A stretch of 64,000 nucleotides of DNA from Bacteroidota bacterium (lineage in GTDB: Bacteria > Bacteroidota > Bacteroidia > Cytophagales > Cyclobacteriaceae), in assembly GCA_018266435.1 (NCBI GenBank), contig JAFEAL010000001.1:1-64000 (forward strand), read 5' to 3'. Shown one piece after another: positions 1 to 64,000 of this stretch. How positions within the stretch are numbered: position 1 is the stretch's first letter; each line of letters begins with the position of its first letter. The position numbers were made by a program, and so were the translations under genes. Under the pieces are notes generated by a model. That model searched no databases. It worked only from the letters and a program-made list of their open reading frames with translations, and was not told the DNA's origin.

Positions 1-52
1 CAGGTAAACACACTTTCCAGGCGTGCTCCTTCAACCACTCGGACACCTCTCC
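1..52 (-). tRNA. tRNA-Ser(GGA), 3-prime part cut by window edge
   Basis: The reverse complement begins GGAGAGGTGTCCGAGTGGTT and continues through a serine-type D-arm into an anticodon loop CTGGAAA, so the anticodon is GGA. From memory it closely resembles E. coli tRNA-Ser(GGA). The variable arm starts but is cut off at base 1, so the T-arm and acceptor 3-prime strand lie outside the window. The 5-prime end is placed at 52 from the 7-bp acceptor strand GGAGAGG. Confidence 0.93.
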
Positions 53-67
53 TAAAATTTTAGAGCG

Positions 68-75
68 CAAAACTA
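68..75 (-). promoter_or_regulatory. -7 promoter element for tRNA-Ser
   Basis: The minus strand reads TAGTTTTG, an exact match to the Bacteroidota -7 consensus TAnnTTTG, about 16 bases upstream of the tRNA 5-prime end. No clear -33 TTG is visible. Confidence 0.5.
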
Positions 76-99
76 ACTATTTTTTTATTCTGACTTGTT

Positions 100-107
100 T
101 ATTTTTG
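100..107 (+). promoter_or_regulatory. -7 promoter element for the MFS gene
   Basis: TATTTTTG matches TAnnTTTG and lies 17 bases before the TTG start of the transporter, implying a very short leader. It is divergent from the tRNA-Ser promoter. A -33 element is not obvious. Confidence 0.45.
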
Positions 108-123
108 CCGATAACAATTTTGA

Positions 124-1425
124 TTGGAAAATCTAAACAATTCCCGTACCGTTCGTGCTTGGTGTATGTACGACTGGGCCAACTCAGTTTACTCACTGGT
201 CATCACTTCTGCCATCTTTCCGATTTACTATCAGTCTGTTACTACTTCGCCTGATAGAGGTGATGTGGTCAGTTTTTTGGGCTTTGAAGTAGTTAACTCG
301 GTGTTGTATTCTTATGCCTTATCTTTCTCATTTTTAATTATTGCCCCGTTACTTCCATTATTGTCGGGTATGGCCGATTACACGGGTAACAAAAAAATAT
401 TCATGAAATGTTTTTGCTATACCGGTGGATTGGCTTGCATGGGTTTTTATTTTTTTAACGCATCAACGCTTTATTGGGGTATATTTTGTGTAGTGATGGC
501 GAGCATCGGTTATTCGGGAAGCCTTGTATTTTATGATGCATTTCTGCCGGAGATTGTATCGGCCGACCGGTATGATAAGACGAGTGCAAAAGGCTATTCA
601 TACGGCTACTATGGAAGTGTGTTGATGATGATTGTGGCTTTGGTTTTTATTTTGAAGCCGGATGCATTCGGTTTTGCAGATGCTGGCTCGGCTACCCGGT
701 TCTCATTTTTATTAGTAGGCCTGTGGTGGATTGGCTTTGCGCAAATTCCTTTTGCGTTGTTGCCCGATAACCCCTTTCACCGCCACCCGGGTAAACAAAA
801 ACTGATGAAGGGGTATTATGAACTGGTAAAGGTTTGGAGTAGCCTGAAAGAAAATCGCAATATCAAGTTTTACATTTTATCGTATTTCTTCTACAACATG
901 GGAGTGCAAACCGTAATGTATTTGGCCGCTACATTTGGAGCGAAAGAATTAAAATTGCCTGATTTTAAATTAATTGCCACGGTGCTGCTCATTCAATTAG
1001 TAGCAGCCGTTGGAGCAAATGTGTTTGCCCGTTTTTCCGAGAGAAGGGGTAACCGGATGGCGTTAATTACCATGATTTGTTTTTGGATTCTGATTTGCTT
1101 CGCTGCCTATTTCATTAATCACGAATATCAGTTTTATGCAGTCGCGTTAGCCGTGGGTTTGGTGATGGGGGGAATTCAGGCGCTTTCGCGCGCCACCTAT
1201 TCAAAATTGATTCCACAAAATGCCATTCAGCATGCCTCGTACTTTAGTTTCTTTGATGTAACGTTTAATCTGTCAGTGGTGGTGGGTACTTTCAGCTATG
1301 GACTGATTGAACAACTTACCGGAAGTATGCGCAACAGCACGTTGGCATTGGCTTCGTATTTTGTAGTTGGGTTAATCTTATTTCTGAACGTAAAATCGAA
1401 AGAAATAACCAGAAGCCATCACTAA
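124..1425 (+). CDS. MFS transporter, UMF1/Atg22-like family
   Basis: 433-residue multi-spanning inner-membrane protein. The N-terminal motif MYDWANSVYSLVI and the later YDAFLPEI are hallmarks of the UMF1 family (Atg22-like branch of the major facilitator superfamily), and about 12 hydrophobic segments can be traced. The start is TTG; no in-frame ATG lies between it and the conserved YDWANS motif. Atg22 relatives export amino acids in yeast vacuoles, but the bacterial substrate is unknown. It stands alone behind its own -7 element, divergent from tRNA-Ser, and is followed by a 130-bp stretch in which nothing was recognised before a convergent hydrolase gene. Confidence 0.85.
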   Translation: MENLNNSRTVRAWCMYDWANSVYSLVITSAIFPIYYQSVTTSPDRGDVVSFLGFEVVNSVLYSYALSFSFLIIAPLLPLLSGMADYTGNKKIFMKCFCYTGGLACMGFYFFNASTLYWGIFCVVMASIGYSGSLVFYDAFLPEIVSADRYDKTSAKGYSYGYYGSVLMMIVALVFILKPDAFGFADAGSATRFSFLLVGLWWIGFAQIPFALLPDNPFHRHPGKQKLMKGYYELVKVWSSLKENRNIKFYILSYFFYNMGVQTVMYLAATFGAKELKLPDFKLIATVLLIQLVAAVGANVFARFSERRGNRMALITMICFWILICFAAYFINHEYQFYAVALAVGLVMGGIQALSRATYSKLIPQNAIQHASYFSFFDVTFNLSVVVGTFSYGLIEQLTGSMRNSTLALASYFVVGLILFLNVKSKEITRSHH

Positions 1426-1557
1426 TGATACACGCGTCTTGGTGAACGGAGTAAAGCAATCGCAAATTTGCAATAAGAATGGAGTAATACTTCGGTTGTT
1501 CCTCACTCGCAAAGCCGCACCAAGTATCTTTTGAGATGAGTTCGCTAGAGATAAAAA

Positions 1558-2706
1558 TTATTTTCCGCCAAGACTTGCTGTTACTTTTTTAACAAACTCC
1601 CCCGCTTTGTTAGGGGCTAGCCAACGGGCAACAATTATTAAATCACGTTCCTGGTCAATAAAGATGAAGTTTCCGCCAAACCCATTGGCATAAAATATAT
1701 TTTTTGAAATATCGCCAAGCTGATGTTCTTCATTCAACCACCACATAAACCCGTAAGATTTATTGGCTGCCGAGGGTTGACACGACATCTTGATCCATTT
1801 CTCCGAAACCAGTTGTTGATTTTTCCATTTTCCGTTTCGTGCCAAGAGTAACCCAAACCGGCCCTGATCCATTGTGTTGATGAAAAGCCCACCCCCAAAA
1901 TGCCCGCCTCCGCTCACAGATTGTATCATCAGACCGTCCATGGGTACATACGAATTTTCATACCCGTACCAACGCCAGGTAGGTGAGGCACCTATCGGAT
2001 CCATGATTTTCTCTTTCAACACAATGGGCAAAGGTTTTCTTACTACCTGCAACAATGAATAGGCGAGAAGATTTACCCGTACATCGTTGTATTCAAAGGT
2101 GCTTCCAGGCTCAAGTAATTTTCTGTTTTTCCACTCGTCAATGCCACCCTGCCTGGGCGGACGATCAGCCCAATCACATTGATCAAATAAACACCCTGAC
2201 CAATCTGATGACTGCGTGAGCAAATGTCGCCAGGTGATTTTAGCATTGTGCTCCCCATCAAATTTTTCTTCTACATAATCACCTGCGGGTTCATCTACAT
2301 TTTTGATCAAATGCGCATCATACGCTACCCCTGCAACCGTAGAGAGAAAACTCTTTGTTACGCTGAAGGTCATGTCTACGCGCTTAACATCGCCCCATTG
2401 TGCAGCGATGTATCCGTTTTTGATAATTAAACCATTTGGTTTTCCGCGCGGTTTCATTGGGCCGGCAATTTTGTAGCCCGGTTCATTGGCATAAGCTTTT
2501 AAGTTTGCAATGCGCAGGTCAACATCGGTTTGGGTTTCGTTTTGCAGCGCAAACTTTACAGCACTGTCAAGCAGGGCTGCATTTATTTTTAATTCGCCAG
2601 GCTTTTTAGTTTGCCAAATGGAATCAGGATAGTAGGGATTTTGCCCGAAGAGCTTGGCGGAGAGCAGGACATAAAAAAAGAATAGAGGAACGCATTTCTT
2701 TTTCAT
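1558..2706 (-). CDS. serine hydrolase, beta-lactamase/AmpC fold (exported)
   Basis: 382 residues with a signal peptide (MKKKCVPLFFFYVLLSAKLFG). The nucleophile motif SxxK is S115-V-T-K118, followed by a YND tripeptide near 206 in the position of the usual YxN, and a C-terminal NGFGG segment in place of the KTG box. This is the general class C beta-lactamase / penicillin-binding-protein-like family, whose members include esterases and peptidases, so a role in beta-lactam resistance should not be assumed. It probably acts in the periplasm. The gene follows the AMP nucleosidase gene by 22 bp and may be cotranscribed with it. Confidence 0.85.
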   Translation of the reverse strand: MKKKCVPLFFFYVLLSAKLFGQNPYYPDSIWQTKKPGELKINAALLDSAVKFALQNETQTDVDLRIANLKAYANEPGYKIAGPMKPRGKPNGLIIKNGYIAAQWGDVKRVDMTFSVTKSFLSTVAGVAYDAHLIKNVDEPAGDYVEEKFDGEHNAKITWRHLLTQSSDWSGCLFDQCDWADRPPRQGGIDEWKNRKLLEPGSTFEYNDVRVNLLAYSLLQVVRKPLPIVLKEKIMDPIGASPTWRWYGYENSYVPMDGLMIQSVSGGGHFGGGLFINTMDQGRFGLLLARNGKWKNQQLVSEKWIKMSCQPSAANKSYGFMWWLNEEHQLGDISKNIFYANGFGGNFIFIDQERDLIIVARWLAPNKAGEFVKKVTASLGGK

Positions 2707-2728
2707 GCTGAAAAATTTACGAATTGAA

Positions 2729-3499
2729 TCAATACTGTAAATGCTTCACCGTCATTCCATTATTGATAAGTTGTTTGAGTGAGTCAATTCCAATTTTCAC
2801 ATGTAAGTCTACAAAGTTGGAAGTTACTTTGTGGTCACTGGCCTCGGTCTTCACACCATCAGGCACCATGGGCTGATCAGAGACCAACAGCAGTGCGCCT
2901 GCCGGTATTTCATTGTAAAATGCGGTTGAAAAAATGGTGGCTGTTTCCATATCAATACCCATAGCACGGATTTTTACCAGGTATTCTTTAAAATGTTCAT
3001 CCCATTCCCACACTCTGCGGTTTGTTGTATAAACAGTTCCTGTCCAATAATCCTGATTGTAATCACGAATGGTAGTAGAGATGGCTTTCTGCAAGGCGAA
3101 GGCGGGAAGTGACGGTACTTCAGGAGGAAAATAATCGTTAGACGTTCCTTCTCCGCGAATGGCCGCGATGGGAAGGATCAGGTCGCCAATTTCATTTTTC
3201 TTTTTTAGTCCACCACACTTACCCAGAAATAAGCATGCCTTGGGCATGATGGCGGTGAGGCAATCCATGATGGTGGCCGCATTAGGGCTGCCCATACCAA
3301 AGTTGACGATGGTAATACCTTGTGCCGTGGCACTGAGCATGGCTTTGTCTTCGCCACAGACCGGCACATCGTGCCATTCGGCAAACTTGCGTACATAGTT
3401 ATCAAAATTGGTGAGTAAAATATACTGCCCAAAGTCTTTCAAGGGCACACCGGTATAGCGCGGCAGCCAGTTTTCTACAATTTCTTTTTTAGTTTTCAT
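2729..3499 (-). CDS. amn: AMP nucleosidase
   Basis: 256 residues of the PNP/UDP phosphorylase superfamily. Segments FGMGSPNAATIMD, LGKCGGL and GIDMETATIFS (the Met-Glu that contacts ribose, as in MTAN/PNP enzymes) are clear. It matches the short AMP nucleosidase form of Bacteroidota, which hydrolyses AMP to adenine and ribose 5-phosphate in the cytoplasm and lacks the N-terminal regulatory domain of E. coli Amn. The start is the ATG at 3499; the longer frame opens with a TTG whose extra residues do not resemble the family. The head faces the PD-(D/E)xK gene across 89 bp. Confidence 0.87.
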   Translation of the reverse strand: MKTKKEIVENWLPRYTGVPLKDFGQYILLTNFDNYVRKFAEWHDVPVCGEDKAMLSATAQGITIVNFGMGSPNAATIMDCLTAIMPKACLFLGKCGGLKKKNEIGDLILPIAAIRGEGTSNDYFPPEVPSLPAFALQKAISTTIRDYNQDYWTGTVYTTNRRVWEWDEHFKEYLVKIRAMGIDMETATIFSTAFYNEIPAGALLLVSDQPMVPDGVKTEASDHKVTSNFVDLHVKIGIDSLKQLINNGMTVKHLQY

Positions 3500-3552
3500 A
3501 CGATATATCAAAATTCCGGATTCTAAATTCAAAATCTTGAAAGATCAAAATG

Positions 3553-3560
3553 TACTTTTG
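3553..3560 (+). promoter_or_regulatory. -7 promoter element for the 3589 gene
   Basis: TACTTTTG matches TAnnTTTG, 28 bases upstream of the ATG at 3589. No -33 TTG at the right spacing was seen. Confidence 0.4.
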
Positions 3561-3588
3561 AATCTTAAATTTCGAATGATAAACTCCG

Positions 3589-4032
3589 ATGTACAAACTC
3601 AATCTGCCAACTTTTGATGTTTCGTTGAAGAAAGAGCATGGCAAAGTATGGATTTTTGATGTGATTCGAAAAAAATACCTTGTACTCACACCCGAAGAAT
3701 GGGTGAGGCAACATGTAATCCATTATTTGATAACCGAAATGAAATACCCGAAATCGCTTTTTCGTATTGAAGGAAGCCTGACGTATAACAAACTACAGAA
3801 GCGATCAGATATATTAATTCACGACCGGTCAGGCAAACCGTGGTTGCTCATCGAATGCAAATCACCGACTATTAAACTCACCCAAAAAGCATTTAACCAG
3901 GTAGCGGTTTACAACATGACGCTCGGAGCAAAATACCTGGCGGTTACCAACGGCATGGCTCATTTTTATTTTGAAGCCGGGCAGCCGGGCAGGGAAGCAA
4001 AAATACTTCAGGTATTGCCTCAGTTTGAATAA
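3589..4032 (+). CDS. HsdR N-terminal-type PD-(D/E)xK protein
   Basis: 147 residues resembling the type I restriction R-protein N-terminal domain (HSDR_N family). The nuclease-fold residues are visible: D74 in KRSDILI, E89-C-K91 in LLIECKS, and a QxxxY helix (Q104, Y108). The catalytic set therefore appears intact. No HsdM, HsdS or motor domain is near, so this is not a restriction system; single-domain versions are common in Bacteroidota, and their function is not established. The helicase gene follows 78 bp downstream on the same strand. Confidence 0.8.
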   Translation: MYKLNLPTFDVSLKKEHGKVWIFDVIRKKYLVLTPEEWVRQHVIHYLITEMKYPKSLFRIEGSLTYNKLQKRSDILIHDRSGKPWLLIECKSPTIKLTQKAFNQVAVYNMTLGAKYLAVTNGMAHFYFEAGQPGREAKILQVLPQFE

Positions 4033-4110
4033 TGAGAGAGAATGATACCCCTGTGTTTCAGGTGGTGCACAGTCAAACATATAATTTGCGACCCCGTAAC
4101 CTAAACCAGC

Positions 4111-6057
4111 ATGTCTTCTAAAGAACAGTTAAAGCACACCTATCAGCTTCTTCAGCTTGAACGGCAGGCTGACCTTGAGCAATACCGGCAAAAGGTATTG
4201 ATGCACTCGCTGCATGACCGTGTGAAAGAAGGTGTAACCTGGTATCCGGTGCGTTTGTTGCGCGACTATGTAGGCACGGGCGAACGCATCATGATTGAAA
4301 TAGAAAAAACCAACACACGCCATCAGCCACATTCATTCCAAAGTGGAAAAGCCGTAAACTTATTTACCAATGCTTCCGGCAAGCCCGGGAAGCAACACGT
4401 GAGCGGAGTGGTTAATTATGTGATGGAAAACTCAATGACCATTACCCTGAATGGCGATGACTTGCCCGACTGGATTGATGCCGGCTCGCTGGGTGTAGAC
4501 GTGATGTTTGATGAAATGACATACCGCGAAATGGAATACGCGCTTCGTAAAGTGATGGAGGCAGAAGATAACCGGGTAGCTGAATTGAGGGAAATACTTC
4601 TTGGTATTGACCACTTGTTACCGGGTACAGAAAAACCAATCAACAGCCAGAATTCAGCATCTGGTATTCAACCTTCGGTATCCGTTTTACTAAACAACAG
4701 TCAACGAGAGTCAGTACAAAATATATTGACGGCACGTGATGTTGCCTTCATTCACGGCCCGCCCGGTACAGGAAAGACCACCACGCTGGTTGAAGTAATC
4801 CGGCTGACTATTCAGCAAGAACATCAAGTACTGGTCTGCACACCAAGTAATGCTGCCGTGGATTTATTAGTTGAGAAGTTGAGTGCCATGAATTTGAATA
4901 CCGTGCGCATTGGCCACCCGGCCCGCGTTACCGAGCAGTCGCTTGACAAAACATTGGATGCACGAATATCGGCACATCCTCATTTTGGCGAATTGCGCGC
5001 GTTACGAAGAAAAATGGAGCAACTCCGTCATCAATCCGGTCAATACAAAAGAAATTTCGGTCACTTCGAGCGCGAGCAGCGAAAAATGTTGCGCGATGAG
5101 GTAAAGGCCATGAAAGCGGATGCTGACCTGTTGGAGTTTTACATCGTTACCGATTTGCTCAACCAGGCCGAAGCCATCTGTTGTACACTGGTGGGTTCGT
5201 CTCACCCCTCATTGAAAGGAAGAAAATTCAAAACCGTATTCATTGACGAAGCCGGGCAAGCACTTGAACCAGCCTGCTGGATACCGTTGCTGCGGTCACA
5301 ACGAGTGATTTTTGCCGGAGATCATTGTCAACTCCCACCTACGATCAAATCATTTGAAGCAGCAAAGCAAGGCTTATCAAAAACATTGTTTGAAAAGGGT
5401 ATTGAAAAATTTCCTCAGCTTGCTTCGATGCTGCAAGTACAATACCGTATGCACGAATCCATTATGGAGTTTTCATCGCAGTATTTTTACAAAGGTCAGT
5501 TGATTGCACATGGTTCCGTTAAACATGAATTGCTTCGCCCACATGAACAGCCCATCGAATTTATTGATACGGCCGGCTGTGGATATGACGAAAAGCAAGA
5601 CCCCGAAACGCTGAGCCGGTACAATTCATCTGAAGCTGAACTTTTGATTCACCAGGTAGAGCGGTTGGTAGAATTAGTAGGTGTTTCATCGTGGCTGGAT
5701 GAAAAAATTACCCTGGGCATCATTACCCCATACAGCGCTCAGGTAGATCGTCTTCAGCGGCTGGCCGAAACTTCAGAAATTTTAGAACCCATTCACCGGC
5801 TCATTTCCATCAATACGGTAGATGCGTTTCAGGGGCAAGAGCGCGATGCCATAGCCATCAGTTTTGTGCGCAGCAACGACCGGGCTGAAGTAGGCTTTCT
5901 GGCCGACATCCGCAGAACGAATGTAGCCATGACACGGGCCAGAAAAAAACTGATCATGGTAGGCGACAGCGCCACCTTGGGCGCCCATCCGTTTTATGCT
6001 CAACTGATTGACTTTTTACAACAAAAAGGATTTTATACGAGTGTGTATTCGTTATAG
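4111..6057 (+). CDS. UPF1/IGHMBP2-like SF1 DNA/RNA helicase
   Basis: 648 residues. An N-terminal beta-rich region (about 1-200) precedes the two RecA-like domains. Walker A is GPPGTGKTTT near 217, motif II is FIDEAGQALEP, motif III is FAGDHCQLPPT, and the C-terminal motifs include VQYRMHESIMEFSS, TVDAFQGQERDAI and TNVAMTRARKKL. This is the SF1B UPF1-like family (IGHMBP2/SMUBP2 type), an ATP-driven 5-prime to 3-prime nucleic-acid translocase acting in the cytoplasm. It is widespread in Bacteroidota, and its cellular role is not settled. It lies between a PD-(D/E)xK gene and a small exported protein. Confidence 0.88.
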   Translation: MSSKEQLKHTYQLLQLERQADLEQYRQKVLMHSLHDRVKEGVTWYPVRLLRDYVGTGERIMIEIEKTNTRHQPHSFQSGKAVNLFTNASGKPGKQHVSGVVNYVMENSMTITLNGDDLPDWIDAGSLGVDVMFDEMTYREMEYALRKVMEAEDNRVAELREILLGIDHLLPGTEKPINSQNSASGIQPSVSVLLNNSQRESVQNILTARDVAFIHGPPGTGKTTTLVEVIRLTIQQEHQVLVCTPSNAAVDLLVEKLSAMNLNTVRIGHPARVTEQSLDKTLDARISAHPHFGELRALRRKMEQLRHQSGQYKRNFGHFEREQRKMLRDEVKAMKADADLLEFYIVTDLLNQAEAICCTLVGSSHPSLKGRKFKTVFIDEAGQALEPACWIPLLRSQRVIFAGDHCQLPPTIKSFEAAKQGLSKTLFEKGIEKFPQLASMLQVQYRMHESIMEFSSQYFYKGQLIAHGSVKHELLRPHEQPIEFIDTAGCGYDEKQDPETLSRYNSSEAELLIHQVERLVELVGVSSWLDEKITLGIITPYSAQVDRLQRLAETSEILEPIHRLISINTVDAFQGQERDAIAISFVRSNDRAEVGFLADIRRTNVAMTRARKKLIMVGDSATLGAHPFYAQLIDFLQQKGFYTSVYSL

Positions 6058-6066
6058 CAGAGTTGT

Positions 6067-6074
6067 TATTTTTG
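6067..6074 (+). promoter_or_regulatory. -7 promoter element upstream of 6094 gene
   Basis: TATTTTTG is an exact TAnnTTTG match lying just after the helicase stop and 20 bases before the next ATG. It suggests that 6094-7922 can be transcribed separately. Confidence 0.45.
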
Positions 6075-6093
6075 TACTTTAAACGAATCAACT

Positions 6094-6438
6094 ATGAAAC
6101 TGCTTGCTGTTATTTTTCTGCTACAATTTGGATTGATTTATAACCCAATCCAACTTTTTAACACCTCGCTTACCGTAACCGTACGTGATGAACTGGGCAA
6201 TACCGTTGAGGGGGTTTCGGTAAAAATCTTTGAGAAGCAAGAAGACTTTACCAAAGAAGTAAATGCTGTGGAAGAAGCCACCACCGATAAGAAAGGAATT
6301 GCCAAATTTAAAAAGCTGAAACCTGAGTCGTATTTTATCTTATGCCGCAAAGGAGATAAAGACAATGTAGGCGGAGGGGAGAAGGTAGGCCAACTTAAAA
6401 AGGGCGAGTTCAACAAAGTTACCGTTGTTATCCAGTAG
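6094..6438 (+). CDS. small exported carboxypeptidase-regulatory-like (Ig-fold) protein
   Basis: 114 residues. An N-terminal hydrophobic segment (MKLLAVIFLLQFGLIY) looks like a signal peptide. The remainder has the pattern of a CarboxypepD_reg/CNA-B-like beta-sandwich: LTVTVRDELGNTVEGVSVKI, then an acidic turn and GIAKFKKLKPESYFILC. Proteins of this kind are usually structural or binding modules; no catalytic residues are apparent. Its stop at 6436-6438 is followed after one base by a GTG of the NUDIX gene, so the two are probably translationally coupled. Confidence 0.7.
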   Translation: MKLLAVIFLLQFGLIYNPIQLFNTSLTVTVRDELGNTVEGVSVKIFEKQEDFTKEVNAVEEATTDKKGIAKFKKLKPESYFILCRKGDKDNVGGGEKVGQLKKGEFNKVTVVIQ

Positions 6439-6439
6439 C

Positions 6440-6973
6440 GTGGAGCGGACTGACCTGATCCGGGCTCTTCAAACCTATGAAACGAGGTTTACTGAAGAGC
6501 ACACTTTTATTCCTTCTTTTTTGGATTTGCTAACCCACACAGATTGTTATCAACGAACTCACTTGCCGGGTCATATCACCGGCTCAGCCTGGATCGTAAA
6601 TCAATCTCAAACAAAATCATTGTTGGTACACCACGGTAAATTGAACCGATGGATGCAGCCGGGCGGCCATGCCGATGGCGATGAAAATATTTTTAGTGTG
6701 GCGCTGAAAGAAGCCGAAGAAGAAACAGGACTGACTAGTTTTAAAAAAACTGAATCAATTTTTGATATTGATATTCACATAATCCCGGCCCGGAAAGATT
6801 TTCCTGAGCATTTACATTTTGATGTACGTTTTATGTTCACCGCTAATGAAAAAGATGAAATTACAGTGAGCGATGAATCGCACGATGTAAAATGGATTGC
6901 ATTTGATGAAATGGAAAAATATACTTCTGAGCGATCGGTTTTGCGGATGAAAGAAAAAATACTGTGTGGCTGA
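6440..6973 (+). CDS. NUDIX hydrolase
   Basis: About 177 residues. The Nudix box lies in the GGHADGDENI...LKEAEEETGL stretch (GX5EX7REUXEEXGU pattern with Lys in place of the usual Arg: K-E-A-E-E-E-T-G). Such enzymes cleave nucleoside diphosphates linked to another moiety, and the substrate cannot be read from sequence. The start is uncertain: TTG at 6425 would overlap the previous gene, while GTG at 6440 sits one base after its stop and is preferred. The end overlaps the Sua5 start by 8 bp, indicating an operon. Confidence 0.83.
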   Translation: MERTDLIRALQTYETRFTEEHTFIPSFLDLLTHTDCYQRTHLPGHITGSAWIVNQSQTKSLLVHHGKLNRWMQPGGHADGDENIFSVALKEAEEETGLTSFKKTESIFDIDIHIIPARKDFPEHLHFDVRFMFTANEKDEITVSDESHDVKWIAFDEMEKYTSERSVLRMKEKILCG

Positions 6974-7922
6974 GATTGGAAAAGATATTGCCAAAGCAAA
7001 AACATTGCTTGAAGAAGGAAAGCTGGTGGCTATACCAACTGAAACGGTATATGGCCTGGCGGCCAATGCACTCGATGTGCAAGCAGTAACCAAAATTTTT
7101 AAAGTCAAAGACCGTCCATATTTTGATCCGCTAATCGTACATGTTTCTGATGCTGGCGCTATCATAAACTACTCTGTCCAAGTTCCGGCCAAAGCAAAGT
7201 TATTAATTGATCTATTCTGGCCTGGGCCTCTTACTGTTTTACTAGAAAAAAAAGGTAAAATCCCCGATTTGGTTACTTCCGGCCTCGATCGGGTAGGGCT
7301 TCGCTGCCCCAATCATCCGCTTACGCGACAGCTACTCAAGTCTCTTGCGTTTCCACTGGCAGCACCAAGCGCCAATCCGTTTGGGTACATCAGCCCCACA
7401 AGACCTGAGCATGTAAACGATCAACTTGGAAATAAAATTGAATACATTTTAGATGGCGGTGAATGTAATGTAGGAATTGAATCAACCATTATCGGGTTTG
7501 ACAATGATCAGGTTATCATCTACCGCGTAGGCGGTTTGAGTGTTGAGGCCATTGAATCTGTAGCGGGAAAAGTAATTATAAATGCACCGTCTGCTGCCCA
7601 TCTCAATTTACCCGGGCAGTTGCTTAGCCACTATGCTCCCCGTAAGCCACTGGTAGTGGGCAGCATTGACAAACTGCTTGAAAAACATTTTTCAAACTCA
7701 ATCGGAGTTTTAACTTTTCAAAAAAAATATCACGCAGAGGTTATCAAAAAACAAATTGTGCTATCGACTTCAGGAAATTTAGAAGAAGCAGCACAGAAAT
7801 TATTTTCAGCCATGCGAGAGATGGATCAATCAGGTGTTGACCTGATTCTTGCCGAGGAAGTACCCAATGTAGGGCTGGGTAGAGCAATCAATGACCGGCT
7901 AAGAAGAGCTTCTCATAAATAA
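6966..7922 (+). CDS. sua5: L-threonylcarbamoyladenylate synthase, long Sua5 form
   Basis: 318 residues, so the long form with the extra C-terminal Sua5 domain (E. coli TsaC is about 190). The YrdC-domain motifs are IPTETVYGLAANA, the K-x-R pair in KVKDRPYFDPLIVHV, and APSANPFGYISPT. The C-terminal domain begins after a PGQLLSHYAPRKPL linker. It makes threonylcarbamoyl-AMP for the t6A37 tRNA modification. The GTG start overlaps the NUDIX stop by 8 bp and gives the family-like N-terminus MAEIGKDI. Confidence 0.93.
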   Translation: MAEIGKDIAKAKTLLEEGKLVAIPTETVYGLAANALDVQAVTKIFKVKDRPYFDPLIVHVSDAGAIINYSVQVPAKAKLLIDLFWPGPLTVLLEKKGKIPDLVTSGLDRVGLRCPNHPLTRQLLKSLAFPLAAPSANPFGYISPTRPEHVNDQLGNKIEYILDGGECNVGIESTIIGFDNDQVIIYRVGGLSVEAIESVAGKVIINAPSAAHLNLPGQLLSHYAPRKPLVVGSIDKLLEKHFSNSIGVLTFQKKYHAEVIKKQIVLSTSGNLEEAAQKLFSAMREMDQSGVDLILAEEVPNVGLGRAINDRLRRASHK

Positions 7923-7989
7923 TGACTCAATCATACAATCTCATTTTAGGTTTTCATCTCTTTTCCTAACTTGTAGAAAATCATTTATT

Positions 7990-9447
7990 ATGAAATCAAC
8001 AGTACTTGCTTTCTTGGTTTCAGCTATTTCATTCTTAGCATTTTCTCAGTTAAAAGTGAAGGGAGAAAAAGATAAACAATTTGTTGCGCAGGAACTTGAT
8101 AGAAAGTTTTCAAAATCTTGCACCATTGCCAAACAAATTTGGAGTTGGGCTGAAATGGGATACTTAGAACAAAAAAGTTCTGCCTTGCACCAGGAGACAT
8201 TAAAAAGTGCTGGCTTCAGTATCCAAACCGGAGTAGCTGATATTCCTACGGCATTTGTTGCCACGTATGGAAGCGGGAAACCGGTAATTGGAATTTTAGC
8301 TGAGTTTGATGCTTTGCCCGGGCTTTCGCAAGATTCGGTCCCCTACAAAAAACCAATTCGCGAAGGTGCACCTGGTCATGGTTGCGGTCATAACTTATTT
8401 GGCACAGCTTCCGTAACGGCTGCCATCGCCATAAAAGATTGGCTGGTAAAGAATAATCGTTCGGGAACAATCAAAGTATTTGGTACCCCGGCAGAAGAAG
8501 GTGGCGGAGGAAAAACATATATGGTTAAGGCCGGATTATTTAATGGTATAGATGCCGTGCTGCACTGGCATCCGGGTAACAGCAACCAAGCCAACCCCGA
8601 AAGTTGTTTGGCCAACATCAGCGGAAGATTTCGCTTTCACGGGGTAGCCGCTCATGCTGCTGCCAACCCTGACGCAGGCAAGTCAGCCTTAGATGCCGTT
8701 GAATCAATGGATTATATGGTAAACCTCATGCGCGAGCACGTACCCCAGGAATCACGCATTCATTATGTAATCACCAAAGGCGGGCTCACCTCCAATGTGG
8801 TTCCTGATTTTGCCGAAGTGGAATACACCGTGAGGCATCCTGATGTAACCATGACCAAAAAAATATGGGCCCGTGTGGTGAAGTGTGCAGATGCGGCTGC
8901 CATGGGAACTGAAACTACAATGGATTATGAACTGGAGTCAGGCCTATACAACCTGTTACCCAATGAAACGCTTTCTAAAATCATGCACGATAATTTGACT
9001 ATGGTTGGTGGCGTAAAATATACTCCGGCAGAAATCGAGTTTGCCCAAACACTTCAAACATCATTCACCGGTAAAAAGCCGGATGTGAGAGATGCCGCAA
9101 CGGTTGAACCCTATCGTACCGGTGTTTTTTTTCCTGCCTCAACTGATGTGGGTAACATCAGTTGGGTAGTGCCTACGGTTGGTTTGAGTACGGCTACCTG
9201 GGTGCCCGGCACACCCGCACACTCCTGGCAAAGCACCTCAACAGGTGCCATGGGTATAGGCCTAAAAGCCATGCTCAACGCCAGCAAAACTATTGCTATG
9301 ACTGGTGTAGACCTTTTCAATAATCCCACAGCTATCGATGCGGCCAAAACTGAACTAAACAATAGACGAGGAGGTGATTTTAAATACGAATCTTTGGTGG
9401 GCGACCGCAAACCACCGTTGGATTACCGCAAAGATCAAGTAAAATAA
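7990..9447 (+). CDS. exported M20-family amidohydrolase (AbgB-like)
   Basis: 485 residues with a signal peptide (MKSTVLAFLVSAISFLAFS). Metal-binding motifs of the M20/ACY1 family are present: GHGCGHNLFGTA (Cys-His ligands), the glutamate pair in TPAEEGGGGK, and HWHPG; a dimerisation-domain segment FRFHGVAAHAAANPDAGKSA follows. It resembles the AbgB group (aminobenzoyl-glutamate hydrolase) more than peptidase T, but the true substrate is unknown. The signal peptide indicates envelope localisation. Single gene between sua5 and pfkA. Confidence 0.85.
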   Translation: MKSTVLAFLVSAISFLAFSQLKVKGEKDKQFVAQELDRKFSKSCTIAKQIWSWAEMGYLEQKSSALHQETLKSAGFSIQTGVADIPTAFVATYGSGKPVIGILAEFDALPGLSQDSVPYKKPIREGAPGHGCGHNLFGTASVTAAIAIKDWLVKNNRSGTIKVFGTPAEEGGGGKTYMVKAGLFNGIDAVLHWHPGNSNQANPESCLANISGRFRFHGVAAHAAANPDAGKSALDAVESMDYMVNLMREHVPQESRIHYVITKGGLTSNVVPDFAEVEYTVRHPDVTMTKKIWARVVKCADAAAMGTETTMDYELESGLYNLLPNETLSKIMHDNLTMVGGVKYTPAEIEFAQTLQTSFTGKKPDVRDAATVEPYRTGVFFPASTDVGNISWVVPTVGLSTATWVPGTPAHSWQSTSTGAMGIGLKAMLNASKTIAMTGVDLFNNPTAIDAAKTELNNRRGGDFKYESLVGDRKPPLDYRKDQVK

Positions 9448-9525
9448 TTTTGTGTAATTGATAGTATACCTTTTTGATTTGCGCGTGACAATAATGAGTA
9501 ACGTTAATCTTGGATATATTTTTTC

Positions 9526-10617
9526 ATGAAAAAAATTTTAGTTCTGACAGGTGGTGGAGATTGCCCCGGCCTCAACGCAGTGATTCGTGGAATAGCTAAA
9601 CGTGCACGAAAAGAAAAAAACTGGGAACTGTATGGTAGCATCGAAGCATTTAATGGAGTGCTGAATGAGCCGCAGGAAATTGTGAAGCTTACATCAAAAC
9701 GAACGGCCGGCATTCACGTGCGCGGGGGCACGATACTAAAAACAACTAATAAGTCTAACCCCATAAAATACCCGGTACCTCAGCCAGACGGTTCCATAAA
9801 ATTCATTGACCGGTCAGATGAGTTAGTTGACAAGTTGAAAAAATTAGATTTTGATGCTGTGATCAATATTGGTGGCGATGGCTCACAAAAAATTTCAAAA
9901 GTGTTGCACGACAAGGGTATTCCGGTTATTGGAGTTCCAAAAACTATTGACAATGATTTATCAGCTACCGACATGACCTTTGGATTTCAAACAGCAGTGC
10001 AGATCGCTACTGATAGTTTTGATAAACTCGTAACTACAGCCGAGAGCCACCACCGGGTCATGATCATGGAGGTGATGGGCCGTGATGCCGGATGGATAGC
10101 AGCACATACGGCAATAGCAGGGGGAGCTGAAATTTGTTTGATTCCTGAAATACCGTACAACATTCATAAATTGGTTGAGCGCATTCAACACCGCTATGTA
10201 AAAGGCCGGGGATTTGTAAATATTGTGATAGCCGAAGGAGCCAAACCAAAAGAAGGAACCATAACCGCTACGGTTGGTGAAAAAGGATCGGAGCATGTAC
10301 GGCTCGGAGGTGTGGCCTATCAGTTATCTAAACAATTAAAAGACGCAGGCTGTCGGGCTGAAATCAGGGAAACTGTGCTTGGCCATGTGCAACGCGGTGG
10401 AACACCCTCAGCTTTTGATCGTGTGTTGGCATCGGTATTCGGGGTAAAGGCTTTTGAACTGGCGCTCGAAAAAAACTTTGGGCGGATGGTGGCTTTAAAG
10501 AATAACCAGATCGTTTCTGTTCCGCTTGAGGAGGCTACACAAAAACCAAATTTTGTAATTCCTGATTCCTATCTGGTGCAGGCCGCGAAAGGTTTAGGTA
10601 TCAGTTTTGGAGATTGA
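9526..10617 (+). CDS. pfkA: 6-phosphofructokinase
   Basis: 363 residues, cytosolic glycolytic enzyme phosphorylating fructose 6-phosphate. Motifs: TGGGDCPGLNAVIRG at the N-terminus, GGDGS at 116-120, PKTIDND with Lys139, and EVMGRDAGWIA. The glycine of GGDGS corresponds to E. coli Gly104 and predicts ATP rather than pyrophosphate as donor, while Lys139 is at the position that is Gly124 in E. coli and Lys in PPi enzymes. This Gly/Lys combination is known in group III enzymes. It is monocistronic, closed by a strong bidirectional terminator shared with dnaN. Confidence 0.93.
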   Translation: MKKILVLTGGGDCPGLNAVIRGIAKRARKEKNWELYGSIEAFNGVLNEPQEIVKLTSKRTAGIHVRGGTILKTTNKSNPIKYPVPQPDGSIKFIDRSDELVDKLKKLDFDAVINIGGDGSQKISKVLHDKGIPVIGVPKTIDNDLSATDMTFGFQTAVQIATDSFDKLVTTAESHHRVMIMEVMGRDAGWIAAHTAIAGGAEICLIPEIPYNIHKLVERIQHRYVKGRGFVNIVIAEGAKPKEGTITATVGEKGSEHVRLGGVAYQLSKQLKDAGCRAEIRETVLGHVQRGGTPSAFDRVLASVFGVKAFELALEKNFGRMVALKNNQIVSVPLEEATQKPNFVIPDSYLVQAAKGLGISFGD

Positions 10618-10642
10618 CGTACACAGCCATTTTTTTACAAAC

Positions 10643-10672
10643 AAAAAAGCCATTCGGATGAATGGCTTTTTT
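10643..10672. terminator. bidirectional terminator between pfkA and dnaN
   Basis: GCCATTC (10649-10655), GGAT loop and GAATGGC (10660-10666) form a perfect 7-bp stem, flanked by A6 on the left and T6 on the right, so it can terminate both the rightward pfkA and the leftward dnaN transcripts. Confidence 0.9.
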
Positions 10673-10675
10673 GTT

Positions 10676-11800
10676 TTAAGCGTATTGGTTTAGCATGACC
10701 GGCATCACCAGCATTAAAATATCTTCACCCTTGTCTTTTTCGCCAGGGAAGATAACTCCGGCTTTGTTAGAAGCCGACATGTTTAATTTAATTTGGTCGG
10801 TGTCAAGGTTGCTCAACATCTCAATTAAAAAACGAGCATTAAATCCAATCTCAATGTCTTCGCCTTCGTGTTCGCACGATAGGCGTTCGTTGGCTTCATT
10901 GGAGAAGTCAAGATCTTCAGCCGAAACCTGCAGTTCACTTCCGGTTATTTTTAAACGAACCTGATGCGTGGTTTTATTAGCATAAATCGAAATCCTGCGC
11001 AACGAACTCAGCAAATCGGTGCGACTGATGGTCATTTTGATCGGATTAGAAGTAGGAATTACATTTTCGTAATCAGGAAAACGCTCATCAATCAGGCGGC
11101 AAATCATCCGGATGTTTCCAAAACGGAAAAAGGCATTGCTCATGTTAAAATCAATGCTCACATCTGTATTTTCAGTAGGCAGTGTAGCTTTCAATAAATT
11201 CAACGCTTTACGGGGAATGATGATCGTGTTTCCGCTTTCAGATTTTATGTCGGTTCTGCGGTAGCGAACCAGCCGGTGACCATCAGTGGCAACAAACGTA
11301 GTATTTTTCTCACCCAGATTTACGTACACACCGGTCATGGCCGGGCGAAGTTCATCACTGCTGGTAGCAAAAATGGTGTTGTTGATTGCACGGGCCAAAA
11401 CTTCTGTAGAAATGTTGGCAGAAAAATCGTTAGAGACGGCCGGTACTTTAGGAAAGTCGGTGGCGTTTTCTCCGGATAGTTTATACCGACCATTGTCAGA
11501 GTTGATTTCTATGCCGTAGCTGGATTCGTCCACCGAAAAAGTAACCGGTTGATCAGGCAGATTTTTTAATGTCTCCAGCAATATTTTTGCAGGCACGGCA
11601 ATACTGCCTTTTTCTTTCGACTCTACGTTGATCTCCGTAATCATGGAGGTTTGCAGATCGGAGGCCGTAACCGTCAGCTTACTCTTCTCAATCTCAAAAA
11701 GAAAATTTTCAAGAATGGGCACCACAGGATTGGTGGTAATCACGCCATTGATGTTTGAAAGTTGTTTCAGCAAATAGCTGGAGTTGACTATGAACTTCAT
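10676..11800 (-). CDS. dnaN: DNA polymerase III beta sliding clamp
   Basis: 374 residues, the usual length for the clamp. It starts MKFIVNSSYLLKQLS and ends with the conserved PVMLNQYA, in which the C-terminal MPM/L-like tail forms part of the peptide-binding cleft. Interior segments SDLQTSMITEI, KALNLLKATLP and YANKTTHQVRLKI fit the three-domain clamp fold. The ring tethers DNA polymerase III and repair factors to DNA. The longer reading frame to 11872 is rejected because the family start is the ATG at 11800. dnaA and recF are not adjacent, as is common in this phylum. Confidence 0.96.
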   Translation of the reverse strand: MKFIVNSSYLLKQLSNINGVITTNPVVPILENFLFEIEKSKLTVTASDLQTSMITEINVESKEKGSIAVPAKILLETLKNLPDQPVTFSVDESSYGIEINSDNGRYKLSGENATDFPKVPAVSNDFSANISTEVLARAINNTIFATSSDELRPAMTGVYVNLGEKNTTFVATDGHRLVRYRRTDIKSESGNTIIIPRKALNLLKATLPTENTDVSIDFNMSNAFFRFGNIRMICRLIDERFPDYENVIPTSNPIKMTISRTDLLSSLRRISIYANKTTHQVRLKITGSELQVSAEDLDFSNEANERLSCEHEGEDIEIGFNARFLIEMLSNLDTDQIKLNMSASNKAGVIFPGEKDKGEDILMLVMPVMLNQYA

Positions 11801-12021
11801 CGAATTCTGATTTGTGGTTGTTAATGGGCGGTAAAGGTATAAAGAATTGACAATCAGAAAAACAGCGATCATTACCTTTCAGAAAAAATCTGTAAACCCG
11901 GTTTTCGTTGTGGTATTTAATAATTTTCGGTATTCTTGTTTTTGGTCAATTTATTTTTCTAAATAGTTTTTTAACGAGAATAGCCGGTGCTTTTATTACC
12001 TTAATTTCAAATTATTACCTC

Positions 12022-14064
12022 ATGAAAAAAATATTGGTTGTACTGATCCTATTGATTAGCCCTACAGTTTGGGGCCAAGGCCTTGAGCGGTTTCACAGTT
12101 ATCCATTTGAAACGGAATTTGCAGCCTCTGCCGATGGCAAAAATGTGGCCTGGGTGGTAAATGATCAAGGTAAACGTAACGTGATGATTAAGACGGGAAA
12201 TGATCTGCCCCATGCCATTACCAATTACGATCAGGATGACGGGCAAGAAATATCACAGTTGGTATTTTCACCCAATGGTACCAAACTTGTATTTGTTCGG
12301 GGAGGAGGGGCAAACCTACATGGGCAAAATCCTAATCCCTCCAGTTTATCTGAAGGAGCCGAACAGGCGATTTATTTTAAAGACCTTTCATCAAAAAACT
12401 TACCATCGCGCATAGCACAAGGAAACAGCCCGCTTTTTACTCCCGATGGTTTGAAGATTTTATTTGCCAAAGGTGGGCAGATTTATGAAACCAACCTGGA
12501 CATCAATGCAGTGCCCAAACTTCTTTTTGTGGCCAGGGGTACCAACTATGCCCCTAAGTTTTCGCCCAACGGCCTGGAAATACTTTTTACCAGCGACCGG
12601 GGTGATCATAGCTTCTCCGGAATTTACAACACGGTATCAAAAAAAATAAGATGGATTGCACCCGATGCTTCGCTTGACAACTTTCCGGTTTGGTCGCCTG
12701 ATGGAAAACAAATTGCCTTTATCCGTTATGCCGGAATCAAGATTAACGAAATCAAAAACTACATTGCCGGAATAAAATTTTCCGTTTGGATAGCCGATGC
12801 CGAATCACTAAAAGCTAAAATGGTATGGTCATCGCCATCTGATGACGGGGGATTTGCGCAAGAAAGAGAAAAGCCGCTGGCGTGGACGGCCACTAACCGA
12901 ATTTTGTTTTATTCCGAACACACCGGCTGGAACCACATTTACTCCATGAATCCCGATGGATCAGATTTAAAAGACATCACCCCGGGCAATCAAAGTGAAG
13001 TAGAAAATTTTACACTTGACGCAGCCGGACAAAATATCTACTTCGATGGGAATAAAGATGACATCGACCGCAGGCACATTTGGAAATCCAGCGTGATGAA
13101 TGGAAACCCCACCGCTATAACTTTAGGAGATGGAATAGAGATGTACCCGGCCTTTGGCGGAACCCAATTGTATTGTTTTCGCTCTACGATCAATCAGCCG
13201 ATGGCACTTGCGCGGATTGATGAATTGAAAAAAGCGACTGTTGTGTTGAACGTAATGGTTAAAGCGCCTGCCTACTCGGCACAATCGTTTATCAAACCAG
13301 AACAAGTTATTTTTAAAGCGGCAGACGGCACTACCATTCATGGGCAACTCTTCATCGATCGCAAAACTACAGGCAAGCGTGCGGGTATTGTGTACATGCA
13401 CGGTGGCCCGCAGCGGCAAATGTTACTCGGTTATCATTACATGGATTATTACAGTGGAGATTATTCATTCAATCAGTTTATGGCCAACTCGGGCTATGCT
13501 GTAATTGCCGTTAATTACCGCTGTGGCATAGGTTATGGAAAAAATTTCAGGCTGGCCAAAAATCAAGGACCTCGCGGTGCTAGCGAATATCAAGACGTAG
13601 TGGCTGCCGCTAAATTTTTACAAACACTTCCTGAAGTGGAGCCTTCCAAAATCGGCTTGTGGGGCGGCTCGTATGGAGGCTACCTAACTGCGATGGGGTT
13701 GTCAAGAAATCCTGAAATTTTTAAAGCAGGAGTTGATCTTCATGGCGTACACGATTGGTCGTTCGATGCACAGGATGCCACCAATGGTTGGGGATTAGGC
13801 AAAAACGATATGGACCTGGCCCGAAGTTCGTCTCCTGTTGCTGATCTTTCAAAATGGACTGCTCCGGTTCTCTTCATTCATGGCGATGACGACCGCAACG
13901 TACAATTTCAGCAAACCACCGATTTAGTTACCAAGCTGCGTGAAAAAAATGTACCCTTGGAGTTGTTGGTCTTTCCCGATGAGGTGCATGGTTTTTTACG
14001 GTATGAAACATGGCAAAATGTATTTAACAGCGCCAAAGATTTTTTTGACCGAAAACTAAAATAG
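12022..14064 (+). CDS. S9-family (DPP/acylaminoacyl-type) serine peptidase
   Basis: 680 residues with a signal peptide (MKKILVVLILLISPTVWG). The N-terminal about 400 residues form a TolB/WD40-like beta-propeller with repeats such as FSPNGLEILFTSDRG and WSPDGKQIAFIRY. The C-terminal alpha/beta-hydrolase domain has nucleophile S550 in GGSYGGY, then D622 in HGDDDRN and H656 in DEVHGF. Family members release dipeptides or acylated residues from oligopeptides; here it should act in the periplasm. The ORF extends upstream to 11908, but the ATG at 12022 opens directly onto the signal peptide and is chosen. Confidence 0.9.
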   Translation: MKKILVVLILLISPTVWGQGLERFHSYPFETEFAASADGKNVAWVVNDQGKRNVMIKTGNDLPHAITNYDQDDGQEISQLVFSPNGTKLVFVRGGGANLHGQNPNPSSLSEGAEQAIYFKDLSSKNLPSRIAQGNSPLFTPDGLKILFAKGGQIYETNLDINAVPKLLFVARGTNYAPKFSPNGLEILFTSDRGDHSFSGIYNTVSKKIRWIAPDASLDNFPVWSPDGKQIAFIRYAGIKINEIKNYIAGIKFSVWIADAESLKAKMVWSSPSDDGGFAQEREKPLAWTATNRILFYSEHTGWNHIYSMNPDGSDLKDITPGNQSEVENFTLDAAGQNIYFDGNKDDIDRRHIWKSSVMNGNPTAITLGDGIEMYPAFGGTQLYCFRSTINQPMALARIDELKKATVVLNVMVKAPAYSAQSFIKPEQVIFKAADGTTIHGQLFIDRKTTGKRAGIVYMHGGPQRQMLLGYHYMDYYSGDYSFNQFMANSGYAVIAVNYRCGIGYGKNFRLAKNQGPRGASEYQDVVAAAKFLQTLPEVEPSKIGLWGGSYGGYLTAMGLSRNPEIFKAGVDLHGVHDWSFDAQDATNGWGLGKNDMDLARSSSPVADLSKWTAPVLFIHGDDDRNVQFQQTTDLVTKLREKNVPLELLVFPDEVHGFLRYETWQNVFNSAKDFFDRKLK

Positions 14065-14097
14065 ATATAAGACATGGGGTAGTTTAGAGTAGACCCA

Positions 14098-14790
14098 ATG
14101 AAAAAATTAGTTGCGCTTACAGGTGCAGGGATCAGTGCGGAGAGTGGCCTTGCCACCTTTCGCGGCTCTGGTGGATTGTGGGAAGGATATAAAGTAGAAG
14201 AAGTGGCCACACCCGAAGCATGGAAAAATAATCAGCAATTAGTGCTGGAGTTTTACAACCAGCGAAGAAAGGCAGCCCTTCACGCAAAGCCTAACCCAGG
14301 GCATAAAATATTAGCTGAATTACAAACTGATTTTGATGTAACGGTCATCACACAAAATGTGGATGATCTGCACGAGCGGGCCGGCTCAACAAATGTTGTT
14401 CACTTGCACGGAAACTTGTTTGAGTCACGCAGCACACTTGATCCTTCACTCGTTTATAAAATTAATGGATGGCAACTAAACCCGGGCGACCGTTGCGAGC
14501 GCGGCTCACAACTCAGACCCAACATTGTTTGGTTCGGTGAGATGGTTCCTATGATTGAAGTAGCAGCAAAAATTGCTGCAACAGCAGATATTTTTTTAGT
14601 AGTTGGAACTTCTATGGTGGTTTATCCGGCTGCAGGGTTGATAGATTATGTTCGGGATGAAGCCAAAAAGTTTGTGATTGACCCAAAAAAACCTGAAATC
14701 ATTCATGCATCCAATCTGGAATTTATCACCGAAAAGGCAAGTGTAGGTATGGCAAGACTGAATGAAAGACTGAAAGAAATACTTGAATAA
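14098..14790 (+). CDS. cobB: SIR2-family NAD-dependent protein deacylase
   Basis: 230 residues. NAD-binding motifs GAGISAESGLATFRG and TQNVDDLHERAG and the catalytic His in HLHGNL are present. A YNQR sequence matches the YxxR pair that marks class III sirtuins (Sirt5/CobB-like), which remove succinyl/malonyl as well as acetyl groups. The zinc-binding module is shortened, and its four cysteines are missing; only one Cys occurs there. The assignment as deacylase is family knowledge; the loss of the zinc site is seen directly. Next gene 43 bp downstream on the same strand. Confidence 0.88.
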   Translation: MKKLVALTGAGISAESGLATFRGSGGLWEGYKVEEVATPEAWKNNQQLVLEFYNQRRKAALHAKPNPGHKILAELQTDFDVTVITQNVDDLHERAGSTNVVHLHGNLFESRSTLDPSLVYKINGWQLNPGDRCERGSQLRPNIVWFGEMVPMIEVAAKIAATADIFLVVGTSMVVYPAAGLIDYVRDEAKKFVIDPKKPEIIHASNLEFITEKASVGMARLNERLKEILE

Positions 14791-14833
14791 CCTAATCCAG
14801 CTAATTTTATTTTTATTGTCATCTTTATCGTTT

Positions 14834-15499
14834 ATGAAAAAAGTAATGATCACAGGTTCGAGCGGAATGGTGGGGAGGGGTGTACTCATTGAATGCCTCG
14901 AAAGCAAGGATGTTGAAAAGGTACTCGTCATTAATCGATCACCCATCGGCCTGAGCCACCCAAAGTTGGAAGAAATCTTATTAAAAGATTTTTTGCAGAT
15001 AGAATCAATCAAGGGCAAGCTGGCCGGGTATGATGCGTGCTTTTATTGCATGGGTATCTCGGTTATAGGGTTGAGCGAAGATGAGTACTCTAAAATAACG
15101 TTTAAAACAACTCAGGCATTTGCTGATGTTTTACATTCATTAAACCCCTCTTTGGTATTTTGTTACGTATCCGGTAAAAATACTGACAGTACTGAAAAGG
15201 GCAGCCTAATGTGGGCACGAGTAAAAGGCAAGACAGAAAATATGATTTTAAACAAAGGATTTAAAGATGCTTATGCTTTTCGCCCGGGAGTAATTATTCC
15301 TGAAAAAGGAGTCAAGTCAAAGACTAAGCTCTACAACTTTTTCTACATCATTATGACTCCTTTTTTTCCATTGTTTAAATTGTTGAGCAGCACTACAACC
15401 TCATCCCGGTTAGGGCAAGCCATGATTAAAGCCATGTTGCAACCGTTCGATAAAAAAATTCTCGAATCAAGAGACATTAACGAACTGGCAATGCGTTGA
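14834..15499 (+). CDS. NAD(P)-binding, epimerase/oxidoreductase-like protein
   Basis: 221 residues starting MKKVMITGSSGMVGRGV, a Rossmann GxxGxxG motif for NAD(P). It resembles the atypical short-chain/NAD-dependent epimerase family (NAD(P)H-binding, HTATIP2-like). A SGKNTDSTEKGS segment sits where the catalytic Ser region lies, but a clear YxxxK is not seen, so catalytic activity is uncertain. The frame continues upstream to 14783, but the ATG at 14834 places the Rossmann motif at the N-terminus as in relatives. Confidence 0.75.
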   Translation: MKKVMITGSSGMVGRGVLIECLESKDVEKVLVINRSPIGLSHPKLEEILLKDFLQIESIKGKLAGYDACFYCMGISVIGLSEDEYSKITFKTTQAFADVLHSLNPSLVFCYVSGKNTDSTEKGSLMWARVKGKTENMILNKGFKDAYAFRPGVIIPEKGVKSKTKLYNFFYIIMTPFFPLFKLLSSTTTSSRLGQAMIKAMLQPFDKKILESRDINELAMR

Positions 15500-15542
15500 T
15501 TTTTTTGTGCCACAGCCAGTATGACAATACACCGGGGATAAC

Positions 15543-15866
15543 TCATGCGAGTAGGGTAAGTATCATCGGGTCAAATTTGCCAGAGGATGCAATGCTTGAA
15601 TAGATAGCAGCCGTCAAATCAAAAAATAATCCTGCGTAAGCCCATTCTTTTATGCGTTTCAGATTTGGGATGAGAATGAATATCGAACCAACCAATTTTG
15701 CGAAACTGATGAATGGAATAAAATAAACCGGATAGCCGAGTTGGTTGTGAATTAACTCGATGGCTTGTTGTGTCGGCTGAAGGCCACCTACAGCAGAGAA
15801 AATCATTAACAGGGAAAACAAAATAGTGAATGTCCAGTAGAGTGTGTTGGTTTTTTTAGGTGTCAT
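15543..15866 (-). CDS. DoxX-like small membrane protein
   Basis: 107 residues with four hydrophobic segments. It matches the DoxX-like family, with the conserved early LLMIFSAVGGL, the central PFISFAKLVGSI and the later WAYAGLFFDLTAA. Function in this family is poorly known; some DoxX proteins associate with quinone or thiosulfate oxidation and redox stress. It is the most promoter-distal minus-strand gene next to the accessory cluster, 91 bp from the RibD-like gene, and whether it shares that transcript is unclear. Confidence 0.8.
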   Translation of the reverse strand: MTPKKTNTLYWTFTILFSLLMIFSAVGGLQPTQQAIELIHNQLGYPVYFIPFISFAKLVGSIFILIPNLKRIKEWAYAGLFFDLTAAIYSSIASSGKFDPMILTLLA

Positions 15867-15957
15867 TTTTTAGTTAAGTAAAATTGAAAAACTACTCTCC
15901 AGAGATACTCGTCAGGCGTTGAAGATCATTGATTTAGCGGCTATAATAACACTATTC

Positions 15958-16578
15958 CTATTTCTTTGTTAATCGGTATTTTAAGTGTGTGACCAAGTCT
16001 GAGGATATTACTTCTGCAATTTGAATATCGTATTTGTCTTTTTGAATTCCATCAAACAGACGTATGCCGCTTCCTAAAAAAACAGGAGCAATGTGAATGA
16101 AAAATTCATCGACCAGCCCGGCATTGAGAAATTGCTGAATAGTGTTTGCGCCACCTTGTATTCTGATGTCCTTTCCATTGGCCGATTGCTTCGCTTTTTC
16201 CAATGCATGTTGAATTCCGTCATTGATAAAATAATAAGTGGTTGTTCCTTGTTGTACCCAAGGCTTCCGTTGTTCGTGTGTCAGCACATACACGTCTGTT
16301 TTATATAAATCTTCTTTCCAAACAACTTCACCTTCTTCAAACATTCGTTTTCCCATAATGTAAGCCCCGGTTCTGGCAAATACTTCATCAATCAGTTTAC
16401 TATCAGCACCGTATTCTTCACCGCCTTCCATATTGATGTGTTTCCAAAATGCTTTTTGTTTAAACATCCACCGGTGAATTTTTGGTGAAACGCCACCCAT
16501 TGGGTTGCTTGGGCTTCTGTTATCTCCGGCAAAAAAACCATCCAACGATATTCCGCTATCAAAGATTATTTTACTCAT
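15958..16578 (-). CDS. RibD C-terminal/dihydrofolate-reductase-like protein (copy 1)
   Basis: 206 residues of the RibD_C / DHFR-like superfamily. It starts with the typical ISLDGFFAG strand and has GKRMFEEGEVVW, then IRIQGGANTIQQFLNAGLVDEFFIHIAPVFLG, in which the GGA(N) loop and the EFFIHI strand are characteristic. These proteins use NADPH for reductions; the physiological substrate is unknown. It is the tail gene of the ArsR-led cluster and has a second, divergent copy at 18089-18697. Confidence 0.82.
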   Translation of the reverse strand: MSKIIFDSGISLDGFFAGDNRSPSNPMGGVSPKIHRWMFKQKAFWKHINMEGGEEYGADSKLIDEVFARTGAYIMGKRMFEEGEVVWKEDLYKTDVYVLTHEQRKPWVQQGTTTYYFINDGIQHALEKAKQSANGKDIRIQGGANTIQQFLNAGLVDEFFIHIAPVFLGSGIRLFDGIQKDKYDIQIAEVISSDLVTHLKYRLTKK

Positions 16579-16651
16579 ATTTATGATTTAATATGTTTTT
16601 GTCAATGGTTTTGATTTTTTGAAATACGCTTTACATTTTTTTGAGTACTAT

Positions 16652-17614
16652 TTATTTTTGAAAGTTGATCATCCAGTTAATTCCGTATTGGTCACTAAAC
16701 TCACCAAAGTATGCGCCAAAAAACATGTCAGCCATTGGCATGGTTATGTTTCCACCTGCTGAAAGTTCGTTAAATAACCTGTCTGCTTCTTCTCTTGTTT
16801 CAGGTTCGAGGCAAAGGTGCATGTTGTTTCCTTTCGTTAAAGTAAAACCCATTTCTTTGGGTGCGTCTGTTCCCATTAAAATGTGATTACCTGTAATTGG
16901 CAGTTCCACATGCAACACCATTTTTTTGATGGCTTCGGCTACAGGCGGGTGGTTAGGTTCAGCGGGTATTTCGCCAAAACGCTGAATGCCCTTTCCAATA
17001 AATTCAGTTTTAAAAACTTTTTTATAAAAAATAAAAGCTTCTTCCGTTTTTCCGTCAAAATTCAAATAGCTTGATACTCTTGCTTTGTTGCTGGGTTTGT
17101 TTTGCTTGCGAAGTTTAAATTTTGCTTCAATGTATTGGTCTAAATTTTCGAGACTCATGGTTAAGCCTTCTTTGAAACCCATTTGAATGTGTTGCTCAAT
17201 GTCGGCAAAAGTTTTGTGTGTTATCGTAATGCGTACAGTTGTAGTTTCGTTTTGTTCGCTGAAATTCAAATCCCATGCTGATTCTGGAAGCTCCGCATTA
17301 ATGGTTTCGTGCTCATCAGCAAAAGTGTTAATGGTTTTAATATTGGTTTTCGGGCTTATGGAAGAAAATTTCTGAATGGACCAATGTTCTTCTCCTTGCG
17401 GGCTGATCATGGCATAAAATCTTCGCCCACCAACTTTAAAGTCCATAAATTTCGTTTTTGATATCCATGGTTTAGGCGCCCACCATTGGTCAAGGATTTC
17501 GGCCTTTGTCCAGGCATCCCAAACCAAATCAAGGTTAGCCGCAAACTCTCGTGTTACGTTTATGGTGTTGGTTTCTTTGCTGATAATAAAATCAAACGGC
17601 AGAGGAGGTTTCAT
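16652..17614 (-). CDS. AHSA1 (SRPBCC)-VOC two-domain fusion protein
   Basis: 320 residues. Residues about 15-165 form an AHSA1/SRPBCC domain ([39 protein letters not shown]). After a basic linker, residues about 180-320 form a PhnB-like VOC domain ([18 protein letters not shown], ending [10 protein letters not shown]). The two halves closely match the separate proteins at 19447-19944 and 18975-19391, which lie in the same order, so this is a fused paralog of that pair. SRPBCC domains bind hydrophobic ligands, and VOC domains are often metal-dependent; the activity is unknown. Confidence 0.85.
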
Positions 17615-17625
17615 GTTGAACTAAT

Positions 17626-18063
17626 TTAATTACGATGCTCTTCTAAAAAATTTTTAAGTGAGTGGTTAATGATTTTATTCCATCCTTTTTCAAAATTAGA
17701 AACGGCAAAATCAGGGACATCAGCAGGGAATGTATCAATGCCAGAATGGGTTAGGTTTAACCGGGTGCTGCCATTATTGTCAAACAATTCAAAAATTACG
17801 AAGGACATTCCGTTATATCCTTCGTATCGCCATGAGTATGTTAATTTGCTTTCAGGAATAACTTTGGCTATTTCACATAAATGCTTCCACGGTTTGCCGG
17901 GTTCAACTCCTGCCAAAAATTCAAACTTAAATCCAACCACAGCTTTAAATGTTTTCAAATCAAAATACCATTGCTTCATCATTTCTTTATCGGTTACGGC
18001 TTGCCATACTAATTTTTTAGAAACATTGAAAATTTTCTCGATGACTACCTTTTGCTTTTTCAT
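17626..18063 (-). CDS. SRPBCC/AHSA1-domain protein
   Basis: 145 residues. The N-terminal VIEKIFNVSKKLVWQAVTDKE and MMKQWYFDL match the AHSA1 start, and the C-terminal FEKGWNKIINHSLKNFL is the long terminal helix of this START-like fold. It is more divergent from the other three AHSA1 domains of the cluster than they are from each other. Probable role: ligand binding in the cytoplasm; no catalytic residues can be named. It lies 11 bp upstream (in transcript order) of the fusion gene. Confidence 0.8.
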   Translation of the reverse strand: MKKQKVVIEKIFNVSKKLVWQAVTDKEMMKQWYFDLKTFKAVVGFKFEFLAGVEPGKPWKHLCEIAKVIPESKLTYSWRYEGYNGMSFVIFELFDNNGSTRLNLTHSGIDTFPADVPDFAVSNFEKGWNKIINHSLKNFLEEHRN

Positions 18064-18088
18064 TTTTATACTTGATGAGTTTTACTCA

Positions 18089-18697
18089 CTAAGTTAGTAC
18101 TGTTCCTGTCTTGACTTTTCCTGCACGCTTGTAGTTGGCAAAAATTATCCCACTTGGCGTAACCGTAGTTTCAGTTAATGTAAAGGCTGCGGGAATCGGG
18201 CCATTGTCATACAAGTTTTTTCCTTTACCAAGTGTTAAGGGATATATTTTGAGTAAGAGTTCATCTACAAGATCATTTTTGAATAGCAGTTGAACAAGTT
18301 CATTACTGCCCCAAACTTTAATATTATCGCCTTCTGAGTCTTTAAGTTTTTGGATATCTGCCAGACTTGTGATCACTCTTGAGTTTTTCCACTGACTTAC
18401 AATTGGGTCAGACTGTTTTAGGGTATTAGTTAAAACGTATTTATTCACGTCCATAATACCCGGCCAATAATGGGCATGTTTTGGCCAGTAGTTTGCGAAA
18501 ATTTCAAATGTTTTTCTACCCAAGAGGAGTTCTGCCGGTTTCATTTGTTTTAGCATGAGTTGGCCAGAAGTTTCATCAGCATAAGGCACAGACCAGCCGC
18601 CAAACTCAAAACCACCTGAAGTATCTTCATCCGGGCCACCGGGCGCTTGCATTACTCCATCAAGCGTAATGAATTCTAACACGGATATATTTCGCAT
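18089..18697 (-). CDS. RibD C-terminal/dihydrofolate-reductase-like protein (copy 2)
   Basis: 202 residues. It begins LEFITLDGVMQAPGGPDEDTSGG, followed by LLLGRKTFEIFANYWP and KVWGSNELVQLLFKNDLVDELLLKIYPLTLG, all typical of the RibD_C/DHFR-like family of NADPH-dependent reductases that accompany SRPBCC genes in many Bacteroidota. It is clearly different from the copy at 15958-16578 and not a recent duplicate. Substrate unknown. It sits centrally in the ArsR-led cluster. Confidence 0.82.
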   Translation of the reverse strand: MRNISVLEFITLDGVMQAPGGPDEDTSGGFEFGGWSVPYADETSGQLMLKQMKPAELLLGRKTFEIFANYWPKHAHYWPGIMDVNKYVLTNTLKQSDPIVSQWKNSRVITSLADIQKLKDSEGDNIKVWGSNELVQLLFKNDLVDELLLKIYPLTLGKGKNLYDNGPIPAAFTLTETTVTPSGIIFANYKRAGKVKTGTVLT

Positions 18698-18725
18698 AAA
18701 TTATTTTCTTTTATTTTAAAACCGT

Positions 18726-18935
18726 CTACTCTAAAATTTCACATTTGTGGTTTAGAGAAGTTACGATACCGATTATTTTATTTTCCAGAACAGGATTGCC
18801 TTGAATACGTAAAATCCTGTCACAGTCGGTTAAGTCAAAATTTACTTTGTGTCCTGGAAACTCTTCTGCCAGTTTTTGAACAATAAGTTTTGCTTCACGC
18901 TTACTCGTTACATTTGTTTTAAAGACTTCCACCAT
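18726..18935 (-). CDS. small conserved protein, HMA-like length and pattern
   Basis: 69 residues, probably a real gene because it fills the spacing between two cluster genes and has an alternating beta-alpha-beta pattern: VEVFKTNV, a helix REAKLIVQKLAEEFPG, VNFDLTDCDRILRIQG and a final CEILE. It resembles small ferredoxin-fold proteins, but the metal-binding CxxC of heavy-metal-associated domains is absent. Two cysteines remain. Function not recognised. Confidence 0.62.
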   Translation of the reverse strand: MVEVFKTNVTSKREAKLIVQKLAEEFPGHKVNFDLTDCDRILRIQGNPVLENKIIGIVTSLNHKCEILE

Positions 18936-18974
18936 ATAGTTGGTTTTAAATCTGCCGATTTATGTGTTCGTATC

Positions 18975-19391
18975 TTATTTAAACTCCACCATCCACTCAA
19001 TACCGTATTGGTCTCTAAACATTCCGAAATAAGAACCCCAAGGACTGTCACCAATAGGCATTTCAACAGTTCCTCCTGCTGAAAGACCACTATATATTTT
19101 GTCTGCTTCCTTTTTACTTTCTGCACTAACAAAAATCTTAGACCTGTTTTCATTTTCATTTACCCGACCTAAAAAATCCGGAACATCGTTGGCCATTAAC
19201 ACGCTATTGCCTATTGGCAGAGCAATGTTCATTATTTTATTGGCTTCACTTGCTGGTATTGGATGCTCTGGAGTTGATATATCTTTGAAACGTATGATAT
19301 TAGTGAACGCACCGCCAAATACCGATTTGTAAAAATTGAAAGCTTCTTCGGCATTTCCATTGAAATTGATGTGAGGGTTGATGTGTGCCAT
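18975..19391 (-). CDS. VOC (PhnB-like) family protein
   Basis: 138 residues with the PhnB/3-demethylubiquinone-methyltransferase-like VOC pattern: INPHINFNGNAEEAFNFYKSVFGG at the start, LSAGGTVEMPIGDSPWGSYFGMFRDQ and a final GIEWMVEF. VOC proteins commonly bind a divalent metal, but this branch often has incomplete ligand sets, and the role is unknown. It corresponds to the C-terminal half of the fusion gene at 16652-17614. Confidence 0.83.
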   Translation of the reverse strand: MAHINPHINFNGNAEEAFNFYKSVFGGAFTNIIRFKDISTPEHPIPASEANKIMNIALPIGNSVLMANDVPDFLGRVNENENRSKIFVSAESKKEADKIYSGLSAGGTVEMPIGDSPWGSYFGMFRDQYGIEWMVEFK

Positions 19392-19446
19392 GATGTTTTG
19401 ATTAATTGATTTTTTTAAATTTTTATTCAGAGTTTTTTAAACGAAA

Positions 19447-19944
19447 TTATTTTTTTGATAAAATGGTCAGCAAATTTTCCAGATTGCTCAAAGACATCTT
19501 CATTCCTTGCGTGAAGCCGTCAAGTATTCTCTCCATTCTTTCAAGCGACTCATTGTAAATAGTAATGCTCACTTTAGTTGTTCCGTTTTTTTCGCTGAAG
19601 GTATGATCCCATTTAGAGCCTGGCAGTTCGGGTTTTTCATTCTCGTCTGCAAAAGCATTGTGCATTTTAAAATTGGTTTTTGGAGTGATGGAAGTATATT
19701 CCTGAATTGCCCAACGCGCTTGCCCATCCGGACTAATCATTGCATAAAACCGTTTGCCGCCCATTTTAAATTCCTGGTATTTTGTTTTAGCGACCATGGG
19801 TTTGGGTGCAATCCACTGGTCAATAATTTCTGCTTTGGTAAAAGCATCCCACACCAGTGAAAGATCAGCTGCAAATTCTCTGGTTATATATACCGTTTTA
19901 GCCGACTTATCTACAGTAAAATCAAAAAATAGATTTGGGTTCAT
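19447..19944 (-). CDS. SRPBCC/AHSA1-domain protein, unfused paralog
   Basis: 165 residues, very similar over its whole length to the N-terminal half of the fusion protein: shared FDF start, REFAAxLxLVWDAxTKAEI, APKP, GG(R/K)RFYAMISP and FSE-N-TT. It is immediately followed by the VOC gene, the same order as in the fusion. Its ATG overlaps the stop of the preceding AHSA1 gene by 4 bp (ATGA), showing tight translational coupling within the operon. A ligand-binding role is inferred only from the fold. Confidence 0.84.
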
Positions 19945-20402
19945 GATTGATGTATTTTGGTTGAAAGGTATTTTTCGAGTTTTTCTACATTTTGTTTTAA
20001 GCCCTCGTCAGCTTTAAAAGTTTTTACTACGGTTTCAAATGTTTCTTGGCTTTCAAACAGCATGTGCCATTCCATAAGGGTTTGGTTGCCGTTGGGTTCA
20101 AAGTTTACCGTAGTTATAAAATTGGGGTTGAAGTGCCGCAACACAATTTTTTTACGGAAAATGATTTCCTGAAAAATACTTTTGTTGGGGTAGTCTTTTC
20201 CATCAGGGCCATGCAGGGTCAATAGCCACTCTCCATTTTTTACAACATCCATTTTGTGAATGGTGGTGGTGAACCCATTTGGCCCCCACCAGTTTTTAAT
20301 ATGCTCAGGGTTCGTCCATACTTCCCACACTAATTCAACAGGGGCACGAAATGTTTTTGAAATGCGTAATTCGCAACCGGACGGCTCATTTGCTTTTTCC
20401 AT
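19941..20402 (-). CDS. SRPBCC/AHSA1-domain protein
   Basis: 153 residues: [33 protein letters not shown] is the canonical AHSA1 opening, followed by [17 protein letters not shown] and the terminal helix [19 protein letters not shown]. It overlaps the ArsR gene by 17 bp upstream and the next AHSA1 gene by 4 bp downstream. The ArsR-AHSA1 pairing is a very common two-gene arrangement in bacteria; the regulated function is mostly uncharacterised. Confidence 0.85.
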
Positions 20403-20721
20403 GCTTTTTCTCTTTTTGAATTTTAGCTAAATATTGATCGAGGTTGTCAAAACGGCTTTCCCACATTTTACGGAACTGCTCCAGCCATTTGTCGATCTCT
20501 TTCATTTTTTTTAATTCAAGGGAGTAATAGATTTCCCGGCCTTGCTGTTCCTGTTTTACTATTTCGCATTCTGTTAAAATTCGAAGGTGTTTTGAAACCG
20601 CTTGCCGTGTTGTATGAAAATTCTCAGCCAGGGCATTGGGTGTCATTGCTTGAGTTGCAATTAGCACAATTATGGCGCGTCTGGTTGGATCGGCAATGGC
20701 CTGAAAAATATCTCTCCTCAT
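20386..20721 (-). CDS. ArsR-family winged-helix transcriptional regulator
   Basis: 111 residues: MRRDIFQAIADPTRRAII opening, a helix-turn-helix centred on TPNALAENFHTTRQAVSKHLRIL, and the wing EQQGREIYYSLE. It has only one cysteine (in ECEIVKQ), so a metal-sensing CxC site is not evident; it resembles the SdpR/AHSA1-linked branch rather than metal sensors. First gene of the cluster, and probably autoregulatory, since two copies of a 16-bp palindrome cover its promoter (20741-20786). Confidence 0.88.
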   Translation of the reverse strand: MRRDIFQAIADPTRRAIIVLIATQAMTPNALAENFHTTRQAVSKHLRILTECEIVKQEQQGREIYYSLELKKMKEIDKWLEQFRKMWESRFDNLDQYLAKIQKEKKHGKSK

Positions 20722-20740
20722 AAAATGATAATTTATTTAT

Positions 20741-20756
20741 GAAACTAATCGGTTGC
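20741..20756. promoter_or_regulatory. probable ArsR operator, copy A
   Basis: GAAACTAATCGGTTGC: arms G(A/C)AAC and GTT(G/T)C around a 6-bp centre. Lies 20 bp upstream of the arsR start and ends on the edge of the -7 element. Confidence 0.65.
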
Positions 20757-20786
20757 AAATATATGTGCAACTATTCGGTTTCGCAA
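20756..20786 (-). promoter_or_regulatory. arsR-cluster promoter (-33 TTG, -7 TATATTTG)
   Basis: On the minus strand TTG (20784-20786), a 20-bp spacer and TATATTTG (20763-20756), matching the Bacteroidota TTG-N19-21-TAnnTTTG promoter. Operator B fills most of the spacer, and operator A covers the start site region. Confidence 0.7.
20767..20782. promoter_or_regulatory. probable ArsR operator, copy B
   Basis: GCAACTATTCGGTTTC, same arms and same centre pattern as copy A, start-to-start distance 26 bp. Lies between the -33 and -7 elements, where binding would block RNA polymerase. Confidence 0.65.
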
Positions 20787-20897
20787 CACATTTTAAAAAA
20801 ATAATTAGGGGAGGAGGGTTATTTCAACTTTTACTCCTTAGAAGTCAGGCCTGTGATTATTGAAGGTAAGTAGGTGAGGCAGGTTTTTTTGATGGGT

Positions 20898-21554
20898 TCA
20901 GCCAGAAAGGTTCCACCCCTCGGCTCCAAGCAAGGGCACAAAAGCGAATTGATTGAACTCCTCTTTCAGTACTTTTTCTTTTTTTTTGATAAGCCGCATC
21001 ATTTTTTGTGCATCACGATTGCCTACCGGGATGACCATGATTCCATCTTCAGTCAGTTGATTAAGTAATGTTTGCGGTATAATGGGTGCTCCTGCTGTAA
21101 CGATAATTTTATCGAATGGAGCTTTAATGGGTATTCCTTTTGAGCCATCACCATAAAAAAAGTAAGGACGATAACCAAGCATTGGCAGAAAGTCTCTTGT
21201 CTTTTCATACAACTTTCGGTTGAACTCAATGGTATAAACGGTAGCGCCCATCTCCAATAAAATGGCAGCCTGATAGCCGGAGCCCGTGCCGACCTCCAGT
21301 ACTTTGTTACCTGGCTTTATCTGAAGTTTTTCGGTTTGAAATGCAACGGTGTAGGGCTGTGAAATAGTTTGACCTTCGCCAATAGGAAAAGCTTTGTCTT
21401 CATAAGCATGGCTGAGCAGGGCATCCTCAAAAAACACGTGTCTGGGCACTTTTGCAATGGCTGACAAAACGGCTTCGTCTGTTATGCCTTTTAGGCGCAA
21501 TTTGCTGACCAGTTTATTACGTAGCCCTCGCTGCTTATAATTATCTTCGGTCAT
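20898..21554 (-). CDS. pcm: protein-L-isoaspartate O-methyltransferase
   Basis: 218 residues. The SAM-binding motif LEVGTGSGYQAAIL and the family segments VPRHVFFEDALLSHAYEDKAFPIG, GQTISQPYTVAF and IIVTAGAPIIPQTLLNQL are present. It methylates isoaspartyl residues in damaged proteins so that they can revert to aspartate; cytoplasmic, though some Bacteroidota homologs are exported. No signal peptide here. Monocistronic, with the ArsR promoter behind it and the candidate RNA in front of it. Confidence 0.93.
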   Translation of the reverse strand: MTEDNYKQRGLRNKLVSKLRLKGITDEAVLSAIAKVPRHVFFEDALLSHAYEDKAFPIGEGQTISQPYTVAFQTEKLQIKPGNKVLEVGTGSGYQAAILLEMGATVYTIEFNRKLYEKTRDFLPMLGYRPYFFYGDGSKGIPIKAPFDKIIVTAGAPIIPQTLLNQLTEDGIMVIPVGNRDAQKMMRLIKKKEKVLKEEFNQFAFVPLLGAEGWNLSG

Positions 21555-21626
21555 CGAAAAAGGTCAATTTTAGCCTAAAAAACGTTATTATTAATCAAAA
21601 AATAAAGTTTTATATTTTTCTTAGGA

Positions 21627-21782
21627 AAATTGAAAGCTATCCCTCTACTTTGAAACCCCAACACAGATAAAACCTATTTGCCATAGCGTTTAAAACTGTG
21701 TGACCTGGTCCGGCAGTAGGTGTGGAAAACCCACTTCTACTGCTTGGGCAGGTGAAATAACAAAGGCCTTCAGGCCTTTTTT
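21627..21782 (+). ncRNA. candidate structured small RNA
   Basis: No ORF is apparent on the plus strand. Stem 1: ACACAG (21661-21666) pairs CTGTGT (21696-21701), with an inner AAACCTAT/ATAGcGTTT stem and a TTGCC loop. Stem 2: ACCTG (21703-21707) pairs CAGGT (21749-21753), and inside it GCAGTAG (21713-21719) pairs CTACTGC (21737-21743). A Rho-independent terminator follows at 21762-21782. A degenerate promoter (TTA-N19-TATTTTTC, 21591-21620) suggests a start near 21627 and about 155 nt. Size is in the range of 6S-like RNAs, but the family was not recognised. The 5-prime end is an estimate. Confidence 0.5.
21762..21782 (+). terminator. Rho-independent terminator of the candidate RNA
   Basis: AAAGGCC (21762-21768), TTCA loop, GGCCTTT (21773-21779), T-run to 21782. 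It overlaps the stop codon of the convergent transketolase subunit gene, and the hairpin may also help end that transcript, although the minus-strand T-run is weaker. Confidence 0.8.
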
Positions 21783-22729
21783 CGTTTTAATACCTTTAGA
21801 GCAGCTTCAATAATATTTTCTGGTGCAAGGCCATATTTTTTTAGTAGCTGTGTAGGTGTTCCGCTTTCGCCAAAAGTATCACTCACAGCTACCATCTCAA
21901 GAGGGGTGGGGTAGAAACGTGAAAGGGCTTGAGCAATGCTATCACCAAGTCCTCCATTAGCCTGATGTTCTTCGCAGGTTACCGCGCATTTTGTTTTCTG
22001 AATGGACTCAAGAACGGCCTCAAGATCAAGTGGCTTAATGGTGTGTATGTTGATTACCTCAGCACTGATTCCCTGGGCGGCTAATTTTTCTTCTGCTTCT
22101 ATTGCACTCCACACTAAGTGACCACAGGCCAAAATAGTTACATCTTTCCCTTCGATCATTTTATCGGCTTTGCCAATAGTAAAAGGGCGATCGGGTGTAG
22201 TGAAGATGGGCCAACTGGGACGCCCAAAACGCAAATAGGCCGGCCCTATGTGTTTGCCTAAGGCCAAGGTTGCTGCTTTTGTCTGGTTGTAATCGCAGGG
22301 TACAATTACTGTCATGCCCGGAAGCATTTTCATCATGCCGATGTCTTCCAGAATCTGATGAGTGGCACCGTCTTCGCCCAATGTAACGCCCGCGTGTGAG
22401 GCACAGATTTTTACATTCTTTCCCGAATAGGCAATTGACTGGCGGATTTGGTCGTACACTCTTCCGGTAGAGAAATTAGCGAATGTTCCGGTAAAAGGGA
22501 TTTTCCCTCCGATGGTCATACCGGCTGCCAAACCCATCATGTTGGCTTCTGCAATTCCGGTTTGAAAAAAGCGATCGGGAAAATCCTTTTTGAAGGCATC
22601 CATTTTCAGTGAACCGGTAAGGTCGGCACATAAGGCTACGACATTTTCATTTTGTTTGCCCAGTTCATGAAGGCCCGCACCAAAACCTGAGCGGGTATCT
22701 TTTTTTTCAGTGAAAGTATATTTGGTCAT
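21770..22729 (-). CDS. transketolase, C-terminal (pyrimidine-binding) subunit
   Basis: 319 residues covering the second half of transketolase: the pyrimidine-binding domain (DLTGSLKMDAF, FFQTGIAEANMMGLAAGM, then SHAGVTLGEDGATHQ) and the C-terminal domain (VTCEEHQANGGLGDSIAQ, VSDTFGESGTP). The Glu in GIAEANM would activate the TPP cofactor of the partner subunit. Split two-subunit transketolase is common in Bacteroidota. It moves two-carbon units in the pentose phosphate pathway. The partner gene lies upstream at 22934-23785, separated by 204 bp. Confidence 0.92.
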   Translation of the reverse strand: MTKYTFTEKKDTRSGFGAGLHELGKQNENVVALCADLTGSLKMDAFKKDFPDRFFQTGIAEANMMGLAAGMTIGGKIPFTGTFANFSTGRVYDQIRQSIAYSGKNVKICASHAGVTLGEDGATHQILEDIGMMKMLPGMTVIVPCDYNQTKAATLALGKHIGPAYLRFGRPSWPIFTTPDRPFTIGKADKMIEGKDVTILACGHLVWSAIEAEEKLAAQGISAEVINIHTIKPLDLEAVLESIQKTKCAVTCEEHQANGGLGDSIAQALSRFYPTPLEMVAVSDTFGESGTPTQLLKKYGLAPENIIEAALKVLKRKKA

Positions 22730-22825
22730 GCTGACTTGTTAATGTCTTGTTAAAATTGAAAAATACTATCGATCGACCTGAACTCAGTTTGTTTTCGCTC
22801 GTACAGATCAGTCAAACTGATTTTC

Positions 22826-22912
22826 ATGGAGCGTACTAAAACCATTGACCGAAAACTTCTCATCTGGATCATTATCACCATTTTGTTAGCCGTTATTCCA
22901 TGGTTTCTGTAG
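22826..22912 (+). CDS. possible 28-residue single-span membrane protein
   Basis: ATG to TAG encodes MERTKTIDRKLLIW followed by a hydrophobic run IIITILLAVIPWFL: a charged N-terminus and one membrane segment. It lies antisense in the gap between the two transketolase genes. A hairpin ATCAGT-CAA-ACTGAT (22807-22821) sits just before the ATG. No homolog is recognised, and it could be chance; the compact charge-then-TM design is the only support. Confidence 0.33.
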   Translation: MERTKTIDRKLLIWIIITILLAVIPWFL

Positions 22913-22933
22913 CCGGGCAGAATCTGACGCAGG

Positions 22934-23785
22934 TTAATAGTCTCCAATAGTTTCTTCTAACTGGGCGAGAGCTTTCTTCAACTCTTCATCATTGGGTGCA
23001 ACTCCATGCCATTTGTGTGAGCCCATCATGTAATCCACCCCAAATCCCATTTCAGTTTTCATCAGGTTGATCACAGGTTTCCCTTTTCCGGTCTGGGCTT
23101 TTGCATTCTCCAGCCCAATGATGACTTCATGTATGTTGTTTCCATTGAACTCATTTACGATCCAGCCGAATGATTCCCACTTGGCTTTGAGGTTCATCAA
23201 AGAGAGGATTTTATCAACAGGCCCGTCAATCTGCTGGCCATTATAATCAATTGTTGCAATGAGGTTATCTATCTTGTTGTGCGCGGCATACATGGCAGCC
23301 TCCCAAACCTGACCTTCTTGTTGTTCGCCATCGCCCATCAGTACATAAACTAATCGCGTGTCGCGATTCAGTTTTTTTGTTTGAGCAGCACCCACTGCAA
23401 CTGATAGCCCCTGACCCAGTGACCCCGAAGCTACGCGGATTCCTGGTAAATGCTCGTGGGTAGCCGGATGACCTTGCAACCGTGAATTGAGCTGCCTGAA
23501 TGTGGCCAACTCTTTCACATCAAAATAACCTGAGCGGGCTAATGTGGCATACCATACCGGAGAGATATGGCCATTGGACAAAAAGAATAAATCTTCGTCC
23601 CGGCCATCCATATTGAATTTGGGATTGTGCTTGAGTACATGAAAATAAAGTGCTACAAAAAAATCAGCACATCCGAGTGAACCCCCGGGGTGGCCGCTTT
23701 GGCAAGCGTGTACCATGCGTACAATATCTCTGCGGATTTGAGTGGCTAATTTCTTTAGTTGTGTAAGGTCAGGTTGTGTAGGCAT
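22934..23785 (-). CDS. transketolase, N-terminal (TPP pyrophosphate-binding) subunit
   Basis: 283 residues covering the first half of transketolase: GHPGGSLGCADFFVAL at the N-terminus, and the TPP/Mg motif GDGEQQEGQVWEAAMYAAHNKIDN (GDG..N). SLGQGLSVAVGAA is also typical. The protein must pair with the C-terminal subunit encoded just downstream, since each active site lies between the two. No other pentose-phosphate gene is near; the upstream neighbour is bcp. Confidence 0.93.
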   Translation of the reverse strand: MPTQPDLTQLKKLATQIRRDIVRMVHACQSGHPGGSLGCADFFVALYFHVLKHNPKFNMDGRDEDLFFLSNGHISPVWYATLARSGYFDVKELATFRQLNSRLQGHPATHEHLPGIRVASGSLGQGLSVAVGAAQTKKLNRDTRLVYVLMGDGEQQEGQVWEAAMYAAHNKIDNLIATIDYNGQQIDGPVDKILSLMNLKAKWESFGWIVNEFNGNNIHEVIIGLENAKAQTGKGKPVINLMKTEMGFGVDYMMGSHKWHGVAPNDEELKKALAQLEETIGDY

Positions 23786-23909
23786 GTGAGGAATTTGCGC
23801 GAAGATATAAACTTAGGAGAAATGCTGTGACGTTAAAGAAATATATTTTGGCAACAAACACAATGGATAGTTGTTTCTTGTTTTTGGAAAAGGTAAACCT
23901 TGATTTTCT

Positions 23910-24455
23910 TTATTTCTTCATTCGTCTCTTAACCGATTCCTTCACTACTTTTTTTGCTGTCTTTTTAGAAACAGGTTTTTTATTAACCTTAGGAACTGCT
24001 GAGCTATTGGTAAGAATCTGAGCTGTGTGGTTTTTTGTATCTACTTTTCCGATGATCTCAGTAATGGTTCCTTTTTCATCAATAAGAAATGTAACTCGTG
24101 CAGTACCCATGTATTTGCGGCCGTACATCGATTTCTCCACCCAGGTACCATATTTTTTATGAACCGATAAGTCGGTATCGGCCAGTAGTTGAAACGGCAG
24201 GTTTTCTTTTTCAATAAATTTGCGGTGGCTCTTTTCATCATCGCGGCTTACGCCCAGCACCTCGTACCCTTGTTTCTGCAATACGTTGTAATTATCCCTG
24301 AGATTGCATGCTTCGGCTGTGCAGCCTGAGGTCATGTCTTTCGGGTAAAAATAGAGAACCACTTTTCTACCTTTAAAGTCGGATAGCTTTACTTTTTTGC
24401 CATTTTGGTCTTGCGTGGTGAAGTTGGGTGCTTTGGTTCCAACGGTAGGTGTCAT
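23910..24455 (-). CDS. bcp: thioredoxin-dependent peroxiredoxin (BCP family)
   Basis: 181 residues. The peroxidatic Cys is C45 in DMTSGCTAEAC, and the second cysteine C50 is the likely resolving one, an arrangement typical of BCP/PrxQ. It reduces hydroperoxides with electrons from thioredoxin in the cytoplasm. Compared with E. coli Bcp (156 residues), it has a Lys-rich C-terminal extension (KKPVSKKTAKKVVKESVKR), an oddity that may bind nucleic acid or simply be a charged tail. The gene begins 5 bp after the M23 peptidase stop, so the two are probably cotranscribed. Confidence 0.92.
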   Translation of the reverse strand: MTPTVGTKAPNFTTQDQNGKKVKLSDFKGRKVVLYFYPKDMTSGCTAEACNLRDNYNVLQKQGYEVLGVSRDDEKSHRKFIEKENLPFQLLADTDLSVHKKYGTWVEKSMYGRKYMGTARVTFLIDEKGTITEIIGKVDTKNHTAQILTNSSAVPKVNKKPVSKKTAKKVVKESVKRRMKK

Positions 24456-24460
24456 TTCTT

Positions 24461-26371
24461 TTAATATATTTTCTGTTGGTAGGTTCTTTCATTACCCGCA
24501 CGGTCAGTTACTTTCAATTCAAAATTGCCTTTGAGCGGCTGGGTTTTGTCAAGTCGTTCAGATTGGATTATGCCTGTTTTATAATCGTATTTCATCAGCA
24601 ACCATTGGCCATTGATACTGGCTTGAAAAGAATTTATACCTGAGAGATTATCCATGATTCTAAATCTGGCTGAACCTGGGTTGCAGTGGATGCGGTGAAT
24701 ATACGGTGCTGTTGAATCGGTTAATAAAATGAACTCACCAAGTTCGTTCGTTTTAAATTTTATGTTTCCATTATCCCATTGTCCGCCACGGTATTCGTAG
24801 GATCTTCCGTTGATGCGATAAACGGAAGAATTTAGCATCGTTTTTTCAGTTTCAGGCTTTAGCGAAATTTCTATTTCACTTCGAAGTGGATAGAGCGAGT
24901 TGCCAATGGTGTAAACGTTCAGGCCGTTCTTTTTGCTTTTAGATTGCTCGATGAATAAAGTGTCGTACAAAGATTGGGGGGTGAAACGCAGAACTGCCCA
25001 ATCGCTGTAGTACGTGTAGTCAATACCCGGTGGTATGACGTCTTGAATATTGAAACGAATTTTTTCTGAACAAGTAGTTGCAGAGTCGGGAATGGAACGC
25101 TGAAGATCGATCAGGTAATCTGCTTGCCCGGTTTGGGTGATGTAAGTGGGTGCTAAATTTTTAGGAGTCCCTTTTTCAAATAGCGTGATGGCTTGCTGCC
25201 CGCAAGGTACTGAAAGGTGAAGAACATTTTCTTCGATCGAAAAATGGGCTGGAGATAACCTGCCTGAGCCGGTGAATAGTTGGGTATTATTAGTTGATGG
25301 AGCAAGTGTAACGTGTACACGACTTGTATTGCCGAAACTGTCGCGCAAAAAAATTTCTACATTCAGTTTTTGATTGGTCACTAAAATTTGCCCATTATTT
25401 TTTGTTCCATAGTAGGGCAATATGTTTCCTTCATTAAGATAAAGCTTGTAAAATTGAAGTCCACGGGTTTTTAAAACCGGGTAATCAATGATTGAAGCCA
25501 TTTGACGGTTTTTTAAAAAATCTACTTTGTCAATTTTTTGAACAAAGACCCGCTGGCTATCTACCCGTACTTCAATTTCATTGATGCCGCAACGAAATCC
25601 CGAATAGTCGAGCCGATCGTAGGCCAGCATTTCAAGACCTATTTTTCCTGAGGCATAAACGGGTTGGTTGACATAGTAGTCGTTTCCATTTTTACTCAGG
25701 TGGTATTCTTTTCTGCCATACTGTTGATCCACTCGCGCTTGTTCATTCAGTGTGCGAAATGCTATTTTCTGAACAACGGGCACCAGCACATCATTGATTT
25801 CGGAGAAACTGAAATCAAGCGGATTGAGAGCCTGGTTATAATCGTCTCTGATTTCGAAGTGAAGGTGAGGACCACCCGATGCCCCGGTGTTGCCCGAGAA
25901 TGCTACCGTATCTCCACGGTTTACAGGAAATTGCCCCGGGGCAAGCACAACATCCAGGTCGAAAGATTTTTTTTCATATTGTTTGTTCAAAACAAACTGC
26001 GCTACTTCTTTAGTAAAATGGTCGAGATGCCCATAAACTGATTCATTTCCATCAGGGTGTTTCACAAACAATGCTTGACCATAGCCAAAGGTACCCACAA
26101 TGATTCGGTTGATGTATCCTTTTTGAGTAGCCTGCACAGGCATGCCAACCATGTTGTCGGTACGTATGTCAATACCCGAGTGCAGATGGGTTTGGCGCAA
26201 TTCGCCCATTGTTCCGGCCAATGCATTTTGCTTCCCTGGTTTGATAGGGAACAGGTAGGGCTCAGGCAGCACAATTTTCTTTGTGGGCAAAGTCTTGTCC
26301 GGGCTCAACTGTGCCAGTCCCAGGCCGGGCAGCCATGAGCAAAGAATAATCAGAAGGTTACTTAACTTCAA
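24461..26371 (-). CDS. M23-family metallopeptidase (exported)
   Basis: About 636 residues with a signal peptide (MKLSNLLIILCSWLPGLGLA). The LytM/M23 domain is near the N-terminus: HLHSGIDIRTDNMVGMPV with zinc ligands, GNESVYGHLDHF and PHLHFEIRD. The remaining about 450 residues are beta-rich and unrecognised, without further catalytic motifs. M23 enzymes cleave peptidoglycan cross-bridges or peptides. The start is ambiguous: TTG at 26371 gives a compact signal peptide, while TTG at 26395 adds eight residues; both overlap the FAH gene. Probable operon with it and bcp. Confidence 0.87.
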   Translation of the reverse strand: MKLSNLLIILCSWLPGLGLAQLSPDKTLPTKKIVLPEPYLFPIKPGKQNALAGTMGELRQTHLHSGIDIRTDNMVGMPVQATQKGYINRIIVGTFGYGQALFVKHPDGNESVYGHLDHFTKEVAQFVLNKQYEKKSFDLDVVLAPGQFPVNRGDTVAFSGNTGASGGPHLHFEIRDDYNQALNPLDFSFSEINDVLVPVVQKIAFRTLNEQARVDQQYGRKEYHLSKNGNDYYVNQPVYASGKIGLEMLAYDRLDYSGFRCGINEIEVRVDSQRVFVQKIDKVDFLKNRQMASIIDYPVLKTRGLQFYKLYLNEGNILPYYGTKNNGQILVTNQKLNVEIFLRDSFGNTSRVHVTLAPSTNNTQLFTGSGRLSPAHFSIEENVLHLSVPCGQQAITLFEKGTPKNLAPTYITQTGQADYLIDLQRSIPDSATTCSEKIRFNIQDVIPPGIDYTYYSDWAVLRFTPQSLYDTLFIEQSKSKKNGLNVYTIGNSLYPLRSEIEISLKPETEKTMLNSSVYRINGRSYEYRGGQWDNGNIKFKTNELGEFILLTDSTAPYIHRIHCNPGSARFRIMDNLSGINSFQASINGQWLLMKYDYKTGIIQSERLDKTQPLKGNFELKVTDRAGNERTYQQKIY

Positions 26372-26972
26372 ATTCCAGCAGCTTTTCGTGTTCAATATAC
26401 CCGCTCAATTTATTGCCGATCTTTATCGGGCCAACTCCTTTGGGGGTACCGGTAAAAATAAGATCACCCGTGCGAAGCGTAAAAAACTTAGAGAGATAGG
26501 AAATGATGTAGCTAAAGCTAAACAGCATTAAACGGGTATTGCCTTGTTGCTTCACCTGTCCGTCTACTTCCAGTTTGAAATTAATATCGTTTAAATTTTT
26601 AAACGAGCTAATCGGAATAAATTTATCGGAAAGGGGAGCTGAGCTATTGAACCCCTTGGCAATATCCCACGGCAAGCCTTTTTCTTTTGCTTTTTGTTGA
26701 AGATCGCGCGCGGTAAAATCAATTCCCAGTCCAATCGAGTCAAAATAATTGCCGGCAAATTTTTCATCAATATTTTTTCCCTCTTTGCAGATTTTTAAGA
26801 CTAACTCAATTTCATGGTGAATATCTTTTGAAAAATCAGGATAGTAAAAGGGTGCCCCGTTTTTTAAGATAGCTGTATCGGGCTTGGTAAAAATTACCGG
26901 CTCATCAGGTCTTTCGTTGTTCAACTCTTGGATGTGCTCAACATAGTTTCTACCAATCGCAAAAATTCTCAT
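26358..26972 (-). CDS. fumarylacetoacetate hydrolase family protein
   Basis: 204 residues beginning MRIFAIGRNYVEHIQELNNE, followed by PVIFTKPDTAI, HHEIELVLKI (metal ligands), GIDFTARDLQ and GDLIFTGTPKGVGPI. The family includes acylpyruvases and oxaloacetate decarboxylases; the short single-domain form resembles YcgM/FAHD1, so an acylpyruvase-like role is possible but unproven. The ATG at 26972 is the family start, although the frame is open to 27011. A TTG-N20-TACCTTTA sequence upstream is a likely promoter. Confidence 0.88.
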   Translation of the reverse strand: MRIFAIGRNYVEHIQELNNERPDEPVIFTKPDTAILKNGAPFYYPDFSKDIHHEIELVLKICKEGKNIDEKFAGNYFDSIGLGIDFTARDLQQKAKEKGLPWDIAKGFNSSAPLSDKFIPISSFKNLNDINFKLEVDGQVKQQGNTRLMLFSFSYIISYLSKFFTLRTGDLIFTGTPKGVGPIKIGNKLSGYIEHEKLLEFEVK

Positions 26973-27074
26973 AAAAAGAGTTTGTGGTAAAGGTAAACAC
27001 GAAACAGGCAACAGGCAACTTGTAAGTTGTAATTTGTGTATTCAAATTTGCAGTTGAATACCAACCTATATCCT

Positions 27075-27869
27075 ATGAAGTTACTCATCCCAACCCTTAC
27101 TATTATCGTGTTGATTCAATCTTGTGCTACCGTACCCGTTACTGGACGTAAACAACTTGATCTGGTTTCCAGTTCTGAGATCAACACCATGTCGGCAACA
27201 CAATACCAAGAAGTGATAAAAAAGGGACCGCTTTCAACCAATACAGAGCAAACCGAAATGATCAGGCGTGTAGGTAAGCGCATACAGGGTGCGGTAGAGC
27301 AATACATGGCGAGCAAGGGCTGGAGCGATCAGTTGGCAGGGTTCAATTGGGAATTTAATTTGATTCAAGATGACAAAACCGTTAACGCGTGGTGTATGCC
27401 TGGCGGTAAGGTGGCATTTTATACAGCCATTCTTCCTATTTGTAAAGATGAAGATGGTGTAGCGGTGGTGATGGGGCATGAAGTAGCCCACGCCATTGCT
27501 AACCATGGCCGTGAGCGGATGAGCCAGGGTTTAATACAACAATTCGGGCTTAGTACGCTGAGCGCTGCCTTAGGACAAAACCCTACCGCTACCGGTCAGT
27601 TGTTTATGCAGGCAATAGGTATGGGCTCTAACCTGGGTATGTTGAAATTTTCGCGCCAGCATGAGTCTGAGGCTGATCACATCGGGTTGATTTTTATGGC
27701 TATGGCCGGATATAACCCAAGCCATGCTCCCAAATTCTGGAAACGCATGGTTGACATGAACACCGGTCAAAAGCCACCTGAATTTTTGAGTACGCACCCC
27801 AGCGATGAAACCCGCATCAACGATTTGGAGAGTTGGATGCCCGAAGCAATGAAGTACTATAAACCATAG
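27075..27869 (+). CDS. M48-family zinc metallopeptidase lipoprotein
   Basis: 264 residues with a lipoprotein signal: TIIVLIQSC, lipobox Cys near 18. The zinc motif is HEVAHAIANHGRERM (HExxH), and the third ligand is in SRQHESEADHIG. It resembles BepA/LoiP-type periplasmic M48 peptidases of outer-membrane quality control. The ATG at 27075 opens directly onto the lipoprotein signal; the extra upstream residues are ignored. Single gene, divergent from the FAH operon. Confidence 0.91.
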   Translation: MKLLIPTLTIIVLIQSCATVPVTGRKQLDLVSSSEINTMSATQYQEVIKKGPLSTNTEQTEMIRRVGKRIQGAVEQYMASKGWSDQLAGFNWEFNLIQDDKTVNAWCMPGGKVAFYTAILPICKDEDGVAVVMGHEVAHAIANHGRERMSQGLIQQFGLSTLSAALGQNPTATGQLFMQAIGMGSNLGMLKFSRQHESEADHIGLIFMAMAGYNPSHAPKFWKRMVDMNTGQKPPEFLSTHPSDETRINDLESWMPEAMKYYKP

Positions 27870-27990
27870 TACACACATTTCATGCTCGGGTATTTGTACT
27901 AATCGGTTATGCTGAAGGTTGATTAACCCTGCCTTCGGTCACTAATCTGCTTTGTATTGAGAATACATTTTGTTATGATTGTTGGTTGTG

Positions 27991-28485
27991 ATGAAAACAA
28001 AACGAAGATTAATTCTATTAGTTCTATTGCTGCCGTATCTGTTCAGCTTGCTGGGTGTTTTCTCCACTCATTTTTTTTATTTCTATCGTCAGTCGTTTCA
28101 GTCTGAAGTAAAATCAGCCCGGGCAAAAGCAATTGTTTTGGTTTTTTCTAAGGAAGAGTTTCAACAATTAAAATGGACTGAGACGGATACCGAATTTGAA
28201 AAAGATGGTAAGATGTACGATGTAGCCAACATTGTATCATCGGGTGATAGGGTAGAAGTGTATTGTCAGAATGATTTACTGGAAGATATGCTGCTTTCTT
28301 ATTTCAGAATTTTTGGAGGAAAAGAAAAAGGCAACTTCATGCCCAATGTTCAATTTATTCAACCGCTTTCTGATTTTAGTTTTTTGGAAGATGAGAACTG
28401 CTCATCCATCAATAATCAGCTGACTATTTTATACTGCTCGGTCTTATCCGATCTGGCCACACCACCTCCGCGAAGTTTTTCCTGA
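27991..28485 (+). CDS. conserved small membrane-anchored/exported protein before TonB receptor
   Basis: 164 residues with an N-terminal hydrophobic segment (RLILLVLLLPYLFSLLGVFS), then VLVFSKEEFQQLKWTETDTEFEKDGKMYDVANI and YCQNDLLEDMLLSYF. Homologs of this pattern occur as uncharacterised genes next to TonB-dependent receptors in Bacteroidota (from memory, not checked). No catalytic motif is seen. ATG at 27991 is chosen over the upstream TTG. A terminator separates it from the receptor gene, so coexpression would need read-through or shared control. Confidence 0.68.
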   Translation: MKTKRRLILLVLLLPYLFSLLGVFSTHFFYFYRQSFQSEVKSARAKAIVLVFSKEEFQQLKWTETDTEFEKDGKMYDVANIVSSGDRVEVYCQNDLLEDMLLSYFRIFGGKEKGNFMPNVQFIQPLSDFSFLEDENCSSINNQLTILYCSVLSDLATPPPRSFS

Positions 28486-28503
28486 TTGATTATTAAATGG
28501 ATT

Positions 28504-28537
28504 ACCTCAAAATGATTTTGAGGTTGATTATTTTTTT
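28504..28537 (+). terminator. terminator between 27991 gene and TonB receptor
   Basis: ACCTCAAAA (28504-28512), TGA loop, TTTTGAGGT (28516-28524): a perfect 9-bp stem, with a T7 tract six bases later (28531-28537). Probably partial rather than complete, given the offset T-run. Confidence 0.7.
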
Positions 28538-28538
28538 G

Positions 28539-28557
28539 CATCCGTAACAAACGGATG
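28539..28557. repeat. inverted repeat upstream of TonB receptor gene
   Basis: CATCCGT-AACAA-ACGGATG, perfect 7-bp arms, 35 bp before the receptor ATG at 28592. It could be an operator for a dimeric regulator; there is no T-run, so it is not a terminator. The regulator is unknown. Confidence 0.5.
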
Positions 28558-28591
28558 TGAGTAACTATTTACACTAACTATATATTAACGA

Positions 28592-30970
28592 ATGAAACAC
28601 ATATTTTTTACGATATTATTTTTAGCAGGCACGGCAAGTTTACTTTCTGCACAAACTGTGAAAGGAAAGGTAACTGACAACAAAGGCGCACCGTTGGCCA
28701 ACGCTACTATTAAAATTGATGAAGAGGCAACCACAACGACCGACCAGGAAGGTATATTTTCTGTGGAGTGTAAAACCGGTGCAACGGTATCGGTATCACA
28801 CATTGGTTTTGAAACACAGGTAAAGACCATACAAGACTGCGGTACAGAACTGGCATTTCAGTTGGTTGCTTCCACAGTAATGCTGGAAGGTGTGGAGATT
28901 ACAGCCACTTCTAACCAGAGCAAACTAATGCTCAATCAGCCGGCATCCATTTCAAAATTGGGTGAATTGGAGATCAAACGAAGCACCGGATTGTTTTTAG
29001 ACGATGCCATCAACGCTAATGTGCCCGGAGTTTTTATGCAACGCAGAACTGTTTCTGCAGGTCAACAATTTATTATCCGCGGGTATGGTGCCGGGGGCCC
29101 GGGTGTAAGAGGTACCAACAGCAACTTTGATGGTATGGGGATCAAAGCATACCTCAATGGAATACCTATTACCGATGCCGAGGGCATCACCGTGATGGAT
29201 GATATTGATTTCGGGTCGGTAGGCAATGTAGAAGTAGTAAAAGGCCCGGCCGGCACATTATACGGATTGGCTGTGGCTGGTGTGGTTAACCTGCAAACAG
29301 TAAAAGCCGAACCCAACAAAACTTCGCTGAGTCAAAATACGATGTTTGGTTCGTATGGATTAAACCGCTCGACCACTACATTGCAAGTAGGCGGCCGCAA
29401 TTCTTCAGTGCTGGTCAATTACGGAAGTCAGAACTATGACGGGTTTATGCAACACACCCATTCCACTAAAAAATTTGTAAACATGATGGGCGATTTTAAA
29501 CTCAATGAGAAACAATCGATGACCACGTATGTTGGATACAGCAACAGCTACGATCAACGCAATGGTGAGTTGTCAGCAGCACAATATGATACCCTGAACT
29601 ACAGCGGAAATCCGGCTTACATAAAAAACGATGCACACTCCAACATTATCAGCTTTCGTGCCGGCATTGGGCATTTGTATAAGTTCAATGAAAAAATTTC
29701 CAATTTTACCACGTTGTTTGGTTCAGGTATGAGCAACAATGCCAGCTCGGCCGGTGGATGGACCGATAAGGCTCCTATCAATTTCGGGTTTCGTTCTACA
29801 TTTGATTTCAGATTTAACCTGGGTGAACATATTTCTTTGTCCGGAATTACTGGTATAGAGGCTCAGCGCCAATATGCACAAAGTATTGCGTACGGCATGG
29901 TTACTAACAATGCTAATCCCGGTGGATACAATATCATCGGTAATATGCGGAGCAACGCCACTACAATCAACTCCACCTACACAGTATTTACTCAGTGGAC
30001 ACTCGCTCTACCCAATCAGTTTAACCTCACAGCCGGTGTAGGCTCAAGCACAATGAACATTGCGTTGTATGATAAATTGTATGTGCCTGCAAATAATACA
30101 GTCAATAACACGGTGCCTACTACGTATGCGGCCAACTATACTAATTTATTGTCGCCCACGGTTTCATTGAGCAAGCTGGTAAACAAAGATTTATCGCTCT
30201 ATGTTTCGTATTCGCAAGGCTTTAAAGCACCGGTGTCATCTAATATATACACACCATTGGCCGGCACGGTCAACACCAACCTGAAACCAGAACTTGGTCA
30301 GCAATTTGAGGTGGGTTCAAAAGGTAATTTATTCAACGGTAAACTGGATTACACGTTAGCTTATTTCAATGCCGTTTTCTCTAATAAAATGACTACCGTG
30401 GCTGTTCCCAATTCAACGAATACGGCCACAGCATATACCTACACCGTCAACAGCGGAGAACTGGATAACAATGGATTGGAAGCCATGGTGTGGTACCAGG
30501 CTTATCAGTCTTATCAGGGATTGGTGCGGTCAGTAAGGCCATTTGTCAATTACACGTATTCTGATTTTAAATACAAAAACTTTACTTATCAGAATAACGC
30601 ATTGGTAGCTCCGGCAGATTACACGGGCAAAGCCGTGGCGGGTGTACCTAAAAATGTGTACAATGCAGGCGTTGACGTAGCTTTAAATTTGGGCGTGTAT
30701 TTTAATGTGGTGTATATGCACCGCGATGCGATGCCTGTTACATCGGATGGCTCGCTGATGACCAGTGCTTATGATCTGATCAATTCTAAAATCGGATTCC
30801 GTAAAACATTGGGCAAACACTTTAATGCCGATGCTTACTTTGGTGCTAACAATATGGCGGGTAAACAGTACTACCAGATGGTGTTTATCAATCAATTGCC
30901 TGATGCGTACTTGCCCGGTCCGCGATGGATAAATTATTTTGGAGGTTTGAATTTGAAATACATTTTTTAG
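28592..30970 (+). CDS. TonB-dependent outer-membrane receptor (probably heme)
   Basis: 792 residues. Signal peptide (MKHIFFTILFLAGTASLLSA), a carboxypeptidase-like regulatory domain about 22-100 (VKGKVTDNKGAPLANATIKI), a plug about 115-235 (FIIRGYGAGGPGVRG, VEVVKGPAGTLYG) and a 22-strand-type beta-barrel to the end; the C-terminus ends YIF, as expected of barrel proteins. It takes up a large substrate across the outer membrane using TonB energy. A heme substrate is inferred from the downstream HmuTUV-like genes; classic heme-binding FRAP/NPNL signatures were not seen. Confidence 0.88.
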   Translation: MKHIFFTILFLAGTASLLSAQTVKGKVTDNKGAPLANATIKIDEEATTTTDQEGIFSVECKTGATVSVSHIGFETQVKTIQDCGTELAFQLVASTVMLEGVEITATSNQSKLMLNQPASISKLGELEIKRSTGLFLDDAINANVPGVFMQRRTVSAGQQFIIRGYGAGGPGVRGTNSNFDGMGIKAYLNGIPITDAEGITVMDDIDFGSVGNVEVVKGPAGTLYGLAVAGVVNLQTVKAEPNKTSLSQNTMFGSYGLNRSTTTLQVGGRNSSVLVNYGSQNYDGFMQHTHSTKKFVNMMGDFKLNEKQSMTTYVGYSNSYDQRNGELSAAQYDTLNYSGNPAYIKNDAHSNIISFRAGIGHLYKFNEKISNFTTLFGSGMSNNASSAGGWTDKAPINFGFRSTFDFRFNLGEHISLSGITGIEAQRQYAQSIAYGMVTNNANPGGYNIIGNMRSNATTINSTYTVFTQWTLALPNQFNLTAGVGSSTMNIALYDKLYVPANNTVNNTVPTTYAANYTNLLSPTVSLSKLVNKDLSLYVSYSQGFKAPVSSNIYTPLAGTVNTNLKPELGQQFEVGSKGNLFNGKLDYTLAYFNAVFSNKMTTVAVPNSTNTATAYTYTVNSGELDNNGLEAMVWYQAYQSYQGLVRSVRPFVNYTYSDFKYKNFTYQNNALVAPADYTGKAVAGVPKNVYNAGVDVALNLGVYFNVVYMHRDAMPVTSDGSLMTSAYDLINSKIGFRKTLGKHFNADAYFGANNMAGKQYYQMVFINQLPDAYLPGPRWINYFGGLNLKYIF

Positions 30971-30980
30971 AGAAAAGGTA

Positions 30981-31050
30981 AAGCTTCAGGCCACAGGCTT
31001 CAGGTTTTATTATTTAGCTAAAACCATTTGAAGCCGGTGGCTTGAAGTTT
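30981..31050. repeat. large imperfect inverted repeat between receptor and hmuT
   Basis: The left arm starts CTTCAGGCCACAGGCTTCA (30984) and pairs with a right arm ending GGCTTGAAG (31047). About 27 base pairs form, with one mismatch, G-T wobbles and a 3-nt bulge around a nine-base loop. Resembles a mobile REP-like or mRNA-stability hairpin, and has no clean T-run. Confidence 0.6.
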
Positions 31051-31065
31051 ATTAAAAAAAATAAA

Positions 31066-31929
31066 ATGAAAAATTATTTAATTCTTATTGCCGTACTCTT
31101 GTTGGGTTCGTGCGGACGGTTTTCAAATAAAGAACAAGCCGCACAACGCAACGAGCGAATCGTTTGCCTTTCGAAACAATACAACGAAATTATTTTTGCA
31201 CTTGGCGCCCAAAGTGAGTTGGTAGCGGTTGACTTATCCAGCACTTACCCGCCCGAAATAAAAAAGCTAATCACGGTTGGGTATCATCGTGCGTTGAGTG
31301 CCGAAGGTATTCTATCAGCCAAACCTACGTTAGTCATCCACGATAACAACGTTGGCCCCGAACAGGTGATGAAACAGCTTTCTGATTTGAAAATCCCAAT
31401 GATGGTTTTTAAAACTAAGGGAGAAGATGTTGAATCAACTAAAAAGCTGATTTCAGAAATGGGTGATTATTTTAACAAAAAAAAGGAGGCTGATTCACTC
31501 AATGCAAAACTGGATACTGAGATGAAATCCGCCCGTGATGCGGCAGCCTCATTAAAAGACAAACCCAGTGTTATGATTATTCATTTTGGCCGGGCGAATA
31601 ACGTGTACCTTACGATGACAAAAAATTCCACATCAGCCAAACTGATTGAGTGGGCCGGGGGAGAAATTCCTTTGTCGGGCGAACGCGGCATGATGCAGTT
31701 GTCGCCCGAGTCAATGGCTAAGGCCGATCCAGATGTGATTTTACTCACCGATTTTGGTTATGATCAGCTGGGCTCGTTGGATAAGATTAAAGAATTGCCC
31801 GGTGTAGCCGGCACTAAAGCGGCTAAAGCTAACCGCATTTTTCGTGTGGAAGAACATGATATGGTGTATATCGGGCCACGCACAGGTGAAATTGTGTTGA
31901 ACTTACAAAAGTTGATCCGGAACCATTAG
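31066..31929 (+). CDS. hmuT: heme ABC transporter substrate-binding lipoprotein
   Basis: 287 residues. Lipobox LLLGSC, then the HmuT-type sequence RIVCLSKQYNEIIFALG, VAVDLSSTYPPEIKKL and the diagnostic VGYHRALSAEGILSAKPTLVI. It captures heme in the periplasm and passes it to HmuU. HmuT homologs use a Tyr or His ligand for heme iron: Y in GYHRAL is a candidate here. Start taken at the ATG at 31066. First of three tightly spaced genes, one base before hmuU. Confidence 0.87.
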   Translation: MKNYLILIAVLLLGSCGRFSNKEQAAQRNERIVCLSKQYNEIIFALGAQSELVAVDLSSTYPPEIKKLITVGYHRALSAEGILSAKPTLVIHDNNVGPEQVMKQLSDLKIPMMVFKTKGEDVESTKKLISEMGDYFNKKKEADSLNAKLDTEMKSARDAAASLKDKPSVMIIHFGRANNVYLTMTKNSTSAKLIEWAGGEIPLSGERGMMQLSPESMAKADPDVILLTDFGYDQLGSLDKIKELPGVAGTKAAKANRIFRVEEHDMVYIGPRTGEIVLNLQKLIRNH

Positions 31930-31930
31930 T

Positions 31931-32953
31931 ATGTTGAGTAGAAACTATTCTGCCAGTTACTTTTACCTCGCAATCATTCTCGTTGTTGTTTTTTTTCTTT
32001 CGTTGATTTTTGGCGCTATTGTTATCCGGGCCGATGAAATCATGTCTGCTTTCTCTGATTTTTTTTCTGGCCGGGAGATGCCTCTGCAAGAGCGGATCTT
32101 TTTTGACATCCGCTTACCTCGCGCCATCAACTGTATACTGGTAGGGGCTTCATTAGCCATGGCCGGTGTGTTGATGCAGGCACTTTTTCGTAATCCGATT
32201 GTAGAGCCGGGCCTTGTCGGCACATCCAGCGGAGCTGCGTTAGGTGCTTCGCTGTATTTTGTTTTGGGTGCTACTTTAAAATTTAATGCTGGAGTCTGGA
32301 CATTACCCATAGCTGCCAGCGCAGGCGGAGCGTGCGCCACCGTATTGGTTTTTCTGCTTTCACACCGCAGAGAAGCAAGTCAGTCAATTATTTCGTTGTT
32401 GCTTACAGGTATTGCGGTAAACGCACTTTGCCTGAGCGGAGTAGGGTTGATGTCATATTTGGCACGTGACCCGCAAGCTCGCTCCATTACCTTTTGGAAT
32501 TTGGGCACACTATCGGGATCGAGCTGGAATTCAGTGATTTTAATTGGTGCGTCAACTTTGATTTGCTTTTTTATTTCACTCCGGTTGACGAAAGCACTTA
32601 ATGCACTGGCCATGGGCGAAGCGGAAGCACTTCATCTTGGTGTGAATATTAATCGATTGAAAGTAATGGTAATTACCGTCACTGTTGTGTTAGTAGCTGT
32701 GGCTACGGCTTTTGTGGGGGTGATCAGTTTTGTGGGATTGATTGTTCCGCATTTTTTGCGATTGATGAAAGGTTCTGATAACCGGTTCTTATTGATAGGA
32801 AGTGCCCTGCTTGGCGGCATTATACTGAGCCTTGCTGACCTTACGGCACGCTTGTGGCTGGCACCGGCCGAACTGCCAATAGGTATTGTCACGTCAGTGG
32901 TGGGTGTACCGGTCTTTATTTTTTTATTGCGAAGGAACCAACATTATTTCTGA
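31931..32953 (+). CDS. hmuU: heme ABC transporter permease, FecCD family
   Basis: 340 residues with about ten membrane segments and the FecCD-family pattern: RLPRAINCILVGASLAMAGVLMQALFRNPIVEPGLVG near 60-95, and GEAEALHLGVNINRLK, the cytoplasmic coupling region. The ATG lies one base after the hmuT stop. It forms the membrane channel of a heme importer with HmuV. Its last codon region overlaps the hmuV start (TGATG). Confidence 0.92.
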   Translation: MLSRNYSASYFYLAIILVVVFFLSLIFGAIVIRADEIMSAFSDFFSGREMPLQERIFFDIRLPRAINCILVGASLAMAGVLMQALFRNPIVEPGLVGTSSGAALGASLYFVLGATLKFNAGVWTLPIAASAGGACATVLVFLLSHRREASQSIISLLLTGIAVNALCLSGVGLMSYLARDPQARSITFWNLGTLSGSSWNSVILIGASTLICFFISLRLTKALNALAMGEAEALHLGVNINRLKVMVITVTVVLVAVATAFVGVISFVGLIVPHFLRLMKGSDNRFLLIGSALLGGIILSLADLTARLWLAPAELPIGIVTSVVGVPVFIFLLRRNQHYF

Positions 32954-33726
32954 TGCTAAGACTGGAAAACATATCAGTACAAGTGGGCTCAAAAAAACTG
33001 TTAGACAATGTCTCGGCCAGTTTCCTTCCCGGAAAAATGAACCTGATCATTGGGCCCAATGGTTCAGGAAAATCAACGTTAGTCAAGGCAGCAAGCAAAC
33101 AAATAGCCGTATGCGAAGGCAGCATCAGGTATAGTGAAAAACAACTGATGGAGTATTCTTATCGCGAGCTAGCCAAGATACGAGCTGTACTTTCCCAGCA
33201 TACTGAGGTTGCTTTTCCACTCAAAGCCTGGGAAGTGGTGATGATGGGGCGCTATCCTCATTTTACAAACCACCCGGCAAGAATTGATGAGCAAATAGTA
33301 GTACAAGCCATGGACTATTTTGAAGTCATGTCTATGGCAGACCGCGACTATGCTACCTTGAGCGGAGGAGAAAAGCAGCGAGTTAATTTTGCACGGGTGC
33401 TGGCACAAATCTGGAATGCTGTGCCCGGACAACTCAGGTATTTACTACTCGATGAGCCACTCACATTTCTCGATGTAAATTTTCAATACCAGTTCATGCG
33501 AAAGTTGATTGAACTCGAGCAAAAGGATGACTTAGTAGTAGTAGGGGTAGTGCATGATTTGAATTTGGCTGCCCGCTTTGCGGATTACATTCTTTTACTG
33601 AATGAAGGAAAAGTATTGGCGCAGGGTCAACCCAGTGAAGTGTTGGTTGAAGAAAAAATAGAGCAGGCCTTCAAGATAAAACCGGTCATGCTGACCCACG
33701 GCAGCTTGAATTACATTTCATTTTAG
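32953..33726 (+). CDS. hmuV: heme ABC transporter ATP-binding protein
   Basis: 257 residues. Walker A GPNGSGKSTLV, Q-loop region LSQHTEVAFPL, signature LSGGEKQRVNFARVLAQ and Walker B YLLLDEPLTFLD, then a GVVHDLNLAARF switch His. The HmuV-type Leu-Thr-Phe-Leu-Asp after the Walker B is typical. Start is the ATG at 32953, which overlaps the hmuU stop; the longer frame to 32854 runs into hmuU and is rejected. Convergent with the serA/serB gene 2 bp away. Confidence 0.93.
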   Translation: MLRLENISVQVGSKKLLDNVSASFLPGKMNLIIGPNGSGKSTLVKAASKQIAVCEGSIRYSEKQLMEYSYRELAKIRAVLSQHTEVAFPLKAWEVVMMGRYPHFTNHPARIDEQIVVQAMDYFEVMSMADRDYATLSGGEKQRVNFARVLAQIWNAVPGQLRYLLLDEPLTFLDVNFQYQFMRKLIELEQKDDLVVVGVVHDLNLAARFADYILLLNEGKVLAQGQPSEVLVEEKIEQAFKIKPVMLTHGSLNYISF

Positions 33727-33728
33727 TA

Positions 33729-35621
33729 TTAATACAATACCCTGAACTTAATGGTATGTTCAATAGCGCGCAGTTGTTTGATCACTTCTTTGTCGTATTC
33801 TTTGTTAATGTCGGTGATCACATAACCGATCTGCTCATTCGTTTTTAAATATTGCCCCACAATGTTGATACCGTGATCGGCCAGTGTTTGGTTAATCCTG
33901 GCCAATATGCCCGGCACATTGTGGTGAATGTGAATCAGGCGGTGGGCATTCTCCAATGTGGGTAATGTGAGGTTAGGGAAATTTACGCTATTGCTGGTGC
34001 TGCCTGTGTTGATGTAGTCCATTAACTTGCCCGGCACAAAATTGCCGATGTTTTCCTGGGCTTCGGCAGTGCTGCCTCCGATATGCGGAGTAAGTATCAC
34101 GTTGGGCAGTCCGCACAGGTCTGAAACAAATTCTTCGTCATTGCTGATCGGTTCGTAGGGAAAAACATCTACAGCGCATCCAGCCACTTTTCCGTTAAGT
34201 ATGTTTTCGCGCAAGGCTTTTACATCGACCACATGCCCCCGGCTCAGGTTTAAAAAGATTACTCCTTTTTTCATTTGCGCAAATTCTTCGCCTCCGATGA
34301 TGTTGGTGTTGCTTTCGCGCCCATCTACGTGAAGAGTAACTACGTCAGCCAAATTGAGTAACTCTTTCTGGCTTTTACATTTCACGGCATTGCCCAAGGC
34401 CAGTTTTTCTTCTTTGTCGTAATAGAAAACTTTCATGCCGAGGTTTTCGGCAATGACAGAAAGTTGTGCGCCTATGTTTCCGTAGCCGATAATACCCAGT
34501 TTTTTTCCACGCACTTCATAGCTTCCTTTTGCGGATTTGTCCCATTTGCCCAGGTGCATTTTGTTCGACTTATCGTAGAAGCCCCTGATGAGCATGATCA
34601 TCTCAGCAATAGCCATTTCCACTACTGAGCGAGTGTTACTGAAAGGGGCATTGAATACGGCTACACCTTTTTGAGTAGCTGCCTTCAAATCAATCTGATT
34701 GGTGCCAATGCAGAATGCACCAATGGCCATCAGGCGGTTGGCATTTTCCAAAACCTTTGCTGTTACTTGTGTTTTGCTTCGGATGCCCAACACAGAAACA
34801 TTTTTTATTTTTTCGCTTAGTTCGCTTTCATCAAGTCCGGCCGGATAAGTTTCCACTGCGAAGCCCTCAGCTTTCATTAACTCAAGGGCAATGGGGTGCA
34901 CGTTTTCCAGCAGCAAAACGCTGATACGATTTTTGGGGTAGGAGATAACGGTATTCAATTTATTCAAATATAAAAATTCATCCAGACTGGGTGCAATATG
35001 ATCGGCTTTGGCCAGTACACTTTCGCGCTCGATGTTTTCAGTGAAGGCGTAAAATTTGTTGGCTAACCCCGAGTGTTTGATCTCATAGTCGGTGTAGCCA
35101 TCGCCAATCACGTACACATCGCCCGGCAGGTTCAGTTGTTTGAGCATCTCTACTTTTCCGTTGTTTGCCGAAAGCGGATTGTTGGTATTAACCCCGGTAA
35201 TTTTTCCGTTGCCATCGGTAACAAACTCATTGGCCAAAACATTTTCCTTCTTGATGCCAAACTCGGTCACCACCGGTTCTACAAATTCTTTAAACCCATT
35301 GGAGATGATGTAAATATTTTCAGCATGAGAAATAAAAAAATCTTTGTTACGCTTAAACGACTCTGACACCAGGCTCTTCAGGTGGTTGACCAGCAAATGA
35401 ATATGTTTTTTTTGAGGCGAAAGCAGTTCAATGCGTTTTTGAATAGATTCGCGCAGCGATAACACTCCCTCCATACCCTGATTGGTGATATCCAAAATTT
35501 TTTTTTTGATCTGGTTTTTTTCAGGATGCCCCTCCAGTGAAATGTCTGCGAGCACATCAAAGGCTTCAACCTTGGTGAACGTGCTGTCGAAATCGATTAC
35601 GAAATACTTGTTAGGTTTCAT
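33729..35621 (-). CDS. phosphoserine phosphatase-phosphoglycerate dehydrogenase fusion
   Basis: 630 residues in three parts. Residues 1 to about 225 are a HAD phosphatase of SerB type: nucleophile D10 and D12 in DFDSTFT, and GDGYTDYE. About 235-545 is 3-phosphoglycerate dehydrogenase: GYGNIGAQL NAD motif, active-site Arg in LSRGHVVD, Glu in FPYEPIS and His in LTPHIGGST. The last about 80 residues (HNVPGILARINQTLADHGI) form an ACT domain for serine feedback. The protein would catalyse the first and third steps of serine synthesis; the middle enzyme SerC is absent here. Confidence 0.9.
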   Translation of the reverse strand: MKPNKYFVIDFDSTFTKVEAFDVLADISLEGHPEKNQIKKKILDITNQGMEGVLSLRESIQKRIELLSPQKKHIHLLVNHLKSLVSESFKRNKDFFISHAENIYIISNGFKEFVEPVVTEFGIKKENVLANEFVTDGNGKITGVNTNNPLSANNGKVEMLKQLNLPGDVYVIGDGYTDYEIKHSGLANKFYAFTENIERESVLAKADHIAPSLDEFLYLNKLNTVISYPKNRISVLLLENVHPIALELMKAEGFAVETYPAGLDESELSEKIKNVSVLGIRSKTQVTAKVLENANRLMAIGAFCIGTNQIDLKAATQKGVAVFNAPFSNTRSVVEMAIAEMIMLIRGFYDKSNKMHLGKWDKSAKGSYEVRGKKLGIIGYGNIGAQLSVIAENLGMKVFYYDKEEKLALGNAVKCKSQKELLNLADVVTLHVDGRESNTNIIGGEEFAQMKKGVIFLNLSRGHVVDVKALRENILNGKVAGCAVDVFPYEPISNDEEFVSDLCGLPNVILTPHIGGSTAEAQENIGNFVPGKLMDYINTGSTSNSVNFPNLTLPTLENAHRLIHIHHNVPGILARINQTLADHGINIVGQYLKTNEQIGYVITDINKEYDKEVIKQLRAIEHTIKFRVLY

Positions 35622-35803
35622 GACGAAGTAATGGCGTCAAATATAAATGTAGAAATTAGATTTTCTAATGTTGAGAAGAATTTATCCTGATGGAGAATAG
35701 GCTAACACCTTGCGTGCTGAATGGAATCAACACAGGCATATTCATTGAAAAAAAACTTTTGAACTTCCCTCTTTCAATTGTTTCTTTGAAAGAAAATACC
35801 CGT

Positions 35804-37513
35804 ATGATTATTCAAGCTCCACCGCGTAAGTTTCTTCCGGCTAATTTTAAAATTACCGATTGGTCGGCACTTCAATTGTATTTTGATGAGTTGGTAAACA
35901 GGTCAATACAGTCGGCAGTTGAATTAAAACACTGGCTTAGCGACCGCAGTGAGTTGGAATCAATTGTGAGTGAAGACATGGGCTGGCGCTACATCCGCAT
36001 GACATGCTTTACCGACAACGAAGCCTATACCAATGCCTACCAGTATTTTGTTACCGAGGTTCAGCCTCAGATAGCACCGTATTCTGACCGGTTGAATAAA
36101 AAGGTAATCGATTGCCCTTTTGTAAAGGAATTAGAGAACTTTCCCGGGTATGACCTTATGATTCGTAACCTGAAAAAAGAAATCGAATTATTTCGTGAAG
36201 AAAACATTCCGCTTTTTACCGAGATCGCTACCGAGACTCAAAAGTATGCAGCCATTTCAGGAGCGATGACGGTGCAGTTTAACGGCCAGGAATTAACCTT
36301 GCAACAGGCAGGCGTAATTCTGCAATCCACCGATCGCACCAAACGCGAGGAAGTTTATCATAAAATTTCGGCCAGAAGATTGAAAGATAAAGATCAACTC
36401 GATGAGTTGTTTTCAAAATTGATTTCACTTCGCCACCGCATTTCGGTCAATGCAGGATTTAAAAATTTTCGTGATTACCAGTTTAAAGCCTACGGTCGCT
36501 TTGATTATTCTCCAGCCGATTGTTTTGCTTTTCATGATTCAATAGAAAGCGAAGTAGTACCTGTACTCAATGAACTGGCACGCGAGCGTAAACGCGATTT
36601 AAAATTGAATCAGTTGCGCCCGTGGGACAAAGCCGTTGATAGTTTTGGCAGGGAACCGCTCAAGGCATTTCAGGATGGAAGTGACCTGATGGAAAAATCG
36701 ATTGCTTGTTTTCAAAACCTCGACCCTTACTTGGGCCAGTGTCTGGCTACGATGAAAGAAATGAAACACCTTGATTTGGAATCGAGAAAAGGAAAAGCTC
36801 CCGGTGGATACAATTATCCGCTGGCTGAAGTAGGTGTGCCTTTTATTTTTATGAACGCAACCTCTACCATGCGCGACATGACTACGCTGATGCACGAAGG
36901 CGGTCATGCCGTACATAATTTTCTCACGATGAATTTGGAACTGAATGATTTTAAATCACCACCGATGGAGGTAGCCGAATTGGCCAGTATGAGTATGGAA
37001 CTGATATCCATGGATCAGTGGAATATATTTTTTCCTGATAAGAAAGAACTGGATCGTGCAAAACGAGACCAGTTAGAAGACATCATCGAGACACTTCCCT
37101 GGGTGGCAACCATCGATAAGTTTCAACATTGGATTTATGAAAACCCCAAACACACCCTTACTGACAGAAAAGAAAACTGGAATATAATTTTTGACCGGTT
37201 TGCCGATTTGGTTACAGACTGGTCAGGGTTACAGCAGGCAAAAGATTACCTCTGGCAGAAGCAGTTACATTTATACGAAGTTCCTTTTTATTACATTGAA
37301 TACGGCATGGCTCAACTGGGTGCAATAGCCGTGTGGAGAAATTTTAAACAGAACAAAACAGAAGGGCTAACCAACTACCTTAATGCTTTGCGTCTGGGTA
37401 ACCTGAAAACAATCCCTGAATTGTATAAAGCTGCCGGTATCAGATTTGATTTCAGTAAAAAATACATCAGTGAGTTGATGGGTTTTGTAAAGGACGAACT
37501 GGCAAAAGTTTAG
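35804..37513 (+). CDS. M3-family oligoendopeptidase
   Basis: 569 residues, standard length for the PepF/M3B family. The zinc motif is H364-E-G-G-H368 in LMHEGGHAVHNF, and a second glutamate region follows (PPMEVAELASMSMELI). Soluble cytosolic enzyme cleaving short peptides. The frame opens at 35690, but ATG 35804 gives MIIQAPPRKFLP, matching family N-termini, and is preferred. Its stop overlaps the convergent MarR gene stop by 4 bp. Confidence 0.9.
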   Translation: MIIQAPPRKFLPANFKITDWSALQLYFDELVNRSIQSAVELKHWLSDRSELESIVSEDMGWRYIRMTCFTDNEAYTNAYQYFVTEVQPQIAPYSDRLNKKVIDCPFVKELENFPGYDLMIRNLKKEIELFREENIPLFTEIATETQKYAAISGAMTVQFNGQELTLQQAGVILQSTDRTKREEVYHKISARRLKDKDQLDELFSKLISLRHRISVNAGFKNFRDYQFKAYGRFDYSPADCFAFHDSIESEVVPVLNELARERKRDLKLNQLRPWDKAVDSFGREPLKAFQDGSDLMEKSIACFQNLDPYLGQCLATMKEMKHLDLESRKGKAPGGYNYPLAEVGVPFIFMNATSTMRDMTTLMHEGGHAVHNFLTMNLELNDFKSPPMEVAELASMSMELISMDQWNIFFPDKKELDRAKRDQLEDIIETLPWVATIDKFQHWIYENPKHTLTDRKENWNIIFDRFADLVTDWSGLQQAKDYLWQKQLHLYEVPFYYIEYGMAQLGAIAVWRNFKQNKTEGLTNYLNALRLGNLKTIPELYKAAGIRFDFSKKYISELMGFVKDELAKV

Positions 37514-37959
37514 CCCCGGCACTTGTCAAGTAAGTCGCTCAGTTGTTTGGCTTCGCTGGCGGTAATGGCCAATGCTTCGCTGTCGGTTTTGTCTATTTCT
37601 GAATCAATGGATTTTAAAAGATGAAGTCCTTTTTTAGTGATCACAACATCCGAGGCTCTCTTGTCATGGGTACAAATACTTTTCTCAATCAGTTTTTTTG
37701 CAATCAGCCGATCGAGCAGCCGCGATACATCCGAATTCTTATCAAGCATTCTCAGTTTGAGTTGTGCTCCTGATACTTTGTTGGGGTACTGGCCACGCAG
37801 AATACGCAAAATATTAAACTGGATTCCGGTAATGCCATGACGCTTAAAAAATTTGTTATGGTTATTTTCTAACCAACTGGCCGTAAACAATAAATTGATT
37901 ACAGCCTTTTGATGAACGTTTCTGAATTTGGCCTGCTTGATTTCTTTTTCCAGTTTCAT
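37510..37959 (-). CDS. MarR-family transcriptional regulator
   Basis: 149 residues. Winged helix-turn-helix about 45-110: GITGIQFNILRILRGQ, the recognition helix NSDVSRLLDRLIAKKLI and the wing KRASDVVITKKG. It probably controls the neighbouring yceI gene, because the promoter of yceI carries a perfect 24-bp palindrome. The start is ATG 37959; the upstream GTG frame runs through the terminator hairpin and is rejected. Such MarR-YceI pairs are common in Bacteroidota. Confidence 0.87.
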   Translation of the reverse strand: MKLEKEIKQAKFRNVHQKAVINLLFTASWLENNHNKFFKRHGITGIQFNILRILRGQYPNKVSGAQLKLRMLDKNSDVSRLLDRLIAKKLIEKSICTHDKRASDVVITKKGLHLLKSIDSEIDKTDSEALAITASEAKQLSDLLDKCRG

Positions 37960-37965
37960 AACAAG

Positions 37966-37989
37966 AAAAAGGCTGCCCGAAGGCAGCCT
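37966..37989 (-). terminator. terminator between yceI and marR
   Basis: On the minus strand AGGCTGCC, TTCG tetraloop, GGCAGCCT and then TTTTT: 8-bp perfect stem with a stabilising UUCG loop. It would end or attenuate the yceI transcript 21 bp past its stop and just before the marR start. Confidence 0.85.
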
Positions 37990-38010
37990 CACTTTTTTAC
38001 ATTTTGGTAG

Positions 38011-38583
38011 TTATGCTTTTTTGTTCAATTCTACTTTACAAACAATTTCCACTTCTTTACCTACGATTAGATCGGCACCGTTCATTTTATCCCACTTCAA
38101 ATTGTAATCAAAGCGGTTGATTTTTCCTCTTAATTTAAAACCGGCTTTTTCACTGCCAAACGCTTTTGTACTGCCACCGTAGGTTACTTCAAAGGTAGCT
38201 GGTTTGGTTACATCGCGCATGGTGAAGTCACCTTTCAGCACATACCCTGAACCTTCTTTTACTAATTTTCCTTTGAATTTAATTTCAGGATATTTTTCAG
38301 CATTAAAAAAATCATCAGATTTTAAATGCGTATCGCGTCTTTCGTTGTCGGTAAAGATGGAGGCGGTTTTGGCAGAAAACTCAATTTCAGCTCCGTCAAA
38401 ATCTGCCGCGGTGCTGGATATTTTGGCATCGTAATCTTTGAAAAGTCCCTCAACTTCTGATACCGCAAAGTGTGATACGTTGAACCCCACCTTCGAGTGA
38501 GCCTTGTCAATTGTCCAGGTTCCTTGTGCAGCGGCAACCCCGGCTACTAGCACTGACATAATGAGTAAATAGATTTTTTTCAT
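38011..38583 (-). CDS. yceI: YceI-family periplasmic protein
   Basis: 190 residues with a signal peptide (MKKIYLLIMSVLVAGVAAAQ). The mature part starts GTWTIDKAHSKVGFNVSH and has LVKEGSGYVLKGDFTMRDVTKPATFEV, typical of the YceI lipocalin-like fold, which binds polyprenoid or isoprenoid ligands such as quinones; the function is otherwise unclear. Promoter carries a 24-bp palindrome for the adjacent MarR protein. The start is ATG 38583, not the upstream TTG at 38604. Confidence 0.92.
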   Translation of the reverse strand: MKKIYLLIMSVLVAGVAAAQGTWTIDKAHSKVGFNVSHFAVSEVEGLFKDYDAKISSTAADFDGAEIEFSAKTASIFTDNERRDTHLKSDDFFNAEKYPEIKFKGKLVKEGSGYVLKGDFTMRDVTKPATFEVTYGGSTKAFGSEKAGFKLRGKINRFDYNLKWDKMNGADLIVGKEVEIVCKVELNKKA

Positions 38584-38621
38584 GTGTTTATTATTTATTG
38601 GCAAGGATAACGCAAAAAATA

Positions 38622-38645
38622 AATTAGATGTTTAAACATCTAATT
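38622..38645. promoter_or_regulatory. 24-bp perfect palindrome, probable MarR operator
   Basis: AATTAGATGTTT is followed directly by its exact reverse complement. It lies 39 bp upstream of the yceI ATG, next to a TATTTTTTG sequence that resembles a loosely spaced -7 element, and would overlap the promoter. Confidence 0.75.
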
Positions 38646-38708
38646 ACTTTTTACTAAACACCTGACATTCAACAGAAAAGAATTGTTATCGGTCTGTTAA
38701 TTTTCAAT

Positions 38709-40940
38709 TTACAAATTCAACCAATACGTCAGTTTGATCACCAGCGAACGGTACTTGGGCTGACCAATGTACAAGAAATCGCCTGAGGTATTGGCATAAG
38801 CAAAATAATTGTCGGTATAAACAATGTACAGATCTGAAACCGGTCGGAAACGCCACTGCAGGCGTGAGTTGATGTTTACGTTATTGATCTGGTTGTTGTA
38901 TTGAAAATAGGTTGTCCAGAATAGTTTCCTGGAAAAGGTAAAATCAAGTTTCGGGCTGATGAGCAGGTAATCAACGCTGTTATATGCCGAGGGCAAAGAA
39001 ATATGATTGACGGAATAATCAACTGAAATTATTGCGTAAGGCTGAAGCCGATAACTGAAGTTACCATCAATGTTTACTCGGTCTCCATTATAGTATTGCC
39101 CAAGCCGGGCCTGAAAATTGAAGAATAGTTTTTTTCGCGTATTTGATTGGTAATTAATGATGGCTGAGTTCCAATAATAATGTGACTTAAAAGGCAGATT
39201 TTTAATCGTTGCCGGGTCAGAAGGAAAAGCCGGATCGAAAGGGAAAAATACAAGCCCGTAATCCTGCCGGATTCGTACAAAGAACGTGGCCGTGTTTTGA
39301 AAATTGATATTGTACCACACATTATAGTCGGCATCGGTAATGCCGAATAAGTCATTGCCGATGAAATCGGCATCCATGCCGGGACCGTGGTTGTTAATCA
39401 CTTTGGATTTTGGATACCAGAAGTAAAAAAAATCAGGAGCGAAGCGATTAAACCGTGCGCGAGGCAAATAGCCAACTTCCGGATTAAAGTTGGCGCCAAC
39501 CCCCTGAACTAAAATGTCCCAGGTTATTTTAGGCTTGCTGTAGGTCAAAGCAACAGTAGATGAAAATGCACTGTCTTTTTTCTGTTCATCAAAAGAGTGG
39601 TGGTAAAATGCTTTACCATTCCATTTGTTGTCTTTACTGCCAAGATTAAAATCAACACCCACTAAACGGTTGTACCGGTTGGGCAGCATTTTAAAATCTT
39701 TGGTTGACGAATCGTGAAAGGCTTGTTTATTAATGAGCATCAACCCAAGGTTTGACCGCGTAAAAATTTTTCGCTGAATGGCGGCTACTGAATAATTGAT
39801 TGAGGGCAGATTGATTGTATGGTTTTCGGCTGCCTGCATTGTCATGAGCCCGATACGCCAGTTGTTGTCAAGTTTGCCACTTAAACGGGCACCACCATAA
39901 ATTCTGTTCTCAATATTTTGACCGATGGTAGGATCGCGGGTAACACCGATTCTCCTTGAAAAAAATGGCCGCATATTGCTGTACCCAAAGCTTCCGAACA
40001 AGTCGGCATTTTCTAAAAAAAATTGCCTTTTCTCCGGATAAAAAATTTCGAAACGGCTCAGGTTGGTTACTTGTTGGTCAACTTCTACTTGCGAAAAATC
40101 AGGATTGGCTGTAAGATCTAAATTCAAAGCCGGTCCAATAGCAATTTTACCATCGCCACCAATTGAAGGTGCACGATCGACTGGTAAGTTATTTTGATAG
40201 TCATTGATATTGTGAGCGGCAGCGTACGGGATTATTGAAACATTTCCACCCGGATGACTTACCGGCTTGTCCCAAATCAGTTCGCGGTTAAAGGCCAATA
40301 CCGTGGGCGAGTAAACCCGCGGAATGGGTGTCCAGCTACTCTGCTCGGCATGATGACTATCAATGCGATAAAAATTAATATTCCATGTAGAAAGGCCTTC
40401 TTTGAAACGGATGGTTTTAAATGGAATGGCCATCTCACATACCCAGTAGTCTCCTAACATCCTGGCTTCGCTGAACCATTTGTTGTCCCAGCTTAATGAA
40501 AGATCATCATTGCCTCCGTTGGTCAACAGCGCTTCACGTTGCACGCCATAAGGGTTTATACCAAACAAAAAACCATTTGTTTTGTCTTTGTAGGTGTCGA
40601 GCACAAGCGAAAAGCCATCGTTGCCTGGCCCCCGGTAGTCACGCCTGAGTGAGGGAGTTACATATTTTCGTGCTGGTTGAGGATTATTCATAACGGCAAA
40701 CACATAAATGTTTCGGTCATCATAGGTCATGCGCACCTGGGTTTGAGCGATGGCAAATGAGGAGTCGAACGGAAACATTTGTTTGAAATGATCGGCCACA
40801 TCGGCTACTTTCCAATCGGGCTCATCCATGATGCCGTCAACCTTTATGGACGAGGTTGCTTTTTTGATTTGAAGGCCACGAAGTTGAGAATACCCCGGGA
40901 GGCTGAGCAGCATAAGAACACTCAAATAAAGGGTCTTCAT
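38709..40940 (-). CDS. DUF5916 protein with CBM9-like N-terminal domain
   Basis: 743 residues with a signal peptide. The N-terminal about 200 residues match the CBM9-like DUF5916 opening: KVDGIMDEPDWKVADVADHF, VRMTYDDRNIYVFAVMNN, and RRDYRGPGNDGFSLVLDTYKD. The rest is rich in alternating aromatic strands and ends KLTYWLNL, consistent with an outer-membrane beta-barrel. Function is unknown; the family is widespread in Bacteroidota and often sits near hydrolases. It lies 63 bp downstream of the yceI operator, in the same orientation. Confidence 0.85.
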   Translation of the reverse strand: MKTLYLSVLMLLSLPGYSQLRGLQIKKATSSIKVDGIMDEPDWKVADVADHFKQMFPFDSSFAIAQTQVRMTYDDRNIYVFAVMNNPQPARKYVTPSLRRDYRGPGNDGFSLVLDTYKDKTNGFLFGINPYGVQREALLTNGGNDDLSLSWDNKWFSEARMLGDYWVCEMAIPFKTIRFKEGLSTWNINFYRIDSHHAEQSSWTPIPRVYSPTVLAFNRELIWDKPVSHPGGNVSIIPYAAAHNINDYQNNLPVDRAPSIGGDGKIAIGPALNLDLTANPDFSQVEVDQQVTNLSRFEIFYPEKRQFFLENADLFGSFGYSNMRPFFSRRIGVTRDPTIGQNIENRIYGGARLSGKLDNNWRIGLMTMQAAENHTINLPSINYSVAAIQRKIFTRSNLGLMLINKQAFHDSSTKDFKMLPNRYNRLVGVDFNLGSKDNKWNGKAFYHHSFDEQKKDSAFSSTVALTYSKPKITWDILVQGVGANFNPEVGYLPRARFNRFAPDFFYFWYPKSKVINNHGPGMDADFIGNDLFGITDADYNVWYNINFQNTATFFVRIRQDYGLVFFPFDPAFPSDPATIKNLPFKSHYYWNSAIINYQSNTRKKLFFNFQARLGQYYNGDRVNIDGNFSYRLQPYAIISVDYSVNHISLPSAYNSVDYLLISPKLDFTFSRKLFWTTYFQYNNQINNVNINSRLQWRFRPVSDLYIVYTDNYFAYANTSGDFLYIGQPKYRSLVIKLTYWLNL

Positions 40941-40962
40941 CAGGTTTAGGGTTGACCAAACC

Positions 40963-41658
40963 TTAAAGATAGAATCCGACAGTCAGATTTTCATATGCGG
41001 GTGTTTTCTTTCCTGACGAGTCGAACAAAATTATTTTGTCAGAGGCTATTTTTTTGTTTGATCGGGAAAATTCCAGAAGCCAACGCTCCTGAGGTTTGTG
41101 AGGGGTTGTATAAACGGCAGTTTCGCGAATCAGGTAAAGGCTTTGCTGATGGGCTAGTTCTTTAAAAACATTTCCTTCGGCCGTGGGCAGAATCAGTGCT
41201 AAGCGACCATCAGGCTTTAGTAAACGTGCTGAATTTTGAATCAGGTCAGGGAAGGATAAGGTTGAAGTGTGCCTGGCTTGTGCGCGTGATGGAGTAGGGG
41301 GCTGCAAGCTGTTAACAAAGTACGGGGGGTTAGTCACGATCAGGTCATACGAATAGTCCGGCACAAAAAACTGAATGGGTTTAGAGTAAACAAAGATTTT
41401 CTGTGGCCAGGGAGATTGCACTATATTTTCTTGGGCTTGACCGGCATCGATCATTTCAATTTCGACTGCATCAATGTGTACGTTGCTCTCCGTACGTTGG
41501 GCGATCTGTAATGCAATTACACCACAGCCCGTGCCAATATCTAGAATTCGTAACGAGTGATTTACAGCCACCCATGCACCTAGCAACACCGCATCGGTGC
41601 CTACTTTCATGGCGCACCGATTGTCTTCAACAGAAAATTGTTTGAAACGAAACGACAT
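40963..41658 (-). CDS. trmN6: tRNA1(Val) adenine-37 N6-methyltransferase-like
   Basis: 231 residues. SAM motif ILDIGTGCGVIALQIA and the N6-adenine-type active site NPPY in VTNPPYF, with the N-terminal FRFKQFSVEDNRCAMKVGTDAVLLGAW typical of YfiC/TrmN6. It modifies A37 in tRNA-Val in E. coli; the assignment here is by family. Start at ATG 41658. A TAnnTTTG element lies only nine bases before the ATG, so the mRNA leader is very short. Confidence 0.85.
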   Translation of the reverse strand: MSFRFKQFSVEDNRCAMKVGTDAVLLGAWVAVNHSLRILDIGTGCGVIALQIAQRTESNVHIDAVEIEMIDAGQAQENIVQSPWPQKIFVYSKPIQFFVPDYSYDLIVTNPPYFVNSLQPPTPSRAQARHTSTLSFPDLIQNSARLLKPDGRLALILPTAEGNVFKELAHQQSLYLIRETAVYTTPHKPQERWLLEFSRSNKKIASDKIILFDSSGKKTPAYENLTVGFYL

Positions 41659-41666
41659 AGATGAGA

Positions 41667-41674
41667 CAAAAGTA
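41667..41674 (-). promoter_or_regulatory. -7 promoter element for trmN6
   Basis: Minus strand TACTTTTG; start site would lie a few bases before the ATG at 41658. Confidence 0.5.
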
Positions 41675-41680
41675 TAAGAC

Positions 41681-41711
41681 AAAAAATTTGAGTTGCTTAG
41701 CTCTTGCTAAG
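41681..41711 (-). terminator. terminator downstream of kdnB
   Basis: CTTAGC/GCTAAG 6-bp stem (41696-41711) with a 4-base loop; on the minus strand a T6 tract follows at 41686-41681. It would end the kdnA-kdnB transcript. Confidence 0.6.
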
Positions 41712-41742
41712 GATGTCTTGTTACGAATGTCTATTCTTTCAG

Positions 41743-42822
41743 TTAAAGTCTTTTATACAATGCCGAGATGCTTTCTACCGTAATTTTTTCTTTCCAATCC
41801 GGGCCGATGGCATGTGCCCACATGTGTGGAAGGTTGTAAGCCACTTTTGCCATTGCCGTGATTTGTTCATCGCTCCATTCTTTTGAAAGGTGTTGAGGCA
41901 GGTCAATCTTATGTTTGGCAATCATAGTTTTAAATTCCTTCACACCCTCCGGGTAGTAATCCTGCAGGTGATTGAAGGCAATGCAGTTGGCATAACAGTG
42001 ACGTGTGCCCAAAATTTTTGAAAGGCCATACGAGATGGCATGACAAACACCTACTTCTGAATAGGTCAAACTTAATCCGCCCATGAGTGAGGCCACCATA
42101 AGCTTATCATCGTTTTCGGGTGTTTGCCCGCTCTTGTCGTCTAAATAAATTTCACGGCAAAGTTTTAAAGCTTGCTCGGCATAGGCATGACTATAGGCGT
42201 TGTTTAATAATCCGTTTTCCGATTCAATACAATGAATGTAAGTATCCATGCCGGCATAGAACCACCAGTTGCGCGGTACGCTGGCAATCAACTCAGGGTC
42301 GAGTACTACTTGATTGAATACCGTCCATTCGCATTTCAACCCTAATTTCTTTTCAGGGCCTGTAAGCACAGCCGTCATCGATACTTCAGCACCGGTACCT
42401 GAAACTGTAGGCACACCAATGTGATAGATACCCGGCTTCTTAATCAGGTTGAGTCCTTGATAAAGTGTGGATGAACCTTCGTTAGTGAACATCAATGAAA
42501 CGGCTTTGGCAATATCCATTACCGAACCACCACCTATGCCGATGACGACAGATGGAATTCCTTTAGAGGATTTTACTGAGTCACGCAAGGTATCAATTTG
42601 TTCGGTGGTCGGCTCGTGCGAATCGACATTGATGAACTTAACGATGTCTTCGCTTTTGGATGGAATACGTTTTTCCAATTCTTTTCCTTTGAAGTAGGCA
42701 TCTACCACAAAGAGCATAAACTTGCCGTTGTCGTTTCTTCGTTCGTTGAGAATATCTCCGAGTTGGTTGAAAGCTCCACGACCGTAAACGGTTTTTTCTA
42801 TTCCTTTAAAATTTTTGTGCAT
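41743..42822 (-). CDS. kdnB: 3-deoxy-D-manno-octulosonate 8-oxidase (Kdo8N pathway)
   Basis: 359 residues of the iron-containing alcohol dehydrogenase superfamily: GGGSVMDIAKAVSLMF nucleotide-binding segment, PTVSGTGAEVS, and metal ligands in AGMDTYIHCIES, VCHAISYGL and GTRHCYANC. It matches KdnB, which oxidises C8 of Kdo to an aldehyde, the first step to 8-amino-8-deoxy-Kdo in Shewanella. The transaminase partner kdnA lies 40 bp upstream, supporting the assignment. Substrate specificity is inferred from pairing and resemblance. Confidence 0.85.
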   Translation of the reverse strand: MHKNFKGIEKTVYGRGAFNQLGDILNERRNDNGKFMLFVVDAYFKGKELEKRIPSKSEDIVKFINVDSHEPTTEQIDTLRDSVKSSKGIPSVVIGIGGGSVMDIAKAVSLMFTNEGSSTLYQGLNLIKKPGIYHIGVPTVSGTGAEVSMTAVLTGPEKKLGLKCEWTVFNQVVLDPELIASVPRNWWFYAGMDTYIHCIESENGLLNNAYSHAYAEQALKLCREIYLDDKSGQTPENDDKLMVASLMGGLSLTYSEVGVCHAISYGLSKILGTRHCYANCIAFNHLQDYYPEGVKEFKTMIAKHKIDLPQHLSKEWSDEQITAMAKVAYNLPHMWAHAIGPDWKEKITVESISALYKRL

Positions 42823-42862
42823 ATGTATATCTTGAAGAATAACAATTTAAAGATTTAGTTTC

Positions 42863-44068
42863 TTAAGCATGTACCGCCATAGCTTTCTCTACGCAAGCAC
42901 CAATCTTCTTCGCCAGCGCTTTCACTTCATCGTGAGTCCAGGTGCAGCGGATGCCGAATGAAATCAACCGGCCTACTACTTCCTGTGATTTTGGTAAGTG
43001 AAGATTTTTATAGTCTTGGGGTGCACCCAGAATGTGAATTGGAAGTTTTGCAGCCACTGTCAGATTTTTGATGTGATCCCATTGGTTGATGAAATGATAC
43101 ATATTGGAAAACCAGTAGTTGAAACCGGCTACACCTGCTTTGTTAAATTCATCAACTACACGTTTGGCAGTTTCTGTGTTGGGCAAGAGAAGGTTTAGGA
43201 ATGTAGCCGTGTCACCCGAGGGATCGGGAAGTTTGCTGAAGCTTACGCCATGAACTTTTGAAAGTTCATCCATCAATATCTTTTTGTGTTCACGGTTTTT
43301 CTCTAAGATGTAGGGCACTTTGCGCGTTTGGGCGAGACCTACGGCCGCACTTAATTCACCTATGCGAAAATTAAAACCCAAAATTGGGTGGGGCTCCATG
43401 CCGCGGTTGTTGCCCACATGGCTATGGCCGTGGTCAGAATAACAGTCTGCATTATTATAGACTTGCTCATCGTTAGTTACCATCACACCCCCTTCACCAC
43501 ACGTAGCAACCTTGAAAAAATCGAATGAGTAGCAGCCGGTCTTTCCCATCAGCCCAACGGATGTTCCTTTGTACGAAGCGGCAAAGGCTTGACCGGCATC
43601 TTCTACCAGTGTGAGATTATGTTCTTTACATACTGCTAATATTTCGTCCATCTGGGCCATGCCACCGCACATATGCACGAGCAGTACGGCTTTTGTTTTA
43701 GGAGTGATGGCAGCTTTGATTCCTTTGGCACTTAAACAAAGTGTCTCGTCAATTTCGGCAAACACCGGCAAAGCACCGGCAAACAAAACTGCTTCTACTG
43801 AAGCAATGAATGTAAATGGTGGCACGATCACCTCATCGCCAGCGCCCACGCCTGCGCCTGCCAGCGCGCAAGCTACGGCTGTAGAACCGCTGCTCACGGC
43901 ATGAGCATATTTTGCGCCTAATAATTTTTTTACCTCTGCCTCAAATTCGCGCGCCTTCCAGATGTTGTTGCGCTGGGCTTCGTGGTTATAACGAAAGAGT
44001 ATGCCCGTTTCGAGCACATCGTTGATTTCTTTTTTTTCTTCTTTTCCAAATAATTCGGTGCCTGGCAT
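42863..44068 (-). CDS. kdnA: 8-amino-3,8-dideoxy-manno-octulosonate transaminase
   Basis: 401 residues, DegT/DnrJ/EryC1 family PLP aminotransferase. The cofactor Lys is K186 in SFDFFKVATCGEGG, with the PLP-contacting EDAGQAF segment. Over its length it resembles KdnA, which aminates the 8-oxo-Kdo made by KdnB. The product is used in lipid A-core sugar synthesis in the inner cell envelope pathway. Its own -7 element (44111-44118) suggests a kdnAB operon. Confidence 0.86.
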   Translation of the reverse strand: MPGTELFGKEEKKEINDVLETGILFRYNHEAQRNNIWKAREFEAEVKKLLGAKYAHAVSSGSTAVACALAGAGVGAGDEVIVPPFTFIASVEAVLFAGALPVFAEIDETLCLSAKGIKAAITPKTKAVLLVHMCGGMAQMDEILAVCKEHNLTLVEDAGQAFAASYKGTSVGLMGKTGCYSFDFFKVATCGEGGVMVTNDEQVYNNADCYSDHGHSHVGNNRGMEPHPILGFNFRIGELSAAVGLAQTRKVPYILEKNREHKKILMDELSKVHGVSFSKLPDPSGDTATFLNLLLPNTETAKRVVDEFNKAGVAGFNYWFSNMYHFINQWDHIKNLTVAAKLPIHILGAPQDYKNLHLPKSQEVVGRLISFGIRCTWTHDEVKALAKKIGACVEKAMAVHA

Positions 44069-44110
44069 ATTGATTCAAAATTTAAGTTATCAAATTCAAA
44101 ATTGTGTTCG

Positions 44111-44118
44111 CAAAAATA
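44111..44118 (-). promoter_or_regulatory. -7 promoter element for kdnAB
   Basis: Minus strand TATTTTTG, 43 bases before the kdnA ATG; a TTG lies 23 bp further upstream, slightly beyond usual spacing. Confidence 0.45.
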
Positions 44119-44195
44119 AGAAAAACCGGAGTGCTTTCTTTCAAAGGTTTTTTGAAACTGCAGATGGTGGAAGCTGCGGATTTACCCAGACTGCA

Positions 44196-44573
44196 TCAAT
44201 CTTTTTCTTTCAACCACTGGATGCCTTTTTCCACATCATTGAATAAGCGCGTGGGGCGGAGTGGTTTGTTAGCACCCAAGAAAAAATTGCCGATGATGCG
44301 GCTGATTGGGCTTGCAATAACCAGTGCGCATTTGGTAAAGACGGCCGCGTGTTCGGGGCCGGCAAAATGATGACGGCATTCGCGTGTCATTTTTATCACG
44401 TTGGTCAGATCGCACAATAACGGCTTGGGTTGATGGTGATTAATTTCACTCATTACCCGTGTACTGAGTTTACCTTCTTCAAGGGTCATTACCGTATTGG
44501 GTTTACACTCGATGTGCATGATGCCATCTGGCCGAAGGGTAAAATCGATAAAGTCTGTCTCTCTTTTTGTCAT
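44196..44573 (-). CDS. STAS-like/DUF7793-type protein, paralog 2
   Basis: 125 residues, closely related to the neighbouring 44570 gene: shared LLCDLTNV, the (T/R)xECR-HFAG motif, SPISR-IGNFFLG and KPLRPTRLF. The pattern of an N-terminal beta region, alternating helices and a LLCDLTN segment resembles STAS/SpoIIAA-like folds. No conserved catalytic residue is seen. It starts within the preceding gene (ATGA overlap), so the two are translationally coupled. Function unknown; a signalling partner for the upstream kinase is possible. Confidence 0.7.
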   Translation of the reverse strand: MTKRETDFIDFTLRPDGIMHIECKPNTVMTLEEGKLSTRVMSEINHHQPKPLLCDLTNVIKMTRECRHHFAGPEHAAVFTKCALVIASPISRIIGNFFLGANKPLRPTRLFNDVEKGIQWLKEKD

Positions 44574-44971
44574 GGGCGATTTAAATCTTCACGTAACCAC
44601 TTCAGTCCTTCTTCGTTGCTGTTAAAAAGCCGGGTAGGTTTCAGTGGCTTGTTCAGTCCAAGAAAAAAATTTCCGATTAGCCGGCTGATCGGGCTGGTAA
44701 CAATCAGTGCGGCTTTGTTAAACGTTTTGGCATGGTCTACTCCGGCAAAATGCTTACGACATTCTTTTGTCATTCTCACAACATTGGTCAGGTCACAGAG
44801 CAACGGCCGGGGTTCGTATTTTACCATTTCGGCTGAGATGCGCGTAGATTCTTTTCCGTCTTCTATAGTCATTTCTGTATTAGGTACGCAACTGGTAAAA
44901 AGGATATTGTCATCACTGATTTTGAAAATGATTTTATTGTTTCTGCGTTCTTCAATTACTTTAAAATCCAT
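44570..44971 (-). CDS. STAS-like/DUF7793-type protein, paralog 1
   Basis: 133 residues. Strong similarity to the protein at 44196-44573 over about 75 residues from LLCDLTNV to LKWLRE; it has an extra N-terminal part, MDFKVIEERRNNKIIFK. The start is ATG 44971 (the upstream TTG adds two residues). Lies 12 bp after the histidine kinase stop. The tandem duplicate next to a soluble kinase suggests signalling, but no experiment-level evidence exists in the sequence. Confidence 0.7.
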   Translation of the reverse strand: MDFKVIEERRNNKIIFKISDDNILFTSCVPNTEMTIEDGKESTRISAEMVKYEPRPLLCDLTNVVRMTKECRKHFAGVDHAKTFNKAALIVTSPISRLIGNFFLGLNKPLKPTRLFNSNEEGLKWLREDLNRP

Positions 44972-44983
44972 TACCAATTCAGG

Positions 44984-45841
44984 TTAGCGTTGTTTGCTTA
45001 AGGTGAAACAAAAAATGGCTCCGTTTCCCGGGAATGATTCAACCCATATTTTTTCGCGGAACGAAGCAAGGATACTTTTTATGCTAGCTAACCCCACACC
45101 ATGGCTATCCGCCTCAACAGCCGGGCCTATCCGGTTAAAAAGCTCAAAAATCTTTTGCTGGTTTTCCGGCTCTATCCCCGGTCCATTATCGGCCACACGT
45201 ATTTCAAAATGATTATCTTTTTCGAGGGAGGAAATGGTTATTTCGCACGTTTCTTTGTCAGAATATTTGATAGCATTTGAAAAAATATTTCTGAATACCT
45301 GAATCAGAGCCGGTGGATTAAACTGCACGGTGGGCAATGGCTCTTGCAGGCGGATGTGTGCAAACCTGTCGGTACGGTCGATAGAGGTAATCTGTCGTAT
45401 GGTGGAGGCCATATCAATCAGTTCAATATTCAAATCTTCGGGGCTGTGTCGTGAATAGTTCAGTATGTTTACCACAAGCTCTTTCATTTTCTCAGTAGTA
45501 GATTTGAGCATGGTTACATACTGTGCAGTTTCTGTTTTGTTTCCAGATTTCAGGCTGTAGTCGAGTAACGTAAGCAGCCCTGTGATGGAGTTGATCGGAG
45601 ATTTCAGATCATGAGCAGTTGTGAGAGCAAATTTCTCCAGTTTTTCGTTTATGTGACTGAGTTTGGATTTTTCGACCACATTAGCCTGCAATTCTTCGTT
45701 GAGCATATTCAGTCCCAGAATAATGGCATCAACCACATCGTTATGCTTGCTGGTTGGCAGTTGCCCTTGGAATTCTAACGCGGCTATCTTGCCGATCATG
45801 TCTAAGATTTGCGTTAGCCGAGGATCATCGTTCTTAACCAT
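44984..45841 (-). CDS. soluble sensor histidine kinase
   Basis: 285 residues with no membrane span. After an about 55-residue N-terminal region and a coiled helix comes HisKA with the H-box in TTAHDLKSPINSI (H77). The ATPase has an N-box FRNIFSNAIKY, G1 VADNGPGIEP and G2 DSHGVGLASIK. No response regulator is adjacent in the window. It probably phosphorylates a regulator encoded elsewhere; the downstream STAS-like pair may take part. ATG 45841 is chosen; the upstream TTG lies inside the promoter. Confidence 0.88.
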   Translation of the reverse strand: MVKNDDPRLTQILDMIGKIAALEFQGQLPTSKHNDVVDAIILGLNMLNEELQANVVEKSKLSHINEKLEKFALTTAHDLKSPINSITGLLTLLDYSLKSGNKTETAQYVTMLKSTTEKMKELVVNILNYSRHSPEDLNIELIDMASTIRQITSIDRTDRFAHIRLQEPLPTVQFNPPALIQVFRNIFSNAIKYSDKETCEITISSLEKDNHFEIRVADNGPGIEPENQQKIFELFNRIGPAVEADSHGVGLASIKSILASFREKIWVESFPGNGAIFCFTLSKQR

Positions 45842-45847
45842 TGCAGA

Positions 45848-45879
45848 CAAATATAAAGTAATATTTTTCTTGTTTTCAA
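45848..45879 (-). promoter_or_regulatory. promoter of the kinase operon, nearly leaderless
   Basis: Minus strand TTG (45879-45877), 21-bp spacer, TATATTTG (45855-45848). Transcription would start at or one base from the ATG at 45841, so the mRNA may be leaderless. Confidence 0.65.
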
Positions 45880-45961
45880 CGTATGTACCGAAAGCTTATG
45901 CTGTCACGGGCAACTTAATTTTTCGAAGTTTGTTATAACCATAATATTTGAACATTATCCC

Positions 45962-45969
45962 TATTTTTG
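45962..45969 (+). promoter_or_regulatory. -7 promoter element for the SDR gene
   Basis: TATTTTTG, 22 bases before the ATG at 45992. No -33 TTG at the expected distance. Confidence 0.45.
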
Positions 45970-45991
45970 AATCCATAAAACCCATCTTAAA

Positions 45992-46690
45992 ATGAAAACT
46001 GCATTCATCACCGGAGGAAGCAAAGGAATTGGTTATGCCATCGCCCATATACTTGTGAATAATGGGTGGAAAGTAGCCATTACCGGGCGTCAGCCTAAAG
46101 CAATTGAGGCTGCGCTGTCAAGCCTGAATGCCCTTAAAAAAGGAAGTGCCATTGGTTTCATGGCCGATGTGCGCAATTACGATCAGCAAAAAACGGCAGT
46201 TGATAAAACCGTAACGGCTTTTGGTCAATTAGATGCCTTGATAGCTAATGCAGGAGTTGGTTTTTTTGGTTCAATCGAAACGCTTGACCCCAAGCAGTGG
46301 CACGAAACACTGGATACCAACCTGACCGGTGTTTTTTACAGCGTGAAAGCTTGTTACGAAGCCCTGAAACAATCTAAGGGTTATATTATTACGATGGGAA
46401 GTTTGGCTGGCACTAATTATTTTGCCGGAGGAAGTTCGTACAATGCCAGTAAGTTTGGGTTGCTCGGCTTTACTCAGGCCATTATGCTTGATGCGCGCGC
46501 TCATCAGATTAAAGTGAGTACGATTATGCCCGGCTCAGTATCCACCAATTTTAATGACCACACACCCAGCGAACAAGATGCCTGGAAAATTCAGCCTGAA
46601 GATATTGGTAAAATTGTATTTGACCTGCTAACGATGAACCCACGCACATTGCCCAGTAAAATTGAGGTGAGGCCTTCGCAGCCAAGATAA
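45992..46690 (+). CDS. short-chain dehydrogenase/reductase
   Basis: 232 residues, classical SDR: ITGGSKGIGYAIAHIL cofactor motif, LIANAGVG, catalytic Ser in GSLAGTNY and YNASK with Tyr and Lys. The Arg in the second beta strand (ITGRQPKAI) suggests NADP preference. Substrate unknown. Convergent with the gene at 46697. Confidence 0.9.
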   Translation: MKTAFITGGSKGIGYAIAHILVNNGWKVAITGRQPKAIEAALSSLNALKKGSAIGFMADVRNYDQQKTAVDKTVTAFGQLDALIANAGVGFFGSIETLDPKQWHETLDTNLTGVFYSVKACYEALKQSKGYIITMGSLAGTNYFAGGSSYNASKFGLLGFTQAIMLDARAHQIKVSTIMPGSVSTNFNDHTPSEQDAWKIQPEDIGKIVFDLLTMNPRTLPSKIEVRPSQPR

Positions 46691-46696
46691 GTTACG

Positions 46697-47116
46697 CTAC
46701 GCTAAATGGATGTGGTAAACATCCGACTGATTGCGTGCTATGTTGAGTGCAGCAAAACCGCCCGGCTGCGGAATGTCTTCAATTAAATCAAAGGCACTGC
46801 ACGTTCTGGGCAAGGCAGAAAAGATGAGTAGGAATGGGTACTTTTCACAATTGAGTACATGAGTCCATACGGGTGCATACGAAATATTCTCAGCATGAAT
46901 GAGTGTTGCTTTTGCCCTGGAGTGGCAGTCTCTTAGTACGGTTGTTTTCCAGATGCGCATAAACAGCCCCGGGGTGGGGACATCAATGGAGCAATGCACG
47001 TAGATATAAGAATCTTCCAGAATAAGCGGATCAACTGAGGCGAGCAAGTCAACACCTACCTGTATTTTTTTCTGTGGGCTTACAATGTCGCTCCGCTTAG
47101 AAATAACGGCTGCCAT
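46697..47116 (-). CDS. conserved hypothetical protein
   Basis: 139 residues, no signal peptide. The C-terminal pattern LIFSALPRTCSAFDLIEDIPQPGGFAALNI followed by RNQSDVYHI is one I associate with a conserved uncharacterised Bacteroidota family, so the gene is considered real. No metal-ligand or catalytic motif is clear. It starts 3 bp downstream (in transcript order) of the sugar isomerase-like gene and is probably cotranscribed. Function not recognised. Confidence 0.65.
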   Translation of the reverse strand: MAAVISKRSDIVSPQKKIQVGVDLLASVDPLILEDSYIYVHCSIDVPTPGLFMRIWKTTVLRDCHSRAKATLIHAENISYAPVWTHVLNCEKYPFLLIFSALPRTCSAFDLIEDIPQPGGFAALNIARNQSDVYHIHLA

Positions 47117-47119
47117 GGA

Positions 47120-48070
47120 TCAGCTGTTTATTTTTTTCCATGTTTTTTCAAGCAAGGCTTTGGTGGCGCGTATGCCGTCTGGTTCGCTTAGCCGGTGGCC
47201 TTCATATTCAACTCCAATATGGCCAGTAAATCCTGAGGCTTTTACTTGCTTCAGCATTTTGGTGTAATCAATAATGGTTTCTTCTCCATCGGCATTGAAG
47301 TCGTACGATTTGGCACTCACTCCTTTGGCATACGGAAGAAATTCATTTACACCCTGGTACCGGTCATATACTTCGGTACACTGATTGTCTTGTGTGCTTC
47401 CCCACTTTGCGTTGGTACACCAGTTGCCGAAATCAGGAAGTGTGCCACAGTTGGGTTGATTTACTCTTTTCATGATACCCTCTATCCATTTTCCGTCAGC
47501 GCTGTACAGGCCGTGGTTTTCTATGATAACATTTATTTTTTCTATGGAAGCATACGCACTGAGGATAGTCATCGACTCAATCATGGCCAGTTGCACAGCT
47601 TCTTTAGAGCCTTCGCCAAAGGCATTGACGCGTATGGAGTGGCATCCTAAAATTTTGGCTGCGTTGATCCACTTGAAATGGTTTTCTACGGCTTTTTTTC
47701 TTTCTGACTTTTTAGGGTCTCCTAAATCACCCTCATTGTCAACCATGATCAGAAGACTCTTTACACCAATGTCATCGGCTGTTTTTTTCATTTGTAACCA
47801 GAATTTTTCATTGGTAGCATGTGCCGTATAAAACCCATTTACATATTCCACGGCAAGGATACCGTATTCTTTTTTGGCTACAGGTGCAAAGTTTTCGGCT
47901 TTTAATGTTCCTTTCTCTAAGGCGCGGTGGAGAGACCATTGGGCAAGTGAAATTTTCAGACTGGATTCATCGGGCGACTTTAGTGTGTTAAACGCGGCTC
48001 CGACTAGCGGCAACTGAATGGCCGATGCACTGGCTACTATTTTTTTGAGAAACTCCCTGCGGTTATCCAT
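47120..48070 (-). CDS. Tat-exported sugar phosphate isomerase/epimerase-like TIM barrel
   Basis: 316 residues. The N-terminus MDNRREFLKKIVASAS contains the twin-arginine motif RREFLKK, so export by Tat is expected. The xylose isomerase-like TIM-barrel pattern follows: INVIIENHGLYS, LPDFGNWC, IGVEYEGHRLSE. These conserved Glu/His/Asp sites typically bind a divalent metal. The substrate is unknown; many exported Bacteroidota homologs act on sugars or inositols. Start ATG 48070; a small conserved gene follows by 3 bp. Confidence 0.87.
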   Translation of the reverse strand: MDNRREFLKKIVASASAIQLPLVGAAFNTLKSPDESSLKISLAQWSLHRALEKGTLKAENFAPVAKKEYGILAVEYVNGFYTAHATNEKFWLQMKKTADDIGVKSLLIMVDNEGDLGDPKKSERKKAVENHFKWINAAKILGCHSIRVNAFGEGSKEAVQLAMIESMTILSAYASIEKINVIIENHGLYSADGKWIEGIMKRVNQPNCGTLPDFGNWCTNAKWGSTQDNQCTEVYDRYQGVNEFLPYAKGVSAKSYDFNADGEETIIDYTKMLKQVKASGFTGHIGVEYEGHRLSEPDGIRATKALLEKTWKKINS

Positions 48071-48161
48071 ACTGTTGTTATTAAAACCTTGCTAAACTAA
48101 CTATTTGAATGCATTTGCTCAATACTAATTTTTTTAAGTAAGGTCACCAATGGGGCCAGGT

Positions 48162-49541
48162 TTATTTAGTCAATGCTGCTATGATATTGGCCACGAGTTG
48201 GTTCATATCAAAGTTGCTGCTTTTTGTGAGTCCGAGCCTGACCACTACTAATTTTTTGGAAGGGATTACAAAAACATACTGCCCTTCAAATCCATCGGCT
48301 TGAAAACTATCGCTGGGCACATCAGGATAAGTGCGGTTAGATGGATTATTTTTCTCGCCTGCGTTTGTCCACCATTGTGCACCGTACTCTCCTCGGTGCG
48401 CCCCTGAAGTTGGGGTGGTGGAATATTTTACCCAACCTTCCGGTAAAATGCGCTCATTGTTCCAAACTCCGTCATTCAAGAACAGCAGCCCAAACCTGGC
48501 AAAATCGCGGGCGGTGGCAAAGGAATACGATGAGCCAACGAATGTGCCGCCAGCGTCTGGTTCAAGCACTATGCTGTTCATTCCGATTTTAGAAAATAAC
48601 TCACGGTAGGGAAATTGATAATACGCTTCATCGCCTACGGTTTGGCGGATGATGTGTGAAATGATATTGGTCGTGCCGCTAGAGTATTCAAAAACCTCAC
48701 CGGGTTTGAACTTTAGCGGAGCCTCTGCGGCATACTCGCCCATATTTTTTTTCTTGAATAGCATATTGGTAGCCCCGCTTGGGCCACTGTAGTTTTCGTT
48801 CCACTTCAGGCCGCTGCTCATGTGCAACAAGTCGGTGATCGTGATATTTTTCCGTTCATCATTTCTCCAGGCCTCAATGGGAGCAGGTGCATCTGTTTTA
48901 AGTTTTCCTTGCCTCACCAAAATACCCACCAACGCATTGGTTATGCTTTTGGTCATTGACCATCCGATGTGTTTTGAATTTTTGTCAAAGCCATCGGCAT
49001 ATTTTTCTGCCACTATTTTTCCATCATATACTACCACTACGGCACGCGTTCGTTTCTGTTTGACTTTTTCGATTTCGGTTTCCACAAAAGCCGGAGCAAT
49101 GGCTTGATAGATTTTAGATGGATTGATTAATAGAGCAGTATCAAGTTTATCGCCCTGAGGCCAAGGAACGGTGTCGGTATTTATTTTTTTTGGTTGAAAT
49201 GTTTTGATTTTCCGATTGCGGAATTCACGTTCATCAGTTTCAACCAGAAGGGTGCAGCCTAATCCTTTTCGATAAACAGCCTTGCGTTTAGCCAAGCCAA
49301 ATACAGTTGATGTAACTGATGAGTCTGCTGCATTAACTGTCACAGTACCAACTGATAATGGAAAATTGTTCAATTCATTGTCGATGACATTTTGTGCGTC
49401 ACGACCGGCAACAAAAACACATGAGCATACATCTTTGGCACTGTATCCGCTAATAATGGGGAAAGCCCGCCAGCCATACTGAAAGACATAGATAAATACA
49501 ATCAATGCAAGGGTGTATAATAATGGTTTAAAAATCTTCAT
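48162..49541 (-). CDS. serine hydrolase, beta-lactamase fold, membrane anchored
   Basis: 459 residues with an N-terminal hydrophobic anchor (PLLYTLALIVFIYVF). SxxK motif S195-M-T-K198 in GWSMTKSITNALVG, and a later FEYSSGTTNII serves as the YxN-like region; the C-terminal GFEGQYVFVIPSKKLVVVRLG is typical of 6-aminohexanoate-dimer hydrolase-like members. The substrate is unknown. Distinct from the serine hydrolase at 1558-2706. Confidence 0.87.
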   Translation of the reverse strand: MKIFKPLLYTLALIVFIYVFQYGWRAFPIISGYSAKDVCSCVFVAGRDAQNVIDNELNNFPLSVGTVTVNAADSSVTSTVFGLAKRKAVYRKGLGCTLLVETDEREFRNRKIKTFQPKKINTDTVPWPQGDKLDTALLINPSKIYQAIAPAFVETEIEKVKQKRTRAVVVVYDGKIVAEKYADGFDKNSKHIGWSMTKSITNALVGILVRQGKLKTDAPAPIEAWRNDERKNITITDLLHMSSGLKWNENYSGPSGATNMLFKKKNMGEYAAEAPLKFKPGEVFEYSSGTTNIISHIIRQTVGDEAYYQFPYRELFSKIGMNSIVLEPDAGGTFVGSSYSFATARDFARFGLLFLNDGVWNNERILPEGWVKYSTTPTSGAHRGEYGAQWWTNAGEKNNPSNRTYPDVPSDSFQADGFEGQYVFVIPSKKLVVVRLGLTKSSNFDMNQLVANIIAALTK

Positions 49542-49831
49542 TGATTAATCAGTTTAGATTTAAGGTTTGCAGAAATGAAAACGATCAGGCCTGTATTGAG
49601 TTTTTTTCAACAGATTGTAGGTTCACTTAACTCATGGGGCTCAATTTACTTCAAAGAAAAACAATAATAATTTGATTTGTTATGCCAATGATGATCTGCT
49701 TTTATTTGGTGAGCATAGGTTTATGAAATAAAATATTTTGTGTTTGATCAGTTAGGCAGTTAGTTTTTTTATTCATCATTCAATTTACCCAAATCTGACA
49801 AGTGCATAGCAACAGATTCGTCCGATTGTTT
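49542..49831. other. intergenic stretch, nothing further recognised
   Basis: A divergent region of about 290 bp before the DEAD-box promoter. It is AT-rich with T-tracts, and contains no ORF of note, no clear hairpin with a T-run, and no RNA family that could be named. Confidence 0.5.
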
Positions 49832-49839
49832 TACCTTTG
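49832..49839 (+). promoter_or_regulatory. -7 promoter element for DEAD-box helicase
   Basis: TACCTTTG, an exact TAnnTTTG match. It implies an about 85-nt 5-prime UTR. No matching -33 TTG. Confidence 0.5.
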
Positions 49840-49886
49840 CGCAAGTTTTAGTGAAATCTCCACGCTTGTCCGCCCTTTGGCATTTC

Positions 49887-49918
49887 AAATTGCTGGAAAT
49901 TTCATAGTACAGCAATTT
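49887..49918 (+). promoter_or_regulatory. hairpin in the DEAD-box helicase 5-prime UTR
   Basis: AAATTGCTG (49887-49895) and CAGCAATTT (49910-49918) pair perfectly over 9 bp with a 14-base loop, ending 13 bp before the ATG. It could cover the ribosome entry region; long structured leaders are known on cold-induced DEAD-box genes. Confidence 0.55.
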
Positions 49919-49931
49919 AAAAATTTACTAC

Positions 49932-51722
49932 ATGAAATCATTTGATGCCCTGGGCTTATCCGGGGAACTGGTGGAAGTAATCCGCCAAATGGGTTTTGAA
50001 AATCCAACACCCATACAAGAAAAAGCAATTCCGGTTTTGCTTCAGGGAAATACTGACTTAGTCGGTTTAGCTCAAACCGGCACCGGCAAGACAGCAGCCT
50101 TTGGTCTTCCTTTGTTAGAGTTAGTGGATGCCAATATCCGCAGCACTCAAGCATTGATTGTTGCCCCAACCCGTGAATTGAGCGTGCAGATTACCAATGA
50201 TCTGGAGCGGTTTGCAAAAGGATTTAAAGACTTGAACATTGTTACGGTTTACGGAGGGGCAAGCATTTCTGACCAGATTCGTAAAGTAAAACGCGGAGCT
50301 CAAGTTATTGTGGCCACACCCGGCCGCTTGATTGATCTGCTCTCCAGAAAAGTAGTTGACCTTACCCAAATCAAATTTGTCGTGCTCGATGAAGCCGATG
50401 AGATGTTGAACATGGGCTTTAAGGAAGACATAGATGAAATTCTTTCCACCACCCCCGACACCAAAAATGTGTGGTTATTTTCGGCTACTATGCCGCGCGA
50501 GGTACGCGACATTGCCAGCAATTACATGAATAATCCGCAAGAGATTGCGATGGAAGGGCAGAAGCAAGGTAACGAAAACATTGACCACCAATATGCACTG
50601 GTTGATGACCGAGACAAATACCTGGCACTGAAACGCTTTGTAGACTATACACCCGGAATTTTTGCCGTAGTTTTTTGCCGCACAAAAATGGATACGCAGA
50701 AAATTGCCGAGCATTTGATTAAAGACGGATACAATGCTGACCCACTTCATGGTGATCTTACCCAAGCCCAGCGCGACCGTGTGATGAAGAGCTTTAAAAA
50801 TAAGACACTTCAACTTTTGGTAGCGACCGATGTAGCTGCCCGTGGTATTGATGTGAGCAACATCACACACGTTATTCACATGAACATGCCCGATGAGATG
50901 GAGTTTTACACCCACCGGAGCGGAAGAACGGCCCGTGCCGGGAAAAAGGGAATTTCACTGGCTATTGTTTCTAAAAAAGAAATGGGTCGTATCTACCAGG
51001 TTGAAAAAAGTATCAAACGAAAATTCACGCAAGTACCCGTTCCAAGCGGAGATGAAGTGTGCCAGCAAAAAATGATGGACCTGGCGCAGAAAGTGCGGAC
51101 CGTAGAAGTTAGCGAAGAAGAAATTGATTCGTTCTTGCCTGAGGTATATCATGAACTGAAAGATTTCAGCAAAGAAGATATTATCAAACGTTTCGCATCG
51201 ATTGAGTTCAATCGCTTTTTGGAATACTACCGCGATGCACGCGACCTTAATAAATCAGACCGGTCTGAACGCAAAAGATTTTTTGACGAAGATGGCATGG
51301 AGCCGGCCTATTCTACCGGTGACCGCATTTTCATCAACATCGGCAAAATGGACGGCCTCGATAAAGGCAGTTTGCTCGGCTTGATCTGCGACTATGGTGA
51401 AACCGATAAAACCAAAATTGGAAAAATTGATTTGAAAGGTGCCTACTCTTTCTTTGAAGTAGAAAAAGGTATGGCCGACCAGATTATGCAGGGTTTTGAT
51501 GGCGTGGAAGTACGTGGCCGAAAAGTACGCCTGGAAATGAGCGGAGACCGCCCGGAAAGACGCGAGCGTAGCGGAGATCGGGGAGATCGCAGGGATCGTG
51601 GAGATCGTGGAGATCGCGGGGGAGACAGAGGCGGAAGAAGCGGTGGCGGAAGAAGAAGGAGTTTTTCGGGCAACAGAAGGGAAGATTCGTGGGGGGGAAA
51701 GAGAAAGCCGAAAAGATATTAA
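49932..51722 (+). CDS. DEAD-box RNA helicase with RGG-like tail
   Basis: 596 residues. Q-motif GFENPTPIQEKAIPVLLQG, Walker A AQTGTGKTAA, DEAD in VLDEADEMLNMGF, SAT in LFSATMPRE and HRSGRTARAGKKG. A C-terminal about 100-residue DbpA/CsdA-like RNA-binding domain (GDRIFINIGKMDG...IGKIDLKGAYSFFEV) is followed by an Arg/Gly/Asp-rich low-complexity tail from about 537. It remodels RNA, probably in ribosome assembly and cold response. Long structured 5-prime leader; closed by a terminator at 51753. Confidence 0.93.
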   Translation: MKSFDALGLSGELVEVIRQMGFENPTPIQEKAIPVLLQGNTDLVGLAQTGTGKTAAFGLPLLELVDANIRSTQALIVAPTRELSVQITNDLERFAKGFKDLNIVTVYGGASISDQIRKVKRGAQVIVATPGRLIDLLSRKVVDLTQIKFVVLDEADEMLNMGFKEDIDEILSTTPDTKNVWLFSATMPREVRDIASNYMNNPQEIAMEGQKQGNENIDHQYALVDDRDKYLALKRFVDYTPGIFAVVFCRTKMDTQKIAEHLIKDGYNADPLHGDLTQAQRDRVMKSFKNKTLQLLVATDVAARGIDVSNITHVIHMNMPDEMEFYTHRSGRTARAGKKGISLAIVSKKEMGRIYQVEKSIKRKFTQVPVPSGDEVCQQKMMDLAQKVRTVEVSEEEIDSFLPEVYHELKDFSKEDIIKRFASIEFNRFLEYYRDARDLNKSDRSERKRFFDEDGMEPAYSTGDRIFINIGKMDGLDKGSLLGLICDYGETDKTKIGKIDLKGAYSFFEVEKGMADQIMQGFDGVEVRGRKVRLEMSGDRPERRERSGDRGDRRDRGDRGDRGGDRGGRSGGGRRRSFSGNRREDSWGGKRKPKRY

Positions 51723-51724
51723 CG

Positions 51725-51740
51725 GTCACTGATCAGTGAC
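51725..51740. repeat. 16-bp perfect palindrome after helicase stop
   Basis: GTCACTGATCAGTGAC, lying 3 bp after the DEAD-box stop and 13 bp before the terminator. Could be a protein-binding site or an extra hairpin in the 3-prime UTR. Confidence 0.6.
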
Positions 51741-51752
51741 TACCAAATCAAC

Positions 51753-51783
51753 AGACGGCTGAAAACTCGGCCGTCTTTTTTTT
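51753..51783 (+). terminator. terminator of the DEAD-box helicase
   Basis: AGACGGC (51753-51759) and GCCGTCT (51770-51776) form a 7-bp stem extended by weaker pairs, then a T8 tract. Confidence 0.88.
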
Positions 51784-51805
51784 GTTCAGGTATTGGAATC
51801 GAACA

Positions 51806-52885
51806 TCATTTACAGTGCAATTTCATAAACTCATACGCTTGACGGTTGCCCAGTTGGGCAGAGCGGTTCCAGTCTGCACAGGCTCCTTTTTGGCCTGTGG
51901 CTTGTTTGGCAATACCTCGCCCAAAATAAGCGAGTGCATAGGTTGAATCAAGGCGAATGGCTTTGTCGAAATCGCGTAAAGCTGATGGATAGTCTTTCAT
52001 TTTTAGCAATGCTTCACCACGTCCACCGTAGGCAAGTGCATAACCAGGGCTGATGCGAATGGCCTGTGAGAAATCACTTGCCGCATTCTTGTAGTCGTGT
52101 GAATAAATACGAGCGAGACCGCGATCAACATAAGCAGCATCAAAACCTGGATTAAGTGCAATAGCTTGGCTGAAATCATCAATGGCCGAAACATAATTTC
52201 CGGTTCTTTCTTTAGCATGACCGCGGTAGGCATAAGCCAACGTAAACTTAGAGTCGAGCGATACCACTTTGTTAAACTCTTCAATTGCTCCCGGGTAATC
52301 GTTGGCTTCGTATTTTGATTTGGCATTGTACATCAAATTAGTAGCGTTGAGGATATTTACCTGGTCATTGTATTTTTCAGCAATAGCCGCTTTGGCATTC
52401 TCCTCTTTTTCCTGTTGTAGTTGTTGGCTCAGTTGCGCCAGTTTTTGGTTAGCTTCATCGAGGCGCTGTTTCATATCATTTAATTCGCGAATTTTTCGAT
52501 GGTCTTCGCTGATCCGTTTGAGTGATTCTTTCAAACTGGTGGTATCTACTTTTATTGAGGCTTTCATCCAAAACGTTTGGCCGTCCCACTTCTCATCCAG
52601 GATATCAAACTTGGTGATGCCGGCTGTGATGGTAGAAATTTTTTCTTTGAAGTCTTGTGAGAATTTTCCCTTGGCATCGTTGGACGATAGCAGGTCGTTA
52701 CTCTCTACATATACCCCGAGCTCGTTTAGCAGTTCTGTTCGTAATTCACTGGTGGCGATGGCGCGGCATGAAACTTTACTGTCGGCTTCACTGGCCTTGT
52801 AAGTGTATTCTCTGATAAATGTTTTTTCTTGTGAATAGGAAACATAACTACTCAAGAGAAGTATTGCCAATATTATTTTTTTCAT
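51806..52885 (-). CDS. exported TPR protein with LPP20-like N-terminus
   Basis: 359 residues with a signal peptide (MKKIILAILLLSSYVSYS). The N-terminal about 115 residues resemble the LPP20/SLPE domain (SCRAIATSELRTELLNELGVYV). A coiled-coil about 120-170 (LNDMKQRLDEANQKLAQL) follows, and then four to five TPRs (AIEEFNKVVSLDSKFTLAYAYRGHAK) with a final Cys-containing Sel1-like helix. Probably a protein-interaction scaffold in the periplasm. Convergent with the helicase terminator. Confidence 0.82.
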   Translation of the reverse strand: MKKIILAILLLSSYVSYSQEKTFIREYTYKASEADSKVSCRAIATSELRTELLNELGVYVESNDLLSSNDAKGKFSQDFKEKISTITAGITKFDILDEKWDGQTFWMKASIKVDTTSLKESLKRISEDHRKIRELNDMKQRLDEANQKLAQLSQQLQQEKEENAKAAIAEKYNDQVNILNATNLMYNAKSKYEANDYPGAIEEFNKVVSLDSKFTLAYAYRGHAKERTGNYVSAIDDFSQAIALNPGFDAAYVDRGLARIYSHDYKNAASDFSQAIRISPGYALAYGGRGEALLKMKDYPSALRDFDKAIRLDSTYALAYFGRGIAKQATGQKGACADWNRSAQLGNRQAYEFMKLHCK

Positions 52886-52944
52886 TTTTATGGAATAGGA
52901 GTGTAGGTTAGACCAACTGTGCCGGAAGAAGTTTAGTTATAAAA

Positions 52945-53424
52945 TCAAATCGGTTTAAATAGTTCAAAAGCTTCTTTACAAGTGTGGCAATAATAGATAG
53001 AGCGGCAGAGTGTGGGCCCGAAAGGAGTTTTTAATTCCGTGTTAAGGCTATCACACCGAGGGCATTGAACTGTTTCGAGCAATTCTAACTCGGTAAAAAC
53101 CTGTGTAGGTGGAGGAGGAGCAAGGCCAAATTTTTTAAGCGCGGCTTTTCCTTTTTCAGAAATCCAGTCTGACGACCAGGCTTTTTTAAAAGAAATTTGT
53201 ACGTCAACATCCGGTACTCCGTTTTTTTTTAAAACGGACTTTACTTCTTCTTTCATATACTCCATAGCCGGGCAACCCACAAACGTAGGGGTCATTTCAA
53301 TTTTTGCAACATCGTTTTCCAGTGTTACCGAAGTGATTACCCCCAAATCTACCAGCGATAGCACGGGTATCTCCGGGTCTTTCACTTCCTCCAGCCATGT
53401 ATAGATTTGTTGTACGGTCAGCAT
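52945..53424 (-). CDS. paaD: PaaD-like subunit (phenylacetyl-CoA epoxidase/Fe-S assembly)
   Basis: 159 residues. The N-terminal DUF59/MIP18 domain (WLEEVKDPEIPVLSLVDLGVI, FVGCPAMEYM) and the C-terminal zinc-ribbon-like CPRCDSLNT...CHTC match PaaD, which helps assemble the PaaA diiron or Fe-S cofactors of phenylacetyl-CoA epoxidase. The other paa genes are not in the window. It has its own -7 element 25 bp upstream, so it appears monocistronic here. Confidence 0.87.
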   Translation of the reverse strand: MLTVQQIYTWLEEVKDPEIPVLSLVDLGVITSVTLENDVAKIEMTPTFVGCPAMEYMKEEVKSVLKKNGVPDVDVQISFKKAWSSDWISEKGKAALKKFGLAPPPPTQVFTELELLETVQCPRCDSLNTELKTPFGPTLCRSIYYCHTCKEAFELFKPI

Positions 53425-53448
53425 TGCCTTGCTCGCAAAGTGCGCTTA

Positions 53449-53456
53449 CAAAAGTA
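53449..53456 (-). promoter_or_regulatory. -7 promoter element for paaD
   Basis: Minus strand TACTTTTG, 25 bp before the paaD ATG; no -33 TTG at the right distance. Confidence 0.5.
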
Positions 53457-53483
53457 CGAAATCAATAACATCACCCACAGACT

Positions 53484-53517
53484 GGCACAAGCCTTGCAGG
53501 CAGTCTTGTGCCTTTTT
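53484..53517 (+). terminator. plus-strand terminator hairpin upstream of paaD
   Basis: GGCACAAG (53484-53491) and CTTGTGCC (53505-53512) with an inner CCT/AGG stem, followed by T5. No plus-strand gene ends nearby, so it may belong to an unannotated short transcript or be a chance hairpin. Confidence 0.5.
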
Positions 53518-53624
53518 CAAACCAACTCAATCTCTACCCCCTTTTTTTCTTTTCTCAATAATAAAGTGCGGCACGGCTGTAAGCACAACCCTCTTCTTTT
53601 TTACAAAACCTGCCCCTTACCGGG

Positions 53625-53807
53625 TTATGGTGAAGATAATTCATCTTTTGCTGAAGCACTCTTACTCATTAAAGCAGATGGCAGCCTGATCACAGGCGCA
53701 ACAACGCTGCTGAACAAATTGACTACGGTGCTCATTACCGTGGCCACCGGAATTTGGGTAAAGGTGCTGCCAAACACATAAGAGAAAATTGCTGAGGGCA
53801 TTATCAT
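53625..53807 (-). CDS. possible small protein of 60 residues
   Basis: ATG at 53807 to a stop at 53625, encoding a Val/Ser/Ala-rich protein (MIMPSAIFSYVFGSTFTQIP...). An A-rich stretch upstream resembles a Bacteroidota leader, and the third codon positions are mixed. No homolog or motif recognised; it could be a chance frame. Confidence 0.25.
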   Translation of the reverse strand: MIMPSAIFSYVFGSTFTQIPVATVMSTVVNLFSSVVAPVIRLPSALMSKSASAKDELSSP

Positions 53808-53826
53808 TTGTTCACTCAATTATTTT

Positions 53827-53860
53827 TTAATTTATTCTTTAATTTATTCTTTAATTCATT
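53827..53860. repeat. short AT-rich tandem repeat
   Basis: Two copies of the 12-mer TTAATTTATTCT and a partial third, 34 bp in all. Slippage-prone, no known function. Confidence 0.7.
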
Positions 53861-54053
53861 ATTGTATGTAGGATAACTCATCAAAGTAAAAAGTAAAGTG
53901 AAATGTATTCAACGACTGACATTAGTTTCAAAAGTATGTTACTGCCTTACGGGATACGGTCTGTTAACTGATTTGTAAACAACTAATCGTGCTATCAATC
54001 TTCTTGCGAATGCTTGTTTTTTTTTACTACTTGTAACTGCATATTAAATTGTT

Positions 54054-55727
54054 ATGAAAGACTTCCTCTGGTTTAAGAGTTACCCGCCTGGCATCCCGCA
54101 TGAAATAGGTTCGCTTCCTTTTACTTCGCTGGTTGATTTATTTGAAAAAGCGTCAAAGAAATACGCCTCGTTGATTGCATACGAAAATTTGGGCGGCAAG
54201 TTGACATACCGAGAAGTGGATGAGTTGTCCACTCATTTTGCTGCATACCTTCAAAAAAAACTGGGTTTGAAAAAAGGAGACCGTATCGCCATTCAGATGC
54301 CCAACCTGCTGCAGTTTCCGGTCGCTTTTATAGGTGCATTGAAAGCCGGTCTGATCGTGGTGAATACCAACCCGCTTTATACAGCTCGCGAAATGGAGCA
54401 CCAGTTTAAAGATGCCGGTATTTCAGCGTTGGTGATTGTAGCCAACTTTGCACACAATCTGGAATCAATTGCTGACAAAATTCCTGCCAAGCATTACATC
54501 ATTACAGAGATGGGTGACCTGGTAGGTGGACTGAAAGGATGGCTGGTGAACTTTGTGGTGAAGTACGTGAAAAAATTGGTGCCCCGATACAACCTGCCAC
54601 ATGCTATTTCATTCAATGCGGTAATGAAAGAAGGTGCCCGCTATACATTGGATAAACCCAATATTGAATTGGAAGATTTAGCCGTGCTTCAATACACCGG
54701 AGGAACAACCGGTGTGCCCAAAGGCGCACAACTTTCGCATAGAAATTTGGTGGCTCACAACGAAATGATTACTTATTGGTTTCTGCCTTTGCTTACCGAG
54801 AAAGAGCAGGAGATTGTCATCACCGCATTGCCTATGTATCATATTTTCGCTCTCTCAGTAAACCTCACCCTCATGTTCCACAAGGGGTTGCGAAACATTC
54901 TTATCACTAACCCACGCGATATGCAAGGGTTTGTGAAAGAACTCAGCAAGTATAAATTCTCCATTATTTTGGGCGTAAACACATTGTTCAACGGAATGCT
55001 CAATCACCCGCTCTTCAAAACACTTGACTTCTCTCATTTGAAAGGAGCGGTGGGCGGAGGCATGGCCGTGCAAGATGCCGTGGCTATGCAATGGCAAGAA
55101 GTAACCAAAAGCCCGCTCGTAGAAGGGTACGGGTTAAGTGAAACTTCGCCTGTACTCTGTTGTAACCCGCTAAACGGAAAAGAAAAACGCGGCACCATCG
55201 GCTTGCCAATGCCCAGCACCGAAGTAGCCATTTTTGATGACCAGGGCAATCAACTGTCACAAGGTGAAACCGGAGAAATTTGTGCGCGTGGACCACAGGT
55301 CATGCGCGGTTATTGGCAAAAAGACAATGCCGGTGTTTTCTATCACAACGAATGGTTTAAAACAGGCGATATTGGTTTTATGGATGAAGACGGCTTTTTT
55401 AAAATTGTGGATCGTAAAAAAGACATGATCAAAGTAAGCGGCTTTAATGTTTTTCCTAATGAAATTGAAAACGTCATTGCCCTGAACCCCAAAGTACTGG
55501 AGGTGGCGGCCATTGGAGTGCCCGATGCTAGGTCAGGTGAAGTGATCAAGGCTTTTATCGTTAAAAAAGATCAAAGCCTTACCGAAGAAGAACTCAAAAC
55601 CTATTGCCACGAAAACATGACCAATTATAAAGTGCCTAAATATTTTGTGTTTCGCACCGAGTTACCCAAAACCAATGTGGGTAAAATTTTGCGCAGGGCA
55701 TTGAAAGAGGAAGAAGAAAAAAAGTAG
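54054..55727 (+). CDS. fadD: long-chain acyl-CoA synthetase (FadD-like)
   Basis: 557 residues of the ANL superfamily. The AMP/P-loop motif YTGGTTGVPKG, the A5-type motif GYGLSETSP, the A8 hinge DIGFMDEDGFFKIVDRKKDMIKVSG and the catalytic Lys in KTNVGKILRRAL are all present. It activates fatty acids to acyl-CoA at the cytoplasmic membrane, using ATP. The substrate chain length is inferred from similarity to FadD. No other beta-oxidation gene is nearby. Confidence 0.92.
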   Translation: MKDFLWFKSYPPGIPHEIGSLPFTSLVDLFEKASKKYASLIAYENLGGKLTYREVDELSTHFAAYLQKKLGLKKGDRIAIQMPNLLQFPVAFIGALKAGLIVVNTNPLYTAREMEHQFKDAGISALVIVANFAHNLESIADKIPAKHYIITEMGDLVGGLKGWLVNFVVKYVKKLVPRYNLPHAISFNAVMKEGARYTLDKPNIELEDLAVLQYTGGTTGVPKGAQLSHRNLVAHNEMITYWFLPLLTEKEQEIVITALPMYHIFALSVNLTLMFHKGLRNILITNPRDMQGFVKELSKYKFSIILGVNTLFNGMLNHPLFKTLDFSHLKGAVGGGMAVQDAVAMQWQEVTKSPLVEGYGLSETSPVLCCNPLNGKEKRGTIGLPMPSTEVAIFDDQGNQLSQGETGEICARGPQVMRGYWQKDNAGVFYHNEWFKTGDIGFMDEDGFFKIVDRKKDMIKVSGFNVFPNEIENVIALNPKVLEVAAIGVPDARSGEVIKAFIVKKDQSLTEEELKTYCHENMTNYKVPKYFVFRTELPKTNVGKILRRALKEEEEKK

Positions 55728-55816
55728 GATTCTGATTTCTCTATTTTTTTACAACTACATTCTTTAGTACTTTCGAGGTTCATCTCGTAGGTTGTATGGT
55801 TTAAATCAATTGCTCA

Positions 55817-56911
55817 ATGAAAAAAGCACTATTCTTACTTCTTCTTTCGGCTCCATTTTTTCTCTTTTTTTCAAGAAAAAAGCAAAACCCTGAAACCGGG
55901 GGAAATGACTCTGTTCATTATGCTCACGAAAAGCATTTTAAAAATATACGCCAACTCACGTTTGGTGCCGACAATGCCGAAGCGTACTGGAGTTTTGACG
56001 GAAAGAATGTATGCTTTCAATCAAACAACAGTGCCTGGGGATTACAATGCGACCAGATTTTTTATATGCCTGTAACAGGAATGGACTTGAGCCATGGCGA
56101 AAAACCGAAGAGGGTGAGCACTGGTGATGGCCGCACCACTTGTGCTTTTTTTATGCCTGACGGAAAATCAATTTTGTATGCCTCTACTCACCTGGGCGGA
56201 AAGGAATGCCCACGAGAGGTAGAACGTAAACCGGGTGGAAAATACTTGTGGCCGATCTATGACTCATACGATATTTTCGTGGCCGACTTAAACGGAAAAA
56301 TAATTAAGCAATTGACCAACTCACCCGGTTATGATGCCGAAGCCACCATTTCTCCGAAGAAAGATAAAATAGTGTTTACATCTATGCGCCATGGCGACCT
56401 TGACCTTTACACCATGGACATGAACGGAAAGAATGTAAAACAAATTACCCACGAGTTGGGTTATGATGGTGGCGCTTTCTTTTCTCCTGACGGTACAAAA
56501 ATTGTTTTTCGCGCTTCGCGATTCACTACCGATGAAGAGAAAAAAGAATATGTGGAGAACCTGAAACAAGGCTTAGTAGCCCCCACATCGATGGAAATTT
56601 TTGTATGCAATGTGGACGGTTCTGACCTGAAACAAGTAACACACCTGGGCAAAGCCAACTGGGCTCCATTCTATCACCCTTCAGGCAAGAAAATCATTTT
56701 CAGTTCCAATCACAAAGGCAAGCGCGGTTTTCAGTTCAATTTATTTATGATCAACGAAGACGGATCGGCACTCGAACAGATTTCGCACGATACGGTGTTT
56801 GATTCATTCCCGATGTTTTCTCCCGATGGAAAAAAAATTGTTTTTTCTTCGAACCGTAACAATGGAGGAACACACAATACAAATTTGTTCGTAGCCGATT
56901 GGGTAGATTGA
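55817..56911 (+). CDS. exported TolB-like/PD40 beta-propeller protein
   Basis: 364 residues with an N-terminal hydrophobic segment (MKKALFLLLLSAPFFLFFS). It has a run of PD40/WD40-like repeats such as FSPDGTKIVFRA, YHPSGKKIIFSSNHKG and FSPDGKKIVFSSNRN, so a six-bladed propeller is likely. No catalytic domain follows, unlike S9 peptidases. Probably a periplasmic binding or scaffold protein. The alpha/beta hydrolase gene follows 7 bp later. Confidence 0.85.
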   Translation: MKKALFLLLLSAPFFLFFSRKKQNPETGGNDSVHYAHEKHFKNIRQLTFGADNAEAYWSFDGKNVCFQSNNSAWGLQCDQIFYMPVTGMDLSHGEKPKRVSTGDGRTTCAFFMPDGKSILYASTHLGGKECPREVERKPGGKYLWPIYDSYDIFVADLNGKIIKQLTNSPGYDAEATISPKKDKIVFTSMRHGDLDLYTMDMNGKNVKQITHELGYDGGAFFSPDGTKIVFRASRFTTDEEKKEYVENLKQGLVAPTSMEIFVCNVDGSDLKQVTHLGKANWAPFYHPSGKKIIFSSNHKGKRGFQFNLFMINEDGSALEQISHDTVFDSFPMFSPDGKKIVFSSNRNNGGTHNTNLFVADWVD

Positions 56912-56918
56912 ATCTGTG

Positions 56919-57845
56919 ATGAAGCGATCAAAGAAAATAATTTACGTTTTGCTCTTGCTGCTGGCATTGGTGCTGATTGGTTTTTATGGACTTTATGTTT
57001 TGAAAAATGCGGAGACAAAAACGATTAGCGAAAATGACCGCAAAAATGCAGGCGGGAGTTTTGTAAAGTTGACAGACGGAATTACACATTACGAAGCTGC
57101 CGGGCCCGACACAGCTAAAACAATAGTTCTTATTCACGGTTTCAGTGTGCCTTACTATATCTGGGACGGCACATTTGATAGTTTGGTGCATCGCGGCTTT
57201 CGGGTGATACGTTACGATGAATTTGGCCGCGGGCTTTCTGATAAACCGAATGCTATTTACAGTCCGCTATTTTACCGGAAGCAGTTGGTAGAATTGCTCG
57301 AGGTCTTAAAAGTGAAGACTCCTTTTCATATTGCCGGCCTTTCGTTTGGTGGAGCCATTGTGAGTGATTTTGTTACGCATTACCCACAACTTATTGATAA
57401 AATAATTTTTATTGATCCGGTTTACCGGTTCCCCAATCAAGGCACACCCGAGGCGGTAATGAACTATACAATGGCTATTAAGGCCTATGCGATGGCAGAT
57501 GACCAACTCACAAATTTTAAACACCCGGAATTATTTCCAAACTGGGCGAGTAAATACAAACCACAGATGAAGTTTAAGGGTTTTCGTCATGCATTGATCT
57601 CTACCATTAAAAACTATCCCAGGCAGACCATTATTGCCAACTACACCCAGCTTGATTCGTTTCATAAGAAAGTGTTATTGATCTGGGGCAAGGATGATAA
57701 AATCGTGACGTTTGATTACAGCGACTCACTAAGACAAAAACTAAACGTAGATTTATTGGCTGTAGAAGATGCAGGTCATCTTCCACACTTGGAAAAACCA
57801 ACGATTGTTAATCAGAAAATTATTTCATTTTTAAAAACTCAGTAA
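56919..57845 (+). CDS. alpha/beta hydrolase, membrane anchored
   Basis: 308 residues: N-terminal anchor (KIIYVLLLLLALVLIGFYGLY), oxyanion region IHGFSVPYYIWDG, nucleophile Ser in GLSFGGAI, Asp in WGKDDKIV and His in AGHLPHLEKP, so the triad is complete. The substrate is unknown. The ATG at 56919 is chosen over the GTG one codon earlier. Operon with the PD40 gene upstream and the cupin gene downstream, whose ATG overlaps the stop (TAATG). Confidence 0.87.
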   Translation: MKRSKKIIYVLLLLLALVLIGFYGLYVLKNAETKTISENDRKNAGGSFVKLTDGITHYEAAGPDTAKTIVLIHGFSVPYYIWDGTFDSLVHRGFRVIRYDEFGRGLSDKPNAIYSPLFYRKQLVELLEVLKVKTPFHIAGLSFGGAIVSDFVTHYPQLIDKIIFIDPVYRFPNQGTPEAVMNYTMAIKAYAMADDQLTNFKHPELFPNWASKYKPQMKFKGFRHALISTIKNYPRQTIIANYTQLDSFHKKVLLIWGKDDKIVTFDYSDSLRQKLNVDLLAVEDAGHLPHLEKPTIVNQKIISFLKTQ

Positions 57846-58366
57846 TGATAAATGTGAATTTGACTAAAGATGCCTCTAAAGAAGAAGTAAAAAAAGCGGT
57901 AGAGAAGTATTTAGATGAAATAGGGCTGAATATCGCTTCTCACGACTTCACTCGCCCTTGGGGAGGATTTTTTGTATTGGATGAAACACAGGCAGAAAAA
58001 TTTATTCAGTTGTATTTTTCTCATTTGAAAAAAGAAGACCTTACCATATCAGGTAAGTTGAGCCCTAAAATTTTGATTGTTGCTCCCGGCCAGCGGTTGA
58101 GTTGGCAATACCACCACAGGCGTGCGGAGATTTGGAAATTGATAGCCGGTGTAGCCGGTGTGGTAACCAGTACTACAGACCGACAAGGTGAATTAAAAAA
58201 ACTGGCCTTGAATGAAGTTATTCATCTAAAACAAGGCGAGCGCCATCGTTTAGTAGGTTTGCCCGAAGGCTGGGGAATGATTGCTGAAATTTGGCAGCAC
58301 ACTGATGCCAGTCACCCTTCAGATGAAAATGACATCGTGCGGGTGCAAGATGATTTTGGGCGATAG
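57845..58366 (+). CDS. cupin-fold protein, sugar-phosphate isomerase-like
   Basis: 173 residues. The cupin core is SPKILIVAPGQRLSWQYHHRRAEIWKLIAG, with metal-binding His pair in QYHHRR and Glu in AEIW, then LKQGERHRLVG. The arrangement resembles the C-terminal cupin of type II mannose-6-phosphate isomerases, and homologs are sometimes called phosphoheptose isomerase; the specific reaction is not established. The ATG overlaps the upstream stop. Ends directly against convergent hisB. Confidence 0.75.
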   Translation: MINVNLTKDASKEEVKKAVEKYLDEIGLNIASHDFTRPWGGFFVLDETQAEKFIQLYFSHLKKEDLTISGKLSPKILIVAPGQRLSWQYHHRRAEIWKLIAGVAGVVTSTTDRQGELKKLALNEVIHLKQGERHRLVGLPEGWGMIAEIWQHTDASHPSDENDIVRVQDDFGR

Positions 58367-59482
58367 TTAAAGAGTTCCCTTTGTGCTGGGCAACTGATGG
58401 CCTTCTTTCTTTACAGCAAATCGTACGGCTTTAGCAAACGCCTTGAAGATGGCTTCAATTTTATGATGTTCATTCGTTCCCTCTGCTTTGATATTCAGGT
58501 TGCATCTTGCTGAATCGCTAAAGGATTTAAAAAAATGAAAAAACAGTTCGGTAGGGACTTCACCTATTTTTTCCCGCTTGAATTCAACTTCCCAAACTAA
58601 CCAGGGCCTCCCGCCAAAATCTATCGCTACTTGTGCCAGGCAATCGTCCATAGGCAGACAAAACCCAAAGCGCTCCATTCCTCGTTTATCACCTAATGCT
58701 TTCAGGATAGTTTCTCCTAAGACCAACGCTGTGTCTTCAACCGTATGGTGTTCATCAATATGCAAGTCACCGGTTGCGGCAACCTCAAGATCAATCTGTC
58801 CATGCCGCGCAATTTGTTCTAACATGTGGTCAAAAAAGCCAAGCCCTGTATGGATTTTAGCCAGACCGGAGCCGTCTAAGTTAGTGCTAACGAAAATGTC
58901 TGTTTCTTTGGTTGTGCGCCTGGTTTCTGCCAAACGCGCCGGCCTCAGAAATTTATAAACCTCTTTCCACGAATGGGTGTTTAGCACACAATATTCAGTT
59001 AATTTTTGTTCGGCTATTTTTTCGAGGGACTGAATGCCGCTGAACAGAATTCCTTTTGCCCCAAGGTTTTTAGCCAACTGAATATCCGTGATGCGGTCAC
59101 CTATAACAAAGGAGTTTTTTAAATCATATTGTCCGTTTAAATATTCGGTTAGCATACCGATACCCGGCTTACGCGTAGGTTTGTTTTCTTCGGGCAAAGA
59201 ACGGTCGATGTGAATTTTGCTGAAGTGAATATCTTCATTTTCTAGCGTGTTCAATATCATTTTTTGCACCGGCCAAAAAGTATTTTCCGGAAACCGATCG
59301 GTGCCGAGCCCGTCTTGATTGGAGACCATTACTAATTCATAATCGGTCTCTCTCGCAATTTTTCCAAGCCAGGTAAATACACCGGGAATGAAGCGCAGTT
59401 TTTCCAGGTTATCGATTTGCGGAGCTTCCGGTGGCTCAACAATAAGGGTTCCGTCACGGTCTATAAATAAAATCTTTTTCAT
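58367..59482 (-). CDS. hisB: histidinol-phosphatase/imidazoleglycerol-phosphate dehydratase
   Basis: 371 residues, bifunctional form. The N-terminal HAD phosphatase (FIDRDGTLI with the catalytic Asp pair, and [12 protein letters not shown]) is followed from about 180 by IGP dehydratase ([32 protein letters not shown]). It performs steps 7 and 9 of histidine synthesis (dehydratase and phosphatase) in the cytoplasm. Last gene of hisGDCB; overlaps hisC by 4 bp. Confidence 0.95.
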
Positions 59483-60513
59483 AATTTTTTTAATAGAGTT
59501 ATTAATGCTTCATTTTCTTCAGTAGTGCCCACCGTTATGCGCAAGCAGTTTTGGCATAACACAACCTTACTGCGGTCACGCACAACGATTCCCCCTGCCA
59601 ATAATTTTTGATAGACCGCCCGTGCATCAGTCATTTTTACTAAAAGGAAATTTGCTTCTGACGGATAGATATGATTTATTATTTTTATATCATTCATTTT
59701 TTCTGTAAGCCATTGCCGTTGTGCAAGAATTTTTTTCACTTCTCTTTCTTTTTTTTTAACATCGTGCAAGGCTTTTAATGCCGCTTGTTGCTGCGGTTCG
59801 CTGATGTTGTAGGGTAGTTTGATTTTATTTAACACAGAAATGATTGTACTATCCGCAAAGCACATTCCCAGGCGCAGCCCTGCCAGGCCCCACGCTTTTG
59901 ATAAAGTTTGCAATACTACCAGGTTTTTGTACCGGCCCAGTTCGGTAACCCAACTTGGAGATGAAGCAAAGTCAATGTAAGCTTCGTCAATAAGTACCAA
60001 TCCGTTAAAATTTTTTAATAGAGTATGAATTGTGTCAGGGTTTAAAATGTTTCCTGTAGGATTATTAGGGCTGCACAAAAAAATCAGTTTGGTGTGTGCG
60101 GAAATAGGTGAAAGGATACATTCTTTGTCCAGATCAAAACTGGCGGTTAGTTTTACCGGTTTTACCTTGATGTCATTGATGCGAGCACTCACCTGATACA
60201 TTCCATACGTTGGCTCAGCGATAATCACCTCGTCAATCGTAGGAACACAAAAAGCACGTAACAATAAATCAATCACTTCATCGCTTCCATGACCGATAAA
60301 AAGCTGATCTTCGCTTACGTGTTGAATAGAAGCAATTTTTTGTTTTAGTTTTTTTTGATGCGGATCAGGATACCGGTTGTAGCCAGTTGCAAATGGATTT
60401 TCGTTAGCATCCATAAAAATCTGCGCTTCGCCCGCAAACTCATCGCGCGCTGATGAGTAGGGTTTGAGATTTTTCAAGTGGGGGCGTAGCAGCTTAGAGA
60501 TATCTGGTATCAT
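59479..60513 (-). CDS. hisC: histidinol-phosphate aminotransferase
   Basis: 344 residues, class I/II PLP aminotransferase. The cofactor Lys is in [22 protein letters not shown] and LIDEAYIDF are conserved. It converts imidazole-acetol phosphate to histidinol phosphate. The ATGA overlap with hisB and a 3-bp gap to hisD show operon packing. Confidence 0.95.
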
Positions 60514-60516
60514 TAC

Positions 60517-61794
60517 TCATGGGTTAGTCATTCGTATTTTTACAGCCTCAGCATGAGCTTGCAAACATTCTGCTTCGGCCATGGCCACCACGGTTGGTCC
60601 TAGTTTTTCAATTCCTGTTTTGGTTATTTTTTGAAACGTGATGTACTTAACAAAGCTATCGAGCGAAACGCCACTATAACTTTTTGCACAGCCGTTTGTG
60701 GGCAAGGTATGGTTAGTGCCTGAAGCATAATCACCGCCCGATTCAGGAGAATAGCTACCCACAAAAACTGACCCGGCATTGGTTATTTTATTCACCAACT
60801 CATCGCAATCAATTGTGTTGATGATCAGGTGTTCAGGAGCGTACTCGTTAATAAACCCGATAGTATCCGGATGACTAAGGATTATTGCACGGCTATTTTT
60901 TAATGCTTCGATGGCTATTTCTTTTCGTGGCAGTTTAGCTACCTGGGTTTCCAATTCTTGCACTACTTTTTTTATCAATGTTTCTTCGTTGGTTACCAAA
61001 ATCACCTGGCTGTCGGTTCCATGTTCAGCTTGTGATAAGAGATCGGCAGCTACATAAGCAGCGTTGGCATAAGCATCGGCCAGCACAAGTACTTCTGATG
61101 GTCCGGCCGGCAGGTCAATGGCTGTTCCTTCAAGGGTTACCAACTGTTTAGCTTTAGTAACGAACTGATTGCCTGGACCAACTATTTTATAAACCTGAGG
61201 AATACTTTCAGTACCATAAGCCATGGCTGCAATAGCTTGCGCTCCACCTACTTTAAAAATTTTTTTAATTCCCACTTCTTTTGCTGAAAATAAAATAGCC
61301 GGGTTTATTTTTCCATATTGATCAGGCGGAGTGCACAAAATAATTTCGTTGCATCCGGCTAGTTGAGCGGGAATACCCAGCATCAATACGGTAGAAAAAA
61401 GTGGAGCAGACCCACCCGGAATGTAGATACCTACTTTTTCAATGGGTACGGCTTTGCGCCAGCAGGTTACCCCCTCTGTGGTTTCTGTTTTTTGTTCTTC
61501 CCTTGTTTGCAAAGCGTGAAAAGTCTTTATGTTTTGAGCGGCTGTGCGGATGGCTTGTTTTAATTTATCGGGTAGTTGTTGTTCGGCATCCATGGGTTCA
61601 TCATCTGATACCTGAATTTTTTGAATATCTACTTTGTCGTACTGACGGGTAAGTTCACGCAAGGCTGCATCGCCCGATTTTTTTACACGAGATAAAATGG
61701 TTTGAACACGGCCCTCTAAAAACTCAGTTTGTAACTGTGGCCGCAGGCACAATTCTTTCCATGTATATTTTGGCGGACGGTTGTATAGCTTCAT
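60517..61794 (-). CDS. hisD: histidinol dehydrogenase
   Basis: 425 residues, zinc-dependent NAD enzyme for the last two oxidations to histidine. Typical segments: YIPGGSAPLFSTVLMLGIPA, GGAQAIAAMAYGT, GPGNQFVTKAKQLV, and the HNT-rich GGDYASGTNHTLPTNG. Second gene of the operon; hisG stop lies 30 bp upstream. Confidence 0.96.
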   Translation of the reverse strand: MKLYNRPPKYTWKELCLRPQLQTEFLEGRVQTILSRVKKSGDAALRELTRQYDKVDIQKIQVSDDEPMDAEQQLPDKLKQAIRTAAQNIKTFHALQTREEQKTETTEGVTCWRKAVPIEKVGIYIPGGSAPLFSTVLMLGIPAQLAGCNEIILCTPPDQYGKINPAILFSAKEVGIKKIFKVGGAQAIAAMAYGTESIPQVYKIVGPGNQFVTKAKQLVTLEGTAIDLPAGPSEVLVLADAYANAAYVAADLLSQAEHGTDSQVILVTNEETLIKKVVQELETQVAKLPRKEIAIEALKNSRAIILSHPDTIGFINEYAPEHLIINTIDCDELVNKITNAGSVFVGSYSPESGGDYASGTNHTLPTNGCAKSYSGVSLDSFVKYITFQKITKTGIEKLGPTVVAMAEAECLQAHAEAVKIRMTNP

Positions 61795-61824
61795 GCTCTC
61801 AATTTTAGATTTTGACTCAATCAG

Positions 61825-62685
61825 TCAGGCAATCATTTTTTCAATAGGTATTACCAAAATCCCTTCGGCACCAAATGATTTTAGCAAATTGATTTTTTTC
61901 CAAAAATCATTTTCATCTACTACCGAATGCAGCGAAGACCATCCGGGTTTATTTAGCGGCATAATGGTAGGGCTTTTCATTCCGGGAATGACGCTCGTAA
62001 TTTTTTCGATGGCATCATTGGGGCAATTCATCAAAATATATTTATTGTTCTGAGCTGATTGAACAGATTGTATCCGAAAAACAAGTTCAGTCAAGATTTT
62101 TTCTTTTGCTTCATTCAGTTTTGGATTGGATACAAGCACTGCTTCTGAAGAGATCACCGTCTCCACTTCTTTTAAGCCGTTGCTTAGCAAAGTGCTTCCC
62201 GAACTCACAATGTCGCAGATGGCATCGGCCAGCCCAATGCCCGGAGCAATTTCAACTGAGCCGCTGATTTCGTGAATGCCGGCTTCAATTTTATGTTGAT
62301 CAAGGAATGTTCGTACCAGGTTAGGGAAGGAGGTAGCAATATTTTTTCCTTGTAACCATTCTGTACCGGTATAGTTTTCAGATCGCAGTACGGCCATTGA
62401 GAGACGGCATTTGGCAAAACCGAGTCGTGAAATGATTTTGTTATTCTTCTGTTTTTCGATGACAATGTTTTCACCGATAATTCCCGCGTCTGCTACGCGG
62501 TCTTCAATGTATTGCGGAATGTCATCATCGCGCAAAAACAATAATTCCAGATTAAAATTTTCTGCTTGGGTTTTTAACTGGTCTTTGCCATTGTTGAAGT
62601 GTATCCCGCTTTCTTTTAATAGCCGGAGCGAGCCTTCTTGAAGCCTTCCTGATTTTTGTATAGCTAATCGTAAACTTGATTCCAT
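61825..62685 (-). CDS. hisG: ATP phosphoribosyltransferase, long form
   Basis: 286 residues, so the long form with a C-terminal regulatory domain (from about 210) rather than the short HisZ-dependent one. Conserved RLAIQKSGRLQEGS and VSSGSTLLSNGL (PRPP-binding region) are seen. First, feedback-regulated step of histidine synthesis. Its promoter region contains a leader peptide and attenuator (62705-62830). Confidence 0.95.
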   Translation of the reverse strand: MESSLRLAIQKSGRLQEGSLRLLKESGIHFNNGKDQLKTQAENFNLELLFLRDDDIPQYIEDRVADAGIIGENIVIEKQKNNKIISRLGFAKCRLSMAVLRSENYTGTEWLQGKNIATSFPNLVRTFLDQHKIEAGIHEISGSVEIAPGIGLADAICDIVSSGSTLLSNGLKEVETVISSEAVLVSNPKLNEAKEKILTELVFRIQSVQSAQNNKYILMNCPNDAIEKITSVIPGMKSPTIMPLNKPGWSSLHSVVDENDFWKKINLLKSFGAEGILVIPIEKMIA

Positions 62686-62704
62686 GTTTTTATAATTGAT
62701 AAAT

Positions 62705-62734
62705 AAAAAAGGCCTGCCTTTTTTGGCAAGCCTT
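62705..62734 (-). terminator. attenuator of the his operon
   Basis: On the minus strand AAGGCTTGCC (62734-62725), a six-A loop and GGCAGGCCTT (62718-62709) form a 10-bp stem with one G-U pair, then U6 at 62710-62705. It lies 20 bp before the hisG ATG. Its left arm can alternatively pair with leader bases 62774-62779 (GGCAGG with CTTGCC). Confidence 0.88.
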
Positions 62735-62761
62735 TATGTTTCATTATTTGCTAGAGCAACA

Positions 62762-62830
62762 TCAAAACATCATCCTGCCGTCCGTTAGGAAGGTATGGTG
62801 GTGATGCAGTGTGTGCGTGTTGTTAAACAT
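62762..62830 (-). CDS. hisL: his operon leader peptide, 22 residues
   Basis: ATG at 62830 to TGA at 62762. The peptide contains the stretch N-T-H-T-L-H-H-H-H-T: five His among residues 6-12, four consecutive (CAT CAC CAC CAT). It is followed by a stem-loop attenuator and then hisG. A ribosome stalled at the His codons would leave bases 62774-62779 free to form the antiterminator; one reaching the stop would cover them. Too short for standard ORF calling. Confidence 0.9.
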   Translation of the reverse strand: MFNNTHTLHHHHTFLTDGRMMF

Positions 62831-62952
62831 AACTGTCGCGAAATAATTGAACATTTATCAATTTTCAAATGTTGTGATGAGAAATATTTTTTTGTCTTGT
62901 TATTTTGCGTGTAACAATCGTTTTTGTTAATCCTCAGTTATCTTTACACCCT

Positions 62953-63981
62953 GTGAAAAATTTTGTTAGAGTAGTTGTCTTGCTGTTGTTCATTAGTTGC
63001 CAAAGCCGGGAGTCGCGCATGCAGCAATTTTTACTTAAGGGAAACCTGGCTTCTAAAGAAAAGAACTGGCAGCAGGCACAAAACTATTATGAAGAAGCTC
63101 TCAAATTTAACGATTGCTTTGCTGATGCCTGGAACAACATAGGCACAGTTTATTTTGAACAAAAAAAATACGAGCAAGCATTGGCTAGTTATGACAAGGC
63201 CCTCACCTGCGATCCTCATTTTTTAGAGGCACGTATCAACCGGGCTAACGCTGCGTATGAGCTGAAAGAATATTACCGGTCTATTGATGATTTGGAGAAA
63301 GTCATTGCATCAAAACCCGATACTGCCATTGCTTATTTCACGCTGGGATTGAACTACACCCGGCTTCGAGAGTTTAACAAAGCGCTGCAAGTTTTTTACC
63401 AGGCTCAACAAATTACCGGAAGCGATAAACGTATGAAGATGGAGGCCCTGGTGAATCATGCTATTGTTCGCTATTACCTCAGGCAATATGACTCGGCCAA
63501 AAATGAGTTGCACCGCGCAGCCAAGTTCAATGACCGCGAACCAAATATTTATAACACACTCTCACTGATTGAAACGGATTTAGGACATTATAAAGAAGCT
63601 TTGAACCTAATCAATGAGGCAATCAGGCTTGACCCCAAGCAATCGTATTTTGTAAACAACCGGGGATACATTTATCTTATGCAAAACGAACTGACCCTTG
63701 CTGAATCTGACATTAATGAAAGTATTTCGGCAGATCCAGACAATGCCTGGGCCTATCGTAATAAAGGCATCTTTCACTTGATGAAAAATGAACCTGAACT
63801 TGCCGAACGGTTACTTACTCAGGCTTTAAAACGTGATCCGTTCATAGATAAAATTCATTATTACCTTGGCTTGGCTTACTTAAAAAATGGAAAAAAAGAA
63901 TTGGCTTGCCAGTCGTTTAAAAAATCAAAAGAAGCACAAGACCACCTTCTCACTCCCGATTTGCTGAAAAACTGCAAATGA
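62953..63981 (+). CDS. TPR-repeat lipoprotein
   Basis: 342 residues. GTG start gives MKNFVRVVVLLLFISC with a lipobox Cys near 16, so it is probably an outer-membrane lipoprotein. About eight tetratricopeptide repeats follow, for example DAWNNIGTVYFEQKKYEQALASYDKAL and AWAYRNKGIFHLMKNEPELAERLL. A scaffold for protein interactions; partner unknown. The ORF could start at TTG 62905, but the extra residues precede a cleaner signal and are rejected. It is divergent from the his leader. Confidence 0.83.
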   Translation: MKNFVRVVVLLLFISCQSRESRMQQFLLKGNLASKEKNWQQAQNYYEEALKFNDCFADAWNNIGTVYFEQKKYEQALASYDKALTCDPHFLEARINRANAAYELKEYYRSIDDLEKVIASKPDTAIAYFTLGLNYTRLREFNKALQVFYQAQQITGSDKRMKMEALVNHAIVRYYLRQYDSAKNELHRAAKFNDREPNIYNTLSLIETDLGHYKEALNLINEAIRLDPKQSYFVNNRGYIYLMQNELTLAESDINESISADPDNAWAYRNKGIFHLMKNEPELAERLLTQALKRDPFIDKIHYYLGLAYLKNGKKELACQSFKKSKEAQDHLLTPDLLKNCK

Positions 63982-64000
63982 AATTGATTGAGTTAGCTGA

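Follow-up and report, generated by a model that had tools for sequence, protein, structure and literature searches.

A putative small RNA beside pcm in Cyclobacteriaceae, with a conserved seed complementary to the start codons of mini-histone genes

Background

Among the systems compared here, the closest analogue of the locus described below is IhtA of Chlamydia, which represses the histone-like hctA and the basic protein DdbA. It is described as a three-hairpin small RNA (sRNA) whose loop 1 blocks the AUG in the messages of small, basic proteins that bind DNA (PMC4355289; PMC3469542; PMC8343073). For the Bacteroidota, one study gives TAnnTTTG as the consensus of the -7 promoter box, and describes Bacteroides as lacking evident Hfq or ProQ homologues and as possibly needing longer seeds (PMC7366714).

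The locus lies in a stretch of 64,000 nucleotides (the window) from a bacterium of the Cyclobacteriaceae. A search of titles and of the beginnings of abstracts, outside which most subscription papers fell, gave no description of the sRNA, its targets or its gene. The sole match for Chryseolinea together with sRNA was a paper on cotton wilt, and no title on sRNAs from pseudogenes concerned this locus.

A first-pass annotation of the window had proposed an independent structured RNA on the plus strand at 21627-21782. It contained nothing on a pairing target, a coding ancestry or a conserved pcm neighbourhood. Considering the conservation, the covariation, the exact complementarity at start codons, the co-occurrence within a clade and the coding remnants described below, the element is probably (at roughly 85%) a trans-acting base-pairing sRNA that would place its seed over the start codons of chromatin-protein mRNAs and would derive from the 5' end of a HYC_CC_PP gene.

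Results

Structure of the element

The segment 21627-21782 is confirmed as a strongly folding plus-strand RNA element. Its minimum free energy is -51.3 kcal/mol against a mean of -34.68 for shuffled sequences (z = -4.66), and 0 of 200 shuffles are as good. The minus strand folds as well (z = -3.16, 1 of 200 shuffles as good), because palindromic stems fold on both strands.

The two stem-loops, the long hairpin and the terminator that had been placed here in the first-pass annotation can all be located on the plus strand. Hairpin 1 (21662-21700) has a CACAG/CTGTG stem and carries UUUGCCAUAGCGUU in its loop. The 15-nt seed TTTGCCATAGCGTTT (21677-21691, plus strand) is the perfect complement of the start region of a mini-histone gene at G000:C4:118820 in the same genome. 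Hairpin 2 (21703-21753) is a covarying fold of ACCTG..AGTAG..GTGG with CCAC..CTACT..CAGGT, and an intrinsic terminator, AAAGGCC TTCA GGCCTTT TTT, follows at 21762-21782. With the 5' end set by the -7 box described below, the predicted sRNA would occupy about 125 nt (21656-21782, plus strand).

That no known family had been recognised agrees with the Rfam 15 search, in which 4227 families gave 0 matches at gathering score over the 64000 bases of the window; at E values up to 10, 21550-21850 received five chance-level matches, none of them relevant. As there is no match, all Rfam families, including 6S-Flavo, are ruled out as the identity of the element. The best 6S-Flavo match of the same genome (G000:C2:55120-55265) scores 29.8 bits against a cut-off of 85, and may be a 6S RNA or a chance match.

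Compensatory base changes among relatives, on which the earlier proposal had been made to depend, are present. In a model-built alignment of 64 elements (63 distinct), 19 of 28 pairs show changes on both sides, whereas shuffles give 4.4 and slid versions no more than 7, and 87.6% of the cells are paired; since the alignment was fitted to the structure, the covariation figures are somewhat inflated. In an unfitted MAFFT alignment, 3 of 19 predicted pairs covary and hairpin 1 is not recovered. Covariation supports the outer stem of hairpin 1 and the whole of hairpin 2. The inner CUAU/AUAG helix of hairpin 1, which is 67% paired and shows no two-sided changes, was rejected, and the seed is therefore left in a large loop.

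Conservation

In a DNA similarity search with E up to 0.1, 54 of 58 congeneric genomes had the element; the locus of one of these (G004, E = 0.03), L095, was not confirmed on reading. In the same search, 4 of 38 genomes from the rest of the order gave matches, all four short and weak. A covariance model search of 390 genomes of the order, run with filters that miss weak matches, found the element in 11 genomes, which belong to three genera of one family. A promoter-plus-seed pattern matched 64 contigs among named genomes, and 63 of these are named as Cyclobacteriaceae, Flammeovirgaceae, Cytophagales, Bacteroidetes, Chryseolinea or Chryseotalea. Chryseotalea sanaruensis Ys and Chryseolinea sp. 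H1M3-3 are among those with the pattern. The 64th, L332 (Eubacteriales), was treated as a chance match and excluded from the counts.

The counts given below refer to 70 distinct elements (71 including L332) that have the 9-mer GCCATAGCG and a GGAAA..TG block upstream. The full 14-mer is identical in 69 of the 70, a conservation that is partly preset because the inner 9-mer and the promoter motif were the conditions of entry, so that divergent seeds would be missed. The seed is also held by all 30 loci obtained by the similarity search with the whole element, and by five sister-genus loci obtained with the covariance model, neither set being picked by seed. The sister-genus loci L232, L242, L256, L259 and L271, which have the 14-mer and failed the promoter filter, are outside the 70 and inside the structure alignment.

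By the reading frame discussed below, 19 of the 70 elements are coding and 51 non-coding. A strict plus-strand terminator is present within 170 nt in 18 of the non-coding elements and in none of the coding ones. The 3' end of the sRNA is undefined in the remaining 33 non-coding and all 19 coding elements, because such a terminator is absent there. In several relatives a terminator stem takes the place of hairpin 2, for example AAAACCTGACC..GGTCAGGTTTTTT.

Promoter and gene neighbourhood

The plus-strand element AAATAAAGTTTT (21600-21611) aligns across relatives, in many of which it reads AAACAAAGTTTT, and probably has a transcriptional role; an AAA.TTT core is present upstream in 69 of the 70 elements. 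It is followed by a conserved block, TTAGGAAAATTGAAA (21621-21635, plus strand), which the alignment suggests as a putative promoter or activator element. This block together with TACTTTG matches the genome of the window only once, at the 21621-21652 locus. TACTTTG (21646-21652, plus strand) is a candidate -7 box, as judged from the alignment and from its resemblance to the Bacteroidota TAnnTTTG given in PMC7366714, and in relatives it is replaced by the variants TACTTTGG, TACTTTAG and TATCTTAG. A box of this type is recognised in 65 of the 70 elements, five having no recognisable box, and upstream of the candidate box in the window no clear -33 box is seen. In 30 oriented loci the conserved upstream stretch runs AAACAAAGTTTT .. 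TAGGAAAATTGAAAC .. TACTTTG, after which come hairpins 1 and 2. By sequence, the candidate signals at the two ends of the predicted sRNA are the -7-like box and the terminator; a -33 box was not recognised. In the aligned loci the frame at TAGGAAAATTG is, as judged by eye, not conserved, and the idea that it encodes a leader peptide or an alternative start was discarded.

It had also been suggested that CTTTG (21648-21652) pairs with CAAAG (21761-21765) in competition with the terminator. Both segments exist, but the former belongs to a conserved block that resembles a promoter and precedes the probable start of the RNA, which makes such competition unlikely; this CTTTG is probably promoter rather than RNA. 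Of the independent structured ncRNA first proposed, the fold, the lack of an Rfam match and the covarying stems stand, the antiterminator is not supported, and the transcript is a prediction.

On the left, the element adjoins pcm (20898-21554, minus strand), a protein-L-isoaspartate methyltransferase gene (PF01135, E = 1.8e-53), which is the divergent upstream neighbour of 66 of the 70 elements; the other four are close to contig ends. On the right, a split transketolase and the other real-looking genes up to 27000 are all on the minus strand, and the listed plus-strand ORFs are antisense within them, which bears out the earlier statement that no plus-strand gene follows within 5 kb. The terminator overlaps the 3' end of the convergent transketolase gene.

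The transketolase consists of two tandem minus-strand ORFs (window 21770-22729 and 22934-23785), named by eye and from the first-pass annotation. A peroxiredoxin, also named by eye, at window 23910-24455 has a Lys-rich C-terminal tail, and in the relatives L347, L369, L383, L384, L386 and L388-L390 aconitase-like or peroxiredoxin ORFs (by eye) carry mini-histone-like tails of the KKAAKKKK type.

The constant adjacency of pcm, and the folding of the reverse strand, would also suit a riboswitch or attenuator leader on the minus strand, the reverse strand of the element being the 5' UTR of pcm. This reading is very improbable, considering that the 18 terminators after non-coding elements are on the plus strand, that the -7-like boxes are oriented rightward, that the HYC_CC_PP frame and its remnants run rightward, and that complementarity to the histone mRNAs exists only for a plus-strand RNA. 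The base pairs point the same way, with 84 G.U on the plus strand against 50 A.C, although 25 of the 50 come from one poorly aligned pair and the excess is modest.

Target sites in mini-histone genes

AACGCUAUGGCAAA, the exact complement of UUUGCCAUAGCGUU, has one further occurrence in the genome of the window, across the start codon of a Lys-rich mini-histone of 21 residues. The seed complement AACGCTATGGCAAA has two exact sites there, namely the element itself and G000:C4:118820, where the ATG within it begins MAKKPAKKAAKKAKKAAKKKK and the complementarity reaches 15 nt. A conserved seed is thus complementary to the translation start of another gene, as would be expected of a trans-encoded base-pairing sRNA. 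When up to two mismatches are allowed, the number of sites in this genome is 61, and the reversed control gives 45, hardly an excess, so that the signal lies in the exact match and not in weak ones.

In 62 genomes of the genus, 115 exact 14-mers were found (in 59 genomes), compared with 13 for the reversed control. Sixty-one of these sites were read, and comprise 42 mini-histone starts, 9 SWIB starts, 4 further copies of the element and 6 others; the other 54 are by their coordinates the pcm-side element, except G055:C5:78341, which was not fetched. Forty-four of the 62 genomes have at least one mini-histone or SWIB gene with the exact site at its start. Fifteen genomes without an exact site were searched for mini-histones, and 11 have them, with near-copy sites. 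In these 11, 13 of 15 mini-histone ORFs have only changes that preserve G.U pairing (AACGTT, AATGCT, AGCGCT or GACGCT before ATGGCAAA), and the other two have AATTGCT, with one non-pairing base; six more loci of that search are other genes with Lys-rich tails and were not counted. In the remaining 7 of the 62 genomes no mini-histone or SWIB site was found, the near-copy search having excluded G003, G024 and G052, and five being less than 80% complete. A possible extra target is a RidA-like protein (named by eye) whose start codon falls within the exact 14-mer in a single genome (L167, G047:C34:103334).

In an even draw of 148 genomes across the family, the 14-mer occurs in 27, with at least two copies in 19 and one copy in 8. 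None of the 8 single copies is at a Lys-rich start. A pattern for the mini-histone C-terminus, used with 0 mismatches, matches 19 of the 148 genomes, which are the same 19 with at least two 14-mers; more divergent mini-histones would be missed by it. Twenty-two of the 26 pattern loci are readable and give 20 mini-histone ORFs and 2 other genes; 17 of the 20 ORFs have the exact site, and 3 have one G.U-preserving change. One genome, G476, has two target sites, and an exact sRNA copy was not found in it. The co-occurrence represents few independent events, since it is limited to one clade.

A motif that is short, highly conserved and near several gene starts might be a shared DNA-binding site, in which case AACGCTATGGCAAA would serve as an operator for a protein at each of the two loci and its pairing as RNA would be incidental. 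The motif, however, is non-palindromic, is inverted relative to transcription at the sRNA, lies exactly on the ATG at the mini-histone and SWIB targets, and sits within the loop of a covarying hairpin, while 16 of the 18 variant mini-histone sites keep G.U pairing. There seems very little chance that an operator accounts for these features, and RNA pairing is the preferred reading.

The duplex of seed and target has an energy of -23.7 kcal/mol, against -17.0 for the best of 71 start regions in the window, and the net gain on co-folding is -12.8 for the target against -8.3 for the best of these regions. For the 46-nt region of hairpin 1, the duplex with the target reaches -29.5, compared with a mean of -11.4 and a best value of -23.1 in 2000 shuffles. 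One start region of the window surpasses the target over these 46 nt (-31.7); total duplex energy alone therefore fails to single out the target, and contiguous pairing does so.

SWIB and other Lys-rich proteins

SWIB proteins were found in 8 of 88 genomes of the family, all in genera of the sRNA clade; within this draw they are present in 8 of 10 genomes of the clade and in 0 of 78 others. Two are identified as SWIB by Pfam (E = 1.3e-28 and 1.9e-26). Four of seven readable SWIB starts have the exact site, and three do not. L272 and L235 have further Lys-rich proteins that begin at the site; these have no convincing Pfam family, and 'H1-like' is our own label for them. SWIB is ruled out as a target in the genome of the window, none having been found there.

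Coding relatives and origin

Other genera, and some members of this genus, have a HYC_CC_PP (NF047658) reading frame that begins in the corresponding DNA; there the seed encodes F-A-I-A-F and hairpin 2 encodes T-V-G-V-A-K-T-T-H-Y-C-M-G. With the NF047658 model, L039 scores 31.7 bits and passes the cut-off of 28, and L019 is just below it at 26.4; in both, the next gene downstream is an HMA-domain gene (by Pfam in L039, by eye in L019). At the window locus there is no intact HYC_CC_PP frame, the frame being open for only 10 codons.

In a quickly built pcm tree of 62 rows, at least 8 changes between the coding and non-coding states are required, 3 of them forced by well-supported branches. In-frame remnants such as THYCKGG persist in non-coding copies, and HYC_CC_PP is also found in other families of the order; from these two observations we infer that the direction of change was from coding to non-coding. 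It appears that the frame was repeatedly lost while the promoter, seed and stems persisted. The non-coding elements L016, L026, L030, L031 and L334, which lie near coding ones, may be recent losses or assembly errors, the latter being possible because most of these genomes look metagenome-derived.

Synonymous codon identity among the 19 coding copies falls from 0.80 over codons 1-32 to 0.50 in the remainder; when the three codons used for picking the sample are left out, the first value becomes 0.77 (2750 of 3561 pairs). Constraint at the level of the RNA therefore seems to be present while the protein is still coded, that is, before its loss. Two other HYC_CC_PP genes of the window's genome, G000:C20:256819 and G000:C20:343367, lack the seed and the promoter motif around their starts.

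The broken frame in 51 of the 70 elements and the THYCKGG-type remnants would also be left if HYC_CC_PP were a pseudogene in decay, its promoter surviving as a relic and the element no longer having a function. In such a case the seed and stems should drift freely, which is not seen among the non-coding elements found. The promoter and seed are retained where the frame is lost, the stems covary, terminator stems have arisen after hairpin 1, and the target sites persist. Mere decay is considered the least probable of the explanations weighed here, and a functional sRNA derived from the gene is favoured.

Discussion

The proposed sRNA would be transcribed rightward from the conserved promoter between the pcm and transketolase genes and would end at the terminator near 21782. 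Hairpin 1 would display the highly conserved seed UUUGCCAUAGCGUU, which is predicted to pair over 14-15 nt with the AACGCU-AUG-GCAAA of Lys-rich mini-histone mRNAs and, in some species, also with mRNAs of SWIB-domain and other Lys-rich proteins. Translation would be repressed, a prediction made because the duplex covers the start codon. The RNA seems to have arisen from the 5' end of HYC_CC_PP, which it would still overlap in several lineages, the frame having been lost in the lineage of the window.

The sign of the effect is not given by pairing alone. The same duplex might allow the RNA to activate or stabilise the mini-histone mRNA, or the histone mRNA might act as a sponge. Such outcomes are unlikely, if somewhat less so than the other alternatives, as the duplex spans the start codon and such pairing represses in the case of IhtA and hctA, according to PMC4355289.

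A broader reading, held with less confidence than the sRNA itself and judged somewhat better than even, is that of a clade-wide chromatin switch, in which a single RNA, with a 14-nt seed that hardly varies, would control a changing repertoire of Lys-rich nucleoid proteins (mini-histones, SWIB and H1-like proteins) at their start codons, convergently with Chlamydia IhtA. It would have begun as a dual-function mRNA in which the codons of a signal peptide were also the seed, and would have turned several times independently into a pure sRNA upon loss of the protein.

If the main reading is true, the element represents a new sRNA family with a predicted regulon that can be read directly from genome sequences, and the phylum is one in which regulation by sRNAs has been little mapped. 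The strategy of IhtA, the silencing of histone-like proteins at the start codon, would then have evolved a second time. In addition, the locus provides successive intermediate stages of what seems to be the conversion of a protein-coding gene into a regulatory RNA, and the RNA function would be visible as constrained synonymous codons ahead of the loss of the protein.

With the known systems, some general comparisons may be made. The 6S-Flavo RNA (RF01685) is likewise a structured RNA of Bacteroidota, but it has no match in the window, and the best score in the genome, which lies elsewhere, is below its 85-bit cut-off. The HYC_CC_PP genes (NF047658) share the same DNA, which starts such a gene in sister lineages, whereas in the window the RNA and not the frame is kept. 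GibS and other intergenic sRNAs of Bacteroides thetaiotaomicron are, like the RNA proposed here, trans-acting RNAs of Bacteroidota, for which PMC7366714 suggests extended seeds. The possible need for longer seeds in Bacteroides, mentioned there, fits the seed of 14-15 nt. In contrast to GibS, which the same source describes as relatively unfolded, the present RNA is strongly structured, with its seed in a loop.

As in IhtA, a hairpin loop would pair across the AUG of a histone-like mRNA, here on the grounds of complementarity (compare PMC4355289). The differences are that the phylum is another one, that the complementarity extends over 14-15 nt here against 6-7 nt as described for IhtA, that the predicted targets are Lys-rich mini-histones and SWIB proteins, and that the gene either derives from a HYC_CC_PP coding sequence next to pcm or still overlaps it. 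The likeness to IhtA is presumed to be convergence, homology being unlikely given the different phylum.
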